This document shows positions 1 to 59,961 of a DNA stretch of 59,961 bases, piece by piece (the stretch's first letter is position 1; every line of letters starts with the position of its first letter). The notes beneath the pieces are model-generated. The model searched no databases, was not told the DNA's origin, and saw only the letters and a program-made list of their open reading frames with translations. The stretch spans positions 1 to 59,961 of the forward strand of contig JAGAOS010000052.1 of the NCBI GenBank assembly GCA_017623575.1, given 5' to 3'. A program made the position numbers and the translations under genes. This stretch comes from Clostridia bacterium. Its GTDB lineage: Bacteria; Bacillota; Clostridia; Oscillospirales; Acutalibacteraceae.

Positions 1-720
1 CATTATTGTGAACTTCATTCTATATCTGATGAGCAAAAACGCAGTTTTTATGAAAAGGAGTGCGTTAACTCTCGTTGGTCTGTTCGTGAACTTCGCCGTC
101 AAATTGAAAGCTCTCTTTTTGAGCGGCTGTTGCTATCTGGTGGTGTGGATAATAAGGAAAGAGTATTATCGTTGGCTTTAAAGGGTAATGAAATTTCCAA
201 GCCTGCCGATATAATTCGCGACCCTTATGTATTTGAGTTTTTGGGACTTCCCGAAGATAAGCCATTTCTTGAAAGCGACCTTGAAAAGGCGCTTATAGGG
301 CAGATTGAAAAGTTTTTGCTTGAACTAGGCAGAGGTTTTATGTTTGTAGGAACGCAACAACGTGTAACTGTTGGAAACCATCATTATTATGTTGATATGG
401 TTTTTTATAATAAAATTTTGCGTTCTTATGTGCTGGTTGAACTGAAAACTACCAAATTGATGCCCGAGGCGGTGGGTCAGCTGAACATGTATTTGAATTA
501 TTATGCAAGCGAGGTAAATGATCCCGATGATAATCCACCAATAGGTATTATTCTTTGTACCGAAAAAAATAGTATCGATGCTGAGTATGCTCTTGGCGGT
601 CTTTCAAATAATCTTTTTGCATCGAAGTATGTATTATATATGCCTAATAAAGAGCAATTGATAGCTGAGGTAGAGAAGGTATTAGAAAATTGGCATAAAG
701 AAGATAATAATCAAGATTAA
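1..720 (+). CDS. YhcG-type PD-(D/E)XK nuclease-fold protein (DUF1016), 5' end missing
   Basis: The reading frame is open from the first base, so the N-terminus lies outside the window; 239 residues are present. The visible part starts in the DUF1016 N-terminal helical region (WSVRELRRQIESSLFERLLL, residues 27-46) and continues into the C-terminal nuclease fold. There, VDMVFYN followed by VLVELKTT supplies the D...ExK residues of a PD-(D/E)XK core, and the GQLNMYLNYY helix is typical of the family. YhcG proteins are often found with restriction-modification or other defence and mobile genes; any role in nucleic-acid processing is inferred from the fold. Its left neighbours cannot be seen. An internal ATG at 130 is not the real start because homology extends upstream of it. 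Confidence 0.85.
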   Translation, partial: HYCELHSISDEQKRSFYEKECVNSRWSVRELRRQIESSLFERLLLSGGVDNKERVLSLALKGNEISKPADIIRDPYVFEFLGLPEDKPFLESDLEKALIGQIEKFLLELGRGFMFVGTQQRVTVGNHHYYVDMVFYNKILRSYVLVELKTTKLMPEAVGQLNMYLNYYASEVNDPDDNPPIGIILCTEKNSIDAEYALGGLSNNLFASKYVLYMPNKEQLIAEVEKVLENWHKEDNNQD

Positions 721-760
721 AAGTTTTGTTTGTTGAAGGATATTGAATAAGGAGCAGCAT

Positions 761-1627
761 ATGAACATTTTAGTTATAGGTGGTACTCGTTTTTTTGGGA
801 TACACACCGTAAACGCATTACTAGAACAAGGGCATAATGTAACATTGGCAATACGCGGTAATACAAAAAATGTGTTCGGGGATAAAGTTTCGTACATTGA
901 GATTGAAAGAACAGATCCTGAAAGTTTGCGGAATGCTTTATCTAATAAAATTTTCGATGTTGTTATTGATAAAATCGCTTACTGCTCTTATGACTTAAAA
1001 TATGTATTGGATGTTATAAATTGCAGTAAATATGTTTTAATGTCTACTACAGCTGTTTATGAGCCTAAACACCTTAATTGTATTGAAGAAGATTGGAATC
1101 CTTTAACTAAAGAATTAATTTGGTGTAAAAGATTAGAATATCCTTATGATGTTATAAAAAGGTCTGCTGAATGTGCACTTTTTCAAAAATATCCTAAACA
1201 AAATGCAATTGCCGTGCGTTATCCGTTTGTTATAGGAGAAGATGATTATACTAAACGACTATATTTTTATGTTGAACATACTATAAGGCAAATCCCTATG
1301 TATATTGATAACATTGATTTTCAAATGGGTTTTATCAATTCAAAAGAAGCCGGAGAATTTATGGCGTATCTGGTTAATACTGATTTTACGGGAGCTATAA
1401 ACGGTTGCTCCGTAGGAACAACATCATTAAGAGAAATAATAAATTATGTAGAAGAAAAAACAGGTAAAAAAGCTATTTTGGATAATAGCGGAGATAAAGC
1501 ACCGTATAACGGAGAGGTTGAATATAGTATAAATACAGATAAAGCAAAAACATTAGGATATGAATTCAGCAATTTAAATGATTGGATATATAGTTTAATT
1601 GATGTTTATATAGAACAAGTAAAATAA
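761..1627 (+). CDS. NAD(P)-dependent epimerase/dehydratase family (atypical SDR)
   Basis: The start is the ATG at 761. It is preceded by the ribosome binding site AAGGAGC at 749-755, which makes the in-frame TTG at 743 unlikely. The protein is 288 residues. It opens with the Rossmann nucleotide-binding loop VIGGTRFFG, typical of atypical SDR proteins of the CSP41/nucleotide-sugar epimerase type. A YDVIKRSAE segment provides a YxxxK-like active-site pair, and RYPFVIGEDD follows as in related sugar epimerases. The substrate is not predictable. It sits just downstream of the YhcG gene and 18 bases upstream of ispD, and may be co-transcribed with ispD. A nucleotide-sugar substrate is a guess from the family, not from the neighbourhood. 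Confidence 0.75.
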   Translation: MNILVIGGTRFFGIHTVNALLEQGHNVTLAIRGNTKNVFGDKVSYIEIERTDPESLRNALSNKIFDVVIDKIAYCSYDLKYVLDVINCSKYVLMSTTAVYEPKHLNCIEEDWNPLTKELIWCKRLEYPYDVIKRSAECALFQKYPKQNAIAVRYPFVIGEDDYTKRLYFYVEHTIRQIPMYIDNIDFQMGFINSKEAGEFMAYLVNTDFTGAINGCSVGTTSLREIINYVEEKTGKKAILDNSGDKAPYNGEVEYSINTDKAKTLGYEFSNLNDWIYSLIDVYIEQVK

Positions 1628-1645
1628 AAAGAATGGAATATTATT

Positions 1646-2389
1646 ATGTCTACAAAAACTTTTGAACTTGAATACATTAAAACCGATTCGGTTAATGCTT
1701 CGGTCGGTGTTATAATTGTTGCGGCGGGGGTGGCATCCCGTATGGGCGGCATAAATAAAATTTTAGCGCCCCTTAGCGGTAAACCTACAATTTGCCATAC
1801 CATATCCGCATTTAATAATAATCCTTTAGTTTCTGAAATTGTTTTGGTAACCCGTGATGATATGGTTTTAAATTTGCAAAATTTAACCGATGAATACGGA
1901 TTTTTAAAGGTTACCGATATTATTACGGGCGGTTCTTGTCGTGAAGAATCGGTAAAAAAAGGCTTCAAGCGACTTATTAAAAATGCAAAAATCAAAACGG
2001 TGCTTGTTCACGATGGTGCAAGACCCTTAATCTCACAAAAGGTTATTACTAGCGTTATAAATGCGGTAGAGGAGTTTTTAGCGGTTATACCTGTTGTTAA
2101 AGCTAAGGACACAATGAAAAGAATCGACACACTGGGTAAGGTAGAGCAAACGATAGCTAACCTTGTAAATGTTCAAACCCCACAAGGATTTTCAGTCCCC
2201 CTTTTAAGGGAAGCCTTTGAAAAAGCAGGGGATGATTTATCAGCCTTTACAGACGATGCATCCATTGTGGAATCGGCAGAAAATCCGGTCTACACCGTAA
2301 TGGGTGACTATAAAAATATTAAAATAACCACGCCTGAGGATTTAATTTTAGCAGAGGAATACTTAAAAAGGTTAGAGGTGGAAGAATAA
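1646..2389 (+). CDS. ispD: 2-C-methyl-D-erythritol 4-phosphate cytidylyltransferase
   Basis: IspD transfers CMP from CTP to MEP, the third step of the MEP isoprenoid pathway. The 247-residue product has the nucleotidyltransferase signature [13 protein letters not shown] (residues 26-38), with the Arg and Lys that bind the CTP phosphates. Further on are the VHDGARPL motif and NVQTPQGF, both standard IspD blocks. There is a short extra N-terminal segment of about 19 residues before the first beta strand. The stop codon overlaps the ispF start (TAATG), so translation is probably coupled. Together with ispH at 53.4 kb this shows the organism uses the MEP and not the mevalonate route. Confidence 0.95.
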
Positions 2390-2856
2390 TGCGAATAGGT
2401 CACGGTTATGATGTTCATAAACTGGTAGAAAACAGAAAATGTATTATAGGCGGTGTGAATATCCCATCTGATGTGGGTCTGCTTGGTCATTCCGATGCCG
2501 ATGTTTTATTGCACGCCATTTCTGATGCCTTGCTTGGTGCCGCCGCTTTGGGTGATATTGGCAAGCATTTTCCCCCAAGCGATGACGCCTTTAAGGATGC
2601 AGATAGCAGAGTCCTTTTAAGACAGGTGGTTGAACTTATAAAAAATAATGGCTATGAAGTAGGCAATGTAGACGCCACCATTATTGCTCAAAAGCCTAAA
2701 ATGGCACCCTATATTGATGAAATGCGAAAAAACATAGCACAAGATTTGGGTGTGGATATTTCCTTTGTAAGCGTTAAAGCCACCACCGAGGAGGGGCTTG
2801 GTTTTACGGGCGAGGGACTTGGAATTTCTGCCCATGCCGTTTGTATTATAAAATAG
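2389..2856 (+). CDS. ispF: 2-C-methyl-D-erythritol 2,4-cyclodiphosphate synthase
   Basis: IspF cyclises CDP-ME 2-phosphate to ME-cPP with loss of CMP. The 155-residue length is normal. The N-terminal [10 protein letters not shown] gives the zinc ligands Asp8 and His10, and His42 in the [16 protein letters not shown] block is the third ligand. The [11 protein letters not shown] and AxxTEExLGFTGxxxGI regions (here [16 protein letters not shown]) are also conserved. The ATG overlaps the ispD stop, giving the common ispD-ispF coupled pair. A terminator-like hairpin follows the gene. Confidence 0.96.
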
Positions 2857-2875
2857 GGTTAATTCTCATAAACCT

Positions 2876-2914
2876 ACTCCTTTGTTAATAAAATTAATTA
2901 AAGGAGTGTTTTTT
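2876..2914 (+). terminator. Terminator-like hairpin that also contains the next gene's ribosome binding site
   Basis: ACTCCTTT (2876-2883) pairs with AAAGGAGT (2900-2907), with additional A/T pairing inside the loop, and is followed by a run of six T. The 3' arm AAAGGAG is also the only plausible Shine-Dalgarno for the gene that starts at 2916. The same structure could therefore end the isp transcript and limit translation of the next gene. Confidence 0.55.
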
Positions 2915-2915
2915 A

Positions 2916-3374
2916 ATGTTTGGATTTATTGTCACAAAAAAACGCATATCGAATATTCTGCTTGTTGCGGTGCTTGTCATTACACTTTTCAGCCTTGTTT
3001 TGTTTAAAGCTGCAGATAAAGCAGATGCCGCAGCCCTTCAGCCTGCAACCGATACCATAGAACGAATTGCTTTTATTGAAAATATGGGCTACAAGGTAAA
3101 TCGCGATGTAGCTGAGGATGAAAAGCAAATTGAAATCCCTAATGTTTTCAGCGATATTTATAAGGAGTATCAGTTGATTCAGCAAAAAGCGGGATTTAAT
3201 GTGGAAAAATATGCCGGCAGTAAGGCGACTCTTTATACCTATAGCCTTATTTATAATGACCGCACCGATGTTTATGCGCATCTGCTTGTGGTTGATAAAA
3301 AAATAATAGGCGGCGATATTTCAGCCCTATCGGTGGAGGATGGATTTATAAATCCCCTTATGCCCGAAAAATAA
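2916..3374 (+). CDS. Small exported or membrane-anchored protein (DUF4830-like)
   Basis: The product is 152 residues. A lysine/arginine-containing N-terminus (KKRISN) is followed by one hydrophobic segment at about residues 13-30, which would serve as a signal anchor or signal peptide; an alanine-rich stretch comes next. The remaining 110 or so residues are a soluble domain (IAFIENMGYKV... YTYSLIYNDR... LLVVDKKIIGG) that resembles the small extracytoplasmic DUF4830 proteins of Clostridia. No catalytic motif is visible and the function is unknown. It lies between ispF and a pseudouridine synthase, and its ribosome binding site is buried in the preceding hairpin. The family assignment is tentative. 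Confidence 0.7.
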   Translation: MFGFIVTKKRISNILLVAVLVITLFSLVLFKAADKADAAALQPATDTIERIAFIENMGYKVNRDVAEDEKQIEIPNVFSDIYKEYQLIQQKAGFNVEKYAGSKATLYTYSLIYNDRTDVYAHLLVVDKKIIGGDISALSVEDGFINPLMPEK

Positions 3375-3396
3375 CCTTTTATTGAGAGGACTTTAA

Positions 3397-4119
3397 ATGG
3401 AAAGACTAGATAAAATTATATCTACGGGTGGTGGAGTTTCCCGCTCGGATGCCAGAAAATTAATACTTAAAGGCAGAGTCACCGTAAATGAAAAAACGGT
3501 GCGGGATATTGCCTTTAAGGTGGATCCGGATGCCGATAAAATCACCCTTAACGGTGAGGATATTTCTTATAAAAAATATATTTATCTTATTATGAATAAG
3601 CCAAAGGGTGTTCTTACTGCTACAGAGGATAAAAATAAGCAAACCGTTATTGATTTAATTCCCGGTGAGCTGCGCAGGCGGGATTTATTCCCCGTAGGCA
3701 GGCTGGATAAGGATACCACAGGTCTGCTTATTATTACCAATGATGGCGATTTTGCACATCAGCTTTTATCCCCAAATAAAAAAATCCCCAAAAAATATTT
3801 TGTAACTTTGGATGGGGTGGTGGGTGAGGATTTAATCCCAAAATTTGCGGCGGGTCTTACCCTTGCAGACGGAACCAAGCTATCCTCTGCGGGACTTGAA
3901 ATAGGGGAGGATTCGCACACCGCTTTAGTAACAATTACCGAAGGAAAATATCACCAAATAAAAAGAATGTTTGGACTTTTTTCTTTGGGTGTAAATGAGC
4001 TTAAAAGGGTGTCTTTTGCGGGGCTTGACCTTCCCGAAACCCTTTTAGAAAGCGAAGTTCGTGAACTAACTGTGAACGAACTTCGATGTATAAAAAATGC
4101 AAAAATTGTGACAAAATAA
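3397..4119 (+). CDS. RsuA-family rRNA pseudouridine synthase
   Basis: This 240-residue enzyme isomerises uridine to pseudouridine in rRNA. The N-terminal S4 RNA-binding domain (MERLDKIISTGGGVSRSDAR..., residues 1-60) is followed by the RsuA/RluB/E/F catalytic domain. The active-site Asp is in VGRLDKDTTGLL (about residue 104), and the ITNDGDFAHQLLSP block follows. EGKYHQIKRMF near residue 187 is the late RsuA-type motif. The domain order and length match RsuA rather than RluB, which tends to be longer. The exact target position cannot be read from sequence. Confidence 0.92.
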   Translation: MERLDKIISTGGGVSRSDARKLILKGRVTVNEKTVRDIAFKVDPDADKITLNGEDISYKKYIYLIMNKPKGVLTATEDKNKQTVIDLIPGELRRRDLFPVGRLDKDTTGLLIITNDGDFAHQLLSPNKKIPKKYFVTLDGVVGEDLIPKFAAGLTLADGTKLSSAGLEIGEDSHTALVTITEGKYHQIKRMFGLFSLGVNELKRVSFAGLDLPETLLESEVRELTVNELRCIKNAKIVTK

Positions 4120-4226
4120 AACAACTTTTGTGCATTTTGTTTTCGGTGCAAAAAAACTTATGCAAATTCTACAAATGCGAATAAGAATATTTGGATAAAT
4201 AAAGTATAGTAATTATTTGATTTGGT

Positions 4227-4235
4227 TGGTATAAT
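4227..4235 (+). promoter_or_regulatory. Extended -10 promoter for the ABC ATPase gene
   Basis: TGgTATAAT at 4227-4235 is a perfect extended -10 element. No good -35 box is seen at 17 bases upstream. It lies 53 bases before the ATG of the ATPase gene. Confidence 0.55.
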
Positions 4236-4287
4236 ATATAGGTAATATGACGGCGTATAACCGTCAAATATTTAGGAGGTCACTCTA

Positions 4288-5430
4288 ATGGCAAGTTTGT
4301 CACTTAAACACATTTATAAAAAGTATCCCGGTGGCGTTATCGCTGTTTCCGATTTCAACCTTGAAATTCAGGATAAAGAATTTATCATCCTTGTTGGTCC
4401 TTCCGGTTGCGGTAAGTCAACCACCCTTCGTATGGTTGCAGGTTTGGAAGAAATCAGCAGTGGTGAGCTTTTCATCGGCGACCGTCTTGTAAACGATGTT
4501 GCCCCTAAGGATAGAGATATCGCAATGGTTTTCCAGAACTATGCTCTTTATCCTCATATGACTGTTTTTGATAATATGGCTTTTGGTCTTAAGCTCCGCA
4601 AGACTTCTAAGGAAGAAATCCGCCGCAGAGTTGAAGAGGCTGCTCGTATTCTTGATATTGAGCATCTTCTTGAGCGTAAGCCTAAGGCTTTGTCCGGTGG
4701 TCAGCGTCAGCGTGTTGCTCTCGGTCGTGCTATCGTTCGTGAGCCTAAGGTATTCCTTCTTGACGAGCCTCTTTCCAACTTGGATGCTAAGCTTCGTGCA
4801 CAGATGCGTACCGAGCTTACCAAGCTTCATCAGAAATTAGGTACCACCTTCATTTATGTTACTCATGACCAGACCGAGGCTATGACAATGGGTACTCGTA
4901 TCGTTGTTATGAAGGACGGTCTTATCCAGCAGTGTGATACTCCTCAGGTTCTTTATGATAAGCCTTGCAATATGTTCGTTGCAGGATTTATCGGTTCTCC
5001 CCAGATGAACTTTATCGACGGTAAAGTTCTTAAGGATGGCGAAGATTTCTTTGTAGAGTTTGGTTCTGAAGATACCAAGACCCGTGCAGGTGTTAAGTAT
5101 CAAATCAAGTTACCTGCATCTAAGAATGCTAACGACGCTCTTGTTCCTTATGTTGATAAAGAGGTTGTTATCGGTATCCGTCCTGAGCATGTTCACAACG
5201 AAGCAGAGCTTCTTGAGAAATTCCCCGAGGGTATTGTTGAGTCTAATGTTGAGGTTACTGAGCTTATGGGCGCAGAAACCTACCTCTTTATGAATTGTGA
5301 GGGTCAGGCTATCAACGCTCGTGTTGATCCTTCTAATACCGCTCGTCCCGGTGATACCATTAAAATCACCCTTGAGCCTTCCCGTATTCATCTTTTTGAT
5401 AAAGATACCGAAGTTACTATCTGTAACTAA
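4288..5430 (+). CDS. Sugar ABC transporter ATP-binding protein, MsmK/UgpC type
   Basis: A 380-residue ATPase of the carbohydrate-uptake class 1 type. Walker A is GPSGCGKST (residues 37-45), the signature is LSGGQRQRV and Walker B is [12 protein letters not shown], with the switch His in [10 protein letters not shown]. The roughly 140-residue C-terminal regulatory OB-like (TOBE) domain after residue 240 is typical of MalK/MsmK/UgpC. No permease or binding-protein gene is adjacent, and the gene has its own promoter and terminator. In Firmicutes such stand-alone ATPases usually energise several sugar permeases encoded elsewhere. That multitask role is inferred from the context. The codon choice (frequent CGT, GTT and CTT) looks like that of a highly expressed gene. 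Confidence 0.93.
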
Positions 5431-5448
5431 TTTACGGCAAATATTATC

Positions 5449-5480
5449 AGCCGCCGTGGCAATCACGGCGGCTTTATTTT
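5449..5480 (+). terminator. Intrinsic terminator after the ABC ATPase gene
   Basis: AGCCGCCGTG (5449-5458) and CACGGCGGCT (5464-5473) form a perfect 10-bp stem with a 5-base loop, followed by TTATTTTT. Confidence 0.9.
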
Positions 5481-5499
5481 TAAAAATTGAGGTATTCTT

Positions 5500-6252
5500 A
5501 TGAAAAACACATTAAAAATTCTTTTTGCATTATCACTTGTTTTTGCTATGCTGTTTTCCTTTGCCGCTTGTAATGATTCAACAACAACCGCAACCGATTC
5601 TTCGTCGGTTAAAAGTCCTACCCTTTCTGCCGCTGATGACAGTAGTCAGGGCGCTGATACTAACACAAACACCACTGAGGATGTTGTAAAGGCAGAAATT
5701 GAAATTGTTGATTACGGCACAATTAAGCTGGATTTATATGCTGATGAAGCTCCCAAAACTGTTGCTAACTTTGTAAAGCTTGTAAAAGATGGTTTTTATA
5801 ACGGCCTTACCTTCCACAGAATTATGGCGGATTTTATGATGCAGGGCGGCTGCCCCGAAGGTACAGGTACAGGTGGTTCGGATAAGGATATTGAAGGTGA
5901 GTTTGCTGCTAATGGTCATAAAAACAATATCTCTCATATCCGTGGCACAATTTCCATGGCAAGAAGCGGTTCGGGCTATGAGCAATATCTTTCTATGGGA
6001 TATACTTTGGCCGACCTGCCGGCAGATGCGCAAAGCGATTTAAAAAGAGCATATAATTCCGGCTCATCCCAGTTCTTTATTGTTCATAAGGATAGTACAT
6101 TTTTAGATGGAAATTATGCTGCATTTGGCAGAGTTACCGACGGTATGGATGTTGTTGATGCGGTTTGCGAAAAAGCAAAACCTACCGATGATAACGGAAC
6201 AATCTCTAAGGGTGACCAGCCCGTTATTAAAACAATTAAAATAATTGAGTAG
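5500..6252 (+). CDS. Lipoprotein peptidyl-prolyl cis-trans isomerase, cyclophilin type
   Basis: The 250-residue product has a lipoprotein signal peptide ending in a lipobox, FAAC, at about residues 21-24. A Ser/Thr/Asp-rich linker of about 40 residues follows, and then a cyclophilin domain. The domain shows FVKLVKDGFYNGLTFHRI with the catalytic Arg, FMMQGGCPEGTGTGG, the ISMARSG block and GNYAAFGRV. It should catalyse proline isomerisation on the outer face of the membrane and may help fold exported proteins. It has its own ribosome binding site (TTGAGGTATTCTT before the ATG) just after the preceding terminator, and faces the convergent ribosomal-protein operon. Confidence 0.93.
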   Translation: MKNTLKILFALSLVFAMLFSFAACNDSTTTATDSSSVKSPTLSAADDSSQGADTNTNTTEDVVKAEIEIVDYGTIKLDLYADEAPKTVANFVKLVKDGFYNGLTFHRIMADFMMQGGCPEGTGTGGSDKDIEGEFAANGHKNNISHIRGTISMARSGSGYEQYLSMGYTLADLPADAQSDLKRAYNSGSSQFFIVHKDSTFLDGNYAAFGRVTDGMDVVDAVCEKAKPTDDNGTISKGDQPVIKTIKIIE

Positions 6253-6287
6253 TTAAAAATTCTTTTTTATATAATTACCTAAATAAA

Positions 6288-6325
6288 AACCCGCGGCCAC
6301 AAAAGTGGTCGCGGGTTAAGCTTTT
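6288..6325. terminator. Bidirectional terminator between convergent operons
   Basis: AACCCGCGGCCAC (6288-6300) pairs with TGGTCGCGGGTT (6306-6317) around a short loop. A T run follows on the plus side and A/T-rich sequence on the other. It serves the cyclophilin gene and the convergent rpsR. Confidence 0.85.
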
Positions 6326-6342
6326 TTTGAAAAGCGCGTTTA

Positions 6343-6582
6343 TTAGTCGGCTACATAAGGAAGTAATGCAACCTGACGAGCTCTCTTAATAGCAGTAGTA
6401 AGCTCTCTCTGGTGCTTAGCACAGGTTCCGGTTACGCGGCGGGGGAGAATCTTAGCTCTCTCGGACACGAACTTGCGAAGGCGTGCTACATCCTTATAAT
6501 CAATAACCTCAACGCGGTCAACGCAGAAGTGACAAACCTTCTTGCGGCCTTTTCTGCGTGCGGGTCTTTCGTTCTTTTCCAT
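6343..6582 (-). CDS. rpsR: 30S ribosomal protein S18
   Basis: S18 binds the platform of the small subunit as a heterodimer with S6. The product has the usual basic body ([48 protein letters not shown]). It carries CxxC (VCHFC) and CxxH (TCAKH), so it is the zinc-binding form of S18. The ATG at 6582 (MEKNERP) is preferred over the upstream in-frame ATG at 6594. The only Shine-Dalgarno, AGAAAGGA, directly abuts the ATG at 6594, which leaves no spacing there. It is the last gene of rpsF-ssb-rpsR. Confidence 0.95.
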
Positions 6583-6634
6583 TGCAGAAGTCATTCCTTT
6601 CTGAATATTAGGTAGATTGTGACGGGAGCCTTAA

Positions 6635-7072
6635 TTAAAAGGGCAGATCCTCGTCAACCTCATCGATAGATGTGAAATCGCCTGCGCCGGCATTTGAATA
6701 GCTGGCGGGAGTAGCAGGAGCAGCGGCTGCTGCGGGAGCGGCATCACCTTCGCGTCTTGCAAAGTCAGCAAACTGAACATCGTCAGCTACAACCTCAAAA
6801 GCGGTGCGGTTGTTACCGTCCTTATCCTGATATTTGCGGGTCTGAATTGAACCGCGGATGGCGATCATTTGACCTTTTTTAAAGTATTTAGAAACAAATT
6901 CAGCGCTTGAACGCCAAGTAACAATATTAATAAAATCGGACTGACGCTCTTCGCCGCTTTTAAAACGGCGCTCAACAGCTATTGAAAAGCTGCATACGCT
7001 AATACCATTAGCGGTTGTTTTCAGTTCGGGGTCTGCAGTAAGTCTGCCGGATAAAACAACAACATTAAGCAT
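6635..7072 (-). CDS. ssb: Single-stranded DNA-binding protein
   Basis: The 145-residue SSB has an N-terminal OB fold (MLNVVVLSGRLTADPELK, then FSIAVERRFKSG, FINIVTWR and GQMIAIRGSIQTRKYQDKDG). An Ala/Pro-rich linker follows, and the acidic tip ends DEDLPF, the segment that recruits other replication and repair proteins. It binds ssDNA as a tetramer. It lies between rpsF and rpsR, the conserved bacterial arrangement, so SSB is made together with the two ribosomal proteins. Confidence 0.97.
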   Translation of the reverse strand: MLNVVVLSGRLTADPELKTTANGISVCSFSIAVERRFKSGEERQSDFINIVTWRSSAEFVSKYFKKGQMIAIRGSIQTRKYQDKDGNNRTAFEVVADDVQFADFARREGDAAPAAAAAPATPASYSNAGAGDFTSIDEVDEDLPF

Positions 7073-7088
7073 AAATCTTGCTCCTTTC

Positions 7089-7373
7089 TTACTTTCTTAC
7101 GGTCATTACGCGAAGAACACCTTCGGTGATCTTAGCTACACGCTCAAGCTCAGCGGGGAACTCGGGAGCGGATTCAAAGGTGTAAATAGCATAGTAGCCT
7201 TCGGGCTCATCGTCAATAAGATAAGCCAAGCGACGCTTACCCCATTCGTCAACACCTTCAACCGTACCGTTAGCCTCGATCAAAGCCTTGAACTTTTCTA
7301 CCATTGCTGCAATGGCGGCTTCGTCCTTATTCAAAACAGAATAAATGAGGACTGCTTCGTACTTATTGGTCAT
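7089..7373 (-). CDS. rpsF: 30S ribosomal protein S6
   Basis: The product is 94 residues, normal for S6. It opens with the YEAVLIYSV strand, then EWGKRRLAYLIDDEPEGYYA, the family hallmark, and ends LRVMTVRK. S6 pairs with S18 on the subunit platform. It is the first gene of the operon with ssb and rpsR. A strong AGGAGGTG ribosome binding site lies at 7380-7387 on the opposite strand, and the leader contains two hairpins that may serve autogenous control. Confidence 0.97.
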   Translation of the reverse strand: MTNKYEAVLIYSVLNKDEAAIAAMVEKFKALIEANGTVEGVDEWGKRRLAYLIDDEPEGYYAIYTFESAPEFPAELERVAKITEGVLRVMTVRK

Positions 7374-7403
7374 TTTGTTGCACCTCCTTTTGGACTTGTG
7401 GCC

Positions 7404-7446
7404 CTGTCAACCGACAGAGCAAGGAGCTATTATTTCAATAGCCTTG
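7404..7446 (-). ncRNA. Putative S6:S18 autoregulatory mRNA leader
   Basis: Two hairpins lie between the promoter and the rpsF ribosome binding site. One is an imperfect stem at 7420-7446 (CAAGG-CTATT / AATAG-CT-CCTTG on the minus strand). The other is CTGTC-GGTT-GACAG at 7404-7417. S6:S18-binding leaders are known in front of rpsF in many bacteria and mimic the rRNA site. The position fits, but I could not match the motif in detail. Confidence 0.4.
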
Positions 7447-7448
7447 TT

Positions 7449-7477
7449 ATTATATCAGTTTACCCTCAAAAAGTCAA
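7449..7477 (-). promoter_or_regulatory. Promoter of the rpsF-ssb-rpsR operon
   Basis: On the minus strand TTGACT (7477-7472) and TATAAT (7454-7449) are separated by 17 bases. The -10 is perfect and the -35 has one mismatch. Confidence 0.85.
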
Positions 7478-7606
7478 GAAAAAAAGTTAAAAATAGCACT
7501 AATAAAAGCAATATTCATCACATATACTGTCATAGTGAGCTATGATGCGGATGTTTTTATGATAAACTGCACAAAAAACACTATAAAAATTGCATACAAA
7601 TAACCC

Positions 7607-7635
7607 TTGACAAATGGCTACTTTATAATTATAAT
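7607..7635 (+). promoter_or_regulatory. Promoter of greA
   Basis: A perfect TTGACA (7607-7612) and TATAAT (7630-7635) are spaced 17 bases apart. The rest of the 7478-7606 gap is A/T-rich, with only a small CATAG-TGAG-CTATG hairpin at 7531-7544. Confidence 0.88.
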
Positions 7636-7656
7636 AGATGTATTATGTTCATTGGT

Positions 7657-7677
7657 AAGTCGGAGGATTTCCGGCTT
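7657..7677 (+). promoter_or_regulatory. Leader hairpin in the greA 5' UTR
   Basis: AAGTCGGA (7657-7664) pairs with TCCGGCTT (7670-7677) around a short loop, just after the greA transcription start, and is followed by TCTGTTTTG. It may be a leaky attenuator or an mRNA-stabilising 5' hairpin. No T run is strong enough to call it a terminator. Confidence 0.4.
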
Positions 7678-7716
7678 TCTGTTTTGTATGAACGATTTTG
7701 AAAGGAATTAAACAAT

Positions 7717-8193
7717 ATGGCTAAAATTTACAAGTTCACCGAGGAAGGCCTTAAAAAACTTCAGGATGAGTTGGAAAACTTAAAAACCAATGGCAGAAAG
7801 GATATTGCTGAGCGCATTAAAGTGGCACGCGGTTACGGCGACCTTTCAGAAAACAGCGAGTATGATGATGCTAAAAATGAGCAGGCTAAAATTGAGGCTC
7901 GCATTGTAGAGCTTGAAGTAATGCTTAAAAATTATGAAATTATATCTGATGACGATATTGCGCTTGACAAGGTTGCAGTAGGCGTAAAGGTAACAATTTT
8001 TGATACTGATATGGACGAAGAATTTACTTACTCCATTGTAGGCTCTGCAGAGGCAGATCCTATGAACGATAAAATCTCTGACGAATCCCCCGTAGGCAAG
8101 GCGCTTATCGGTCATTCTGTAAATGATGAGGTAGAGGTTGATTTAGGCGGAGATAAAGTTATTTTTAAAATTCTTACTATTGAAAAGCAGTAA
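7717..8193 (+). CDS. greA: Transcription elongation factor GreA
   Basis: GreA rescues backtracked RNA polymerase by stimulating cleavage of the extruded transcript. The 158-residue length is typical. The N-terminal coiled coil spans about residues 1-75 and includes the tip region RGYGDLSENSEYDDAKNEQ, whose acidic residues enter the polymerase secondary channel. The C-terminal FKBP-like domain contains SPVGKALIGHSVNDEVEV. The gene has its own promoter, a ribosome binding site (AAAGGAATT) and a terminator. Confidence 0.97.
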   Translation: MAKIYKFTEEGLKKLQDELENLKTNGRKDIAERIKVARGYGDLSENSEYDDAKNEQAKIEARIVELEVMLKNYEIISDDDIALDKVAVGVKVTIFDTDMDEEFTYSIVGSAEADPMNDKISDESPVGKALIGHSVNDEVEVDLGGDKVIFKILTIEKQ

Positions 8194-8199
8194 TTTCTT

Positions 8200-8226
8200 C
8201 GGGCAGGCGATTCCTGCCCGTTTCTT
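8200..8226 (+). terminator. Intrinsic terminator after greA
   Basis: CGGGCAGG (8200-8207) and CCTGCCCG (8213-8220) form a perfect 8-bp stem with a 5-base loop, followed by TTTCTT. Confidence 0.8.
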
Positions 8227-8250
8227 ATAAAAATGAAAGGATGTTGAATT

Positions 8251-9759
8251 ATGTCTGAGCAGGTACAAAATCCCGCAGAGGAAATAACCGAAGAACAATT
8301 AAGTGAAATTTTGCAGGTTCGCCGTGATAAACTGGCTGACCTTCAGGCAAACGGAAAAGACCCCTTTAAGGTAACTAAATATAATGTAGATGCAGATTCT
8401 GAAAACATTAAAGCCAATTATGAAAGCTTTGAGGAGAAGGATGTAAGCATTGCAGGCCGTATGATTGCCCGCCGTATTATGGGTAAGGCAAGTTTTTGTA
8501 CTATTCAGGACGCAACAGGTAAAATACAGGTTTATGTTCGCCGTGACGATATTGGCGAGGAAGAATATGCCGCATTTAAGAAGTATGATATTGGTGATAT
8601 TTTAGGCTTTGAAGGTTTTGTATTTAAAACCAAAACCGAGGAAATCTCCGTTCACGCTAAAAAGCTCACTCTTCTCAGCAAATCCCTTTTACCCCTTCCT
8701 GAGAAGTTCCACGGTCTTAAGGATACCGACACCCGCTACCGTCAGCGTTATGTAGATTTAATTGTTAATCCTGAGGTTAAGCGTAATTTTATCATCCGCT
8801 CTCAGTTTATTAAATTTATGCGCAGATATCTGGACGACAGAAAGTATATTGAGGTTGAAACTCCCGTACTTAACACCATCGCAGGTGGTGCCGCCGCTCG
8901 TCCCTTTATCACACATCACAATACTTTGGATTTGGATATGTATATGCGTATTGCCACCGAGCTTCCCTTAAAGCGTTTAATCGTTGGCGGTATGGACAGA
9001 GTTTATGAAATCGGTCGCATATTCCGTAACGAGGGTATGGACCCCAAGCATAACCCCGAGTTCACTACCGTTGAGCTTTATGAGGCATATGCCGATTTCC
9101 ACGATATGATGGATATTGCCGAGGGTATTCTCTCAGGCGCAGCAAAAGAGATTTTAGGTACCTATGAGGTAGAGTGGCAGGGCGAAAAATTAGACCTCAC
9201 ACCCGGCTGGCGCAGACTTACAATGGTTGATGCCGTTAAGGAATATGTTGGTATTGACTTTGGCGCAATCACCGACGATGCCGAGGCTGTAAAGGCTGCC
9301 GAGGCTATTGGTGTTGAGCTTGCCGAAACCGCCGATAAAACCTGGGGTAACGCACTTTATGCCTGCTTTGATCAGCGCGTAGAGGAAAAGCTTATTCAGC
9401 CTACCTTTATTACAATGTACCCCGTTGAGGTATCTCCCCTTACCAAGGCATCCCCCGAGGATCCCCGCCTTACCGAACGATTTGAGCTTTTTGTATGCCA
9501 CAGCGAGCTTGCTAACGCATATTCCGAGCTTAATGACCCCATCGACCAGCGCGCAAGATTTATGAAACAGTTAGAGCTTCGTGACCGCGGCGACGATGAA
9601 ACCGAGATGCTGGATGAGGACTTCCTCACCGCCCTTGAGTACGGTATGCCCCCAACAGGCGGTATGGGTATGGGTATCGACCGTTGCGTAATGATGCTCA
9701 CCGGCGCCGATACTATCCGCGAAGTAATCCTCTTCCCCACAATGAAGCCGTTGGACTAA
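8251..9759 (+). CDS. lysS: Lysyl-tRNA synthetase, class II
   Basis: This 502-residue enzyme charges tRNA-Lys. The N-terminal OB-fold anticodon-binding domain (about residues 65-170, IAGRMIARRIMGKASFCTIQ) is followed by the class II catalytic core. Motif 2 is GRIFRNEGMDPKHNPEFTT and motif 3 is GMGMGIDRCVMMLTG near the C-terminus. RQRYVDLI marks the motif 1 region. No tRNA-like T-box leader is seen in the 57 bases between greA and lysS. Expression may use read-through from greA or an unseen weak promoter. Confidence 0.98.
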   Translation: MSEQVQNPAEEITEEQLSEILQVRRDKLADLQANGKDPFKVTKYNVDADSENIKANYESFEEKDVSIAGRMIARRIMGKASFCTIQDATGKIQVYVRRDDIGEEEYAAFKKYDIGDILGFEGFVFKTKTEEISVHAKKLTLLSKSLLPLPEKFHGLKDTDTRYRQRYVDLIVNPEVKRNFIIRSQFIKFMRRYLDDRKYIEVETPVLNTIAGGAAARPFITHHNTLDLDMYMRIATELPLKRLIVGGMDRVYEIGRIFRNEGMDPKHNPEFTTVELYEAYADFHDMMDIAEGILSGAAKEILGTYEVEWQGEKLDLTPGWRRLTMVDAVKEYVGIDFGAITDDAEAVKAAEAIGVELAETADKTWGNALYACFDQRVEEKLIQPTFITMYPVEVSPLTKASPEDPRLTERFELFVCHSELANAYSELNDPIDQRARFMKQLELRDRGDDETEMLDEDFLTALEYGMPPTGGMGMGIDRCVMMLTGADTIREVILFPTMKPLD

Positions 9760-10044
9760 TACAGTTCAAAGAAACCCAGTAGTTATACGGTGTTGCGGCG
9801 ATTTATAGTCTTAAAAAACCACGCCACTACGCCAACTACTACGCCAGTTTTCACAAGAAATTTGCAGAGAAAAGTCACTATGATAGACTAAAAGATCAAG
9901 CGCCGTGCAGTTTGCACGGCGCTTTCATCATATCTAAAAATTTTTAAATTATTTTTCTAAAAGTTATGTAGAGATATGTAAAGTTGTGTTCGCAAACATT
10001 AAGAAAAGTACCGTAAACAGCAGCTTTGAAGCCCTAACGCACGA
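9760..10044. other. Intergenic region after lysS, no gene recognised
   Basis: Apart from the terminator at 9899, I see no gene here. 9760-9898 has a C-rich, codon-like stretch (around 9815-9865) unlike its surroundings. It could be a worn remnant of coding sequence at the junction between lysS and the accessory island, but it has no recognisable protein signature. Confidence 0.5.
9899..9925 (+). terminator. Intrinsic terminator
   Basis: AGCGCCGTGC (9899-9908) and GCACGGCGCT (9914-9923) form a perfect 10-bp stem with a 5-base loop, followed by TTTC. The T run is short. It probably ends the lysS transcript. Confidence 0.75.
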
Positions 10045-10073
10045 TTGACAAATAGTGTCGAAAGGTGTATTAT
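10045..10073 (+). promoter_or_regulatory. Promoter of the type I toxin mRNA
   Basis: TTGACA (10045-10050) and TATTAT (10068-10073) are 17 bases apart. The predicted transcript starts near 10080 and carries about 100 bases of structured leader before the toxin ATG. Confidence 0.75.
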
Positions 10074-10178
10074 AGTAACGGTGCTTCGCACCCTTAGAGG
10101 CTACCATAACGGTAGGCGGTTAGCCCTTCTTTACTAAGGAGGGGCACTTTTCCCTCCTAAATGAAAGGAGGGGTGCCA

Positions 10179-10265
10179 ATGGTTACTTACGAGACTTTGT
10201 TCCTTTTTGGTTCACTTGTTGTAGCAATTATCGCACTTGTTATTGACATAACAAAAAAGAAATAA
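10179..10265 (+). CDS. Holin-like type I toxin peptide (28 aa)
   Basis: The peptide starts MVTYETLFLFGSLVVAI, has a single hydrophobic helix at about residues 6-22 and ends in a short charged tail, DITKKK. This is the layout of the putative holin-like toxin (Hol-Tox) and TxpA/BsrG-like type I toxins of Firmicutes, which insert in the membrane. The ribosome binding site AAAGGAGGGG is very strong but can be masked by the upstream CCCTCCT. Its own promoter lies upstream and an antisense RNA is predicted on the other strand. The stop codon sits inside a terminator stem shared by both transcripts. I see no other function for so short a peptide. Confidence 0.85.
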   Translation: MVTYETLFLFGSLVVAIIALVIDITKKK

Positions 10266-10336
10266 CCGCCCCTCGCCAAAAGTGCGGTTATTTCTTTAAC
10301 CCATTATTAGGCTAACCGTCTATCGGTAGCCTCTCT
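10250..10336 (-). ncRNA. Predicted antisense RNA antitoxin
   Basis: The promoter at 10343-10370 on the minus strand would start a transcript near 10336 that runs to the terminator at about 10250. This gives an RNA of roughly 80-90 nt fully complementary to the 3' end of the toxin mRNA, including the stop codon and the 3' arm of its long-range repeat. This is the RatA/SR-type geometry for type I antitoxins. The ends are predicted, not measured. Confidence 0.7.
10258..10295. terminator. Bidirectional terminator at the toxin stop codon
   Basis: AGAAATAACCGC (10258-10269) and GCGGTTATTTCT (10284-10295) form a perfect 12-bp stem with a 14-base loop. On the minus strand the stem is followed by CTTTTTT, a good U tract, so this should end the antisense RNA. 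On the plus strand it is followed by TTAACC, which is weaker. Confidence 0.75.
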
Positions 10337-10342
10337 GCTTAT

Positions 10343-10370
10343 ATTATAGCAGATTTTATAGATTTGTCAA
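10343..10370 (-). promoter_or_regulatory. Promoter of the antisense antitoxin RNA
   Basis: Read on the minus strand, TTGACA (10370-10365) and TATAAT (10348-10343) are both perfect and 16 bases apart. It is stronger than the toxin promoter, as expected for an antitoxin in excess. Confidence 0.82.
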
Positions 10371-10410
10371 CTATGTTAAATTACAAACCACTGTAATTAT
10401 ATTTTTATTG

Positions 10411-10439
10411 TTGAAAAAAATCGATTTTAAAAGTATAAT
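10411..10439 (+). promoter_or_regulatory. Promoter of the small RNA upstream of the HEPN gene
   Basis: TTGAAA (10411-10416) and TATAAT (10434-10439) are 17 bases apart. Transcription would begin near 10446, about 125 bases before the HEPN start codon. Confidence 0.75.
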
Positions 10440-10445
10440 TTAAAG

Positions 10446-10548
10446 GGACAGGTTGGGTTGTGCGGATAATTAAATCTCAACAGCAACTGAACGTGTCCCT
10501 TATATTCAATAGTATTCTCTACTGTATGTATATGATACTATATTTTTT
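10446..10548 (+). ncRNA. Candidate structured small RNA / leader of the HEPN gene
   Basis: The region folds by eye into a long hairpin. GGGACA (about 10445-10450) pairs with TGTCCC (10494-10499), and two GTTG blocks (10452-10460) face two CAAC blocks (10478-10487) with a 17-base loop. A second, A/T-rich hairpin (ATAGTAT at 10510-10516 with ATACTAT at 10535-10541) is followed by ATTTTTT and could end the RNA at about 10548. If it terminates there it is a roughly 100-nt RNA; otherwise it is a structured leader. No Rfam family was recognised by eye. Confidence 0.5.
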
Positions 10549-10571
10549 AAAAAAAGTCAAGAGGTACTTTT

Positions 10572-12359
10572 ATGATAAAACAATATGACGATAATAAATT
10601 GGCAAGTTTTGGAATTGAACAGAAAAAGTTTTTATTTTGCCAGGTTTGGAAAGAACTTACAGATAAGAGGACATTTGATTCTTATCAATATAAATTGTTT
10701 AATGTAGTAGATGGAACTAAAGAATTGATCCATAATATTGAGCGTTTCCTTGAAAATTTGGTAACAACAACACATTCTATTGATGCAGTTACAGGTGAGT
10801 TAATAAAGGAAATTAAAAGAGATTATGTTTTGCTTAACAAATTTAATGGTTTAAAAAACAGTATGTTGAGCACGCTAGGATCCAAATATGTAACTAATTC
10901 TAATTATAAAGCTTACTTGTATAAAATGAAATTCTATCTTCATGAATTAGAAATAGTTTATGATGATACACTAATTGATTGTTTGTGTGATTCAATTGAC
11001 ACTGCCGATTCGGATAATATTATTAAATTAACTTCGATATTTATCAGTCGATGTGTTAATCAAGGATGGTCTGCTAGAGCATTATACAATAAAATAGATT
11101 CAAATAGCGATGATATAAAAAGTTTTTTAAAGAAGATATACAATTATCAAGAGCAAAACTATGCGGTTGTTTTTCCATTCAGACTTAGTATATTACCGCC
11201 AACTGGAAAAACAAAGGATGAAAGTCGAGCATATGTAATCGAACAAATGAAAAAGTTTAATATCTTAGTTTACGCAAAAGAAAAACTTGCTGAAGAATTT
11301 GAAAACATTGACACCAATTTGCTAAACAACAATGAATATATGGTGGTTCGGTGTGTAGCAAAAGATATTTTTACAGCTTCCCATAATGCTATTACAGAAA
11401 TTTCTAATACATTGAATATGTTTAGCTTTTTTTCAGTAATAGAACCGTGGAACATTTCAAATCAAACTTGGATAGTATTTAATTGCGACCATCCATACAC
11501 TAAAAATTTAACACCAAATGATATATACGAAACATATGAATATTTGGATAGTTCGTCCAATGTATATTCTAGAGTTGAAAAAATCACAAATTCAAATTCC
11601 AGTGAAGTTGAATTTGTTCAGAAATTATTGTCATCATTTAATTACGCAACTATGAGCAAGTTATCAGTATCCGTCGAAGAAAAATTCATTAATATGTGGA
11701 TTGCAATAGAGTCGTTATCTCGCCTAGATTCCCACGATAATATTATTGGGAATATTATAATCAACGTATCTTCTGCTTGCTCAATACGCTACATATATAA
11801 GGAAATCAGAAATTTTATTGAAGACTGTTTCCGGTGTGAAATATCTCTCGATTTTGATGGAGTTGTCATCAATCGTAATGAACCCAACAAGGAATTATTG
11901 GTACAAAATATTCTAAATATATTTCGCAACAATACACTTTATGCAGAATTACATAATCGTTGTTCAACATGCGCTCTGTTAAAGCATAGGTGTGAAAAGT
12001 TTCATGTTTTGCTAAATGACGAAAAACAGCTTATTAATCAAATCAAAAGCCACCATCAAACAATCAGATGGCATCTTGATAGATTATATAGGATACGTAA
12101 TGAAATAGCGCACTCTGCCAATAAACAGTTTATTTCTGTAGTTAGCTATACGGAACATTTATATGATTATCTCGCAACATACATATCAGAACTTGCAAGA
12201 TTTTCCATTGAAAAGGGGATAACAAATATGGGTGAATTATCTACTGCCATTATAGATAATTACAATCAATTCCTTTTCCTTGCGGACGAAAAGAAATTGA
12301 CTCCTAAAAGGGATTATTTAAAAAAATTATGGACCGTTGGCATAATGGACTATATATAA
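10572..12359 (+). CDS. HEPN-domain protein, ApeA-like putative defence RNase
   Basis: A 595-residue soluble protein. The C-terminal part contains WIAIESLSRL (about residues 377-386) and, near residues 504-516, RIRNEIAHSA. Its R509-x4-H514 pair is the catalytic RxxxxH motif of HEPN ribonucleases, in the sequence style of the ApeA-like HEPN family. A CxxC-containing segment (CSTCALLKHRC, about residue 465) precedes it. The N-terminal 350 residues match nothing I recognise and may sense or bind a partner. ApeA-type proteins act in abortive infection against phage by cutting host RNA; that role is inferred here. The start codon has an AAGAGG ribosome binding site. The gene stands alone between a small-RNA locus and a terminator. 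It is A/T-rich relative to lysS, as expected for an acquired gene. Confidence 0.72.
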   Translation: MIKQYDDNKLASFGIEQKKFLFCQVWKELTDKRTFDSYQYKLFNVVDGTKELIHNIERFLENLVTTTHSIDAVTGELIKEIKRDYVLLNKFNGLKNSMLSTLGSKYVTNSNYKAYLYKMKFYLHELEIVYDDTLIDCLCDSIDTADSDNIIKLTSIFISRCVNQGWSARALYNKIDSNSDDIKSFLKKIYNYQEQNYAVVFPFRLSILPPTGKTKDESRAYVIEQMKKFNILVYAKEKLAEEFENIDTNLLNNNEYMVVRCVAKDIFTASHNAITEISNTLNMFSFFSVIEPWNISNQTWIVFNCDHPYTKNLTPNDIYETYEYLDSSSNVYSRVEKITNSNSSEVEFVQKLLSSFNYATMSKLSVSVEEKFINMWIAIESLSRLDSHDNIIGNIIINVSSACSIRYIYKEIRNFIEDCFRCEISLDFDGVVINRNEPNKELLVQNILNIFRNNTLYAELHNRCSTCALLKHRCEKFHVLLNDEKQLINQIKSHHQTIRWHLDRLYRIRNEIAHSANKQFISVVSYTEHLYDYLATYISELARFSIEKGITNMGELSTAIIDNYNQFLFLADEKKLTPKRDYLKKLWTVGIMDYI

Positions 12360-12386
12360 CAAATAAACACTTATGCGTTTAAATAG

Positions 12387-12424
12387 AAAAGCCTGACACT
12401 TTTTAAGTGAAGTGTCAGGCTTTT
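12387..12424. terminator. Bidirectional terminator between the HEPN and XRE genes
   Basis: AAAAGCCTGACACT (12387-12400) and AGTGTCAGGCTTTT (12411-12424) form a perfect 14-bp stem with A/T tracts on both sides, placed between convergent genes. Confidence 0.9.
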
Positions 12425-12428
12425 CGTA

Positions 12429-12746
12429 TTATTTCTGTTCTTTTGTCAGACGGCGGATATGACCGATAATCAGCATCATATCGTCATCGTTGAGTTTTCT
12501 GAGTTCATCGATAGCGCTTTGAAGCAATGCCGGGTTTTCAATAGAATCGTCAAAGAATTGGCTAGGCGTAATACCAAAGTAATTACATATCTCAAGAAAT
12601 TCTGCCATAGGCGGCAGTGACTTGCCGGAGGATATGTTATAGATATAACTTCTGCTATGACCAAGATCATAACTCATTTGATATTCTGAAACACCCTTCT
12701 TGAGTCGCAATTCTGTAATTCTATTTCTAATAAAAGTTCCGTCCAT
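12429..12746 (-). CDS. XRE-family helix-turn-helix regulator
   Basis: A 105-residue protein with one Cro/CI-type HTH (RNRITELRLKKGVSEYQMS, then LGHSRSYIYNISSGKSLPP, about residues 6-45). The segment MAEFLEICNYFGITPSQFF follows, as in small phage-type repressors. A C-terminal helix (SAIDELRKLNDDDMMLIIGHI) is probably for dimerisation. The ATG at 12746 is chosen because the GAGAGGTG ribosome binding site is 8 bases upstream of it and overlaps the alternative GTG at 12755. It is divergent from the SLOG gene at 12941, and an inverted repeat sits on its own promoter, so autorepression is likely. Confidence 0.9.
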   Translation of the reverse strand: MDGTFIRNRITELRLKKGVSEYQMSYDLGHSRSYIYNISSGKSLPPMAEFLEICNYFGITPSQFFDDSIENPALLQSAIDELRKLNDDDMMLIIGHIRRLTKEQK

Positions 12747-12755
12747 ATTGTTCAC

Positions 12756-12794
12756 ACCTCTCTATGTTTATATTTTAGTCTATTGAGAGGTCAA
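12756..12794 (-). promoter_or_regulatory. Promoter of the XRE gene with flanking inverted repeat
   Basis: On the minus strand TTGACC (12794-12789) and TATAAA (12772-12767) are 16 bases apart. ACCTCTC (12756-12762) and GAGAGGT (12785-12791) form an inverted repeat that brackets the -10 and includes the ribosome binding site. It is a good operator candidate for the XRE protein. Confidence 0.6.
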
Positions 12795-12823
12795 ACTATT
12801 CCAAAAATATATGTTGAATTATC

Positions 12824-12852
12824 TTGTTTAATAGCGAATAATATGTTATAAT
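12824..12852 (+). promoter_or_regulatory. Promoter of the SLOG gene at 12941
   Basis: TTGTTT (12824-12829) and an extended -10, TGtTATAAT (12844-12852), with 17 bases between hexamers. The leader is about 80 bases and holds a near-palindrome, ATAATTT-CG-AAAATTAT, at 12888-12904. Confidence 0.6.
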
Positions 12853-12940
12853 CAAATATAATATGTTTGCATATCGGTATTATTGCAATAATTTCGAAAA
12901 TTATATCATTAAAACATAAATACTTGGAGTTTGATATAAC

Positions 12941-13420
12941 GTGTTAGAGATTTTTACTGTCGCGTTTTTCGGTCACAGATATATAGGCAATCCGTTTAAG
13001 GTGGAAGAACTGCTCGAAGAGCAAATAAGAAAGCTTATTGACGAAAAAGAATATGTGGATTTTCTGGTGGGACGTAACGGTGAGTTCGACCAGTGCGTTT
13101 CGTCAACAGTGCTTCGTGTACGAAAAAATTATAGGGATGATAATAGCTCACTTGTTTTGATGCTGCCGTATCCAACCGCAGAATATATTAATAACCAAAA
13201 TTATTTTGAAGATTATTATAGTGACATCGAAATTTCGTATGCAGCTTCAAAAGCACACCCGAAAGCAGCTATACAGATCCGTAATCGAGAGATGGTAGAT
13301 AGAGCTGATTTGGTTATTTGCTATATTGAGCATAACGAGGGCGGTGCCTATAAAACTGTAAAATATGCTTCAGAGCAGAATAAGCCCATAATCAACCTTG
13401 CTAATTGTGTTGACTATTAA
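12941..13420 (+). CDS. SLOG-superfamily protein (DUF1273-like)
   Basis: A 159-residue Rossmann-like protein. The first strand and turn VAFFGHRYIG carries the FGHR motif of the DUF1273/YpsA branch of SLOG proteins. EYVDFLVGRNGEFDQ holds the nucleotide-binding Gly region, and NREMVDRADLVICYIE ... GGAYKTVKYA is the late SLOG signature. SLOG proteins bind or process nucleotide-derived ligands and are thought to act as sensors in conflict systems; no substrate is known here. The start is a GTG, and the best ribosome binding site (GGAG at 12926-12929) is 11 bases away, so the exact start is uncertain. It is divergent from an XRE gene and 14 bases upstream of a small membrane protein. Confidence 0.8.
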   Translation: MLEIFTVAFFGHRYIGNPFKVEELLEEQIRKLIDEKEYVDFLVGRNGEFDQCVSSTVLRVRKNYRDDNSSLVLMLPYPTAEYINNQNYFEDYYSDIEISYAASKAHPKAAIQIRNREMVDRADLVICYIEHNEGGAYKTVKYASEQNKPIINLANCVDY

Positions 13421-13434
13421 AAAGGAGAAGAAAA

Positions 13435-13608
13435 ATGAAAGTTTTTAAGTTTATAGTAATGGGCATCTTGATTTTAATTACAATTCAAACCGCATATTTT
13501 GCATTATTATATAAAGCCAATACAGCAACCGGAGCTTTCCTTATATGCTTTGGGATAACACTATTTGTCGCTTGTGATGGCGGTCTTAAATCAAGAGTTA
13601 GAAAATAA
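13435..13608 (+). CDS. Small two-helix membrane protein (57 aa)
   Basis: The ATG at 13435 follows a strong AAAGGAGAAG ribosome binding site. The peptide is MKVFKFIVMGILILITIQ and onward, with two hydrophobic helices at about residues 4-26 and 33-48 and a basic end (LKSRVRK). It lies 14 bases after the SLOG gene, so the two are probably co-transcribed. Function unknown. The pairing of a soluble SLOG sensor with a tiny membrane protein recalls effector modules in defence systems, which is inference only. Confidence 0.7.
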   Translation: MKVFKFIVMGILILITIQTAYFALLYKANTATGAFLICFGITLFVACDGGLKSRVRK

Positions 13609-13653
13609 TTCGCAAGAAGTTGCGAGTTTTGTTGTTGATATTATCAAATCAGA

Positions 13654-13682
13654 TTGACATTTCGACAAATTTGGTATATAAT
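13654..13682 (+). promoter_or_regulatory. Promoter of the small XRE gene
   Basis: A perfect TTGACA (13654-13659) and TATAAT (13677-13682) are spaced 17 bases apart. GATATTAT (13637-13644) and ATAATATC (13678-13685) are inverted copies around the promoter and may be operator half-sites. Confidence 0.82.
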
Positions 13683-13713
13683 ATCAAATAAGCTCGTATA
13701 GGAGGTTCCTAGT

Positions 13714-13929
13714 ATGCGAATTAGCTATAAAAAGCTTTGGATATTGCTGATTGAAAAAGATATATCGCCTGCTACTTTGCGAAAAGATTTGAATATTGCA
13801 ACGGGTACTATGACAAAGCTTCGCAAGAATGAGGAAGTTGCACTTTCAGTAATGCTAAGAATTTGCGAATATCTTGATTGTAATATCGGCGATATATGCG
13901 ATGCTGTAAAAATAGACAGTATTTTATAA
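13714..13929 (+). CDS. Small XRE/Cro-type transcriptional regulator
   Basis: A 71-residue protein that is almost entirely one HTH domain. MRISYKKLWILLIEKDIS leads to LRKDLNIATGTMTKLRKNE, the recognition region, and then MLRICEYLDCNIGDICD. This is the YozG-like family of very short Cro/CI proteins common in Clostridia. It has a strong promoter of its own and a TAGGAGGTTCC ribosome binding site. It heads the run of genes to 16,752, so it may control the zinc-ribbon/SPFH genes or itself. Confidence 0.9.
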   Translation: MRISYKKLWILLIEKDISPATLRKDLNIATGTMTKLRKNEEVALSVMLRICEYLDCNIGDICDAVKIDSIL

Positions 13930-13953
13930 AAATCCAGATCAAAGGAGACTATT

Positions 13954-14199
13954 ATGGCTTGGAATATTATACGGAATTCTGAACCTGCTTCGCTCAATGA
14001 GGATTATTTCGGCACTTGTCCTGAATCAGGTAAAAAAGCGAAGGTAACTGTTCATTACATTGGCAGTAAATGGTGCAAAACAGATCTTCAAAAAACATAT
14101 CGCAAATCAGGTATGACTTGTAGCCTGTTGTTAGATGAGGATAAAGCAAGATTTTCGCCGTGTATGGAGAATTGTCCTCTTGTACCCGATAAGTATTAA
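13954..14199 (+). CDS. Small cysteine-containing hypothetical protein (81 aa)
   Basis: The protein begins MAWNIIRNSEPASLNEDY and has five cysteines, in GTCPESG, KWCKTD, MTCSLL, SPCMENC. The pattern suggests metal binding but does not match a zinc finger I can name. There is no signal peptide or membrane segment. It has a clear AAAGGAGAC ribosome binding site, and is co-directional with the XRE gene 24 bases upstream and the zinc-ribbon gene 21 bases downstream. Function unknown. Confidence 0.72.
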   Translation: MAWNIIRNSEPASLNEDYFGTCPESGKKAKVTVHYIGSKWCKTDLQKTYRKSGMTCSLLLDEDKARFSPCMENCPLVPDKY

Positions 14200-14220
14200 G
14201 ATAAAAATGGAGGCTAGGAC

Positions 14221-15540
14221 ATGACTGATTTGAAACTCGAGGTCGGCGAAGGCATTTTGTTGCAGACTAACGATGTAGGCCTATATGATGGGAATAATGA
14301 AACGGACATTGATGAACTTTATCTCACAAACAAAAACATTATCTATGTTCACGAAAAATCAATGGGAATGTTTAAATCGGAGACGGTTGTTGATAAAATA
14401 CCGCTATCTTCAATAAGCGTTGTTAATGGTATAGTTCAAGTAGATGTTGTAGATGACGATGACTATGGAAGAACAATGCAAATAATTTATACTTCTGGAA
14501 AACGCGAACTGTTTGAACTGAATGTTTCACCCAAGAAAGAATACCCCAAGTGGGAAACAGCAATTTCAGAGGCAGTTTTGAAATATGGAGCTATGCCTCA
14601 CGAAGCTAAAAGAACTGAGCCAACTGTATCAAATGATAATGAAGGAGCAGTTCCGAATGGTGCAAGTTTCGATCAAAAGAGGTTTTGTCAGTATTGTGGT
14701 ACAAAGTTAGATCCTGGTGCTCGCTTTTGCAAGAACTGTGGCAAACCACTTGAACAAGGTGGTGCAACTGGCGGTGGATACACAGTTCCACAACCAGAAG
14801 AAACCTTTTCGCATAAGCAACATACCGAAAGAAAAACAGTGTACGAAGGTCAATTGCATAAGTGCCCCAATTGTGGTGAACTTTTAGATTCTTTCCGTTC
14901 ACACTGTCCTACTTGTAATTATGAAATAAGAGATGCTCGTTCTTCAAGTGCTGTTAGAGAGTTGGCACAAAAGCTCGAAAGAATTGAAGCTGAACGCATG
15001 GCGCCAATTGAGGAAAAGAAATCTCTTATGAAGATGGTTTTTGGCAAGGACTTCAAGGAAGAAAACGAAGTAGAAGAGGCTCAGGAACGTTTTGATGAAC
15101 ACAAACGCCAACAAAAGGCGAACCTGATTATAAATTTCTCAGTACCCAACACACGAGAAGATATTTTGGAGTTTATGATTTTGGCATCATCAAACATTGA
15201 TGTGAAAAAAGGTATTGATGACGACGTAACAAAAGCTTGGATATCCAAACTCGAACAGGTGTATGAGAAGGCAAAACTGTTGCTTGGAAACAAACCCGCC
15301 TTTGCCGAAATTAAATATATCTATGATAGAAAGAAAGCTCAGATTAAAAACCGAAAATTTAAAGGTTTGGCTATTGCGTGTTTCATTGTGGGCGGATATG
15401 CACTGCTTTTTGGTGGTATTATGTTTCCAGCCGAAATTACAGCTGGAGGAGTTATCGGAATTTTTATAGGTATAGCACTTTTGCTTTTGGGAATTAAATT
15501 TATCTCTACATACAATAGAAACAATAAGTTGAATTCATAA
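14221..15540 (+). CDS. Membrane protein with PH-like domain and two zinc ribbons
   Basis: A 439-residue protein. The N-terminal 110 residues look like a bacterial PH-like domain (ELYLTNKNIIYVHEK, then LFELN). The first zinc ribbon is FCQYCGTKLDPGARFCKNCG (about residues 156-175). The second, CPNCGELL with CPTCNYEI, lies at about residues 215-240. A long charged helical region follows, and two membrane segments near the C-terminus (about residues 382-432). Such proteins commonly accompany YdjI-type SPFH proteins, as here, and the pair probably works at the membrane. No enzymatic residues are seen. Confidence 0.78.
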   Translation: MTDLKLEVGEGILLQTNDVGLYDGNNETDIDELYLTNKNIIYVHEKSMGMFKSETVVDKIPLSSISVVNGIVQVDVVDDDDYGRTMQIIYTSGKRELFELNVSPKKEYPKWETAISEAVLKYGAMPHEAKRTEPTVSNDNEGAVPNGASFDQKRFCQYCGTKLDPGARFCKNCGKPLEQGGATGGGYTVPQPEETFSHKQHTERKTVYEGQLHKCPNCGELLDSFRSHCPTCNYEIRDARSSSAVRELAQKLERIEAERMAPIEEKKSLMKMVFGKDFKEENEVEEAQERFDEHKRQQKANLIINFSVPNTREDILEFMILASSNIDVKKGIDDDVTKAWISKLEQVYEKAKLLLGNKPAFAEIKYIYDRKKAQIKNRKFKGLAIACFIVGGYALLFGGIMFPAEITAGGVIGIFIGIALLLLGIKFISTYNRNNKLNS

Positions 15541-15552
15541 GGAGGAGTATAT

Positions 15553-16752
15553 ATGGCATTATTCGATAAAAACAAAAGAACCGGTGGATTTATGGACGAA
15601 ATTCGCTGTGATGAACCATCATATTTAATTTGGAAGTGGCATCCTTCCGGTTCTCAGTTAGGTGAAAACAACCGTGAAAATTCAATTCGCTGGGGATCTT
15701 CTCTTCGTGTAAAAGATGGTGAAGTTGCTGTATTTGTTTACAAACAGAAAGACGGCACTTTACAGGACTTTATTGTTGGTCCATATGATGAGATTATTAA
15801 GACTGCAAACTTCCCAATTCTCGCAAGCATTGTGGGACTTGCATATGAAGGTGGAACACCGTTTCAAGCAGAGGTCTACTTTATCAACCTTGCTCAGATA
15901 ATTCAAACCAAGTTTGCTGTGCCCTTCTTTGATGTATATGATCCGAGATTTGCAGACTTTGGTGTTCCTGTTGCTGTTCGTGGAACTATTAGCTTCAAAA
16001 TTTCTGATTATAGAGGCTTTATTAAATTACATAGATTAAATTCGTTTGATTTAGTGGATTTCCAAACTCAAATACGAGATGCAGTATGCCGATATGTAAA
16101 AGATGTAGTAGCTAATGCGCCGGCACAACACGATATTCCACTCGTTCAAATTGAAACCAAGACGTCTCAAATCAATGATGTTATTGAGTTTGATCTTGGT
16201 GAGAGATTAAGAGAAACCTTTGGTGTTGAAATTTCTGGCGTGGATATTGGCGCTATTGAACTTGATAAGTCAAGTGACGGATATAATCAGTTAATGGCTG
16301 TGACTAAGGATATTGCCGCAGCTAAAGTTAAAGCTGAAACCGAAGATTATATTGAAAGAATGCGCATTCAACGCGAAGAGGGTCAATACGCTCAACACAA
16401 AGCAACACAATCTGCAAATATCGGTGCTTTCCAAGTTGAAAAACAGGCTGAAGTCGGCATAGCTGGTGCTGAAGCTCTCGGTCAAATGGGTGCAAATGGT
16501 GCAGGTTCTGTTGATCTCGGTGGCGGCGGAACTGGTTTCAATCCTGCAGCAATGATGGCAGGAATGGCTGTTGGCGGTGCCGTTGGCCAAAACATTGCCG
16601 GTTCAATGAATAATATGATGTCTGGCATGAATCAGCCGATGTCAGGATCAACACCACCTCCAATTCCGGTAGTGGCATATCACGTTGCAGTCAATGGACA
16701 GTCTAATCAGCAATATACGCAATTTTATTTAACATTTCTTCTTCAATTCTAA
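15553..16752 (+). CDS. SPFH/Band 7 protein of the YdjI type, C-terminal domain truncated
   Basis: A 399-residue protein. The N-terminal region (LIWKWHPSGSQLGENN, then LRVKDGEVAVFVYKQKDG) and the SPFH core up to about residue 230 match YdjI-type 'virion core protein (lumpy skin disease virus)-like' SPFH proteins. A coiled, Ala/Glu-rich segment (IAAAKVKAETEDYIERMR) and a Gly/Met-rich linker follow. Relatives end in a GYF_2-like domain that begins AYHVAVNGQS. Here the match stops right after AVNGQS (about residue 383), and the last 16 residues are unrelated and rich in Q, F and L. The reading frame runs antisense through a fragment of another gene, so the natural C-terminus has been lost by rearrangement at about 16,704. 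The protein may still assemble at the membrane. Confidence 0.85.
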   Translation: MALFDKNKRTGGFMDEIRCDEPSYLIWKWHPSGSQLGENNRENSIRWGSSLRVKDGEVAVFVYKQKDGTLQDFIVGPYDEIIKTANFPILASIVGLAYEGGTPFQAEVYFINLAQIIQTKFAVPFFDVYDPRFADFGVPVAVRGTISFKISDYRGFIKLHRLNSFDLVDFQTQIRDAVCRYVKDVVANAPAQHDIPLVQIETKTSQINDVIEFDLGERLRETFGVEISGVDIGAIELDKSSDGYNQLMAVTKDIAAAKVKAETEDYIERMRIQREEGQYAQHKATQSANIGAFQVEKQAEVGIAGAEALGQMGANGAGSVDLGGGGTGFNPAAMMAGMAVGGAVGQNIAGSMNNMMSGMNQPMSGSTPPPIPVVAYHVAVNGQSNQQYTQFYLTFLLQF

Positions 16753-16774
16753 TTGAAACACTTTTTATAGCCAT
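16703..16774 (-). pseudogene. N-terminal fragment of an RHH (Arc/RelB-like) DNA-binding gene
   Basis: On the minus strand an ATG at 16774, with a GAGGTG ribosome binding site 5 bases upstream, opens MAIKSVSIRIEEEMLNKIAY, then IAD and a stop. This is the first half of a ribbon-helix-helix antitoxin-like protein: beta strand, then helix A. Helix B and the tail are missing. The stop lies exactly where the truncated SPFH gene loses its own homology, so both genes were cut by the same event. Confidence 0.72.
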
Positions 16775-16841
16775 AAATTCACCTCAAAATAAATGTATTG
16801 TATATTTATTTTAGATATATTATGTGTTATAATGTTGTGAA

Positions 16842-16860
16842 TAGATATACAGTATATCTA
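16842..16860. promoter_or_regulatory. 19-bp palindrome upstream of the SLOG pseudogene
   Basis: TAGATATAC-A-GTATATCTA is a perfect inverted repeat. It is placed 9 bases after an extended -10 (TGtTATAAT, 16825-16833) and 23 bases before the ATG at 16884. It looks like an operator for a dimeric regulator, perhaps the RHH protein now broken on the other side. Confidence 0.55.
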
Positions 16861-16883
16861 AAATATCTGAGGAGAAGAAATAT

Positions 16884-17373
16884 ATGTACGAAAATACCTG
16901 CTTGCTTTATCGGTCACAGAACGATAAACGAAACCGAAGATTTAAAATCGAAACTTAATGAAATTATCGAAAAGCTAATTGTGGACGAAAATGTTGATAC
17001 ATTCCTTTTTGGGAGCAAAAGCCGATTTAATAGTTTATGCCTTGAACTTGTAACCGAGTTAAAAGAAAAATACCCGCACATAAAACGAATCTATGTACGG
17101 GCGGAGTATCCATATATCAGTGAGCGTTATAAGAACTATTTGCTGAAAAACTACGAGGACACTTATTACCCCGAAAAGATAATAAACTCAGGCCGAGCCG
17201 CTTATGTGGAACGTAACTATGAGATGATCGATAACAGTCGCTTTTGCATCGTTTACTACGATGAAACAAACGCCCCAACAACCAGAAAGAGTGGAACAAT
17301 GGTTGCATTTGATTATGCAATAAAAAAACAAAAGTGTATCATAATGTTTTCGGCAGAAGAACATAATGTGTAG
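16884..17373 (+). pseudogene. SLOG-family gene (DUF1273) with an early frameshift
   Basis: A good ribosome binding site, GAGGAGAAG, precedes the ATG at 16884, which reads MYENTC. The family continuation CFIGHRTI is found in a different frame from about 16,901 onward. Removing one T from CTTG at 16901-16904 would restore a continuous MYENTCCFIGHR start. The rest of the protein is intact (FLFGSKSRFNSL, RVYVRAEYPY-like segment, NYEMIDNSRFCIVYYD, TRKSGT, the usual IIMFSAEEHNV end). An in-frame start far upstream at 16798 lacks support. It could be a sequencing error, but the neighbouring RHH and SPFH genes are also broken. Confidence 0.75.
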
Positions 17374-17547
17374 GAATACGCAAAATTGTTCTATGGCATG
17401 CTCGCTATGACTGAAATAAAAGATTTTTCTTAAAAACAGACAAGTTGTGAGCTTTTTTATCTTATTTTTAGTAGGGGGAAAAAAGGCGGCATTTATGCTA
17501 ATATCTTAATGAAAAACGTTTTTCTAAAAAAATAAAGGAGAAGAAAA

Positions 17548-19131
17548 ATGCTTAAACATAAAAACAAAAGCATATCTGCCTATAAGGGCGATTACCGTCC
17601 TGTATCAATTTTTGAAAATAATAAAAAAATTCATGGATTTAAAACCTTGGGTATGATTGATGGGGAATCGGTTTTCGAAAACACTTATAATGATGCTTTG
17701 ACCATTTTTGGAAAAAGTGACAATGTCAGAAGTGTTAATTTGTGTCCCGCCCCAATGTCAACCGAGGGTGAGTATACAGATTTAAATGGCAGCTATAGTT
17801 GGACTCTTACCACCAAGGAAAACGGTATGTTTGATTATTCGGGCTGTATGTCAACCGGCGCAACAGTTACAAAAGCTGTGCTTCCTGCGGGTACATATAC
17901 AGTCAGCGGTTGTAAACTACTGTCACTTTGGTGGGATGACAGAGATGATTTTTTGTATTTACCGGCAACCTTTACACTTGAAAAGCAAACAGAAGTATTG
18001 GTTGTTTTATGGTATACCGAATATGAGGTAATAGATTTAAAGAATCAGTACATTCAAATCGAAGAGGGTGAAACAGCAAGCGAGTATTCACCTTATATAG
18101 GCTCGCCTTTGCCCGATAACATCTGTGAAATCATTCACGCTTCAGGTGATATAAGGGTGGAAGGCTGCAATTTTCTGCCTCCCGATTTTGGAATTTTCAG
18201 CAAGTGGAAGCTTGCAACTGAAGGTAGACCTAACAATGGCTTTATGTTTGAATTGGATTTGCTTCCCGGAAGATATTTATTAAGATTCAATATAGCAAAA
18301 ACTTCATCTGACGGTAGTTATGGATATTTATATATTCAGGAATCAACAGATAATGGTGAAACTTATAAATCTGTATATTTTCCAATACAGAATAAAAATA
18401 TATTAAAAAGATATAGCTTTACTGTAAAAGAAACCTCTAAATATAGGTTTTGGGCTGATATATCAATGAAAGAAAAAGAAGATTTATTTTCCGATTGGTC
18501 ATTTCAAAAAACAGATATACCGGAGGGTAAATATAAATATTTTCCTGCATATAATGCATCAATTAAAAGACTTGAGGGCATAGAGGTTACGGCAGATGAT
18601 GAATATAATTATTGTGAGGAAATAAATGGTGTAAACCACTACTATTTATCAAATATTCTTACCAACAATATTTTTAAGCGTAATGTTGACGAAGCAGTTA
18701 TAACAGGACAGGAAAATTTTCTGCAAAAGCCAATAGAAAGCCAAAATTATAACTGTTATTATTGTGACATTTCTCACTTAATAACAAAAGTAAGAAATGC
18801 AGATAAATTTTTATGTAATTATTTTGAATCACTTACCAATCTCAATGCAGAAAAAACAGGTGCGGTATTAGGGCAGAATGATACAAATTTGTACTTTTTG
18901 GTTCAAAAATCCAAATTTCCTGAGCTTTCAGATTTTGTTAATTGGTTAAAAACAATACTTTCGGAAGCGCCAATGCAAATTATTTATAAGCTGGATTTTG
19001 AAGTTATAAGCGAATCGGAATTTGCAACCCCGTTTAAATCCTGTGCACAATATACTCGTGTTATTTATAAGAATAATTCTGATATGAATTTAGGTCTTGT
19101 AAAGTGCATAAAAAGTGAATTAAAATATTGA
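17548..19131 (+). CDS. Phage tail/baseplate-like structural protein
   Basis: A 527-residue protein with no signal peptide. The N-terminus (SISAYKGDYRPVSIFENNKK, then GESVFENTYNDALTIFGKS) is the conserved opening of minor structural proteins in Clostridia prophages and tail-like operons. The middle holds beta-rich modules: YTVSGCKLLSLWWDD, and IQIEEGETASEYSPYIGS, the latter a frequent phrase in phage tail-associated proteins. No other phage gene is close by, so it is either an isolated prophage leftover or a moron gene. The AAAGGAGAAG ribosome binding site and full-length frame suggest it can still be made. Function in the host unknown. Confidence 0.65.
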   Translation: MLKHKNKSISAYKGDYRPVSIFENNKKIHGFKTLGMIDGESVFENTYNDALTIFGKSDNVRSVNLCPAPMSTEGEYTDLNGSYSWTLTTKENGMFDYSGCMSTGATVTKAVLPAGTYTVSGCKLLSLWWDDRDDFLYLPATFTLEKQTEVLVVLWYTEYEVIDLKNQYIQIEEGETASEYSPYIGSPLPDNICEIIHASGDIRVEGCNFLPPDFGIFSKWKLATEGRPNNGFMFELDLLPGRYLLRFNIAKTSSDGSYGYLYIQESTDNGETYKSVYFPIQNKNILKRYSFTVKETSKYRFWADISMKEKEDLFSDWSFQKTDIPEGKYKYFPAYNASIKRLEGIEVTADDEYNYCEEINGVNHYYLSNILTNNIFKRNVDEAVITGQENFLQKPIESQNYNCYYCDISHLITKVRNADKFLCNYFESLTNLNAEKTGAVLGQNDTNLYFLVQKSKFPELSDFVNWLKTILSEAPMQIIYKLDFEVISESEFATPFKSCAQYTRVIYKNNSDMNLGLVKCIKSELKY

Positions 19132-19178
19132 CATATATATTGAAAAGTGCTAAAATAATATTAGTTATATTCTAATAT
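19128..19178 (+). promoter_or_regulatory. Promoter of the exopolysaccharide cluster, with inverted repeat
   Basis: TTGACA (19128-19133) overlaps the stop codon of the phage-like gene, and TAAAAT (19151-19156) is 17 bases downstream. Directly after the -10 is the inverted repeat ATATTAG-ttatatt-CTAATAT (19158-19178), at the transcription start, where a repressor could bind. This is the only clear promoter I see before the 19.6-kb gene run. Confidence 0.7.
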
Positions 19179-19229
19179 ATAATGGTATAGTTGTGTTTTG
19201 AAATAATATAGTCAAAAAGGGGAATTTGT

Positions 19230-20438
19230 ATGTTGCAGGTGCCTTTTTCTCCACCTGATATTTCAGATGAAGAAATAAATGAGGTCGTTGCTGCTCTTCG
19301 TTCAGGATGGATAACTACCGGACCGAAAACCAAAGAGTTAGAAAAGTTAATAGCAGAGTATTGTGGTAATACATCCGGACGAGCTGTATGCCTTAATTCA
19401 CAGACCGCCTGTGCTGAAATGGCATTAAGGCTTTTAGGTGTTGGTGAGGGTGATGAGGTTATTGTCCCTGTATATACATATACCGCTTCGGCATCAGTTG
19501 TTCACCATGTTGGTGCAAAGTTAGTTTTTGTGGATGTTGCTAAAGATAGTTTCCATATTGACTATGATAAGTTAGCAGCAGCCATAACTCCTGCAACAAA
19601 GGTTATTATTCCTGTTGATTTAGGGGGCGCCCCTTGTGATTATGACCGCATTTTTGAGATAGTAGAAAGCAAAAAACATCTTTTCACTCCTAAAAACGAT
19701 ATTCAGAAAGCAATGGGCAGAATTTCAGTAAACAGTGATGCTGCCCATGCTTTCGGTGCAACCTTTAAGGGTAAAAAAGTTGGTTCAATAGCAGATTTTT
19801 CGGCCTTTTCATTCCACGCTGTTAAGAATTTTACCACTGCTGAGGGCGGCGCCCTTACCTGGAATTCTATTCCCGGTATAGATGATGAAGATATCTATAA
19901 AAAATTACAGCTTTTTTCACTTCACGGCCAGTCTAAGGATGCTCTCTCAAAAACCAAGCTCGGCGCGTGGGAATATGATATTGTAGCCCCTTATTACAAA
20001 TGTAATATGACCGATATTGCGGCGGCTATGGGTCTTGCGCAGTTCAGGCGTTACCCCCAAATGCTCCAACGCAGAAAAGAAATTATTGAACGCTTTGATA
20101 ACGCCCTTAGACCCTTGGGTGTTTTAAGCTTAGAGCATTACTGTGATGGGTATCAATCCAGTGGACATCTTTATTTAACGCGTATTCCCGGTATTACCTA
20201 CGAACAGCGCAATGAAATCATAATAAAAATGGCAGAAAAAGGCATTTCCTGTAATGTGCATTATAAGCCGCTTCCAATGCACACTGCTTATAAGAATCTG
20301 GGTTTTGATATTAAGGATTTCCCTAATGCATATAAAATGTTTGAAAATGAAATTTCGCTCCCACTACACACTTGCCTTACCGACGAACAGGTGGAGTATG
20401 TGATAAAAAACTATTGTGAGTGTGTAAAAGATGTTTGA
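19230..20438 (+). CDS. DegT/DnrJ/EryC1-type sugar aminotransferase
   Basis: A PLP enzyme of 402 residues. Such enzymes aminate a 4-keto nucleotide sugar, as PglE, PseC and the AATGal aminotransferase do. The N-terminal FSPPDISDEEINEVVAALRS and GPKTKELEKL are standard. NSDAAHAFGA supplies the Asp that holds the PLP ring nitrogen. The Schiff-base lysine is in FHAVKNFTTAEGG (about residue 202). The natural substrate donor would be the 4-keto product of the dehydratase at 36,607 in the same cluster. It is the first gene of the cluster and overlaps the next by 8 bases. Confidence 0.93.
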   Translation: MLQVPFSPPDISDEEINEVVAALRSGWITTGPKTKELEKLIAEYCGNTSGRAVCLNSQTACAEMALRLLGVGEGDEVIVPVYTYTASASVVHHVGAKLVFVDVAKDSFHIDYDKLAAAITPATKVIIPVDLGGAPCDYDRIFEIVESKKHLFTPKNDIQKAMGRISVNSDAAHAFGATFKGKKVGSIADFSAFSFHAVKNFTTAEGGALTWNSIPGIDDEDIYKKLQLFSLHGQSKDALSKTKLGAWEYDIVAPYYKCNMTDIAAAMGLAQFRRYPQMLQRRKEIIERFDNALRPLGVLSLEHYCDGYQSSGHLYLTRIPGITYEQRNEIIIKMAEKGISCNVHYKPLPMHTAYKNLGFDIKDFPNAYKMFENEISLPLHTCLTDEQVEYVIKNYCECVKDV

Positions 20439-20904
20439 TTTATCTTTTGTTGCAGTTAATTGTAAGGATGAAGTTAATATAACGAAGGTTTTTAATATTT
20501 TAGCTGCTTGTGGTACTGATATGTATGAAAATCAGGGACTACAACATTGGAAAAACCCCTATTCTATAGAAAATATTAAAAAAGATTGTGTTGAAAAAAA
20601 TGTGTTTTTAGTATTTTCAGAGGGTGTTGCGGTTGCAACTTTTATGCTTATGGTTAGCGAAAAAGGAACATTGATTACAAAATTTGCAGTTTCTCCGTTT
20701 TTTTCAGGTAAAAAAATTGGCTCTCGCTGTATTGATTACATAAATGATTGGTGCAAAGAAAAAAAGATAAAACGGATTCACCTAGATGTTTATGATAAAA
20801 GTACTGTTGCAATTAAATTTTATGAGCGCAACGGTTTTACAGTTTATGATTCTGCCCCTACAAGAAGATTTCGAGTTTTACTTATGGAAAGAGGCGTGAT
20901 ATGA
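20431..20904 (+). CDS. GNAT-family N-acetyltransferase
   Basis: A 157-residue GNAT. The acetyl-CoA pyrophosphate loop region is FAVSPFFSGKKIGSRCIDYI, and VAIKFYERNGFTVYD is the usual last helix-strand pair. Following an aminotransferase, it may acetylate the 4-amino sugar that enzyme makes, as PseH does in pseudaminic acid synthesis. PglD-type enzymes for the same task have a different, left-handed helix fold, so this is a PseH-like solution if the inference holds. Its start overlaps the aminotransferase and its end overlaps the ATP-grasp gene by 4 bases. Confidence 0.82.
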   Translation: MFDLSFVAVNCKDEVNITKVFNILAACGTDMYENQGLQHWKNPYSIENIKKDCVEKNVFLVFSEGVAVATFMLMVSEKGTLITKFAVSPFFSGKKIGSRCIDYINDWCKEKKIKRIHLDVYDKSTVAIKFYERNGFTVYDSAPTRRFRVLLMERGVI

Positions 20905-22091
20905 AAAGAGTTTTAATGATAGGCGCAGGATTTCTTCAGAATTTTATAATTAAAAAGTCAAAAGAACTTGGATATTATACCATCGCAATTGATGGTAATC
21001 CCAATGCTGTGGGATTTGAAAATGCAGACGAATATAAAGCTATTAATATTGTGGATGAAGCCGCTTGCCTTGAATATGCAAAGCAAATGAAAATTGACGG
21101 TGTTTTAACTGCTGCTACCGACTATGGCGTTTTATCTGCTTCTTATGTTGCTGAGGAATTAGGGCTTCACGGCATTAAATATACTTCAGCAAAGCGTATT
21201 AAAAACAAATATGAGGTAAGAAAATGCCTTTTTGAAAGTGGCGCAGATGATACCGGTCTTTCCTTTGAGGTATCTTTTAAAAATCAGATTTCTGAAATTT
21301 TAAGCAAGGTCACCTTTCCTGTTATGGTAAAACCTTGTGATGGTTCGGGCAGCAGGGGTGCTTCGCGTGTTGATAGGGCGGATGACTTCAAGTCTGCCTG
21401 CCTTTTTGCTATGGAAAACTCGTTAACCGGTAAAGCAACAGTTGAGCCTTTTATAACCGGCGAAGAATATGGCGCAGAATCCTTTGTTTTAAACGGTGAG
21501 ATTTATGTTATGGGTGTTATGAAAAAACTTATGACGAAACCCCCATATTATGCAGAACTAGGGCATTCTATTCCATCCGGATTGCCGTCAGAGCTCGAAC
21601 AAAAGGTTAAAGCTTGTGTTATTAAAGCCATAAAGGCGTTAGATATAAATTTCGGTTCGGTTAATATGGATATGCTTATAACAAAATCAGGAGATGTGCA
21701 TATTGTGGATGTTGGTGCCAGAATGGGCGGCAATCTTATAGGCTCTCATATAATTCCAATTGGAACCGGCATTGATTATATGGCAAATATGATTCGTGCC
21801 GCAGTGGGAGATAAGACTGATTTTGCTTTTAAAAATGAGCCTATACCTGTTGCAACAAGGCTTCTTGCTTTGACACCGGGTAAGGTTAAAGCTCTGCCTG
21901 ATTTTAAAACTTTTGAAGATGAAAATGTAATTATTGAGCATCACTTAAGCATTGGTGATACCATAAATGAGTATCATACAAATCTTGATGGTTGCGGCTA
22001 TGTTGTTTGCAGGTCACAGTCGGTTGATTCGGCAGAAATTGAAGCAGAGAAAATTAAAAATCTTATAGATATTAATATAAATAGGTCGTGA
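20901..22091 (+). CDS. ATP-grasp domain protein (carboxylate-amine ligase type)
   Basis: A 396-residue protein with the layout of the CarB/PurK-like ATP-grasp superfamily. The N-terminal Rossmann-like pre-ATP-grasp domain is VLMIGAGFLQNFIIKKSKEL. The ATP-binding region includes FPVMVKPCDGSGSRGASRV, and the magnesium-binding strand is VHIVDVGARMGGN (about residue 270). It forms a bond between a carboxylate and an amine through an acyl phosphate. In capsule clusters such enzymes add amino acids or similar groups to amino sugars. Its place just after the aminotransferase and GNAT fits that, but the substrates are unknown. Confidence 0.82.
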   Translation: MKRVLMIGAGFLQNFIIKKSKELGYYTIAIDGNPNAVGFENADEYKAINIVDEAACLEYAKQMKIDGVLTAATDYGVLSASYVAEELGLHGIKYTSAKRIKNKYEVRKCLFESGADDTGLSFEVSFKNQISEILSKVTFPVMVKPCDGSGSRGASRVDRADDFKSACLFAMENSLTGKATVEPFITGEEYGAESFVLNGEIYVMGVMKKLMTKPPYYAELGHSIPSGLPSELEQKVKACVIKAIKALDINFGSVNMDMLITKSGDVHIVDVGARMGGNLIGSHIIPIGTGIDYMANMIRAAVGDKTDFAFKNEPIPVATRLLALTPGKVKALPDFKTFEDENVIIEHHLSIGDTINEYHTNLDGCGYVVCRSQSVDSAEIEAEKIKNLIDININRS

Positions 22092-22095
22092 TTAT

Positions 22096-22725
22096 GTGTA
22101 TCAATTTATAAAAAGAATATGCGATTTTTTAATTGCTATTATTGCCTTACCGATTTTTTTCATAGTTCTTATTGCTGTCACAATAGCTATCAAAATTGAT
22201 GACGGCGGTCCTGTATTTTATAAAGCAAAACGAATAGGAAAAGGCAGTAAACTTTTACATATGTATAAATTCCGTTCAATGAAAGTTAACTCTCAGAACA
22301 TTTTAAACGAGGATGGAAGTACATATAACGCAAAGGACGACCCGAGAGTAACTAAGGTTGGTAAATTTTTAAGGGAAACCAGCCTAGATGAAACTGCTCA
22401 ACTTCTTAATGTTTTAAAGGGCGATATGAGCATAATTGGGCCCAGAGCTAGCGGTTGGGAGGCGCTTGAAACCTACAAGGAGGACGAAATAGATAAAATG
22501 AAGGTGCGTCCCGGTATTACGGGTTATACCCAGGCTTATTATCGCAACAGCATATCGGTAAGAGAAAAACGCCTTTATGATGCTTGGTATGCCAATAATG
22601 TTTCATTTTGGTTAGATGTAAAGATTTTCTTTAAAACCATAGCAACCGTTTTTAAGCATGAGAATGTTTATACAAATGTAGATGCAGTAGATAAAAAAGA
22701 AAAGGAGCCTCAAAATGTTAAGTGA
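22096..22725 (+). CDS. Initiating phosphoglycosyltransferase, PglC/WcaJ-type
   Basis: A 209-residue membrane enzyme that transfers a sugar phosphate from a UDP-sugar to undecaprenyl phosphate, the first committed step of the polymer. The start is GTG at 22096. One N-terminal hydrophobic segment (FLIAIIALPIFFIVLIAV) serves as re-entrant anchor. The catalytic core has GPVFYKAKRIGKG, YKFRSM, SLDETAQLLNVLKGDMS with the Asp-Glu active-site pair, IGPRA and RPGITGYTQAYYR. The short length makes it the PglC-like minimal form rather than the WcaJ long form. With the aminotransferase and dehydratase, the first sugar is probably a 2,4-diamino-trideoxy sugar. Confidence 0.93.
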   Translation: MYQFIKRICDFLIAIIALPIFFIVLIAVTIAIKIDDGGPVFYKAKRIGKGSKLLHMYKFRSMKVNSQNILNEDGSTYNAKDDPRVTKVGKFLRETSLDETAQLLNVLKGDMSIIGPRASGWEALETYKEDEIDKMKVRPGITGYTQAYYRNSISVREKRLYDAWYANNVSFWLDVKIFFKTIATVFKHENVYTNVDAVDKKEKEPQNVK

Positions 22726-24031
22726 GTTTATTAGAAGCAAAACTTATTGGTTATTGGATTCACTCCGAGGTGGAGCAGTAAAAAAACACCTTAACGATAT
22801 AACTCGTATAATGGAAAATCCCGAGACGGTAGAGTTGCATCAATCACAAAAATTTAAAGAGCTTCTTGACTTTGCGGTAGACAATGTTGAATTTTATAAA
22901 AATTATAATAAGACTTCCAAATTACAAGATTTGCCGGTAATTAATAAAGAGATAATAAAAGAAAATTATGATATATTAAAATCATCAATATGTAAAAATC
23001 AGCATGTACATACTTTATCAACAAGCGGTTCTACCGGCACTCCATTTAGTATGCTACAGGATGATAACAAAAGAAATCGCGTTCTTGCAGAGATGATGTA
23101 TTTTTGGGGTAAAGCCGGCTATACAATCGGTATGAGATATGTTTTTTTCAGAATTTGGACCGATAAAAATCGCAAAAGCAAGCTTTCTGCATTTTCAAGG
23201 AATTTAATTATGAGTGATATTTTATCATTAGATGAAAAAAATCTTGAAAATATCAGAAAAATGCTTAAAAAAGATAAAAGAATTAAAATGCTTTTAGGTT
23301 ATGCCAGTACTTTTGAAAATTTGGTTAATTATTTATTAAAATGCGGCGATACTCTAGATATGTTTTCTGTTAAGGCGGTTATTTCAGGGTCTGAGGTACT
23401 GTCTGATGATACCCGAGAAAAATTAAAAAAAGTTTTTGGGTGTAATGTTGTGTCTTTTTATTCAAACCAAGAAAACGGTTCGTTAGCAATGGAGTGTTTA
23501 GAGAACAAAGAGTTTCATTTAAATACAGCTTCGTATATTATTGAGATATTAAAACCTGATAGCAATGAACCTGCAGAAGACGGAGAGATGGGCAGGGTTG
23601 TTATTACAGATTTGTATAACAAAGCAATGCCACTTATAAGATATGATACAGGTGATATGGCTATATGTAAAAAGCAGGCTGAATGTACCTGGAAGGGACA
23701 GGTTGTTGAAAATATCAGCGGAAGAATGGTTGATATGATTTATGCAACTGACGGTACTCCGCTTTCACCGCACACCTGGAGTGTTTATATGTGGAAGTAC
23801 AGCGAGCTCAAGCAGTATCAGTTCATTCAAGAAGATGAAAAAGAATATACCTTAAAAATCAACGGTGGTGAAATGTACACTGACGATGATATTGAAAAGC
23901 ATTTGAAATCCATTTTGGGTGATGATGCTAATATTACAATTGAACGAGTAGATGAAATACCGGTGTTGGCATCAGGTAAATTCAAAAAGACTATTTGTAA
24001 TTATAAAAAAGCGTCCAAGGTAAATGTCTAA
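22715..24031 (+). CDS. CapK-like AMP-forming adenylating enzyme (PaaK family)
   Basis: A 438-residue member of the phenylacetate-CoA ligase/CapK family. STSGSTGTPF (about residue 104) is the ATP phosphate loop, and YDTGDMA the core motif of the adenylate-forming superfamily. The C-terminal lid domain (ASGKFKKTICNYK) is present. CapK-type proteins are encoded in many capsule loci, where they may activate an acyl group to decorate the polymer. The substrate is unknown. It overlaps the sugar transferase gene by 11 bases. A 103-base gap with no clear gene or promoter follows. Confidence 0.88.
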   Translation: MLSEFIRSKTYWLLDSLRGGAVKKHLNDITRIMENPETVELHQSQKFKELLDFAVDNVEFYKNYNKTSKLQDLPVINKEIIKENYDILKSSICKNQHVHTLSTSGSTGTPFSMLQDDNKRNRVLAEMMYFWGKAGYTIGMRYVFFRIWTDKNRKSKLSAFSRNLIMSDILSLDEKNLENIRKMLKKDKRIKMLLGYASTFENLVNYLLKCGDTLDMFSVKAVISGSEVLSDDTREKLKKVFGCNVVSFYSNQENGSLAMECLENKEFHLNTASYIIEILKPDSNEPAEDGEMGRVVITDLYNKAMPLIRYDTGDMAICKKQAECTWKGQVVENISGRMVDMIYATDGTPLSPHTWSVYMWKYSELKQYQFIQEDEKEYTLKINGGEMYTDDDIEKHLKSILGDDANITIERVDEIPVLASGKFKKTICNYKKASKVNV

Positions 24032-24134
24032 ATTTAATAAAAAAAAGGATTTATAATAAAGGCTATGTTATTATGGTTGCTTTTTTCTTTAAACAAGTGT
24101 TTTCTTAAATAAAATTTATTGAGGTTATGTTTAT

Positions 24135-25091
24135 ATGATTACTTTCTTAGGTGATGTTGCAATTCTTAATCGTAATGTTTTTAGCGAGTACACACCAAGA
24201 ACACCTTATATTTTTAATTTAGAGTATGTAGTTTCTAATGGTACCGAAAAACCGGCTTTAAATAAAATCAATATTTGTTCTGATTTTAAAGATTTTGAAA
24301 GACTTTTTAAATCTAATCCCCAGGCGGTAAATATTGCCAATAACCATACTTTGGATTACGGTATTCAGGGTTTTGAAACCACTTTACAGGCAATGCAACA
24401 AAAAAACATTGCTACTATTGGCGGAGATTCTGTTTATTGGTTGAATCCCAAAACCTGTATACTTTCTTATACTATGTTTAACGGAAAAACGGACGATATC
24501 TCGCTTGTGGATTTTGAGTCAGAAAAGGCTAAAAACCAAATCGCCGAGGCAAGGAATAGAGGCGCTGATTGTGTTATCGTTTTAATGCATTGGGGCATTG
24601 AAAATTATGAAAATTCTGTAAAATCACAGCGTGAAATAGGTCATATGCTTATTGATAATGGTGCAGATTTTATAGTCGGGTGTCATTCTCATTGTATTCA
24701 ACCTATTGAAATGTATAATGAAAAGTATATATGTTACGGGTTGGGTAATTGTTTTTTTAATAATTTTAATTTAGATAGTCATTATAATTCTGAGGGCAAA
24801 GCGGCCGAAAGGTATCGTTTAAGATGGGGTAAATGGAACAGAAAATCGCTTGCAGTAACCTTTGATGAAACCGTAAAAAGGGTTAAAAGCGTTGATTTAT
24901 TATATCAGAAGAAAAATACACTCACATTAAAAAAAGCAAATTATGATGTAAAAAAGCTTCGTGAAAAAAATAAATTTTTAGCAAAAATCCGATTTTTTTT
25001 CCGAAAATATTGGCTGTTTTTCAAAAGCAATAGTTTTGTTGATGGTAAAATATTTGATTTTAATGCACTTGGGAGGGAACTTAGAAAATGA
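24135..25091 (+). CDS. CapA-family poly-gamma-glutamate synthesis-like metallophosphatase
   Basis: A 318-residue CapA/PgsA-like protein of the calcineurin-like fold. The metal-binding positions are GDVAILN near the N-terminus, ANNHTLDYG, LMHWGIENY and VGCHSHCIQP. It lacks the usual N-terminal membrane anchor and is shorter than typical CapA (about 370-400), so it is a compact cytoplasmic version. In capsule clusters such proteins may process or attach the polymer; the exact reaction is not known. It overlaps the next glycosyltransferase gene by 4 bases (ATGA). Confidence 0.85.
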   Translation: MITFLGDVAILNRNVFSEYTPRTPYIFNLEYVVSNGTEKPALNKINICSDFKDFERLFKSNPQAVNIANNHTLDYGIQGFETTLQAMQQKNIATIGGDSVYWLNPKTCILSYTMFNGKTDDISLVDFESEKAKNQIAEARNRGADCVIVLMHWGIENYENSVKSQREIGHMLIDNGADFIVGCHSHCIQPIEMYNEKYICYGLGNCFFNNFNLDSHYNSEGKAAERYRLRWGKWNRKSLAVTFDETVKRVKSVDLLYQKKNTLTLKKANYDVKKLREKNKFLAKIRFFFRKYWLFFKSNSFVDGKIFDFNALGRELRK

Positions 25092-26224
25092 AAAATCTTT
25101 TGTTTGTAACTAATATTGCCGGCAGCAAAATGAAAGTAGATTTTTGTAAAGGCGCAATGAATGCAGCAAAAAAAAATAATTTGAAGTTTTTGTCCGTTGC
25201 AAATAGAAGTGCGTCAACACCGGAACAAATAAAGATAGATGAACAAGAGTATGGTGTTTTTCTTAGACATGCGGATATTTCACGCTCACCCTTTTCTAAA
25301 AGCAATATTACAGCCTATAAGCAAATTGTTAAACTTATAAATGATGAAAACATAGATTACATTCATTGCAACACTCCTGTAGGCGGTCTTATAGGTCGCC
25401 TTGCAGGTAAAAAATGCAAGGTAAAAAAGGTTATTTATCAGGCACACGGTTTTCATTTTTATAAGGGCGCCCCGCTTTTTAACCGCACCGTTTTAAAATG
25501 GGCCGAAAAGCTTATGGCTCATTATACCGATGCTATTATTACTATGAATAAAGAGGATTATGAAGCCGCAAAGAAGTTCAAGCTTCGCGGTGATGGAAAG
25601 GTTTATCTTGTTCACGGTGTTGGTATTGATTTAAGCCTCTATGAGAATATAGAGGTTGATAGGGCTGAAAAACGCGCAGAATTAGGACTTAAGGATACCG
25701 ATGTTGCCTTTATTTCAATGGGTGATTTAATTGCCAGAAAAAATTATTCTGTTGCAATTAAAGCGCTAGCTAAAGCTGGTAATGAAAATGCGCATTATTT
25801 TATTTGTGGTAGGGGACCGTTGGAAAACGAGCTTAAAGAATTAGCAAAAACTTGTGGTGTGGAAAATCGTGTTCACTTTTTGGGCTTCCGTACCGATATT
25901 AAGGAATTGCTTGTAGCCGCTGATGCCTTTTTATTCACCACTCTGCAGGAGGGTCTGCCCCGTTCAATGATGGAGGCTATGGCATCGGGACTTCCTTGCA
26001 TTGTTTCAAAAATCCGTGGTAATGTAGATTTAATTATTGATGGTGAGGGTGGATTTTTGTGTCCTCCAACAAGCGCTGATGTTTTTGCAAAGGCCATCGA
26101 CAATTTCTGTAACAACTTTGAACTAAGAGAAAAAATGGGTGCTTTTAATTTGGATTATGTAAAGAAATTTGATGTTTCGGTAGTTGAAAAGGAAATAGAA
26201 AAAATATATAAAGAAGTGTTTTAA
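25088..26224 (+). CDS. Glycosyltransferase, GT4 family
   Basis: A 378-residue retaining glycosyltransferase of the GT-B fold. The N-terminal acceptor domain has NTPVGGLIGRLAGKK and YQAHGFHFYKGAPL, the latter typical of GT4 enzymes in EPS loci. The C-terminal nucleotide-binding domain has ISMGDLIARKNY and VHFLGFRTDI, and ends with EGLPRSMMEAMASGLPCIVS, the E-x7-E motif. It probably adds one sugar of the repeat unit to the lipid-linked intermediate on the inner face of the membrane. The specific sugar cannot be read. Confidence 0.92.
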   Translation: MKNLLFVTNIAGSKMKVDFCKGAMNAAKKNNLKFLSVANRSASTPEQIKIDEQEYGVFLRHADISRSPFSKSNITAYKQIVKLINDENIDYIHCNTPVGGLIGRLAGKKCKVKKVIYQAHGFHFYKGAPLFNRTVLKWAEKLMAHYTDAIITMNKEDYEAAKKFKLRGDGKVYLVHGVGIDLSLYENIEVDRAEKRAELGLKDTDVAFISMGDLIARKNYSVAIKALAKAGNENAHYFICGRGPLENELKELAKTCGVENRVHFLGFRTDIKELLVAADAFLFTTLQEGLPRSMMEAMASGLPCIVSKIRGNVDLIIDGEGGFLCPPTSADVFAKAIDNFCNNFELREKMGAFNLDYVKKFDVSVVEKEIEKIYKEVF

Positions 26225-26226
26225 AA

Positions 26227-27237
26227 ATGGGTATAGATATAATTGTGCCGGTTTATAATCGTGAAAGGTTTATTAAAGAATGTATAGAAAGTGTGTTAAA
26301 TCAAACATATGCTGATTGGAATTTGATTTTAGTAGATGACGGTTCGCTTGATTCTTCGGGAAGTATCTGCGATGAATTCGCAGAGAAAGATAGCAGAATT
26401 ACCGTTATTCATCAAGAAAATGGTGGTGTTTCGGCAGCAAGAAATTCTGGAATTGCACATTCTGATAATGAGTTTATTTGTTTTTTGGATTCTGATGATT
26501 TATATGAACCAAACGCACTTGAAATTATGAATTCAACATTAAATGAAAATAATGTTGATGCTGCATTTTTTAATATGAAAAATACATATCAGGATAAAAC
26601 CATTTTAAAATCATCGCGTTTAAAAAATGGAATATATTCTTTTGATGATATTGGCGATATTCTTGTAGATGACGGTACTCTTACGGGTATTTTGCTAGGA
26701 AGTGTTTGTTCTGCTATATACAAAAGAAGCGTTATTGAGCGCTTTAATTTAAGTTTTAACAAAGAAATAGCCATAAATGAAGATGGTGTGTTTAATATAA
26801 ATTATATGACAAAATGTGGTTCTATATATTATAACGGAAATGAGCATCTTTATTGTTATCGTCAGTGGAAAACAGAAAAAAATGAAAAGGAATTAAAATA
26901 CAATATTGAGTTTGAAAAGGTAAACGCTGTCATAACAAGTATTTATAAAAATACCGAATGCGATTATGAAAAATTTGAAAAGCAAATGGAACTACGCAAA
27001 ATATCTATTGCTTTTTGGAATATTCATACAATTGCTAAATCCAAAAAAAGTTTCTTTAGTTGTTATAAGTTCGTGCGTTTTATATTAAAAGAGCATAATA
27101 GCAAACAAGGCTATAATTATATAAGTGCTAATACCTCGGGTCCTAAAAAAGTAATATTGTTTTTTATGAAAAGACATTTGTGTATGTGTTTAACTTTTTT
27201 GATAAAGGTTATTATACCATTGTTTTTTAAAAGATAA
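26227..27237 (+). CDS. Glycosyltransferase, GT2 family
   Basis: A 336-residue inverting glycosyltransferase of the GT-A fold. IDIIVPVYNRERFIKECIES opens the domain, ILVDDGSLDSSG supplies the nucleotide-sugar Asp residues and CFLDSDDLY is the DxD-like metal site. About 100 extra C-terminal residues are basic and hydrophobic (SFFSCYKFVRFILK, then LCMCLTFLIKVIIPLFFK) and may tether it to the membrane. It starts 2 bases after the previous gene. The gene is very A/T-rich compared with the cluster ends. Confidence 0.92.
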   Translation: MGIDIIVPVYNRERFIKECIESVLNQTYADWNLILVDDGSLDSSGSICDEFAEKDSRITVIHQENGGVSAARNSGIAHSDNEFICFLDSDDLYEPNALEIMNSTLNENNVDAAFFNMKNTYQDKTILKSSRLKNGIYSFDDIGDILVDDGTLTGILLGSVCSAIYKRSVIERFNLSFNKEIAINEDGVFNINYMTKCGSIYYNGNEHLYCYRQWKTEKNEKELKYNIEFEKVNAVITSIYKNTECDYEKFEKQMELRKISIAFWNIHTIAKSKKSFFSCYKFVRFILKEHNSKQGYNYISANTSGPKKVILFFMKRHLCMCLTFLIKVIIPLFFKR

Positions 27238-27259
27238 TTTTAGTTTAAGGGTGGTTTTT

Positions 27260-28357
27260 TTGAAGATAGCAATTATCACATTACATAGAGTATATAATTA
27301 CGGTTCTGCTTTGCAGGCTTATGCTACTCAGAAAATCTTTGAAAAAAATGGTTGCGAAGTTATAGTTATTGATTATGTCACCGAACAGCGCACAAAAGGT
27401 AAAATTTTCAAGGGAACAAAGGGTAAAAATATTTCTGCAATTAAAAAGCCTTTTTATTATTTGGCAAAAGCATTTTCCATTTTACTTAAAGAAAGAACTT
27501 TTGGTAAATTTGTTAAAAATAATTTGAATTTAACTAAAAAATATATTACCGCAGAAGATTTAGAAAAAGATCCTCCAATAGCTGATATTTATGTAACCGG
27601 TAGTGATCAAACCTGGAATAGCGATTATAATGAGGGCGTAGACAGAGGCTTCTTTTTGGATTTTTTGCCTGAACAGGCCAAAAGAATTTCTTTTGTTGCC
27701 AGTTTTGGTAAAAAAGAATTGGACGAAAAGGAAATTGATACAACCAAAAAATTTATAAACAGATATTCAGCTTTATCAGTCAGAGAAGATTCAGCTTTGA
27801 ATATTTTAAATAATTTGGGCAGAAACGATGCTATTCAGTTAATAGATCCAACCCTTCAAATTGATAAAAACGATTGGCTCAGTATCGCATCGAAGCGGCT
27901 TATAAAAAAACCATATTTGATTTTAATGCTGCTTTATAATGAGGATAATCATGCCACAGAATATGCGCGCAAAATTGCCGATGAAAAAGGGCTGGAATTA
28001 GTGAAAATCTGCTGGGATTTAAATTGTCCTCCTATGGTGGATAAATTGATGACCCACCGCCAGCCAAGTGATTTTCTTTCGCTTTTTTACTATGCTGATT
28101 TTGTAGTAACTAATTCTTTTCATGGACTAGCTTTTTCGGTTAATTTAGAAAAACAATTTATAGTGGTCCCCCGCAATGAATATAATTCAAGAATCGAAAG
28201 CTTACTAGATTTGTTAAATATTAAAGACCGTATGGTTTCGTCTATGGAAGATGCTCTGAAAATATCAAAAGAACAAATAGATTATGAAAAAATTAAACCA
28301 ATTTTAATTGAGGAACGCAAGAAGGCAGAAGATTTTATTAAAGAAAACATCAGGTGA
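27260..28357 (+). CDS. Polysaccharide pyruvyl transferase family protein
   Basis: This family adds a pyruvyl ketal to sugars of exopolysaccharides, using phosphoenolpyruvate. TTG at 27260 is the likely start, since AAGGGTGG lies 5-6 bases upstream and the GTG at 27251 is inside it. The protein begins MKIAIITLHRVYNYGSALQA, the family opening. VTGSDQTWN (about residue 110) and NSFHGLAFS (about residue 283), with the conserved His, are both characteristic. A 4Fe-4S F420-hydrogenase-beta-like gene follows; these two families are regularly paired in capsule loci. Confidence 0.9.
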   Translation: MKIAIITLHRVYNYGSALQAYATQKIFEKNGCEVIVIDYVTEQRTKGKIFKGTKGKNISAIKKPFYYLAKAFSILLKERTFGKFVKNNLNLTKKYITAEDLEKDPPIADIYVTGSDQTWNSDYNEGVDRGFFLDFLPEQAKRISFVASFGKKELDEKEIDTTKKFINRYSALSVREDSALNILNNLGRNDAIQLIDPTLQIDKNDWLSIASKRLIKKPYLILMLLYNEDNHATEYARKIADEKGLELVKICWDLNCPPMVDKLMTHRQPSDFLSLFYYADFVVTNSFHGLAFSVNLEKQFIVVPRNEYNSRIESLLDLLNIKDRMVSSMEDALKISKEQIDYEKIKPILIEERKKAEDFIKENIR

Positions 28358-28361
28358 CTAT

Positions 28362-29540
28362 ATGTTAAATTATTTTATTACGAAAAATCAAAATAAATGC
28401 AGTGGTTGTGGTGCTTGTGCTAGCATATGCCCGCACGCTGCTATTTCGTTACAAAAAAATAATGAGGGCTTTTTATATCCTGAAATTGATAAAACCTTAT
28501 GTGTTGATTGTGGCTTGTGTAATAAGGTTTGTGCTTTTGAAAATCCACCGGCTAAAACAACGCCTGCTGATATATATTTAGTTCAGCATCTGGATGATTC
28601 TATTTTAAGCCGCAGCTCCAGCGGTGGAGTTTTCAGACTTTTGTCAGATTATGTGCTAGAGCAGGATGGATTCGTTTGTGGTTGTATATTGAATGAAAAG
28701 CATGAAGCGATATTAACATTAACAAAGGAGCCCGCTGTTATAGAAAAAATGATGGGTTCAAAATATGTTTACAGCAAAGCTGAAGGCGTGTATTCTAAAG
28801 TAAAAGAGAAATTAGAGAAGAATCAGCTTGTGCTTTTTACGGGTAGTCCATGCCAATGTGCGGCAATTTTGAGTTTTTTAGGCAAACCGTATGAAAATCT
28901 TATTACTGCAGAGTTTCTATGCCACGGTATGCCGTCACAAACTGCCTTTGAATGTTATTTAAAAAGCAAAACCAAAAGTTTAGATTCGCTCTCTGAAATT
29001 CAGTTCAGGGATAAATCAAAAAAGGGTTGGGGCTTGGTTTTTTCTTTTTTAAAAGGGAAAAAGAAAAAATATGGAGTTGAAAATACTGATTCATATCTGT
29101 ACGCTTTTATAAGTGGTTATTTAAATAGATATTCTTGTTATGAATGTCCGTTTGCCGGTGAAGAAAGATATACCGATTTTACTTTTGCAGATTTTTGGAG
29201 TGTGGAAAAATTCCATCCTGATATTAACAAAGAAAAAGGTGTTTCGGCAGTTTCTGTGAATTCTCCCAAAGCACAAAGAATAAAAAAAGATTTGGAAGAA
29301 TTAGCGTTTTGGCAAGAAACCAAAAGAGAATATGTTGCTTTTGGTAATCCCGCAATATTAGAAAAACATAGCGGCAAGGCGCCTGCTATTCGCAAAACTG
29401 TATATGAAACTATGCAAAATAATGGCTGGAAGTATTGCGAAAAAAGGTTTTTCAGACCAAAGCATTATCGTTTAAAGAAACTTTGGTATTCATTGCCAAG
29501 GCCGTTAGCCAAGGCCATAAAAGTTTTAATTCAAAGGTGA
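28362..29540 (+). CDS. 4Fe-4S protein of the F420 hydrogenase/dehydrogenase beta-subunit family
   Basis: 392 residues from the ATG at 28362, which has CAGGTG just upstream and lies 4 bases after the preceding stop. Two [4Fe-4S] motifs are at the N-terminus: CSGCGACASICP and CVDCGLCNKVC. The core then has SSSGGVFRLLSDY, FTGSPCQCAAI and LCHGMPSQTAF, with YECPFAGEERYTDFTFADFW toward the end, all hallmarks of the FrhB-like family. In polysaccharide loci these proteins accompany pyruvyl transferases and probably carry out a redox step on a sugar or its decoration. Physiological partner unknown. Confidence 0.9.
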   Translation: MLNYFITKNQNKCSGCGACASICPHAAISLQKNNEGFLYPEIDKTLCVDCGLCNKVCAFENPPAKTTPADIYLVQHLDDSILSRSSSGGVFRLLSDYVLEQDGFVCGCILNEKHEAILTLTKEPAVIEKMMGSKYVYSKAEGVYSKVKEKLEKNQLVLFTGSPCQCAAILSFLGKPYENLITAEFLCHGMPSQTAFECYLKSKTKSLDSLSEIQFRDKSKKGWGLVFSFLKGKKKKYGVENTDSYLYAFISGYLNRYSCYECPFAGEERYTDFTFADFWSVEKFHPDINKEKGVSAVSVNSPKAQRIKKDLEELAFWQETKREYVAFGNPAILEKHSGKAPAIRKTVYETMQNNGWKYCEKRFFRPKHYRLKKLWYSLPRPLAKAIKVLIQR

Positions 29541-29544
29541 TACA

Positions 29545-30696
29545 ATGGATATTTTATATCTTTCCTCTATGCTATCCGGTACAGAGCAGAAAAAATTATT
29601 TTCAAAATACGGCTCTATTTCAAGCTATGCTTCTCAAAGATTTAATCATTTACTTACAAAGGGATTGTTGGAGTGTGGTTGTAATATCTCTGCTTTAACT
29701 TATGAAATAGCACCCAAAGATTTTTTTGATGAAAACAAGGTTTATAATGAAACCGAAGATGGCATTGATTATGAATATATACCTTATGGCAGCAGGAATT
29801 CTATTATTCGTTATGCAACAAAAAGAATAATTAAATGGCAAAAAGAGCATAAAGACGGTTTCATTGTGTGCGATATAATTTTAGGTGAATTATCTATCGC
29901 TGTTAATTTAGCTTCGATGTTTCACAAAATCAACAGCGTTGCAATAGTAACCGATGTTCCCTTGGCAAGAGCAATGGACAGGCGCAAGGGAATAAAAAAA
30001 ATACCGGTTATTTTGAAACAAAAAATGATTTACAATTTTAAAAATTATATTTTTCTAACAGAGCAGATGAATGCTATGTTAAATAGGAAAAATCGTCCTT
30101 ATGTGGTTGTAGAAGGCGTAGCAGACGGAATTGCCGAGAATTTAATATATAAAAAATCAGAAAAGAAAATCTGTATGATGGCAGGATTGTTAGAGGATGA
30201 ATTTGGCGTTGGCTTTTTAATAGATTCCTTTAAAAAAGCAGATGTTGAAAACGCCGAGCTTATTTTTTATGGTAAGGGTACAAGTGTAGAATATATTGAA
30301 GAAGAAAATAAAAAAGATGAGCGTATTAAGTATGCAGGTCAGCTTACGAATGCCGAAATTATAGAAAAAGAAAAAACAGCAACTCTTTTAATTAATCCCC
30401 GTCCTCCAGTGGGGCAGTGGACTGCATATTCTTTTCCTTCAAAAAATATTGAATACATTTCAAGCGGTACACCGTTAGTGGCCTTTAAATTAGCAGGAAT
30501 ACCGGATGAATATGATGAGTATTTTTATAAAATCCCAAGTAATGAAAGTGATGAGTTTGCAAAAACTCTTAAAGAGCTTTTGAATAAACCTGATAAAGAG
30601 CTAATCGAATTTGGAGCCCGCGCGCAAAAATGGGTGTTGGAAAATAAGAATCCAAAAATACAGGCAGAAAAGATTTTGAAAATTTTTAATATATAG
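29545..30696 (+). CDS. Glycosyltransferase, GT-B fold (GT4-like)
   Basis: A 383-residue protein starting MDILYLSSMLSG, with the GT-B layout. The acceptor half includes GFIVCDIILGELSIAVN and AIVTDVPLARAM. The donor half has CMMAGLLEDEFGVGFLIDSF, FYGKGTSVEYIEEE and LLINPRPPVGQWT. FPSKNIEYISSGTPLVAFK replaces the classical E-x7-E. It is divergent from the usual GT4, and the sugar specificity is not predictable. The gene starts 4 bases after the Fe-S gene. Confidence 0.82.
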   Translation: MDILYLSSMLSGTEQKKLFSKYGSISSYASQRFNHLLTKGLLECGCNISALTYEIAPKDFFDENKVYNETEDGIDYEYIPYGSRNSIIRYATKRIIKWQKEHKDGFIVCDIILGELSIAVNLASMFHKINSVAIVTDVPLARAMDRRKGIKKIPVILKQKMIYNFKNYIFLTEQMNAMLNRKNRPYVVVEGVADGIAENLIYKKSEKKICMMAGLLEDEFGVGFLIDSFKKADVENAELIFYGKGTSVEYIEEENKKDERIKYAGQLTNAEIIEKEKTATLLINPRPPVGQWTAYSFPSKNIEYISSGTPLVAFKLAGIPDEYDEYFYKIPSNESDEFAKTLKELLNKPDKELIEFGARAQKWVLENKNPKIQAEKILKIFNI

Positions 30697-30704
30697 GTGT
30701 GTAA

Positions 30705-31964
30705 ATGAATAAAAACAAATATATTAAACAGCAAAATAATGATTTAGAACTTTATTGTGGTATAATGTTAATACCACTTGTATTTTGTGCCATAGCAAAC
30801 TATACTTTTGTTTCCTTTTTCGGAGGGTATATTTTGTTTGGCGTATATATGTTTTCTTTTGTATGTTTATTAATTTTTAATCGTCGTCAAAAAAACAATA
30901 ACTTCGATATGAAAGCACTATTAGCTTTTTTAAGTTTTGAACTAGTGTACTTTTTTGCAATAGTATCTTCTCGCAACACAGACGCTATATTTGGTATAAT
31001 GTTTTTCTCAATTGCCGTTTTATACGCTTTTGGTGTGCTTTATAATGAAACAAACTTTAAAATGATGAAATATATTTCAATAATATTTTTAATAAGCATT
31101 ACAGTAACGGTTGTTTTGTCTGTTAAGGTTTTAATAGAACAGCCGGGCGCGTCAAGAATTTTGGCATCAAAAAATTTTGATGTTTATGGCAGAGGAGCGT
31201 TATTAAAACAGGGACTCGCCGGATTTGGAATTACTTATTCTTTAATATTTTTAATTCCGGTTTTTATTTACTGGTTAAAATATATTAAGAAAAAAATCTT
31301 TCTGATTTTACTTTTGGTATTAGTATCACTTAATATTATTTTATCCGGTTATACCACGGCCTTTTTACTTGGCGTTTTAGCAATATGCTTGTATTTGTTT
31401 ACTAAGTTAAACGGGCATGCAAAGTTTTTTGTGGTAATATTTTCCCTTTTCTTAGTTGTATTTCAGTCATACTTTCTACCGGATTTTTTCTATTATATTG
31501 CAGATTTGTTCGGTTCAGAAAAAATGTCAGAGCATCTTGTGGAGATTGCTGATATTTTGGCAGGGAAATCTTCAATATTTGATTTAGGAAGGGTGGATTT
31601 ATTAAAACAGTCGTGGGAAGCATTTTTATCCAATCCTATATTTGGTGTGATTTCAAGCGGTGAAATTTCAGAAGTTGGAGGACATTCAACATTTTTTGAT
31701 ATTCTAGGTACCATTGGATTGGTGGGAATCGTTCCATATTGTATATTTTTGCGTTTTTTCCATAATCAAGTGAAAAAGCAAATAAAAAATCCTATGGCCA
31801 AAAAGATTTGGACAATTGAATCGGTCATATTTTTTGCACTTCAAATATTAAATCCCATATTATCTAATTATGAAATCGTTTATTCGTATATGTGTATTGT
31901 ACCAGCAATACTTTTTTATATTGAAATGTTAGGAGAACAGCAAATTGAAGCTTGTACAGATTAA
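30705..31964 (+). CDS. Wzy-like O-antigen/capsule polymerase
   Basis: A 419-residue, very hydrophobic protein with about ten to twelve membrane segments (for example LYCGIMLIPLVFCAIANY, IFLISITVTVVLSVKVL, IFLILLLVLVSLNIILSG). A large extracytoplasmic loop before the last helices holds RVDLLKQSWEAFLSNPIFG and GGHSTFFDILGTIG, the most conserved stretch of O-antigen ligase/polymerase-type proteins. It would join repeat units on the outer face after flipping by the Wzx protein at 34,370. Assignment rests on topology and position in the cluster rather than strong sequence identity, as is usual for Wzy. Confidence 0.85.
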   Translation: MNKNKYIKQQNNDLELYCGIMLIPLVFCAIANYTFVSFFGGYILFGVYMFSFVCLLIFNRRQKNNNFDMKALLAFLSFELVYFFAIVSSRNTDAIFGIMFFSIAVLYAFGVLYNETNFKMMKYISIIFLISITVTVVLSVKVLIEQPGASRILASKNFDVYGRGALLKQGLAGFGITYSLIFLIPVFIYWLKYIKKKIFLILLLVLVSLNIILSGYTTAFLLGVLAICLYLFTKLNGHAKFFVVIFSLFLVVFQSYFLPDFFYYIADLFGSEKMSEHLVEIADILAGKSSIFDLGRVDLLKQSWEAFLSNPIFGVISSGEISEVGGHSTFFDILGTIGLVGIVPYCIFLRFFHNQVKKQIKNPMAKKIWTIESVIFFALQILNPILSNYEIVYSYMCIVPAILFYIEMLGEQQIEACTD

Positions 31965-33144
31965 CGTCACAAATTTTGGCAGTACCGGTAAAATAATGCG
32001 TGGAATAAAAAGTTTTGCCGAAAAAAACGATATAGAGTGTATTACTTTTGCATTAAAACCCCAAAAGGCTTCAAAAGTAAAGTGTGAAGACGGAGTGTGT
32101 GTTTTTAGCAATTTTTATGAATACGCTTTGCATTATTATATGTCAAAATTTACAGGTTCAGAGCTGCTTGGTTCTTACTTTGGTACGGCAAAATTAATAA
32201 AAAGAATTAAAAAATATAATCCTGATGTTATTCATTTACATAACATTCATGGTCGATATATAAATATCCCTCTATTATTCAGGTATTTAAAAAAATCTAA
32301 GAAAAAAATTGTGTGGACCTTGCATGATTGCTGGTCTTTTACAGGCCACTGCCCACATTTTGTTTATCAGAACTGTTACAAATGGAAAACAGGCTGCCAT
32401 AATTGCCCAAGATTTAAAGAATATCCCGAAACTGTTTTTGATGATTCAAAAAAAATGTACAAGCTTAAAAGAAAATGGTTTAGTGGTATTGAGAATTTAA
32501 CAATAGTTACACCGTCAAAATGGTTGGCAGAGTTTACAAAAGAATCCTTTTTAAAAAACTATCCTGTAAAAGTTATAAATAACGGTATAGATTTAAATAT
32601 ATTTAAACCAACCGCGAGCGATTTCAAGGAAAAACATAATCTAAAAGATAAATTTATTATTTTAGGTGTTGCTTTTGGCTGGGGAGTAAAAAAAGGTTTG
32701 GATGTTTTTGTTGAACTTTCAAAAAAGCTTGATGATAGGTTTCAAATTGTTTTGGTTGGCACAAATGATGAAGTGGACAAGCAATTGCCCGATAATATAA
32801 TTTCCATTCACAGAACCAATAATCAGCAAGAACTTGCAGAAATTTATACAGCAGCCGATTTGTTTGTTAATCCCACCAGGGAAGAGGTGTTGGGGATGGT
32901 CAACATCGAAGCACTAGCATGCGGAACCCCTGTTATTACGTTCAATACCGGTGGATCTCCTGAGTGCATCAACAGCACTTGCGGAGCGGTTACTCGAAGT
33001 AACGATCTACAAAGCATAGAAGAAGAGATTATTCGCATATATAACGAAAAACCTTTCACAGAAGAAAATTGTATTCAGTTTTCAAAATCATTTAAAGATG
33101 AAGATAAGTTTTATGAATATATAAAATTATATGATACTATTTGA
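31945..33144 (+). CDS. Glycosyltransferase, GT4 family (WcaC-like)
   Basis: A 399-residue GT-B glycosyltransferase. The start is TTG at 31945, with AGGAGA 8 bases upstream inside the end of the wzy gene, so the genes overlap by 20 bases. The N-terminus LVQINVTNFGSTGKIMRGI, the segment HLHNIHGRYINIPLL and the Cys-rich WTLHDCWSFTGHCPHF are typical of colanic-acid-type WcaC relatives. EEVLGMVNIEALACGTPVI contains the E-x7-E motif. The three Cys after HCPHF (QNC, GCHNC) may bind metal, as in related enzymes, but this is not established. Confidence 0.92.
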   Translation: MKLVQINVTNFGSTGKIMRGIKSFAEKNDIECITFALKPQKASKVKCEDGVCVFSNFYEYALHYYMSKFTGSELLGSYFGTAKLIKRIKKYNPDVIHLHNIHGRYINIPLLFRYLKKSKKKIVWTLHDCWSFTGHCPHFVYQNCYKWKTGCHNCPRFKEYPETVFDDSKKMYKLKRKWFSGIENLTIVTPSKWLAEFTKESFLKNYPVKVINNGIDLNIFKPTASDFKEKHNLKDKFIILGVAFGWGVKKGLDVFVELSKKLDDRFQIVLVGTNDEVDKQLPDNIISIHRTNNQQELAEIYTAADLFVNPTREEVLGMVNIEALACGTPVITFNTGGSPECINSTCGAVTRSNDLQSIEEEIIRIYNEKPFTEENCIQFSKSFKDEDKFYEYIKLYDTI

Positions 33145-33176
33145 CTTTATATGGATTGTATTAAGGAGTAAATAAA

Positions 33177-34337
33177 ATGAAAATTTCATTTTTTTCAAAT
33201 TATTTAAATCATCATCAGTTACCTTTGTGTGAGGAATTATATAGGCTTACCAATGGCGAATTCCGTTTTGTTGCTTGCATTCCTATTGAAACTGAAAAAA
33301 TTAATTTAGGATATTCTGATATGAATTATTTGCCTTTTGTTATTCGTGATTATGAGGATGAGGGGCAACATGCAGAGGCAGTCAAGTGGTGCGAGGAAAG
33401 TGACATTATAATACAAGGTGCAGCGAAAATCGATTTTGCTAAAATGCGTGCAGAAAAAGGACTGCCGGTTTTTTGGTATTCAGAGCGGCTTTTTAAAGAC
33501 GGAATGATACACGCATTATCGCCTAGAGCAATAAAAAGCATTTATAAGAACCATACTAAATATCGTAAAAAGCCGGTTTTTATGCTTTGTGCAAGTGCCT
33601 TTACGGCAAAAGATTATGCAATTTATGGAGCCTATAAAACCAAGGCTTATAAATGGGGATATTTCCCGGAAGTTAAAAAATATGAAAATACAAGTAAGCT
33701 TATTGAAAGCAAAAAGGAAAACACTCTGCTTTGGGCAGGTAGATTAATAGATTGGAAACATCCAGAATATGCCGTGGAGGTGGCTCGTAAATTAAAACTC
33801 GACGGTTATGATTTTAAGTTGAATATTATTGGTACAGGCGATATGCAAGAAAAAATTAAATTGCTTATTCTAAAATATGGTTTGGAAGATTCTGTTTTTA
33901 TGCTAGGCGCAATGCCTCCTGAAAGGGTTCGCGAATATATGGAAAATAGCGAGATTTTCTTGTTTACATCTGATCGAAACGAGGGTTGGGGTGCTGTTTT
34001 GAATGAGTCTATGAATAGTTGTTGTTCCGTTGTGGCAAGCAGTGCAATAGGCTCGGTTCCTTTTTTAATACGAGATGGCGAAAATGGATTGATTTTTAAA
34101 AATAAAAATAAAAATGATCTTTATAAAAAAGTGAAGATATTATTTGAGCATACATCAAAAAGAAAAACTTTAGGTTTAAACGCATATAATACTTTAATAA
34201 ATCAATGGAATGCTAAAAATGCAGCCGAGAGGTTGTTCGCTTTATTTACTGCTGTTATAAATGGTGAAAAGGTTCCCGATCTTTTTTGTGATGGAGTTTG
34301 TAGCAAAGCGGAAATCTTAAGGGATAATTGGTATTAA
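33177..34337 (+). CDS. Glycosyltransferase, GT4 family
   Basis: A 386-residue GT-B enzyme with a good GGAG ribosome binding site. The N-terminal MKISFFSNYLNHHQLPLCEE is a frequent opening for capsular glycosyltransferases. LLWAGRLIDWKHPEYAVEVA starts the donor-binding domain. NEGWGAVLNESMNSCCSVVA carries the E-x7-E motif, with two adjacent Cys. The tail after residue 360 is short and variable. It acts in the same repeat-unit assembly as the other transferases; donor and acceptor are unknown. Confidence 0.9.
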   Translation: MKISFFSNYLNHHQLPLCEELYRLTNGEFRFVACIPIETEKINLGYSDMNYLPFVIRDYEDEGQHAEAVKWCEESDIIIQGAAKIDFAKMRAEKGLPVFWYSERLFKDGMIHALSPRAIKSIYKNHTKYRKKPVFMLCASAFTAKDYAIYGAYKTKAYKWGYFPEVKKYENTSKLIESKKENTLLWAGRLIDWKHPEYAVEVARKLKLDGYDFKLNIIGTGDMQEKIKLLILKYGLEDSVFMLGAMPPERVREYMENSEIFLFTSDRNEGWGAVLNESMNSCCSVVASSAIGSVPFLIRDGENGLIFKNKNKNDLYKKVKILFEHTSKRKTLGLNAYNTLINQWNAKNAAERLFALFTAVINGEKVPDLFCDGVCSKAEILRDNWY

Positions 34338-34369
34338 AAAGTTTTATTTGTATTGCGGGGAAAGGTTTT

Positions 34370-35665
34370 GTGTTAAATTTAAATTTTCTTAAAAATAGAA
34401 CTGCCAAAAACGCAGGTTGGTTAATAGGTGGCCGAGTAGCACAAATGATAATAAGCTTTTTTGTAAGCACATTAACTGCGCGTTATTTGGGTCCGGCAAA
34501 TTACGGTATAATAAATTATGCTGCGGCATATACCGCTTTCTTTACCGCCTTTTGCACCCTAGGCATAAACTCTGTTTTAGTTAAAGAATTTATAGATAAG
34601 CCTGAAGATGCCGGAACAACCATTGGCACAACGCTTGTTTTGCGTGCAGTTTCCAGTCTGCTTTCTGCATTTACAATTATAACCATAGTTTGCTTTGTAG
34701 ATGCGGGTGAGCCTACCACAATTGCTGTAGTTGCATTATGTAGTATAGGAGTAGTTTTTCATATTTTTGAAACCTTCAATTTTTGGTTTCAGGCTCAGCT
34801 TAAATCAAAAATAACAGCTATAGTCACATTTTGCGCTTACATAATAACAGCTATTTATAGAGTGATTTTACTTGTAATGGGCAAAAGCGTTATTTGGTTT
34901 GCTTTTGTCGGTTCGGTAGATTATATATGCCTTGCACTGTTTTTATTTATAGCCTATAAAAAACACGGTGGTAAAAAACTTAAATTTTCTTGGGAATATA
35001 GCAAAGCGCTTTTAAGCAGAAGTTATCATTTTATTCTTTCAGGATTAATGGTTGCTGTTTATGGTTATACCGATAAAATAATGCTTAAACATATGCTTGG
35101 TGAAAGTGAAGTCGGTTTATATTCTATAGCAACAACTCTTTGTACAATGTGGTGTTTCGTTTTAAAGGCGATTATTGATTCAATGCATCCTTCAGTAATG
35201 GAAGCATACAATAAAAAAGATGAAGCATTGTTTGAACGCAAAAATCGGCAACTATATGCAATAGTTTTTTATGTTTCCATTTTTGTATCGGTAATGTTTC
35301 AAATTTTTGCGCCGCTTATTATAAAGATATTATATGGCGAAGCATATATGGGTTCTGTAAATCCTTTGCGCATAATTACTTGGTATACTGCATTTTCATA
35401 TCTTGGCGCTTCAAGGGATGCGTGGATTGTATGCAAGGGATGCCAAAAATATTTAAAATATATTTATTTCTTAGCTGCCGTTTGCAATGTCACATTAAAT
35501 TTTGTTTTAATACCGTTATTTGGCGCTTCGGGAGCGGCTTTTGCCTCCCTTATTGCTCAAATACTAATATCTATTGTTTTGCCATTGTTTATTAAAGCAT
35601 TAAGGCCAAATTCAATTTTAATGTTACAAGCTATTTTTTTAAAAGGCATACGAGGGGGGAAATGA
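34370..35665 (+). CDS. Wzx-like oligosaccharide flippase
   Basis: A member of the polysaccharide transport (MATE-like/MVF) superfamily, 432 residues if started at the GTG at 34370. That start is supported by GGGGAAAGG just upstream and the typical LNFLKNRTAKNAGWLIGGRV opening. An in-frame start at 34328 would overlap the previous gene and adds nothing family-like. About twelve membrane helices are visible. TARYLGPANYGIINYA and the loop ASRDAWIVCKGCQKYLKYIY are characteristic. It flips the undecaprenyl-linked repeat unit to the outer face, where the polymerase at 30,705 acts. Confidence 0.93.
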   Translation: MLNLNFLKNRTAKNAGWLIGGRVAQMIISFFVSTLTARYLGPANYGIINYAAAYTAFFTAFCTLGINSVLVKEFIDKPEDAGTTIGTTLVLRAVSSLLSAFTIITIVCFVDAGEPTTIAVVALCSIGVVFHIFETFNFWFQAQLKSKITAIVTFCAYIITAIYRVILLVMGKSVIWFAFVGSVDYICLALFLFIAYKKHGGKKLKFSWEYSKALLSRSYHFILSGLMVAVYGYTDKIMLKHMLGESEVGLYSIATTLCTMWCFVLKAIIDSMHPSVMEAYNKKDEALFERKNRQLYAIVFYVSIFVSVMFQIFAPLIIKILYGEAYMGSVNPLRIITWYTAFSYLGASRDAWIVCKGCQKYLKYIYFLAAVCNVTLNFVLIPLFGASGAAFASLIAQILISIVLPLFIKALRPNSILMLQAIFLKGIRGGK

Positions 35666-35669
35666 TAGT

Positions 35670-36602
35670 ATGTTTAACAAAAAAAGCAAATCTATTATAA
35701 TGGTACCATATGCAAATGATATTAATATGCATACAGGCGTTAATGTTAAAAGTATGGATTCGTTTAATATATATATGAAAAATTGCTGTGTTGCGTTGTT
35801 ATCTGTAAAAAAATATAATGAAGATTCAGATGTTGCTTTAGTTACCAATATAGATGTTCCCGAGCCTTATAAAAAAATATTAGATGATAATAGGGTGTTA
35901 ATTATAAAAGTCCCTTTTACAACATTTAAGTTTGAAGATGATTATAAATGGGGCTTGGCTTTTTATAAATTATGCGCACTTAAATATGTAGTTGAGAATA
36001 TGAAATATGATTTTTACGCATACCTTGATGCAGATATATATGTTCAATCGAGCTTTTCTAATATTTGGAAGGAATGTGTGCAAAATATATTATTATATGA
36101 TATCAATCATGGTTTGCAGGTTAAAGATTATAGATGTTTTCTTGATGAAGTTCAAACATTAACAAATAACGATGAAATAATTACACATTATGGTGGAGAG
36201 TTTTTTGCAGCATCCTACGAAAATTCCAAGGAGTTTATTTCTGATTGTTATAATATATTCGAAACAATAGCAAGCAAGAAATTCTATACACATTTTGGTG
36301 ATGAGTTTATTCTTTCGTTAACTGCAAATAAACATAGAAATAAAATTAAAAATTCAGGTTCATATATTTTTAGATTTTGGACTTCAAGTTTTCGATTAAT
36401 CTCCACTTCATATAAATATAATCCAATTACAATCATTCATACGCCTGATGAAAAAGAGCATGGAATAATAAAAATTTATAATTATTTTATTAGGCATGGC
36501 AGATTGCCATCTATCAAAAAGGTGTATCGTTATTTGCATTTAAAACACAAACGCTGCAAAGTAGTTGTGCTTGAAGTATTAGGAAAATTTGTAAAGAGGT
36601 AA
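35670..36602 (+). CDS. Putative glycosyltransferase with a DxD motif
   Basis: A 310-residue soluble protein. YDFYAYLDADIYVQSS (about residues 113-128) holds a DxD motif after a hydrophobic strand, as in GT-A enzymes, and GGEFFAASYENSKEF and THFGDEFILSL provide further conserved acidic residues. The overall pattern is that of a GT8/stealth-like GT-A domain, but I cannot name the family with certainty. The gene is A/T-rich and sits 4 bases after wzx and 4 bases before the dehydratase gene. Confidence 0.68.
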   Translation: MFNKKSKSIIMVPYANDINMHTGVNVKSMDSFNIYMKNCCVALLSVKKYNEDSDVALVTNIDVPEPYKKILDDNRVLIIKVPFTTFKFEDDYKWGLAFYKLCALKYVVENMKYDFYAYLDADIYVQSSFSNIWKECVQNILLYDINHGLQVKDYRCFLDEVQTLTNNDEIITHYGGEFFAASYENSKEFISDCYNIFETIASKKFYTHFGDEFILSLTANKHRNKIKNSGSYIFRFWTSSFRLISTSYKYNPITIIHTPDEKEHGIIKIYNYFIRHGRLPSIKKVYRYLHLKHKRCKVVVLEVLGKFVKR

Positions 36603-36606
36603 TATT

Positions 36607-37650
36607 ATGTCACTTTTTAAAGATAAAACATTACTTATCACCGGTGGTACCGGTTCGTTTGGCAATGCGGTTTTAAATCGTTTTTTAAAGACCGATATTG
36701 GAGAAATTCGCATTTTTTCTCGTGATGAGAAAAAGCAGGATGATATGCGTCACGAGTTTCAGGCAAAAATGCCCGAGATGGCAGAAAAAATTAAATTCTA
36801 CATTGGTGATGTGCGAAATTTAGAATCAGTTCGTTCGGCTATGCACGGTGTGGATTACATTTTTCATGCCGCCGCATTAAAGCAGGTGCCATCCTGCGAG
36901 TTTTTCCCTATGGAGGCTGTTCGTACTAATGTTATTGGCACTGATAATGTTCTTACTGCCGCTATTGAGGCGGGGGTTGGGAGCGTAATCTGTCTTTCTA
37001 CCGACAAAGCCGCCTATCCTGTAAACGCAATGGGTATCACAAAGGCTTTGGAGGAGCGTGTTTCGGTGGCTAAAGCCCGAACTACCGACAAAACCAAAAT
37101 TTGTTGTACCCGTTACGGAAATGTAATGTGTTCCAGAGGAAGTGTTATCCCCCTTTGGATTGACCAGATTAAGCAGGGCAACCCTATTACCATTACTGAG
37201 CCTTCAATGACTCGTTTTATTATGAGCCTTGATGAGGCGGTCGATTTGGTGCTTTTTGCCTTTGAAAATGGTGTGAACGGAGATATTCTGGTTCAGAAGG
37301 CTCCTGCTTGTACTATTGAAACTCTTGCAAAGGCCGTTGCTGAGTTGTTTAATCCCAAAACTGAAATTAAGGTTATTGGTATTCGTCACGGTGAAAAGCT
37401 TTATGAAACCCTCCTTACCAATGAGGAGTGTGCAAGTGCTGTTGATATGGGTGAATTTTATCGTGTTCCTGCCGATAACCGTGGACTAAATTACGATAAA
37501 TATTTTAAAGATGGTAATGCAGACCGCAATATATTAACTGAGTTTAATTCTAACAACACTGAGCTTTTAGATGTGGAACAAGTTAAAGAAAAGCTTCTTT
37601 CTTTGGAGTATATCCAAAATGAACTAGAATTGTGGAAGGAAAATATGTAA
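36607..37650 (+). CDS. UDP-GlcNAc 4,6-dehydratase, CapE/PseB-like
   Basis: A 347-residue soluble SDR that removes water from UDP-GlcNAc to give a 4-keto-6-deoxy sugar. The NAD loop is ITGGTGSFGNAV (residues 10-21). FHAAALKQVPSCEFFPMEA and LSTDKAAYPVNAMGITKALE are family blocks. In the latter, Met takes the place of the usual catalytic Tyr of YxxxK, as in CapE/FnlA relatives, with Asp-Lys of TDK nearby. CapF/CapG partners for N-acetylfucosamine are absent, so its product probably feeds the aminotransferase at 19,230. Its higher GC and regular codon use resemble the housekeeping genes, unlike the glycosyltransferases before it. Confidence 0.92.
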   Translation: MSLFKDKTLLITGGTGSFGNAVLNRFLKTDIGEIRIFSRDEKKQDDMRHEFQAKMPEMAEKIKFYIGDVRNLESVRSAMHGVDYIFHAAALKQVPSCEFFPMEAVRTNVIGTDNVLTAAIEAGVGSVICLSTDKAAYPVNAMGITKALEERVSVAKARTTDKTKICCTRYGNVMCSRGSVIPLWIDQIKQGNPITITEPSMTRFIMSLDEAVDLVLFAFENGVNGDILVQKAPACTIETLAKAVAELFNPKTEIKVIGIRHGEKLYETLLTNEECASAVDMGEFYRVPADNRGLNYDKYFKDGNADRNILTEFNSNNTELLDVEQVKEKLLSLEYIQNELELWKENM

Positions 37651-38831
37651 TGATGGATACACTGCAAACAGGCGTTATTAATATCATAAAAGCTGCTTTA
37701 ACGGGGCAAAAACACGATTTGCCGGAGGACTTTGACCTTGAGGCTGGTATAGCTGTTGCAAAAAAACATCAGATTTCGGCGTTGTTTTATTATGGCGTGT
37801 TGGCTTGTGGGCTCACTTTGGATCCCGCTACAACAGAAAATTTATTTCAGCTAACCTGTCAATTAATGGCTTTCAGCACAAATCAATCGTACGAAATAAG
37901 TAGGCTGTTCCAAAGTTTTGATAAAAACAAGGTGGATTATATGCCACTTAAGGGCACAATTTTAAAAAAGATGTATCCGAAAACCGAGATGCGAATAATG
38001 AGCGATGCCGATATACTCATACGCACCGAGCAATATGAAGCAATTAAGGCTATTATGGTTGAATTAGGATATACCGAAAAATATGAAAGCGATCACGAAT
38101 TTGTTTGGAAAAAAGGTAAGGTCTTTATTGAACTTCATAAACACCTTATACCTTCATATAATAAGGATTATTATGCTTATTATGGTGACGGCTGGCGTCT
38201 TGGAAAGCCGATTTCCAATGATAGCACCCATTATACAATGGCTGGAGAGGATGAATTTATTTACATCTTTACCCATTTTGCCAAGCATTATCGTGATGCG
38301 GGTGTGGGAATAAAACATATTCTGGATATATGGGTTTACAAAGATAACAAAAAGAATTTAAATGAAGAATATATTTTGTCTGAGTTAAAAAAACTTCAGC
38401 TTGACAAATTTTACAAAAATGTTATGGATACACTGGATGTGTGGTTTAATAACGGAACACCTACCGAGCAGACCGAACTTATCACGCGCATAATTTTTGA
38501 CAGCGGTGTTTATGGAACCCATAAGAACCATATACTTTCTGCGGCTGTAAAATCTTCAAAAAGAATAGGCACTGCTAAAAAAACCAAGTTTGTTGGGGTG
38601 TTACAGGCAATTTTCTTGCCCTATAATGAAATGATTTTAAGCTATGGTGTTCTAAGAAAAATTCCTGTTTTATTGCCGGTTATGTGGGTTGTGCGCTGGT
38701 TCGAGGCAATATTTATAAGAAAAGGCGCCATAAAAGCCAGGAGTCAAAAATTAAAAATAATGGCTTCTAAAAATATAAGCAATTATCAGGATGCATTAAC
38801 ATTTGTTGGATTGGATTTTAATTTTAAATAG
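37650..38831 (+). CDS. Nucleotidyltransferase-fold family protein (NTP_transf_5)
   Basis: 393 residues from the ATG at 37650, which overlaps the preceding stop (TAATG) and has AAGGA 9 bases upstream. YMPLKGTILKKMYPKTEMRI and then MSDADILI (about residues 110-117) form the core of the uncharacterised nucleotidyltransferase family: an Asp-x-Asp pair after a Gly-containing turn. The rest is helical, with HFAKHYRDAGVGIKHILDIW conserved. Such proteins are common at the ends of capsule loci, but their reaction is not known. It closes the cluster and is followed by a weak terminator. Confidence 0.85.
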   Translation: MMDTLQTGVINIIKAALTGQKHDLPEDFDLEAGIAVAKKHQISALFYYGVLACGLTLDPATTENLFQLTCQLMAFSTNQSYEISRLFQSFDKNKVDYMPLKGTILKKMYPKTEMRIMSDADILIRTEQYEAIKAIMVELGYTEKYESDHEFVWKKGKVFIELHKHLIPSYNKDYYAYYGDGWRLGKPISNDSTHYTMAGEDEFIYIFTHFAKHYRDAGVGIKHILDIWVYKDNKKNLNEEYILSELKKLQLDKFYKNVMDTLDVWFNNGTPTEQTELITRIIFDSGVYGTHKNHILSAAVKSSKRIGTAKKTKFVGVLQAIFLPYNEMILSYGVLRKIPVLLPVMWVVRWFEAIFIRKGAIKARSQKLKIMASKNISNYQDALTFVGLDFNFK

Positions 38832-38861
38832 TAATCTTTTTTCAAAAAGCAATTCATCAAT

Positions 38862-38899
38862 AGCTCTTAGTTTTGTTATTTGCAAAGCTAAGAGTTTTG
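38862..38899 (+). terminator. Weak terminator at the end of the exopolysaccharide cluster
   Basis: CTCTTAG (38864-38870) and CTAAGAG (38888-38894) pair around a 17-base loop, followed by TTTTG. The stem is short, so termination may be partial. Confidence 0.5.
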
Positions 38900-38980
38900 T
38901 TGTAGCATATTTAACAAAGGTCTTAAAGTTTCGGTAAAAAGCTGTAAAAGATTATAATCTGAATAATAGGAGGGGATTGC

Positions 38981-40606
38981 TTGGGCGATTTTGAAGTTAT
39001 TGATATAATGTTGGTAGTTGTAGTTTTTATAGGTGTTATTGGCTTGGTTAGATCTATACGCAATATTACCGAATCGGTATATTATTTTTTGTTTGGAGTT
39101 ACCAATACTTTATTAACTCCTATTACCTTTTTACATAACAAGCTGGTTTCGGTGGCTTCTGAAAAACTGCAGATAAAAAAATTGTATAAATACGGATGGT
39201 TTGATGCTTGGGGCGGACCGATTCAGTTTTTTGTTGGTGCAGTCATAGCTGTTTTGACCCTTGCGGCTATTATTCACCAAAGCCTTATTAATCCGCCAAT
39301 TTGGGATAATGCAGATGTTTTGCTCCGTTCCCCAACCTTTTATTTAATTTCACTTATTGATGGTGAATCGCCGTTCGCTCTGTCCAGCATAACAGAGCTT
39401 TGTATATTTGGTGCATTTGCGGCGCTATGCTTTCGTGAGGCAACAGAGCTTAGCGGAGTTCGCAGATATGTGTACGAAATTGTTTTTTTGCTTTTTTCTG
39501 TTCTGGCTCCTGAATATCTGCCCGATTGGATTTACGATATACCTGAAAAGCTATCCACCTATTTATTTGAATTTTTAGGTGCGCAGAGTGAAGGCTTTTT
39601 AGAAGTAATTAAATTAATATTGCTAATTATCTCAATAACTATTATAGGATATTTATTGCTTTTAGTTTATTCCATTGCAGTGCGTGAGATAGTGGCAAAT
39701 ATAACATTTTCTCTTTGGCCAATATGTGTTATGTTTGTAATTATGCTTGTTTTTGAATTGCTTACTATACCCGAATCCTTGGAGCTTCCCCTACATATGC
39801 TTATTTTACTTATAACCAGCTTTTTGTTTCAGCGTGACCGTGTTATTGATGATGATGAGTTTGTAAAATCGCGTGAAGCTAAAAAAGCAATAAAAAAGCA
39901 AGAGCGGCTACAACGCAAAGCTAAAAAAGCATCAAAAATAAAATCTACTTCAACGCTGGCGGCATCATATTTTTTTGGCACAGGGGACAAGCTTTTAAAT
40001 GTTATAAGTAACAAGCTTTATGTTGTTGCAACGGTTTTTCTTACTGTAGCATCCGTAACGGGTATTTTGGGTGGCTTGTTTACGGTAACAACTGCAATTT
40101 GTTCGGTTTTTATGTGGCAGTGTTATTTTGCAGCGAAAAATAAAAAAACCGTTTCGGCATACCTTAAAAAAATATCAACTCTTGCCCGCGTAACATATAT
40201 AATTTTATATATTTTTGCAGGTGTTTTAGCGTTGGCATCAATATTGCTGTTTTTGGGTTCTCCAAGCACAGGTGGTGATGTTGCACCGGTATTTCTTGTT
40301 TTTTCCGCAATTGTATTTTTTATTAATTTTTGCTGTATCAGAAAAATTTGCGCTTTTACAAAGTCACTAAGCAATTGCGCGCAGGATATAATGGGAAGCG
40401 GCAAATTCGAATATGTTTATGAAGCAAGGCGAGCTCTTTTAATTCTTGGCGTTATTTTGACTGTGTTTGGTATTTCGATTCTTGCAATGGGTATTACAAT
40501 TACTAATGCTTTGCAGATTATTATGGCAGTGTCTGTTTTTAGCCTTGTCGTCTGCTTTGTTTTTGTGGCTCGACTTATAAAAAAATCGTTTTTAATAAAT
40601 AACTAG
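38981..40606 (+). CDS. Multi-spanning membrane protein of unknown function
   Basis: A 541-residue protein with a TTG start at 38981, supported by the strong TAGGAGGGGA ribosome binding site. About ten or more hydrophobic segments are seen in two groups, split by a highly basic loop at about residues 293-325 (KSREAKKAIKKQERLQRKAK). The first group includes LVVVVFIGVIGLV and the second VVATVFLTVASVTGILGG. No transporter or enzyme signature is recognised. It is not part of the capsule operon by spacing (150 bases) and may have its own promoter (TATAAT at 38953-38958, no clear -35). Confidence 0.72.
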   Translation: MGDFEVIDIMLVVVVFIGVIGLVRSIRNITESVYYFLFGVTNTLLTPITFLHNKLVSVASEKLQIKKLYKYGWFDAWGGPIQFFVGAVIAVLTLAAIIHQSLINPPIWDNADVLLRSPTFYLISLIDGESPFALSSITELCIFGAFAALCFREATELSGVRRYVYEIVFLLFSVLAPEYLPDWIYDIPEKLSTYLFEFLGAQSEGFLEVIKLILLIISITIIGYLLLLVYSIAVREIVANITFSLWPICVMFVIMLVFELLTIPESLELPLHMLILLITSFLFQRDRVIDDDEFVKSREAKKAIKKQERLQRKAKKASKIKSTSTLAASYFFGTGDKLLNVISNKLYVVATVFLTVASVTGILGGLFTVTTAICSVFMWQCYFAAKNKKTVSAYLKKISTLARVTYIILYIFAGVLALASILLFLGSPSTGGDVAPVFLVFSAIVFFINFCCIRKICAFTKSLSNCAQDIMGSGKFEYVYEARRALLILGVILTVFGISILAMGITITNALQIIMAVSVFSLVVCFVFVARLIKKSFLINN

Positions 40607-40634
40607 TTATTTATTAAAACTGAATAATACAAAT

Positions 40635-40668
40635 AAAAATCCGTCCACGCTAGTGGACGGATTTTTAT
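40635..40668. terminator. Bidirectional terminator downstream of tRNA-Ala
   Basis: AAAAATCCGTCCAC (40635-40648) and GTGGACGGATTTTT (40653-40666) form a perfect 14-bp stem with a 4-base loop and T tracts on both strands. It serves the membrane protein gene on one side and tRNA-Ala on the other. Confidence 0.9.
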
Positions 40669-40669
40669 C

Positions 40670-40745
<76 letters not shown>

Positions 40746-40828
40746 AATTATGTATCAGATATTAGATGCCTTTGAACCGAAAACTTATTGGTTCAGGCAT
40801 CTAACATCTATAGTATGAATTTCATTAT

Positions 40829-42310
40829 CTAGTGATGGTAAAGCTTTTTGGTTTGATACTTTGGCTCGTAGGTGATGTTTACACCAAGCTTGCGAAATAC
40901 ATTTTCATCTACACTGGAAAGAATTACCGAGGAATGAGCCTCTGTGCCCTTGAGCTTTTCCAGTTGGTCAATTGCTTTGGCGGCAAGCTCGCTTGTAACG
41001 GCGCAAATTGAAAGGGCAATGAGTATTTCATCGGTATGAAGCCTTGGATTGTGGTTGCCCATATTTTGAACCTTAAGCTTTTGAATAGGCTCAATAATTG
41101 TGTGGGAAATAAGGTAAACTTCATCGTCAATATCTCCCAGAGCTTTAAGTGCGTTAAGAAGTGCAGCGGCAGATGCACCAAGCAAAGATGATGTTTTTCC
41201 GGTAACAATCTGTCCGTTAGGTAACTCAATAGCTACGGCAGGTGCGTTTGTTTCCTCTGCCTTTGATAAAGCGGCGGCAACAACAGGGCGCTCCTCAGTT
41301 GTAATTCCCATCTGACCCATTAAAAGCTCTAATTTGCTTACCTCATGAGCATCAGACATACCCTGCCTTACCGAACAGCAGGCGCTGTAATAACGGCGGA
41401 TAATTTCCTGACGGCAGGCAGCTTCAACTGCATCTTCATCAAAAATGCAGTAGCCTGCCATATTTACACCCATATCGGTGGGGCTTTTGTAGGGTGAGCT
41501 TCCCATAATTTTTTGCATCATTGCATTCAAAACAGGGAAAATTTCAATATCTCGATTATAGTTAACAGTAGTTTCGCCATAAGCCTCCAAATGGTAGAAG
41601 TCAATCATATTAACATCGTTAAGGTCGGCGGTGGCGGCCTCATAGGCAAGATTTACAGGGTGCTTTAAGGGGATATTCCATATTGGAAAGGTTTCAAACT
41701 TTGCATAACCTGCGGTAACACCGCGTTTATGCTCGTGGTAAAGCTGTGAAAGGCAGGTTGCCATTTTGCCGCTTCCGGGACCGGGTGCGGTAATAACCAC
41801 CAAAGAACGCTCGGTTTCAATATAATCATTCTTGCCAAAGCCTTCATCACTAACAATAAGCGGAATGTTTGATGGGTAATCTTCAATAGAATAATGCTTG
41901 TAAACCTTAATTCCCAAAGAAATAAGCCTTTTTTCAAACATATCGGCGGCGTGCTGAGAGTTATAGCAGGTAATAACCACACTGCCCACAAACAAGCCTA
42001 TGCCGCGGAAGGCATCAATAAGGCGAAGAGTATCTAAATCGTAGGTGATGCCAAGGTCGCCTCTGCGCTTGTTTTTTTCAATAGCATCGGCGTTTATAAC
42101 AATAACAATCTCGGCTTGATCCTTAAGCTGAAGCAGCATTTTAACCTTACTGTCAGGCTCAAAGCCGGGCAAAACGCGTGCAGCGTGAAAATCATCAAAC
42201 AACTTACCGCCAAACTCCATATAAAGCTTGCCACCGAACTGCTTAATGCGGTCGCGGATTTTTTGAGACTGAAGGCTTATATATTTTTCGTTATCAAAGC
42301 CTATTTTCAC
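40829..42310 (-). CDS. DUF1846 family protein
   Basis: A 493-residue cytoplasmic protein. The GTG at 42310 is preferred (MKIGFDNEKYISLQSQKIRD), since the GGGGGTG ribosome binding site is 6 bases upstream and the ATG at 42325 abuts it. TAPGPGSGKMATCLSQ (about residue 175) is a Gly-rich loop, as in P-loop proteins. RSSPYK-like residues and FPVLNAMMQKIMG follow, as in all DUF1846 members. The C-terminal third is a separate domain (LISHTIIEPIQKL). Conserved in Firmicutes; biochemical function unknown. Confidence 0.9.
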   Translation of the reverse strand: MKIGFDNEKYISLQSQKIRDRIKQFGGKLYMEFGGKLFDDFHAARVLPGFEPDSKVKMLLQLKDQAEIVIVINADAIEKNKRRGDLGITYDLDTLRLIDAFRGIGLFVGSVVITCYNSQHAADMFEKRLISLGIKVYKHYSIEDYPSNIPLIVSDEGFGKNDYIETERSLVVITAPGPGSGKMATCLSQLYHEHKRGVTAGYAKFETFPIWNIPLKHPVNLAYEAATADLNDVNMIDFYHLEAYGETTVNYNRDIEIFPVLNAMMQKIMGSSPYKSPTDMGVNMAGYCIFDEDAVEAACRQEIIRRYYSACCSVRQGMSDAHEVSKLELLMGQMGITTEERPVVAAALSKAEETNAPAVAIELPNGQIVTGKTSSLLGASAAALLNALKALGDIDDEVYLISHTIIEPIQKLKVQNMGNHNPRLHTDEILIALSICAVTSELAAKAIDQLEKLKGTEAHSSVILSSVDENVFRKLGVNITYEPKYQTKKLYHH

Positions 42311-42353
42311 TTTACACACCCCCATAATATTGTTAACACAAAATACATATTTA

Positions 42354-42382
42354 AGTATACAACATTAAACTTTATCTTGCAA
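42354..42382 (-). promoter_or_regulatory. Promoter of the DUF1846 gene
   Basis: On the minus strand TTGCAA (42382-42377) and TATACT (42359-42354) are 17 bases apart. The predicted start leaves a short leader of about 35 bases. Confidence 0.65.
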
Positions 42383-42518
42383 GTGGAAATTTGAAATTGA
42401 AATAAAAAAATGACGAAAATTTTAAAAATGAATATGTATTTTCGCTTAAAATGAGTGCGAAAATTCAAAAATAAGGTAAAAATGCACTAACTGGTTTGTT
42501 TTGTGACACCAATTTGTG

Positions 42519-42548
42519 TTGACTTTGGTGTAAAAACGGCTCTATACT
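42519..42548 (+). promoter_or_regulatory. Promoter of the secreted repeat protein gene
   Basis: TTGACT (42519-42524) and TATACT (42543-42548) are spaced 18 bases apart, 59 bases before the ATG at 42607. Between the two divergent promoters, 42383-42518 is A/T-rich with no gene. Confidence 0.72.
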
Positions 42549-42606
42549 TAAAATGTACTTTGGTCACTTTGAAAAGTGCGGTATTTTATTTAAAAGGAGA
42601 GATTTT

Positions 42607-45600
42607 ATGAAAAAGTTATTAGCATTAATACTTTCGTTGCTTATGGCTTTTAGCTGTATGACCTGTTTGTTTACAGGCTCAGTTTCAGCTGCCGAAGCAA
42701 CAGACATCACATGGCAGTCGCCGGCTTCTTGGGTAAGCTTTGCTACCGTTGATGGAGCAGGAGCTATAGATGGCCCTGTTGTAAAGATGCAAACTGCTGC
42801 AAATCAGGCACTATACACCAGATTAAATCTTGATGCAAACACAAATTACAATCTCACTATGTATGTGAAAAACTTAGCATTAACAGGCTACCAACAGTTT
42901 ACAGTTGCAAGCTCACTTGGTAGCGATGCATTGGATTTTGCCAAATTATCCGGCGCATGGGCAGATTATAAGCCTGCAAGCCATTTGGCAGACGGTGCAG
43001 TAGTTGCATACAATTCTTATTTTAAAGATTTAGGTGCAACCGAGGTTACCGGTGCAGACGGCGAAACCTGGAGTAAAATAAATGTTAAGTTTACCACAAG
43101 TGATGCTACTCAGTATATTCTTGTTATGAATTCATTCTCGCTTGTTGATTCGTCAAATAACAATGTGTATATTTCTGATTTAGCATTTGAAAAGAAGATT
43201 TTAGGCGATTGGGCGCCGGGAAGAAGTATAACAATATCCTCAACCGAGTCTGACGGAGCTGCAATAGCACCCTACCAAAATGGACCTGCTTACAAAATCC
43301 AAACCTGGCCCTGTAATCAGTCTATTTATACTACCGCAAAATTAGAGCCCAATACTGATTATGTATTTTCAGCTTATTTTAAGGGTAATTATATTCCTGC
43401 CGTTGGTTATAATGCCGACGGTAACGCAACCGACGGCAAAGGAGAAACTTGGGTAATTTCCACTAAAGCAGGTTTTGATGATTGTCATATGAATAACGGT
43501 AGTGTAGTATCAACCGGCTGGTTTGAATACTATGATGATGACGGTTATGAAAATCTTTATAAACATAATGCTCATAGAGATTCATATACCGATAATAATA
43601 CCTGGCGTAAATATTCCTTTAACTTTACAACAGGTACAGATACCGATTATTATATAGTTCTTGGTCTTGAAGCTGCTTACAGTGGCGGCGACACCGACCC
43701 CAGAACGATGTATATGTCCGATGTATCGGTTAAAAAGAATATTGGAATGTCTGCCGTTGCAGAGGGTAACGGTACTGTTGCTGTATCAAACAGCACTCCT
43801 GATGAGGGCGAAGAGGTAACATTTACCGCAAAACCTTATGCAGGCTGTGAGTTCCTTGGTTGGTATAACGGAGATACAAAGGTTAGCGATAGCCTTGTTT
43901 ACACCGTAACAGCAGATAAAGCCTTAACTCTCACCGCTAAATTTAAGGGAGAGTTGCTGGAATGGAAATCTCCTACCAGTTGGGCAAATGTTACCAATGT
44001 GGATGGTACACCTGCCGTAAATGGTCCCCTTTTAAAGGTGAATGCTCAGTTCCAGGCTATCTATGCCAGAGTTACCTTAAAGCCTAATACCAACTATACC
44101 TATACAATGTATACTAAAGGTATTGTATTAACAGGCTATCCACAGTTTACCATTGCAACATCCCTTGGAAGCGATGCGCTGGATTTTGCCAAATTATCCG
44201 GCGAATGGACCGAGTATAAGCCCGCAAGCCACTTGGCAGACGGTGCAGAGGTTATTTACAATTCTTATTATATGAATCTGAATGTTGAAGATGTAGAGGC
44301 TTCGGATTTTTCACACTGGCAGAAGATTACCGTAAACTTTACTACAACTGCTGCCGATGAATATATAGTTGTAATGAACTCGCTACCGCCCGAAAATGCA
44401 AGTGAACCTGCTTTGTTTATGTCTGATGCTGCATTTGCCGAAAATATTAGTATGACTGCTACTGCAGAGGGTAATGGTAGCGCAAAAGTTTCCAATGCCG
44501 CACCTGTAAAGGGCGAGCAGGTTACCTTTACTGCTACTACCATAGGCGATTCTGAATTCCTTGGTTGGTACAACGGCGATGTTAAGGTTAGTAATGACCT
44601 TGTTTACACCTTAACCGCTACCGAATCCTTAAATCTTGTTGCAAAATTCTTGGGTGGTGCCACAGCCGTTGACGGTTGGGTATGCCCCAGAGATCCTAAC
44701 GGATGGATATCAACTACAACCGAAATTGCTCCCAAAGCAGGCGGTACTGTTTACAAAACAGGCAGTTGGCCCTGTGACCGCTCAATTTATACCAAATTAA
44801 CCCTTAAACCCGGCACTCAATACATCTTCAGCGCATACTTTATGGGTGCTGTTGCTCCTGCTATAAGAAATAATGCTGACCCATATCAGCCCGCACTTTA
44901 TCAGGATGGTAAGGGTAATGAATCCTGGGTAATTTCTGCTAATGCAGATATAACTAAGGGTAATGCAGGATCTTCTACCGGAATATCCGATTGGAATGAG
45001 TTTACAGGTAACGGAACCTATACAAACCTTAATAAAGGTGACGGTTCCTTGGATGCTTGGGATGAAGATAATAAGTTTACAACCTGGCGCAAGTACACTA
45101 TGACCTTTACAACCGAAGAGGACGCCGAATACTATATTATCCTTGGTTTGGAGGGTGACTCCTCTAAGCAAACAGGTCAGTCCGGTGGCTACCCCACCTA
45201 TATGTCTGATGCTTGTATAATTGAAGTAGGAGATGCCGTTGCCGAGGTTACAGATTACACCGAAAATCTAGGTTCTTCTCTCCGTAAGGAAAGTGAAAGC
45301 GCCTACGGTCAGGCAATCCGCCACAAGTTCACCCTTAATAAGAGCGTTTTTGCCGCAGATTATGACGGCTACAAACTTGTTGAAATTGGTTTTGCAACCA
45401 CAGTTACCGCTAATTTAGAAGGTCATGCAAATATTCCTGTGCTTAATGCTTCTTCTTACAATGTGCTTGTAGGTGTTGCATACAAGGCAGATTACAGCGG
45501 CAATGTTTCTAAAAATATTATGTTTGCGGAGGATGATACTACCGTTACCTACACCGCCGCACTTTACAATATTTCTGACTATGCAAAATCATATACCGTT

Positions 45601-45792
45601 GTACCCTATGTTATTTACGAAAACGCAGAGGGCGCTCAGGTTACCCGCTACGGCGAGGGTCAGACAGCCTCAATCTTTGATGTTGCAAAGGCAATTCTTG
45701 ATGGCAATAATGATGACGATAAAGCCTATGTAAATAACACTCTTCTTGCAGGCGATTATAAAGCACAGTATGATGAGTGGTTGGCAAATTAA
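42607..45792 (+). CDS. Large secreted protein with InlB-type B-repeats and duplicated carbohydrate-binding-like modules
   Basis: 1061 residues from the ATG at 42607, which has AAAAGGAGAGA upstream. The signal peptide (KKLLALILSLLMAFSCMTC) ends near VSAAEA. Two kinds of module are each present twice. One is about 160 residues (SWVSFATVDGAGAIDGP..., again SWANVTNVDGTPAVNGP...) with the shared phrase LGSDALDFAKLSG. The other is about 190 residues (KIQTWPCNQSIY, again KTGSWPCDRSIY). They are linked by two divergent InlB B-repeat units (EGNGTVAVSNSTPDEGEEVT ... FLGWYNGD). The modules look like jelly-roll CBMs. No LPXTG or S-layer motif was found, so it is probably released or held by an unseen C-terminal interaction. 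The target ligand is unknown. Confidence 0.85.
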   Translation: MKKLLALILSLLMAFSCMTCLFTGSVSAAEATDITWQSPASWVSFATVDGAGAIDGPVVKMQTAANQALYTRLNLDANTNYNLTMYVKNLALTGYQQFTVASSLGSDALDFAKLSGAWADYKPASHLADGAVVAYNSYFKDLGATEVTGADGETWSKINVKFTTSDATQYILVMNSFSLVDSSNNNVYISDLAFEKKILGDWAPGRSITISSTESDGAAIAPYQNGPAYKIQTWPCNQSIYTTAKLEPNTDYVFSAYFKGNYIPAVGYNADGNATDGKGETWVISTKAGFDDCHMNNGSVVSTGWFEYYDDDGYENLYKHNAHRDSYTDNNTWRKYSFNFTTGTDTDYYIVLGLEAAYSGGDTDPRTMYMSDVSVKKNIGMSAVAEGNGTVAVSNSTPDEGEEVTFTAKPYAGCEFLGWYNGDTKVSDSLVYTVTADKALTLTAKFKGELLEWKSPTSWANVTNVDGTPAVNGPLLKVNAQFQAIYARVTLKPNTNYTYTMYTKGIVLTGYPQFTIATSLGSDALDFAKLSGEWTEYKPASHLADGAEVIYNSYYMNLNVEDVEASDFSHWQKITVNFTTTAADEYIVVMNSLPPENASEPALFMSDAAFAENISMTATAEGNGSAKVSNAAPVKGEQVTFTATTIGDSEFLGWYNGDVKVSNDLVYTLTATESLNLVAKFLGGATAVDGWVCPRDPNGWISTTTEIAPKAGGTVYKTGSWPCDRSIYTKLTLKPGTQYIFSAYFMGAVAPAIRNNADPYQPALYQDGKGNESWVISANADITKGNAGSSTGISDWNEFTGNGTYTNLNKGDGSLDAWDEDNKFTTWRKYTMTFTTEEDAEYYIILGLEGDSSKQTGQSGGYPTYMSDACIIEVGDAVAEVTDYTENLGSSLRKESESAYGQAIRHKFTLNKSVFAADYDGYKLVEIGFATTVTANLEGHANIPVLNASSYNVLVGVAYKADYSGNVSKNIMFAEDDTTVTYTAALYNISDYAKSYTVVPYVIYENAEGAQVTRYGEGQTASIFDVAKAILDGNNDDDKAYVNNTLLAGDYKAQYDEWLAN

Positions 45793-45809
45793 TTAATAAA
45801 TTATATTGA

Positions 45810-45847
45810 AAAAGGTGGCGCCCTGCTTCGGCAGGGCGCCACCTTTT
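45810..45847 (+). terminator. Strong intrinsic terminator
   Basis: AAAAGGTGGCGCCCTGC (45810-45826) and its exact complement (45831-45847) form a 17-bp stem closed by a TTCG tetraloop and ending in TTTT. It is one of the strongest terminators in the window. Confidence 0.95.
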
Positions 45848-45863
45848 ATATGCTCCTCAAATC

Positions 45864-45892
45864 TTGACAAAATTATGCATTTTTGGTAAAAT
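45864..45892 (+). promoter_or_regulatory. Promoter of uvrA
   Basis: TTGACA (45864-45869) and an extended -10, TGgTAAAAT (45884-45892), with 17 bases between hexamers. No clear LexA box was seen near it. Confidence 0.75.
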
Positions 45893-45964
45893 TAATCTGT
45901 ATTACGATTTTATAATTAAATCTATTTTTCGCATATTAAATGTATAACACTTCCGGAGGAAATT

Positions 45965-48808
45965 ATGGCAAGGGAATCCATTGTAATCAAAGGCGCAAGA
46001 GAGCATAATTTAAAAAATGTTGATATTGAAATCCCCCGTGATAAACTTGTTGTTTTTACGGGTCTTTCGGGCTCGGGAAAATCTTCCCTTGCCTTTGATA
46101 CCATATATTCTGAAGGTCAGCGCCGCTATATGGAATCCCTTTCATCCTATGCCCGAATGTTTTTGGGTCAAATGGAAAAGCCTAATGTGGATAGTATAGA
46201 AGGTCTTTCGCCTGCCATTTCTATTGACCAAAAAACAACCTCTAAAAATCCCCGTTCCACAGTTGGCACCGTAACCGAAATTTATGATTATTTAAGGCTT
46301 CTTTATGCTAGAGTAGGTGTACCCCACTGTCCTGTATGCGGTAGGGAAATCCGTCAGCAAACGGTGGATCAGATTGTAGACAAGCTGTTAGAGCTTGAAG
46401 GCGGCACCCGTATTCAGGTTATGGCACCCATTGCCCGCGGCAAAAAGGGTGAATATGTTAAGGAGTTGGAAAAAGCCAAACGCTCAGGCTTTGTTCGTGT
46501 TCGTATTGATGGCAGTATTTATGACCTTTCGGAAGAAATTAAATTAGATAAAAACATTAAGCATAATATAGAAATTGTGGTTGACCGCCTTGTTATAAAG
46601 GATGAAATAAAGGGTCGCCTTGCAGACAGTATTGAAACGGCAAGCTCACTTGCAAACGGTCTTATAGTTGTGGATGTAGTGGGCGGTGAGGAGCAGATGT
46701 TCTCACAGAATTACGCCTGTCCCGAGCATAATATAAGCGTACCCGAGCTTAGCCCCCGTATGTTTTCCTTCAATAATCCATTCGGCGCCTGCCCTACCTG
46801 CACCGGTCTTGGTTGCTTTAAGCGTGTGGATGTGGATTTGCTTATTCCCGACCCTTCAAAATCTCTTATGGAGTACGCTATTAAGGCAAGCGGTTGGGGT
46901 ATTCATCCCTTTAAGGGCGGTGACGGCGAAACCATAGCCGCTATGTATTATAAAGGTCTTGCCGAGCATTTTGGTTTTGATGTAAATGACCCTTATGAAA
47001 AAATTCCCGAAAAGGCTAAAAAAGCCATACTTTACGGCACAAAGGAAAAAATCAAATTCACCCGAAATAATGAGTGGGCGGGTGGAGAATACACTTCTGT
47101 TTTTGAAGGCGTTGTAAATAATTTAGAGCGCAGATATAAAGAAACCTCCAGCGATTGGGCAAGGGCAGAAATTGAGACGGTTATGAGCGAATGTGACTGT
47201 CCCGATTGCGGCGGTAAAAGACTTCGCCCCGAAGCGTTGGCAGTAACCGTAAACGGTAAAAATATTGATGATGTCTGCCGTATGTCGGTGGATGATTCTC
47301 TTGCGTTTTTTGAAGATATAAGCTTTTCTAAGCGTGATGAAACAATAGCAAAGCCAATTTGCAAAGAGATTTGCAACCGCCTTAATTTTCTTAAAAGTGT
47401 AGGACTTTCATATCTTACCCTTTCCCGTGCGGCAGGCTCGCTTTCGGGCGGCGAAAGTCAACGAATCCGTCTGGCAACACAGATTGGCTCATCACTTATG
47501 GGTGTGCTTTATATTCTGGATGAGCCCAGCATAGGTCTGCATCAGCGTGATAATGAAAAGCTTCTTGGTACACTGCAAAGGCTTCGCGATTTAGGCAACA
47601 CCCTTATTGTGGTGGAACACGATGAGGAAACAATGCTTGCTGCCGATTATATTGTAGATATAGGTCCTGGCGCAGGTGTTCACGGTGGCGAGATTGTTGC
47701 CGCGGGTACTCCAAAGCAGATTATGGAGTCAAAATCCTCCATTACGGGTGACTACCTTTCGGGCAGAAGAAAAATTCCCGTTCCTGAAAAGCGTCGCACC
47801 CCCCAAAAAGGCTATCTTACAGTTGTTGGAGCGGTTGAAAACAATCTTAAAAATGTTACCGCGAAAATCCCCTTGGGATGCTTTGTGGCAGTTACGGGTG
47901 TTTCAGGTTCGGGAAAATCCTCTCTTGTTAATTCAATTATTTATAAAAAGCTTGCGTCTGAGCTTATGGGCGCCCGCAAATTTGCAGGCAAGCATAAAAA
48001 AATTGAGGGTATTGAGCTTTTAGACAAGGTAATTGATATTGACCAATCTCCCATAGGCAGAACCCCCCGTTCAAATCCCGCAACCTACACAGGTGTGTTT
48101 AATGATATCCGCGACCTTTTTGCTTCCACCAAGGATTCAAAGGCAAAGGGATATAATGCAGGCAGATTTTCCTTTAATGTTAAGGGCGGTCGATGTGAAG
48201 CCTGTCAGGGTGACGGTATTTTAAAAATAGAAATGCACTTTTTACCCGATGTTTATGTGCCCTGTGAGGTTTGTGGCGGCACCCGATACAATCGCGAAAC
48301 CTTAGAGGTTAAATATAAAGATAAAAACATTTATGATGTTTTGGAAATGACCGCCGAGGAAGCTACAAAATTCTTTGAAAGTATTCCCAAAATTCATCGT
48401 AAGCTAAAAACTCTTTGTGATGTTGGTTTAGGCTATGTTAAAATTGGTCAGCCTGCAACTACCCTTTCGGGCGGTGAGGCTCAACGCGTTAAGCTTGCAA
48501 CCGAGCTTTCGCGCAGGGCAACGGGTCAGACTATATATATTTTAGATGAGCCTACCACAGGACTTCACACCGCCGATGTTCACAAGCTTTTAGAGGTTTT
48601 ACAACAGCTTGTGGATACGGGTAATACAGTCCTTGTAATTGAGCACAATTTGGATGTTATTAAAACCGCTGATTATATTATTGATTTAGGTCCCGAAGGG
48701 GGCGATAAGGGCGGCGAGATTGTTTGCACAGGCACCCCTGAGGAGGTCGCCGAGTGTGAAGCATCCCACACAGGTCGATTTATTAAAAAGATATTAAATC
48801 AGAATTAA
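45965..48808 (+). CDS. uvrA: Excinuclease ABC subunit A
   Basis: UvrA finds DNA damage and loads UvrB in nucleotide excision repair. The 947-residue length is standard. Two ABC ATPase modules are present: Walker [15 protein letters not shown] (about residues 32-45) with signature [12 protein letters not shown], and [14 protein letters not shown] (about 640) with [12 protein letters not shown]. Zinc sites are [12 protein letters not shown]...CPTC with His replacing one Cys, and CEACQGDG...CEVCGGTRY. The start has CCGGAGGAA upstream. It is monocistronic or read through to the next gene. Confidence 0.98.
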
Positions 48809-48880
48809 CACATTATTCAAGCATTATATTGGCAGATGCGTTAAAATAAATAGTAATATCTGAAACAAGGGGGCAGAGTA

Positions 48881-49744
48881 GTGTTTGGATTTGTAAAGGC
48901 GTATAAGCCCGAACTCAGAGTAAAGGAGTTTGATTTTTATAAAGCCGTTTATTGTTCCCTTTGCCGTGATTTAGGCAAAAAATACGGTATTGTTGCCCGT
49001 TTTTCTTTAAGCTATGATTTTACATTTTTAAGCCTGCTTCATATGTCCCTTACCGACGGTTGTACCGCTATTGAGCGCAAAAGATGTGTTTGTAATCCAC
49101 TTAAAAAATGCAACTATCTCTGTTCGGGGGGACTACCCGAAATGCCAACCGCTGCGGCCGCAATAATGCTATATTCAAAGCTTAATGATAATATTGCCGA
49201 TGAAGGCTTTTTAAAAGGGCTTGGTTATAGATTACTAAGGCTTTTATCCCGCAAGGGCTATAAAAAAGCAGTGGCGGATTTCCCAAAAATAGGTGAAGTT
49301 TTTACTGAGTATCTTAAGGCACAAAACAAAGTGGAAGAAAACAACACTTCGGATGTGGATATTGCCGCCGAGCCAACGGCTAAAATGTTGTCAGAGCTGT
49401 TTCGGCTTTGCGCACCAAACGGTGAAACCCGCGCTTTGGAAAGACTTGGCTATTCTATGGGCAGGTGGATTTATATACTGGATGCCGCTGTGGATTTGCA
49501 AAAGGATATAAAGAAAAATCGCTACAATCCCTTTAAGGCGGAGGTTAATGATAATACCAACCTAACCGAATTTTTTCAAAATCGCATAATTCCGTCGCTT
49601 AACATTTGCATAAGTGAAGCAGAGGCGGCATTTGACCTTTTAGATATTAAAAAATTAAAAAATATATTAGGTAACATAATATATATTGGCTTGGAAGAAA
49701 GCCAAAAAACAGAGCTAAGTATTATTAAGGAGAAAAGAAAATGA
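48881..49744 (+). CDS. DUF5685 family protein
   Basis: A 287-residue soluble protein with a GTG start at 48881 after GGGGGCAG. The opening [20 protein letters not shown], then [15 protein letters not shown] with two Cys, and [16 protein letters not shown] are characteristic of DUF5685. [19 protein letters not shown] (about residue 195) is reminiscent of the Asp-rich helices of prenyltransferase-like folds, though this is only suggestive. It overlaps the next J-domain gene by 4 bases, an arrangement seen in many Clostridia. Function unknown. Confidence 0.85.
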
Positions 49745-50361
49745 AAGATCCATATGCAGTATTAGGTGTTGAACGCAACGCTACCGATGATGAAATTAAA
49801 AATGCCTATCGTGAGCTTGCCAGAAAGTACCATCCGGATAGATATTCCGACAACCCTCTTTCTGATTTAGCTTCAGAAAAAATGCAGGAGATCAATGAGG
49901 CATATGACCAGATTATGACCAGCCGTCGCGGTCGTGCCAAGGGTAGCTCAAACGCAAACTACAATAATCCTAACAGTAGCTTTTCAGATATCCGCTCTTA
50001 TATAACTCAGGGCAGAATTGAAGATGCGCAGGAGCTTTTAGACGGTATCCCTATGGAAAAGCGTGATGCAGAGTGGCACTTTTTAAACGGTACTGTTGCA
50101 TATCGTCGCGGTCATTTTGATGCCGCTTACACAAGCTTTGCTACAGCTACCCGTATGGAGCCTTCAAATCCTGAATACCGTGAAGCCTTTGCCCGTATTC
50201 AGCGCAGCAGTAATCATTATGCAGGCAACCCTTACGGTAACCCCTATCGTTCAGGCGGTAATATGGGCGGCGGTTGTACAGGCTGTGATGTCTGTCAGGG
50301 TCTTATTTGTGCCGATTGTTGCTGTGAGTGTATGGGCGGCGACCTGCTTCGTTGTTGTTAA
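49741..50361 (+). CDS. J-domain protein with TPR-like middle and Cys-rich tail
   Basis: A 206-residue DnaJ-like protein. The J-domain ([20 protein letters not shown], then YHPDR with the HPD tripeptide, ending NEAYDQIM) fills residues 1-60 and would stimulate a DnaK ATPase. Residues 80-145 look like one to two TPR helices ([20 protein letters not shown]). The last 30 residues hold ten cysteines ([20 protein letters not shown]), which could bind metal or lipid. It is not the housekeeping DnaJ, since the G/F and CxxCxGxG domains are missing. Its partners are probably the DUF5685 and membrane genes that overlap or abut it. Confidence 0.88.
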
Positions 50362-50362
50362 T

Positions 50363-50887
50363 ATGAAAACTAAAAAGATAACCTTTTGTGGCATATCGGC
50401 AGCGCTTGCAACGGTAATTATGCTTACGGGCTATTTTCCATACCTTACCTATGCAATACCCGCAATGGCATCAATTGTAATAATGGCTGTGGTTATTGAA
50501 TTAGGTAATAAATATGCCTTTGCAACATATTTAGCTTCGGTTTTACCTGTTTTTTTGTTTTGTGAGCTGGAATCAAAGCTGCTATATATTTTTCTTATGG
50601 GATTTTACCCAATTTTAAAGGCTGTTTTTGAAAAATGCAGAAGTAAAGTCTTAGAATATATTCTGAAATTCGCTCTTTTAAACGGGGCGGTAGGGGTAAT
50701 CTACCTTTTAAGCACCCTTGTTTTTGGACTTTCCTTTGATGATATGGGTGAACTTGGCAAATACGGCTCGGTAATTCTGTTAATCGCCGCTAATATTGCA
50801 TTTTTGCTTTATGATATATGTATAAGCAAGCTTTCCTACAGTTATATGGTGCTGGTTCATCCTCGCGTTAAAAAAATGTTGAAATGA
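50363..50887 (+). CDS. Membrane protein, ECF transporter S-component-like
   Basis: 174 residues from the ATG at 50363, one base after the J-domain stop. It is hydrophobic with about six helices, starting KKITFCGISAALATVIMLTG, the ISxALxxVxML phrase found at the N-terminus of many vitamin-binding S components. The C-terminus is basic (HPRVKKMLK). An ECF substrate-binding role is possible but no substrate-specific residues are known to me. It overlaps the flavoprotein gene by 4 bases. Confidence 0.75.
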   Translation: MKTKKITFCGISAALATVIMLTGYFPYLTYAIPAMASIVIMAVVIELGNKYAFATYLASVLPVFLFCELESKLLYIFLMGFYPILKAVFEKCRSKVLEYILKFALLNGAVGVIYLLSTLVFGLSFDDMGELGKYGSVILLIAANIAFLLYDICISKLSYSYMVLVHPRVKKMLK

Positions 50888-52116
50888 GAAATAATATGGA
50901 ATACCCTATTATAATAATTGGTGGGGGAGCGGCTGGACTTATGGCTGCTACTACCGCCGCTTTGTACGGCAAAAAGGTGCTTGTACTGGAAAAAATGCCC
51001 CGACCCGCCCGCAAGATTATGATAACGGGCAAGGGCAGATGCAATTTAACAAACAATACCGATTTAAACGGCCTTATTGCAAACACCTGTCGCAACGGCA
51101 GATTTTTGTATTCGGCATTTTCAAGATTTGGCGCTGAGGATACTATCGCATTTTTTGAACGGGCGGGCGTTCCCCTTAAAACCGAGCGAGGAAACAGAGT
51201 TTTCCCAGTGTCCGATAAATCGGTAGATATTGTAGACGGACTTGTTAATTCGGCAAAAAAAGCAGGGGTAAAAATACTTAATAAAGAGGTAGAGGATATA
51301 ATAACCCTTGACGGTGCCGTTTCGGCGGTAAAATGCACCGACGGAACCCGCTTTGAATGTGAAAGTCTGCTTATTGCAACGGGTGGAAAATCCTACCCCA
51401 CAACAGGCTCTACGGGTGACGGCTATACCTTTGCCAAAAAGCTTGGTCACACCATAACCGACCTTCGCCCCTCTTTAGTACCTATGGAGGTTTATGAGGG
51501 CTTTCCCGAACAGCTTTCGGGGCTTAGTCTTAAAAATGTTTCTTTAACCCTTAAAAATGGCGGTAAGGTCTGCTATAAGGAACAGGGTGAAATGCTTTTT
51601 ACCCATTTTGGTATATCGGGTCCCTTGGTGCTTAGCGCCTCGGCGGCTATGGATAAGCTGAGTGAGGACTGTAAGGCTTACATAGATTTAAAGCCCGCCC
51701 TTAGCGAGGAGCAGTTGGATAAACGACTGTTAAGGGATTTTGAGTCTTGCAAAAATAAAGAGCTTATAAATTCGCTGGATGCTTTGCTTCCCAAAAAGCT
51801 GATACCACCCGTAATTGCGTCGGCAGGTGTACCGCCCAAAACAAGGGTCAACGCCCTCACCAAGGAGCAACGATTGTCCCTTGTAAAAACCTTAAAGGCT
51901 CTGCCCCTTACCGTTACGGCGCTTCGCTCATATAATGAGGCTGTTGTTACCCGCGGTGGTGTTTCGGTAAAGGAGATTGACCCAAAAACAATGGAATCAA
52001 AACTTATAAAGGGTTTATTCTTTGCGGGTGAGGTTATTGATGTAGATGCCTTTACAGGTGGCTTTAATCTTCAAATTGCCTTTTCAACAGGCTATTTAGC
52101 GGGCGAAAATATGTAG
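50884..52116 (+). CDS. HI0933/YhiN-family NAD(P)/FAD-dependent oxidoreductase
   Basis: A 410-residue flavoprotein. The dinucleotide-binding motif is IIIIGGGAAGLMAA near the N-terminus. GKGRCNLTNN, GGKSYPTTGSTGDGY, GVSVKEIDPKTMESK and GGFNLQIAFSTGY at the end are the family blocks. The physiological reaction of this family is not settled. The ATG at 50884 overlaps the upstream stop (ATGA); an in-frame ATG at 50896 is equally plausible, as no strong ribosome binding site favours either. Confidence 0.9.
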   Translation: MRNNMEYPIIIIGGGAAGLMAATTAALYGKKVLVLEKMPRPARKIMITGKGRCNLTNNTDLNGLIANTCRNGRFLYSAFSRFGAEDTIAFFERAGVPLKTERGNRVFPVSDKSVDIVDGLVNSAKKAGVKILNKEVEDIITLDGAVSAVKCTDGTRFECESLLIATGGKSYPTTGSTGDGYTFAKKLGHTITDLRPSLVPMEVYEGFPEQLSGLSLKNVSLTLKNGGKVCYKEQGEMLFTHFGISGPLVLSASAAMDKLSEDCKAYIDLKPALSEEQLDKRLLRDFESCKNKELINSLDALLPKKLIPPVIASAGVPPKTRVNALTKEQRLSLVKTLKALPLTVTALRSYNEAVVTRGGVSVKEIDPKTMESKLIKGLFFAGEVIDVDAFTGGFNLQIAFSTGYLAGENM

Positions 52117-52164
52117 TATATATTAGCTATTTTCTGTAAAAAATAAATTTCAGGAGTTGTAATT

Positions 52165-52836
52165 ATGATAGCAGTTGCGATTGACGGACCTGCAGGCGCA
52201 GGCAAATCTACTCTGGCAAGAAGACTTGCAAAGCATAAGGGCTTTATCTATGTGGATACAGGTGCCCTTTACCGCGCAGTGGGTCTTAAAATGTTAAGAA
52301 ATAATGTTTCCTGTGATAATTTAAAAGCAGTTGAGGAGCTTCTTGCCTCTACCGAGCTGGACATCCGCTTTGTGGAAGGTGAGCAGGTTGTTATGCTGGA
52401 TAATGAAAATGTAAACGGACTTATCCGTACCCCTGAGGTTTCTATGATGGCTTCCGATTGCTCCGCCCTGCCCATAGTTCGCGCATTTTTATTAGATATG
52501 CAAAGAAACCTAGCAAAAAGAAATTCTGTTGTAATGGACGGCAGAGACATAGGTACCGTTGTTCTGCCCGATGCAAAGGTAAAAATCTTTTTAACCGCAT
52601 CACCTTTGGCCAGAGCAAAGCGCCGCTGTAATGAGCTTTTGGAAAAGGGTATGACAGTAGAACTTACCGAGGTTTTAAAGGATATTGAGCAAAGGGATTA
52701 TAACGATTCCCACAGAGATATTGCCCCCTTAAAGCAGGCAGAGGATGCCGCTTTGGTTGACACCACCGAGCTTGATTTAGATGGCTCCTTTGAACTCCTT
52801 TTAAAAACTGTTGATGCTTTAGCGGAGGAAAAATAA
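52165..52836 (+). CDS. cmk: Cytidylate kinase
   Basis: CMP/dCMP kinase, 223 residues. The P-loop is IDGPAGAGKSTLA (residues 6-18) and YVDTGALYRAV follows, as in all Cmk. MDGRDIGTVVLPDAKVK and RRCNEL complete the fold, with QRDYNDSHRDIAPL near the end. It starts a compact operon with plsC and the ispH-rpsA fusion gene, each overlapping or separated by 3 bases. This order is shared by many Clostridia. A good CAGGAG ribosome binding site precedes it. Confidence 0.96.
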   Translation: MIAVAIDGPAGAGKSTLARRLAKHKGFIYVDTGALYRAVGLKMLRNNVSCDNLKAVEELLASTELDIRFVEGEQVVMLDNENVNGLIRTPEVSMMASDCSALPIVRAFLLDMQRNLAKRNSVVMDGRDIGTVVLPDAKVKIFLTASPLARAKRRCNELLEKGMTVELTEVLKDIEQRDYNDSHRDIAPLKQAEDAALVDTTELDLDGSFELLLKTVDALAEEK

Positions 52837-53432
52837 TGTTTTACAGAATAATGCGTTTAATTGTTTATCCCTTTATCCGTATTTTTATAAGAGTGGAGCA
52901 TTTTGGAATGGAAAATGTTCCAAAAAACAAGGGCTACATAATGGCGGCAAATCATACCTCAATTGCAGATATGTTTGCTATAGCCGTACCCATAAAGGGT
53001 CAGATTTGCTATATGGCAAAGGAGGAGCTTTTTAAGTTTTTCCTTGTAAAATGGCTTTTTAAAGCTCTGGGTTGCTTTGCGGTAAAACGCGGCAAGGGCG
53101 ACACCGAGGCTATTGATAAAGCCTGCTCTATAATAAATAACAATAAGGTGCTTGGAATTTTCCCCGAAGGCACCCGTTCCAAAACGGGCGAGCTTGGTAA
53201 GGCAAAGCCGGGTGTGGCTTTAATTGCAATGCAAACTAAGGCAGATATTCTTCCCGTTTCGGTAAAATACAGCACAGGCACCTTTAAACTGTTTTGCAAG
53301 GCAACGGTCAGGGTAGGGGAATTAATACCCTATAAAGAGCCTGCTGAAGATGAAAGTCAGCGCGCCGCCATCCGCAGAATTTCTACTGAGGTTATGGATA
53401 ATATAAAAGAACTCTGGGAAAAGGAAGATTAA
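52836..53432 (+). CDS. plsC: 1-acyl-sn-glycerol-3-phosphate acyltransferase
   Basis: A 198-residue enzyme that acylates lysophosphatidic acid in membrane lipid synthesis. NHTSIADMF (residues 39-47) is the catalytic H-x4-D motif and FPEGTRSKTGELG the glycerol-phosphate binding motif. A hydrophobic N-terminal segment (MFYRIMRLIVYPFIRIFI) probably lies in the membrane. The ATG overlaps the cmk stop (TAATG). Confidence 0.94.
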   Translation: MFYRIMRLIVYPFIRIFIRVEHFGMENVPKNKGYIMAANHTSIADMFAIAVPIKGQICYMAKEELFKFFLVKWLFKALGCFAVKRGKGDTEAIDKACSIINNNKVLGIFPEGTRSKTGELGKAKPGVALIAMQTKADILPVSVKYSTGTFKLFCKATVRVGELIPYKEPAEDESQRAAIRRISTEVMDNIKELWEKED

Positions 53433-53435
53433 ATT

Positions 53436-55508
53436 TTGAAAATAACATTGGCAAAAACTGCAGGCTTCTGTTTTGGGGTAAACCGCGCGGTAGATATGGT
53501 AGAAAAGCTTGCCGATTCGGGCGAGAGGGTTTGCACCTTAGGTCCTATTATTCACAATACCCAGCTTGTGGAACAACTGGCTGAAAAAGGTGTAAGAATA
53601 ATTAATTCACCCGAAGAGGCAGAAAAGGACGAAGTGCTTGTTATCCGTTCACACGGAGTTACTGCTGAGGTGGAGCGCCAAAGCGAAAGGTATGCCAAAA
53701 GGGTGGAGAACGCAACCTGCCCATTTGTTGCAAAAATCCATAAAATTGTGTATGAACAGTCGTCGGCAGGGGATATAATTCTTATTGCGGGCGATGAAAA
53801 GCATAAAGAGGTTGAGGGAATCAGGGGTCATATAAAGGGTGACTCATATGTTTTCAGTAATGAGGAAGAACTGGAAAATCTTATTAATAATCACCCCGAA
53901 TTAACCCAAAAAAGCATATCTGTAGTGTCACAAACTACTTTCCATAAAGAAATTTTTGAAAATTCTGAAAAAATTTTAAAAAAGGTATGTACAAACGCAA
54001 AAATTTTTGATACAATATGTAATGCGACTTCTAAAAGGCAGACCGAAGCGTCTGCTCTTTCAAGTATATCCGATGTAATGTTTGTTATAGGTGGGCGTCA
54101 TAGCTCCAACACAAACAAGCTGTTTTTGATCTGCAAGGAAAATTGCAGTTCTACATATCTTATCGAAACGGCGGATGAGATAAAACGGTCACAGCTTATC
54201 GGCGCTGAAAGTGTAGGAGTTGTAGCGGGTGCATCTACACCTGCGCGTATTATAAAGGAGGTCATTTCAGTTATGACAGAAACAATTAAATCCACTGATG
54301 AGCTTAATATCGGTGCAGAAATTTCGGACGATATGTCCTTTGAGGAGGCACTTGAACTTTCGCTCAGCAGTTTAAATACAGATCAGAAAGTGCATGGTGT
54401 TGTTCTTGCGGTAGGACCTACCGAGATTCAGGTAGATATCGGCCGTAAGCAAACAGGCTATGTTAAGGCTGAGGAATTTTCTTATGATTCTTCCATTAAG
54501 CTTGACGAGGTTGTTAAGGTTGGCGATGAGCTTGACCTTATCGTTATGAAAACCAATGATCAGGAAGGTACTATTATGCTTTCCAAACGCCGTTATGATA
54601 ACATTGCCAATTGGGATGCCATTGTTGAGGCAAGCGAAAACGGCACAGTTTTAGAGGGCAAGGTTACCGAAATCATTAAGGGCGGTATGATCGTTACTGC
54701 TTTGGGCTTCAAGGTATTTGTTCCCGCATCACAGGCAACCCTTAACCGTGGTGAGGATTTAGAGCCTCTTAAGGGCACAACCGTTTCCTTCAAGGTTCTT
54801 GAAATCGGTCGTCGCCGCCGCGTAATCGGTTCTGTTCGCGCCATCCTTCAGGAGGAGAGAAAGGCTGCTCAGGCAAAATTCTGGGAGAATATTGCTGTAG
54901 GCGATGTTTTCAACGGTGTTGTTAAATCTCTTACCGGCTATGGCGCATTTGTAGACCTTGGCGGTGTTGATGGTATGGTTCATATTTCTGAGCTTTCCTG
55001 GCAGAGAATTAAAAATCCCGCAGAGGTTGTATCTGTTGGCGATACCTTAGAGGTTTATGTTAAGGATATTGATGCAGATAAAAAGAAGATTTCTTTAGGT
55101 CATAAAAAGCCCGAGGACAATCCTTGGACAATCTTCAAGCGTGATTATGCTGATGGTGATGTTGTTAAGGCAACCATCGTTAATATGACCACCTATGGTG
55201 CATTTGCTCGCATCATCCCCGGTGTGGACGGTCTTATCCACATTTCTCAGATTGCTGACCGCAGAATTGAAAAGCCTCAGGATGAGCTTAAAATCGGTCA
55301 GGAGGTTGATGTTAAGATTATCGGTGTGGATGATGAGAAAAAGCGTGTAAGCCTTTCCATCCGCGCACTTCTTGACCCCAAGGCTGCTGAGGAAGAGGAA
55401 GTTTTGGCAGAGGTAAATGCTCCTGCTGAGGAAGCCCCCGTTGAGGAAGTAGCTCCCGCAGTTGAGGAAGCTCCCGCTGAAGCACCTGCAGAGGATGCAG
55501 CAGAATAA
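53436..55508 (+). CDS. ispH-rpsA: Fusion of HMB-PP reductase (IspH) and ribosomal protein S1
   Basis: A 690-residue protein with a TTG start (LKITLAKTAGFCFGVNRAVD). Residues 1-280 are IspH, the 4Fe-4S reductase that makes IPP and DMAPP. The cluster Cys are in GFCFGV, ATCPFV and TICNATSKRQ, and the conserved His in HSHGV-like and GHKEVEG-like turns are present as SHGVT and HKEVEGIRGH. From residue 320 there are four S1 RNA-binding domains (for instance VDGMVHISELSW and VDGLIHISQIAD). The tail is an acidic Glu/Ala/Pro repeat. This fusion is known in Clostridia. Confidence 0.96.
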   Translation: MKITLAKTAGFCFGVNRAVDMVEKLADSGERVCTLGPIIHNTQLVEQLAEKGVRIINSPEEAEKDEVLVIRSHGVTAEVERQSERYAKRVENATCPFVAKIHKIVYEQSSAGDIILIAGDEKHKEVEGIRGHIKGDSYVFSNEEELENLINNHPELTQKSISVVSQTTFHKEIFENSEKILKKVCTNAKIFDTICNATSKRQTEASALSSISDVMFVIGGRHSSNTNKLFLICKENCSSTYLIETADEIKRSQLIGAESVGVVAGASTPARIIKEVISVMTETIKSTDELNIGAEISDDMSFEEALELSLSSLNTDQKVHGVVLAVGPTEIQVDIGRKQTGYVKAEEFSYDSSIKLDEVVKVGDELDLIVMKTNDQEGTIMLSKRRYDNIANWDAIVEASENGTVLEGKVTEIIKGGMIVTALGFKVFVPASQATLNRGEDLEPLKGTTVSFKVLEIGRRRRVIGSVRAILQEERKAAQAKFWENIAVGDVFNGVVKSLTGYGAFVDLGGVDGMVHISELSWQRIKNPAEVVSVGDTLEVYVKDIDADKKKISLGHKKPEDNPWTIFKRDYADGDVVKATIVNMTTYGAFARIIPGVDGLIHISQIADRRIEKPQDELKIGQEVDVKIIGVDDEKKRVSLSIRALLDPKAAEEEEVLAEVNAPAEEAPVEEVAPAVEEAPAEAPAEDAAE

Positions 55509-55525
55509 TTAATTTAGTTTTAAAT

Positions 55526-55564
55526 AAAAAGGAATCGAAGATATAAGCTTCGGTTCCTTTTTTA
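55526..55564 (+). terminator. Intrinsic terminator after ispH-rpsA
   Basis: AAAAAGGAATCGAAG (55526-55540) and CTTCGGTTCCTTTTT (55548-55562) form a 15-bp stem with one wobble pair, followed by T. Confidence 0.9.
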
Positions 55565-55619
55565 TATATTATTTTCAAACACCTTTAATTCCATAACGGA
55601 AATTTATTTCATTATTTAA

Positions 55620-55648
55620 TTGAAAAGAAATACATAATGTGTTAAAAT
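55620..55648 (+). promoter_or_regulatory. Promoter of the VOC gene
   Basis: TTGAAA (55620-55625) and an extended -10, TGtTAAAAT (55640-55648), with 17 bases between hexamers. Confidence 0.7.
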
Positions 55649-55679
55649 AAATTAAACACATTTTATGGAGGAGATATTT

Positions 55680-56075
55680 ATGGTAAAAATTAAGGGAGTT
55701 CATCACATTGCTATAAAGGCAAACGGTGAGGAGCAGTTTTATAAAACCATTGAATTTTATAAGGATATTTTAGGACTTCCCCTTATAAGACGCTGGGAGA
55801 AGGGCGGCGCGCTTTGCGCTATGCTTGATACAGGCGCAGGCATTTTGGAGCTTTTTTCTAATGCCGACAGTGAGCCCGAGCTTGGTCCCATTCGCCATAT
55901 TGCCTTTGCGGTAGAAAGTGTTGATGATTGCATTGAGGCGGTTCGTTCTGCAGGCTATGAAATTACAGTAGAGCCAAAGGATGTTGATATTCCGTCCGAC
56001 CCTGTTTATCCCATAAGAGTAGGCTTTTGCATCGGCGCCGCAGGCGAGGAAGTAGAGTTTTTTGCCGAGAGATAA
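55680..56075 (+). CDS. VOC-family (glyoxalase-like) protein
   Basis: 131 residues from the ATG at 55680, which has GGAGGAG 7 bases upstream; the ATG at 55665 sits in that site. It has the vicinal-oxygen-chelate layout of two beta-alpha-beta-beta-beta units: HHIAIKANG and YKDILGLPLIRRW in the first half, and IRHIAFAVESVDDCIEAVRSAG in the second, with ELFSN and EEVEFFAE as metal-side Glu. It resembles small glyoxalase-like proteins, but the substrate is not known. It is monocistronic with its own promoter and terminator. Confidence 0.9.
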   Translation: MVKIKGVHHIAIKANGEEQFYKTIEFYKDILGLPLIRRWEKGGALCAMLDTGAGILELFSNADSEPELGPIRHIAFAVESVDDCIEAVRSAGYEITVEPKDVDIPSDPVYPIRVGFCIGAAGEEVEFFAER

Positions 56076-56098
56076 AAATATATAAAACTAACAGAAGT

Positions 56099-56138
56099 AA
56101 CCGTAATAGAATTAAAAATGTTTCTATTACGGTTTTTA
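56099..56138 (+). terminator. Intrinsic terminator after the VOC gene
   Basis: AACCGTAATAGAA (56099-56111) and TTCTATTACGGTT (56122-56134) form a perfect 13-bp stem with a 10-base loop, followed by TTTAT. From 56139 to the promoter at 56314 I see no gene. Confidence 0.85.
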
Positions 56139-56313
56139 TGGTTGCATATTACCCTATTAATTGTGGTTTGAACGCACGAATTTGCGGTTTAGAAGGCCGT
56201 CCTTTGTGATATAAACAATAATTTATCAGGCATCTGTTTTTTTACACTTTAAACGGTACAAAAAAACAGCGAAAAAATTCCTTTATTTTTAGCCTTTAAA
56301 ATGCTTTTTTTTA

Positions 56314-56322
56314 TGTTATAAT
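56314..56322 (+). promoter_or_regulatory. Extended -10 promoter of the cupin/alpha-galactosidase genes
   Basis: TGtTATAAT (56314-56322) is a perfect extended -10; no good -35 is seen. Transcription would start near 56329. Confidence 0.6.
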
Positions 56323-56354
56323 TTATTTATAAAATTATGTTTGGATGTGATTTT

Positions 56355-56759
56355 GTGCTGGAACAAATTGAACAGTTTCGTTACGATGAAAATGGCTATA
56401 AAAGTCTTGTCTTTTTTGAAAACTGGCGGGTTGCTTTTATGAACGACGGACCAAAAACAACGGTGGAGGGTCTTTCATACCTTCAAAAGCATAACGAAAC
56501 AGACGAGGTTTTTGTGTTGCTGGAGGGCAGATGTGTTCTGCTTTTGGCAGGCTTTGGTGATAAACCTAATGAAATCACAGCGGTGGATATGCAGCCGGGC
56601 GTAATGTATAATGTTAAAAAAGGCGCTTGGCATACCCATTATTTTGGTCCCAATACCAAGGTTTTAATAGTGGAAAATGCCGATACTGCCCTTTCTAATT
56701 CACCCTGCATAGACCTTACGCCTGAACAGAAAAAGAAAATAGCAGAGCTTTGCAAATAA
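56355..56759 (+). CDS. Small cupin-fold protein
   Basis: A 134-residue protein from the GTG at 56355. An in-frame ATG at 56337 would be only about 8 bases from the predicted transcription start, so the GTG is favoured, though its ribosome binding site is weak. The product has the beta-barrel rhythm of cupins: HNETDEVFVLLEGRCVLLLAG, then VMYNVKKGAWHTHYFGPNTK, with His and Glu ligands. It is 15 bases upstream of the alpha-galactosidase start, so the two probably form an operon and this one may bind a sugar. No sugar-specific residue can be named. Confidence 0.75.
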   Translation: MLEQIEQFRYDENGYKSLVFFENWRVAFMNDGPKTTVEGLSYLQKHNETDEVFVLLEGRCVLLLAGFGDKPNEITAVDMQPGVMYNVKKGAWHTHYFGPNTKVLIVENADTALSNSPCIDLTPEQKKKIAELCK

Positions 56760-56774
56760 TAAGGAGTGTTTAAA

Positions 56775-58967
56775 ATGCCCATAAAAACCTTCATTACAAA
56801 TACAATTCCCACATCAGATCTTAGTGATATTAGAGTTTTTAAAATAGATACCGCTAATACCACCTATGCTATTGAGATTTTAGATGGCTATGTTAACAAT
56901 GCTTATTGGGGCGAAAGACTTTATAATGATTTCGATATTCAAGCAGGTTTAGAATTTAACGGGAATCAATTTGCATACAGCAAACATTATCGTCAAAGGG
57001 AAGAATACCCCTTCTTCGGCGGCAGATTTTATGATAACGAATCTTTAAAGGTGAACTTCCCTGATGGTGTGCGTGATACTGTTTTAAAATACAGTGATTA
57101 TGTTATAAGCAATGACGAAAAGAGCCTTACCTTAATTTTAAAGGACGAGGTTTATCCCCTTACCGTAAAGCTTATCTATAAAATCTATGAAGGCCTTGAT
57201 GTTATTGACCGTCATACCGAAATTATAAATGAGGGTAGTGACGAAATTCAGCTTGAAACCTTTTATTCGGCTAACTGGATTTTAGGCTATAATCAAAAAC
57301 AGCGCCTTACCTATATGGGTAGCGGTTGGGGTCACGAGTATGAGGTAAAAACTGCCGATATTGGGCTTGATACCATCACTCTTCAAAGCAAAGCAGGAGT
57401 TTCCTGCGCACAAAATATTCCTTATTTTGCAATAGACGATTACACCGCTACCGAGCATACAGGTAGAGTTCATTTTGGTACATTGCAATGGAGCGGTAAC
57501 TGGCAAATGAATATTGGTCGCACCATAAATCGTATTACTCAGGTAAACGGCGGTATTTCTAATTTTGATTGCGATATTTGGCTTAAAGGCGGTGAAACCT
57601 TTACCACACCCGTTTTTACAGGAGGCTTTGTAACCGATGGCTTTGGAGCGGCTAACCGTCAACTGCATGATTATTTAAGAGCAACTACTAAGAATCAGTT
57701 TACCAATAAGGTAATGCCCGTTTTATATAACGCTTGGGCAACATTCCTTTTTGATGTTAGCGAGGAGCTTATTATGGCTCAGGCTAAAAAATGTGCCGAC
57801 CTTGGTGTAGAACTTCTGCTCATTGATGACGGCTGGATGAAGGGTAGAAAGGATGCCCACGCAGGTCTTGGCGATTGGGTACCCGATCCCGATAAATTCC
57901 CCAACGGTCTTGCCCCTGTTGTAGATTATGTAAATAGTCTTGGTATGAAGTTTGGACTTTGGGTAGAGCCCGAAATGGTAAACACCGACAGCGACCTTTA
58001 CAGAGCTCACCCCGATTGGGTTATGAATTACCCAACCAGAGAAAGGGAGGAAAAGCGCTGGCAGCTCACCCTTAACCTCGCCAGGGACGATGTTTATGAG
58101 TATACTGTAAATTGGCTTGATGAACTGCTGTCAAGCGCAAATATTGAGTGCCTTAAATGGGATATGAACCGCTATTTCTCTCAGGCAGGCTGGCCCGAGG
58201 CAGAAACTAAGGAGCAAAAAAGACTTTACATTAAATATGTTCAAAATCTGCATAGAATTTTTGCCCATATTAATGAAAAATTCCCCCATGTTATGATAGA
58301 AAACTGCGCATCGGGCGGACTTCGCGCTGACATTGCTATGGCGCCTTGGTGCGGTAGAATTAACAGGAGTGACAATCAGGATGCCATTGATGCCCTGCAG
58401 CTTCACGAAGGCTTTACAAAGTTTAATCTTGCCAAAACTGCAGGCGGTGGATGTCATTTCCATCACGTGCCCTATTTCCCTAACGGCAGAGCTGAGAGTA
58501 TGAAGTTTTTGGCTCATGTTGCCTACAACGCATCACTTTCTGTCGGCTATGACCTTAGAAGGCTTACCGATGAACAGATTGAAGAATTAAAGGGTTATAT
58601 TGCCTACTACAAAAAAATCCGCGAAACGGTTCAGCTTGGCGATATGTATGTGCTTTCCTCTGCTTTTGATAAAAACGCACCCTATGTTTCCTTCCAGTAT
58701 GTGGCTAAGGATAAGAAGAAATCCATAATTTTGGTGTACGGAAATAATATTGGTTTTATTCAAAGACTCCCAGCTATTAAGCCTATGGGTCTTGACCCCA
58801 AAAAGCTTTATAAGGTAACACTTCCCACATGTGAAAAATGGAAGGGGGATTACCCTGTGCTTAGTGGTGACGGACTTATGAAAATGGGTGTAAATACCGC
58901 AAGAATAGGTGCATTTAAAGATCCGGTTTATGATTGCTTTGCTATTGAAATTGAAGAAAAGAAATAG
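56775..58967 (+). CDS. Alpha-galactosidase, GH36
   Basis: A 730-residue retaining glycosidase from the ATG at 56775, with AAGGAGTG upstream; the GTG at 56766 lies inside that site. The N-terminal beta-sandwich (to about residue 320) is followed by a TIM barrel. The nucleophile is Asp463 in CLKWDMNR and the acid/base is Asp533 in RSDNQDAID. ELLLIDDGWMKGR and GLWVEPEMVN are the other signatures. It should release terminal alpha-galactose from raffinose-type sugars. No transport gene is adjacent, so it may depend on sugar uptake encoded elsewhere. No signal peptide is seen, so it acts in the cytoplasm. Confidence 0.94.
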   Translation: MPIKTFITNTIPTSDLSDIRVFKIDTANTTYAIEILDGYVNNAYWGERLYNDFDIQAGLEFNGNQFAYSKHYRQREEYPFFGGRFYDNESLKVNFPDGVRDTVLKYSDYVISNDEKSLTLILKDEVYPLTVKLIYKIYEGLDVIDRHTEIINEGSDEIQLETFYSANWILGYNQKQRLTYMGSGWGHEYEVKTADIGLDTITLQSKAGVSCAQNIPYFAIDDYTATEHTGRVHFGTLQWSGNWQMNIGRTINRITQVNGGISNFDCDIWLKGGETFTTPVFTGGFVTDGFGAANRQLHDYLRATTKNQFTNKVMPVLYNAWATFLFDVSEELIMAQAKKCADLGVELLLIDDGWMKGRKDAHAGLGDWVPDPDKFPNGLAPVVDYVNSLGMKFGLWVEPEMVNTDSDLYRAHPDWVMNYPTREREEKRWQLTLNLARDDVYEYTVNWLDELLSSANIECLKWDMNRYFSQAGWPEAETKEQKRLYIKYVQNLHRIFAHINEKFPHVMIENCASGGLRADIAMAPWCGRINRSDNQDAIDALQLHEGFTKFNLAKTAGGGCHFHHVPYFPNGRAESMKFLAHVAYNASLSVGYDLRRLTDEQIEELKGYIAYYKKIRETVQLGDMYVLSSAFDKNAPYVSFQYVAKDKKKSIILVYGNNIGFIQRLPAIKPMGLDPKKLYKVTLPTCEKWKGDYPVLSGDGLMKMGVNTARIGAFKDPVYDCFAIEIEEKK

Positions 58968-59044
58968 TATATTTAAGTTTTTTAAAAATATAACTGTAAA
59001 AACAAAGAACCCTTAAAAATCCCACAATATTTGAGTTTAGATTA

Positions 59045-59087
59045 AAACATCTGCGAAAAAATGCTTTGCTTTTTTTCGCAGATGTTT
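59045..59087. terminator. Bidirectional terminator after the alpha-galactosidase and SLOG genes
   Basis: AAACATCTGCGAAAAA (59045-59060) and TTTTTCGCAGATGTTT (59072-59087) form a 16-bp stem with long A and T runs inside, placed between convergent genes. Confidence 0.85.
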
Positions 59088-59091
59088 ATGT

Positions 59092-59460
59092 TTATGTATT
59101 TATTAGTTTAATTTTAATTGGTTTATTATAAAATTTTGAATATTCTATCATTGATTTTGTTCCTTTACTTTTATTATTCCAAAAACATATAACATAATCG
59201 CAATTTTTCGCCATTTCTTCATTTCTTTTAGGACCCGCAGCTTTACCGTATTTGTCCCATTCAGCTTTAAAATATTCAACCTTAAAACCATTTTCATTAG
59301 CATACACTTCACCTAAAAAATCTGCACCTTTTGCACCACCGCAAAGTATAATAATATCATTGTATTTTCGTATGTTTGATAAACAAAAATCTATATATTC
59401 TTTTGCTTCTTTATAATTATTATAATTTCTGCATCCAGCAATAACAACTCGTTTTATCAT
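59092..59460 (-). CDS. SLOG-family protein (DUF2493/YspA-like)
   Basis: 122 residues from the ATG at 59460, with AAGGGGTG 6 bases upstream; the GTG at 59469 overlaps that site. KRVVIAGCRNYNNYKEAKEY, IILCGGAKGADFLGEVYANE, and then AAGPKRNEEMAKNCDYVICF are the successive SLOG signatures of the DUF2493 branch. The CGGAKGAD loop is the predicted nucleotide-binding site. It probably binds a nucleotide-derived ligand; the function is unknown. It is divergent from an XRE gene, with operator repeats between them. Confidence 0.88.
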   Translation of the reverse strand: MIKRVVIAGCRNYNNYKEAKEYIDFCLSNIRKYNDIIILCGGAKGADFLGEVYANENGFKVEYFKAEWDKYGKAAGPKRNEEMAKNCDYVICFWNNKSKGTKSMIEYSKFYNKPIKIKLINT

Positions 59461-59490
59461 TTTTCTCACCCCTTGTATAAATATATCAAT

Positions 59491-59519
59491 ATTTTAACCT
59501 ATTTCAGGTTAAAAATCAA
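59491..59519 (-). promoter_or_regulatory. Promoter of the DUF2493 SLOG gene
   Basis: On the minus strand TTGATT (59519-59514) and TAAAAT (59496-59491) are 17 bases apart. The first operator repeat fills the spacer. Confidence 0.75.
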
Positions 59520-59535
59520 TAACCTTATTCAGATT
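59496..59535. promoter_or_regulatory. Paired operator repeats for the XRE regulator
   Basis: AACCTATTTCAGGTT (59496-59510) is a palindrome with five-base arms. A second copy, AACCTTATTCAGATT (59521-59535), starts 25 bases later. The first sits in the spacer of the SLOG promoter, and the second overlaps the -35 region of the XRE promoter, so one repressor could control both genes. Confidence 0.7.
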
Positions 59536-59548
59536 AAATTATTATGGT

Positions 59549-59554
59549 TATAAT
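59549..59554 (+). promoter_or_regulatory. -10 element of the XRE gene
   Basis: A perfect TATAAT at 59549-59554, with a poor -35 (TTATTC at 59525-59530, 18-base spacing) inside the second operator. Confidence 0.55.
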
Positions 59555-59577
59555 AGATTTAGTCGGAGGAGTATTGA

Positions 59578-59799
59578 ATGTTTAAAAGAGTGCGTGATCT
59601 GAGGGAGGATCTTGATCTTAACCAAACAGATGTAGCTAAAATGTTAGGTATGTCGCAAACCGGTTATTCAAAGTATGAAACCGGTGAGAACGATATTCCA
59701 ACCTCTGTGCTTATTAAACTTGCGGAGTTTTATAGTGTTAGTATTGATTATCTTTTGGGTATTACCGATTGCAAACAACGCTATCCTTCAAATAAGTAG
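59578..59799 (+). CDS. XRE-family helix-turn-helix regulator
   Basis: A 73-residue Cro/CI-type protein. It has RVRDLREDLDLNQTDVAKML, then MSQTGYSKYETGENDIPTSV with the recognition helix, and ends FYSVSIDYLLGITD. It is the single-domain repressor type with the SIDYLLG tail common in Firmicutes. A CGGAGGAG ribosome binding site precedes it. It is divergent from a SLOG gene and probably represses it and itself through the repeats at 59,496-59,535. Confidence 0.93.
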   Translation: MFKRVRDLREDLDLNQTDVAKMLGMSQTGYSKYETGENDIPTSVLIKLAEFYSVSIDYLLGITDCKQRYPSNK

Positions 59800-59826
59800 T
59801 AAAAAAGACTGTTTCTTGATTTGAAG

Positions 59827-59961
59827 TGAACCCCAAAGTTTAGACAAAATTAAATATTAAATTGTTAGTGAATGAGTTCGGTATTGCACCGGACTCATTC
59901 CTTTTAGTTTTAAGGAAATTCTTTCGTTGTTGTAGTAATGAATGTATTTCTTTAATTCATC
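59827..59961 (-). mobile_element. Right end of an IS3-family insertion sequence (incomplete)
   Basis: TGAACCCCAAAGTTTAGACA at 59827-59846 resembles the terminal inverted repeats of IS3/IS150-type elements. It is followed on the minus strand by the last codons of an IS3 transposase. The other end lies beyond the window, so target duplication cannot be checked. Confidence 0.8.
59857..59961 (-). CDS. IS3-family transposase OrfB, C-terminal end only
   Basis: Only the last 34 residues are in the window. The YIHYYNNERISLKLKGMSP and PVQYR motifs are the standard end of the IS150/IS3 integrase-type transposase, after the third catalytic residue. The frame is open to the window edge and stops 11 bases inside the inverted repeat. 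Confidence 0.88.
   Translation of the reverse strand, partial: DELKKYIHYYNNERISLKLKGMSPVQYRTHSLTI

Follow-up and report, generated by a model that had tools for sequence, protein, structure and literature searches.

Divergent SLOG modules with exchangeable regulator-promoter cassettes in Clostridia genomes and phage contigs

Phage morons are independently regulated cargo genes of prophages, and phage immunity regions are known for the exchange of repressor and operators between relatives. SLOG proteins of the same superfamily as those studied here occur in conflict systems, namely YpsA (PMC6459960), viral SLOGs (PMC9503650), Thoeris ThsA (PMC11204291) and ShosA (PADLOC). Overproduction of YpsA is reported to be lethal in B. 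subtilis (PMC7376506), which gives a reason for repression within the family. Stand-alone SLOG genes are common in the genomes considered below.

Three SLOG modules in one stretch of DNA

We analysed 59,961 nucleotides from a Clostridia bacterium (assembly GCA_017623575.1, contig JAGAOS010000052.1), hereafter the window. The initial annotation had described three SLOG genes, each head-to-head with a small DNA-binding protein gene, and all three pairs were found at their places. Its proposal that the layout is a recurring unit, with SLOG gene and private small regulator sharing one promoter region, was borne out by a pairing far above chance and by regulator-specific palindromes at the SLOG promoter. 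The swapping of regulators and the relatives in phages, both described below, lay beyond what that annotation could see. The further statement that every pair holds inverted repeats was right for pairs 2 and 3, with 9-bp arms above the level of shuffled sequences (P 0.028 and 0.016, respectively), but not for pair 1, whose 7-bp arms were not above shuffles (P 0.32). The features are listed in Table 1.

Table 1. Features of the three SLOG modules (positions in the window)
Feature	Position	Strand	Remark
Terminator-like hairpin, 17-pair, left boundary of module 1	12386..12425	.	
Module 1 regulator, XRE/HTH_19, 108 aa	12429..12755	-	start GTG 12755 or ATG 12746
Module 1 shared promoter region	12756..12940	.	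without significant palindrome of its own
Module 1 SLOG, 159 aa, FGHR branch	12941..13420	+	profile matches and tree
Small hydrophobic ORF, 57 aa, directly after module 1 SLOG	13435..13608	+	module membership uncertain
Module 2 regulator remnant, first 23 codons of Arc-like RHH gene	16703..16774	-	
Extended -10 TGTGTTATAAT of module 2 SLOG promoter	16823..16833	+	conserved along with RHH cassette
Module 2 predicted operator palindrome GATATACAGTATATC	16844..16858	.	conserved in RHH cassettes
Module 2 SLOG, YpsA-family PF06908, broken	16884..17373	+	PF06908 E 1.3e-8
Module 3 SLOG, PF10686, IAGCR branch, 122 aa from ATG 59460	59092..59469	-	E 3e-12
Module 3 SLOG promoter-like site TTGATT, 17 nt, TAAAAT	59491..59519	-	9/12 matches
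Module 3 palindrome TTTTAACCT-ATTTC-AGGTTAAAA	59492..59514	.	overlies SLOG promoter-like site
Module 3 regulator, XRE/HTH_3, 73 aa	59578..59799	+	

The SLOGs of modules 2 and 3 matched superfamily profiles above the Pfam cut-offs, and that of module 1 was assigned through phrog_289 and a tree. The module 1 SLOG matched Pfam weakly (cpYpsA, E 0.027, under the cut-off), as it did the ShosA model of PADLOC (E 0.0025). It matched PHROG 289, which is labelled GTP-binding domain, at E 2e-9; this profile also matched module 3 and a phage SLOG of the GSR branch. A FastTree tree placed the module 1 SLOG within the FGHR branch. The branch names FGHR, IAGCR, GSR, TGHR and GYRP are coined here and were assigned by a start-motif rule. 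The A1 profile matched YpsA 2nx2 at E 1.7e-5.

A second terminator-like hairpin (13607-13628) lies at the end of the 57-aa ORF, and pattern matching found four terminator-like sites in 12300-13700, which is above the shuffle level (0.7 expected). An ApeA-like gene adjoins the module 1 pair. In module 2, the SLOG gene is frameshifted, as had been annotated: ATG 16884 and the remainder lie in different frames, and the open frame is 16798-17373. The RHH remnant is cut off within the 3' end of an SPFH gene, and the Arc match given for this regulator is that of a relative, not of the remnant itself. Promoter-like sites near module 3 were no commoner than in shuffled sequences (6 vs. 5.1), and such pattern matches were close to the shuffle level in the window.

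Frequency and genomic setting of the divergent layout

In the window's own genome, 9/9 identified SLOG genes face a DNA-binding gene (seven XRE, one RHH fragment and one AsnC), and the 2.04 Mb hold 28 HTH_3 matches. We counted eight A1-profile matches there, and one besides those listed may be a PF10686 gene, of which this genome has two, or a tenth SLOG. Some other small genes of this genome also face small HTH genes. Among 166 SLOG places in 120 genomes of the family, 106 had a divergent DNA-binding gene at no more than 300 bp, compared with 5/601 other genes of the same loci and 2/135 in random regions; these controls were genes of at least 100 aa, not limited to SLOG size. Other orientations accounted for 8 instances among the 166 places. 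A regulator in the same direction as the SLOG was seen in 7 instances, against 106/166 divergent places, indicating that the layout is not the co-directional operon of type II toxin-antitoxin systems.

The FGHR (37/39) and IAGCR (17/19) branches were almost always paired. The TGHR (19/39), GYRP (10/27) and GSR (17/29) branches were often without a partner, and AsnC partners numbered five in the whole set. The set included 114 PF06908 rows, with one second gene piece and one contig-end fragment left out, and 62 PF10686 rows, with nine weak rows left out. The same family loci served to build the XRE, RHH and AsnC models, and reversed decoys gave 0 matches. Loci of the FGHR subbranch A3 in named genomes were paired in 76/80 cases (best 80 of 146 relatives), and in 65/69 after removal of the 11 loci that overlap the regulator-model training set. 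At the class level, 8/29 and 7/18 loci had no partner; here, the own locus was left out of the A1 loci, and 18 further rows were hand-picked down the list. In a draw across the phylum, 10/348 genomes were positive at E 1e-20, and five of these belong to classes other than the window's; a draw from the class gave 77/245 at E 1e-5, indicating that the FGHR branch lies mostly within this class.

The modules of gut Clostridia lie amid ordinary genes of the chromosome, and modules are also present on phage contigs. At the sampled chromosomal loci, the neighbours belonged mostly to housekeeping families and did not clearly resemble defence islands (25/62 neighbour families listed). We compared 90 of 121 neighbour ORFs from 22 loci with 90 of 128 ORFs from 20 random regions. 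Generic defence-model matches, e.g. mad2, mad3 and mad8, occurred in both alike; the neighbours further gave one IIG enzyme and one AbiEii, and the control gave single AbiLi, GajA, AriA and PbeA matches. The initial annotation had proposed checking across genomes whether the pairing exceeds chance and co-occurs with defence genes. The pairing was above chance, but defence genes were not clearly enriched near the modules in this small sample of 22 loci.

On phage contigs, GSR SLOGs of at least 57% identity were paired in 42/53 cases and more distant ones in 0/27 (best 80 of 111 GSR viral relatives); the identity cut was set after a gap between 57% and 51% was apparent. The phage relatives of the IAGCR branch were paired in 0/80 cases (best 80 of 516 viral relatives). 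We rejected the notion that phage SLOGs lack the layout, since it is true only of these IAGCR relatives. The RHH-GSR modules in phage contigs lie near DNA methyltransferase, amidoligase and terminase genes. For subbranch A3, 1 of 42 pattern matches in IMG/VR was a relative, compared with 146/209 in genomes, the two collections differing in size. The modules are patchy, multi-copy and sometimes decayed. Some copies in the window's own genome are broken, and most SLOG matches among those listed have no internal stop.

Exchange of the regulator cassette at the SLOG start codon

Which type of regulator is present does not depend on SLOG ancestry. We counted 17 changes between XRE and RHH on a tree built from 74 closely related SLOGs (four A3 loci with no partner and two whose SLOGs were short were excluded), compared with 18.3 (14-21) for 300 label shuffles. 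XRE and RHH take each other's place in front of SLOGs with as much as 90% identity. This absence of phylogenetic signal rules out strict co-evolution of SLOG and regulator, and the co-inheritance with specificity of type II toxin-antitoxin pairs is likewise not seen.

The place of exchange was determined from 261 A3 pairs at 75% SLOG identity, of which 249 could be sorted into 183 with different and 66 with the same regulator. With different regulators, DNA homology starts at the SLOG start codon (median +6), and the junction falls between -20 and +25 in 97% of the 183 pairs, which are non-independent. With the same regulator, homology continues to -304 or beyond. A swap in place was found at two sites (locus L246 vs. 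L261 and L268; L292 vs. L314), and at one chromosomal site the module is absent in two congeners (L477 and L478), a case of gain or loss. Regulator gene, promoter and operator are thus exchanged together, as a cassette whose boundary is the SLOG start codon, and unrelated cassettes have taken its place many times. We found no significant tendency of a genome to avoid like regulators: within-genome regulator pairs of at least 30% identity numbered 10, compared with 11.4 expected, and the Fisher P ranged from 0.35 to 1.0 over six thresholds. Within one genome, SLOGs resembled each other more than expected (46 vs. 27.8 pairs).

The promoter and the predicted operator travel with the regulator and not with the SLOG. 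The median similarity score of promoter cores was 31 when only the regulator was alike (230 pairs), and 18 when only the SLOG was alike (1985 pairs), compared with 16 after shuffling. In RHH cassettes, TGTGnTATAAT is followed by GATATACnGTATATC, and a GATATACAGTATATC-type palindrome is kept, whether the cassette precedes a YpsA-like or a YAcAr SLOG or lies on a phage contig. Similarly, GGGGATATAATCCCC accompanies one HTH type before four SLOG branches, and a palindrome of 34-38 bp is common to L065 and L040, whose SLOGs belong to different families. Palindromes at P<=0.05 were present in 31% of 120 sampled modules, which is six times the expectation, yet not in most modules. One operator search ended at SLOGs at 8/8 sites (6 known before, 2 new). 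In a second search, 12/17 sites served a SLOG (4 known before, 8 new), SLOG identity at the search sites being judged by eye. The HTH cassette fronted small non-SLOG genes at the other 5/17 sites, indicating that it is not dedicated to SLOGs.

Proposed mechanism and comparison with known systems

In our view, these loci with their exchangeable regulator cassettes are probably moron-like modules: the SLOG would be the cargo, and a private repressor would keep its promoter off. An XRE or Arc-like RHH regulator would bind palindromic operators in the shared region of about 100 bp. Judging from conservation and position, the bound regulator would cover both the SLOG promoter and its own, so that SLOG expression stays low and the regulator is autoregulated. 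As in a divergent autorepressor unit, the shared region holds a predicted operator that is conserved with the regulator. As for the release of repression, the likeliest guess is that the repressor becomes inactivated in the course of phage infection or stress. By analogy with the SLOG superfamily, the freed SLOG would most likely act on a NAD-, ADP-ribose- or nucleotide-type signal, binding or cleaving it in a conflict among host, phage or rival element. The fixed layout and the repeated, free exchange of regulators suggest that SLOGs must be tightly controlled and stay off until a signal releases them. On sequence grounds, the regulator may instead be an activator of the SLOG.

The initial annotation had also raised a toxin-antitoxin-like unit. 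In such a pair, the small DNA-binding protein would neutralise a toxic SLOG by contact and repress the promoter. The lethality of YpsA overproduction in B. subtilis (PMC7376506), the small size of the regulators with their weak matches to antitoxin models, and the patchy, multi-copy and sometimes decayed state of the modules are in keeping with it. However, the genes are divergent rather than in one operon, and unrelated XRE and RHH proteins interchange before nearly identical SLOGs, so that every swap would require a new contact to evolve; a pairing via protein contact is therefore disfavoured and, in our estimation, very unlikely. The free exchange of regulator folds also makes a specific SLOG-regulator interface unlikely. 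This argues against a two-protein ligand switch, in which the SLOG would bind a nucleotide and act on the neighbouring regulator as anti-repressor or co-repressor. Such a switch would suit regulators too short for a ligand domain beside nucleotide-binding SLOGs, and SLOG-HTH fusions in some phages have been interpreted as sensor-controlled regulators (PMC9503650); we regard it as unlikely.

The SLOGs could alternatively be ordinary phage host-takeover genes, with the chromosomal copies as decaying prophage leftovers of no present role. The broken copies in the window's own genome and the phage genes around the RHH-GSR modules fit this explanation, but most of the listed SLOG matches are without internal stops, the sampled neighbours are mainly housekeeping genes, and A3 relatives made up many more of the matches in genomes than in IMG/VR (in collections of different size), which leaves it distinctly unlikely. 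A general habit of short genes in these genomes to face HTH genes, or chance, would account for the other small genes that do so in the window's genome. As a full explanation it is largely refuted by the two control sets of genes of at least 100 aa and by the unpaired IAGCR phage relatives, and its probability is close to negligible.

A broader scenario is conceivable, which we put forward tentatively and hold to be somewhat less than an even bet. Repressor-promoter plugs would circulate through gut Clostridia and their phages, docking at the start codons of small conflict genes, chiefly SLOGs. As antagonists evolved means of sensing or disabling individual repressors, selection would diversify the regulators but leave cargo and site unchanged; each cell would hold several nucleotide-signal effectors behind different private locks. 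The modules supply ready-made candidate operators for reporters, as well as natural strain pairs in which the lock differs and the cargo is the same. We found no description of the SLOG module among the papers listed by searches of the open-licence PMC library; the 2015 SLOG survey (doi 10.1093/nar/gkv1267) may mention related pairs.

Among known systems, the controller (C) proteins of restriction-modification are also small XRE regulators, and weak PADLOC control-protein matches were obtained (E 1e-4 to 5e-3). However, the controlled gene here is a SLOG, and the two-gene chromosomal modules are without a methylase or nuclease gene. In contrast to the conflict-system SLOGs, the module SLOGs stand alone, with no effector domain or partner enzyme seen, and their constant companion is the regulator. 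Like morons, the modules place one cargo gene, together with a control region of its own, between unrelated genes, module 1 is flanked on both sides by terminator-like hairpins, and relatives occur in phage contigs. Unlike morons, they carry a divergent regulator and operator of their own that are exchanged wholesale; morons lie in prophages, and the window's modules may lie elsewhere. As in phage immunity regions, the regulator gene and operators swap as a unit while the surrounding genes stay homologous, but here the regulator fold changes class from XRE to RHH, and what is controlled is one stand-alone SLOG instead of a lysis programme. The modules thus show that an entire regulator-promoter cassette can be exchanged at a start codon outside a classical phage immunity region, and between two DNA-binding folds that are unrelated.

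The divergent layout is enriched at SLOG genes

The initial annotation described three SLOG genes in the window, each head-to-head with a small DNA-binding protein gene, and asked whether such pairing exceeds chance. All three pairs were present at the places it gave, and the pairing exceeded both controls. Among 120 family genomes, PF06908 (YpsA family) was matched in 62 and PF10686 (the module 3 SLOG family) in 42. A divergent XRE, RHH or AsnC gene lay within 300 bp at 106 of the 166 SLOG places (74 XRE, 27 RHH and 5 AsnC), mostly across a gap of 50-155 bp, vs. 5/601 other genes of the same loci and 2/135 genes from 20 random regions. By SLOG branch, as set by our start-motif rule, the paired fractions were FGHR 37/39, IAGCR 17/19, GSR 17/29, TGHR 19/39, GYRP 10/27 and unsorted 6/13. 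With the regulator models fixed, 76 of the best 80 (of 146) loci of the FGHR subbranch A3 in named genomes were paired (53 XRE and 23 RHH), as were 65/69 A3 loci outside the model training set. At class level, pairing was found at 21/29 and 11/18 loci related to the SLOG alignment A1. The closest named A3 relatives listed were Oscillospiraceae/Clostridia MAGs, many with a ruminant gut label. A Monoglobus pectinilyticus plasmid (NZ_OY725739.1) carries SLOG WP_320690925.1 opposite HTH WP_320690926.1. A separate pairing recurs in five genomes (loci L001, L018, L034, L066 and L073), where AsnC/Lrp genes stand opposite longer YpsA genes that belong to the GYRP branch or lie near it.

The genome holding the window (2.04 Mb, 70% complete; the window is its contig C82) has at least nine SLOG genes, identified with PF06908, PF10686 and alignments A1, A2 and A7; one further match may be one of the two PF10686 genes or a tenth SLOG gene. 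A DNA-binding gene faces 9/9 of those identified (seven XRE, one RHH fragment, one AsnC), and seven of the genome's 28 HTH_3 matches are such partners. Two further SLOG copies, besides the broken one of module 2, look decayed: of L006 and L003, one is split across two frames and the other lacks an in-frame start where expected. At L610, L617, L619 and L620, further small XRE genes stand ~70-110 bp from divergent non-SLOG genes (a DUF6809 protein, a Cys-rich protein, a putative histidine phosphatase and an orphan); the layout may extend beyond SLOG genes.

Features of the three modules in the window
Feature	Position	Strand	Remark
Module 1 regulator, XRE	12429-12755	-	Faces SLOG 12941-13420
Module 1 SLOG	12941-13420	+	Faces XRE
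Module 1 terminator-like hairpins	12386-12425 and 13607-13628		Pattern match
Module 2 regulator remnant, first 23 RHH codons	Start 16774	-	Truncated within SPFH gene 3' end
Module 2 SLOG, YpsA family	Expected ATG 16884		ATG out of frame
Module 3 regulator, XRE	59578-59799	+	Faces PF10686 SLOG
Module 3 SLOG, PF10686	59092-59469	-	Faces XRE

Directly adjoining module 1, a 595-aa ORF (10572-12359) matches the PADLOC defence model ApeA (E 2.1e-12). A small HTH_26 protein (13714-13929) matches the VanU regulator model (E 2.4e-21, under that model's cut-off); a perfect TTGACA-17-TATAAT promoter-like site lies upstream of its gene and an 81-aa orphan follows. A zinc-ribbon protein and then an SPFH/Band 7 protein occupy 14221-16752; the 3' end of the latter overlaps the RHH fragment, and a rearrangement may thus have joined both. 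Adjoining module 3, a frame at 59857-59961 reads ...YYNNERISLKLKGMSPVQYR..., a motif resembling the end of an IS3-type transposase.

Regulators are exchanged and operators travel with them

XRE and RHH switch 17 times on the tree of 74 A3 SLOGs, compared with 18.3 (14-21) in 300 shuffles, and two SLOGs have the same class of regulator with a probability of ~0.6 in nearly all identity bins, the random expectation. In 183 pairs with SLOG identity of at least 75% and unlike regulators, the point where DNA homology sets in is the SLOG start codon (median +6; -20 to +25 in 97%), whereas in 66 same-regulator pairs it reaches -304 or beyond; the pairs are non-independent, being drawn from 80 loci, and SLOG starts were set by rule. 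An in-place swap separates L246 (RHH) from L261/L268 (XRE): both flanks are 85-93% identical, and the replaced stretch runs from just past the regulator stop to the third SLOG codon. L292 (XRE) and L314 (RHH) share 4.4 kb (92%) to the right, beginning at codon five of the L292 SLOG, and 78 bp (97%) to the left, up to the regulator's stop. Beyond these 78 bp on the left, ~3.4 kb of L314 (about 225-3607) breaks the homology, and the pieces adjoin in L292; ~34 bp of L292 is matched by both left-flank pieces of L314, as an insertion with short duplication would leave.

A set of 31 modules has one RHH type (30 of them aligned; four present twice across sets), and their conserved shared region is an extended -10 (TGTGnTATAAT) followed by GATATACnGTATATC. 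This cassette precedes YpsA-like SLOGs and two YAcAr SLOGs, and the element also occurs in module 2 and in phage contigs. GGGGAT-ATA-ATCCCC accompanies one HTH type ahead of four SLOG branches, and a 34-38 bp palindrome accompanies another ahead of two SLOG families. Over 182 modules, the median promoter-core score was 31 for pairs alike only in regulator, 18 for pairs alike only in SLOG and 16 for shuffled pairs. The RHH operator pattern had 8 sites in 200 genomes, 8/8 between an RHH gene and a SLOG (6/8 already known; the window's RHH is a fragment). GGGGATATAATCCCC had 22 sites: 17 by an intact HTH gene, one by a broken HTH and four without HTH. Reversed-pattern controls gave no matches in the 200 genomes. 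A SLOG lay downstream at 12 of the 17 intact sites (four known beforehand); the remaining five sites lay before three small Cys-containing proteins (two near-identical), one protein of 78 residues and, in one case, no clear ORF.

Chromosomal and phage settings

Two-sided contexts were distinct at 77/80 A3 loci, nine A3 loci adjoin a gene read as lysyl-tRNA synthetase, and sampled module neighbours were chiefly housekeeping families. At one site in the window's own genome, a module separates a putative groEL from a putative HPr gene. Of seven congeners (groEL 89% identical), two carry both genes but lack the module, and the remaining five had no HPr gene at this site.

Among the best 80 of 111 IMG/VR GSR SLOGs, a divergent regulator was found in 42/53 at ≥57% identity (41 RHH) and in 0/27 more distant ones; for IAGCR relatives it was 0/80 (best 80 of 516). 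The RHH itself occurred in 30 contigs, ~22 of them with a GSR SLOG opposite, some near-duplicates. The phage order, a composite of representative proteins from several contigs, is ParB-like methyltransferase, C5 methylase, divergent RHH/SLOG, amidoligase, gamma-glutamyl cyclotransferase and terminase. Part of it is found in Ruminococcus phage NatCom_28274 (human faeces), with SLOG XTK83977.1 opposite XTK83979.1. At L490, L495 and perhaps L504, the phage RHH faces another small protein (MKAYFIS-like).

Proposed repression of the SLOG promoter

We infer that the regulator binds the shared region, represses the SLOG and regulates itself, and that induction would lift the repression. Repression is favoured by palindromes positioned at the SLOG promoter; that of module 3 (59492-59514) overlies the promoter-like site of the SLOG gene. 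Since the same SLOG can be served by two unrelated DNA-binding folds, the simplest role for the regulator is to bind DNA and nothing else, which makes both a toxin-antitoxin pair and a sensor split between the two proteins less probable. Several results count against private repression of the SLOG: genes other than SLOGs also lie behind the HTH cassette, in three SLOG branches the paired share is about one half or lower, palindromes were statistically clear in just 31% of 120 sampled modules (5% expected), promoter-like sites within the window were near shuffle level in number, and no avoidance of repeated regulators inside one genome was detected.

A study of B. subtilis describes YpsA overproduction as lethal (PMC7376506), which would offer a motive for repression. 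Viral SLOGs have been proposed to bind or process NAD/ADP-ribose-type signals (PMC9503650); judging from the superfamily, the SLOGs studied here may act likewise.
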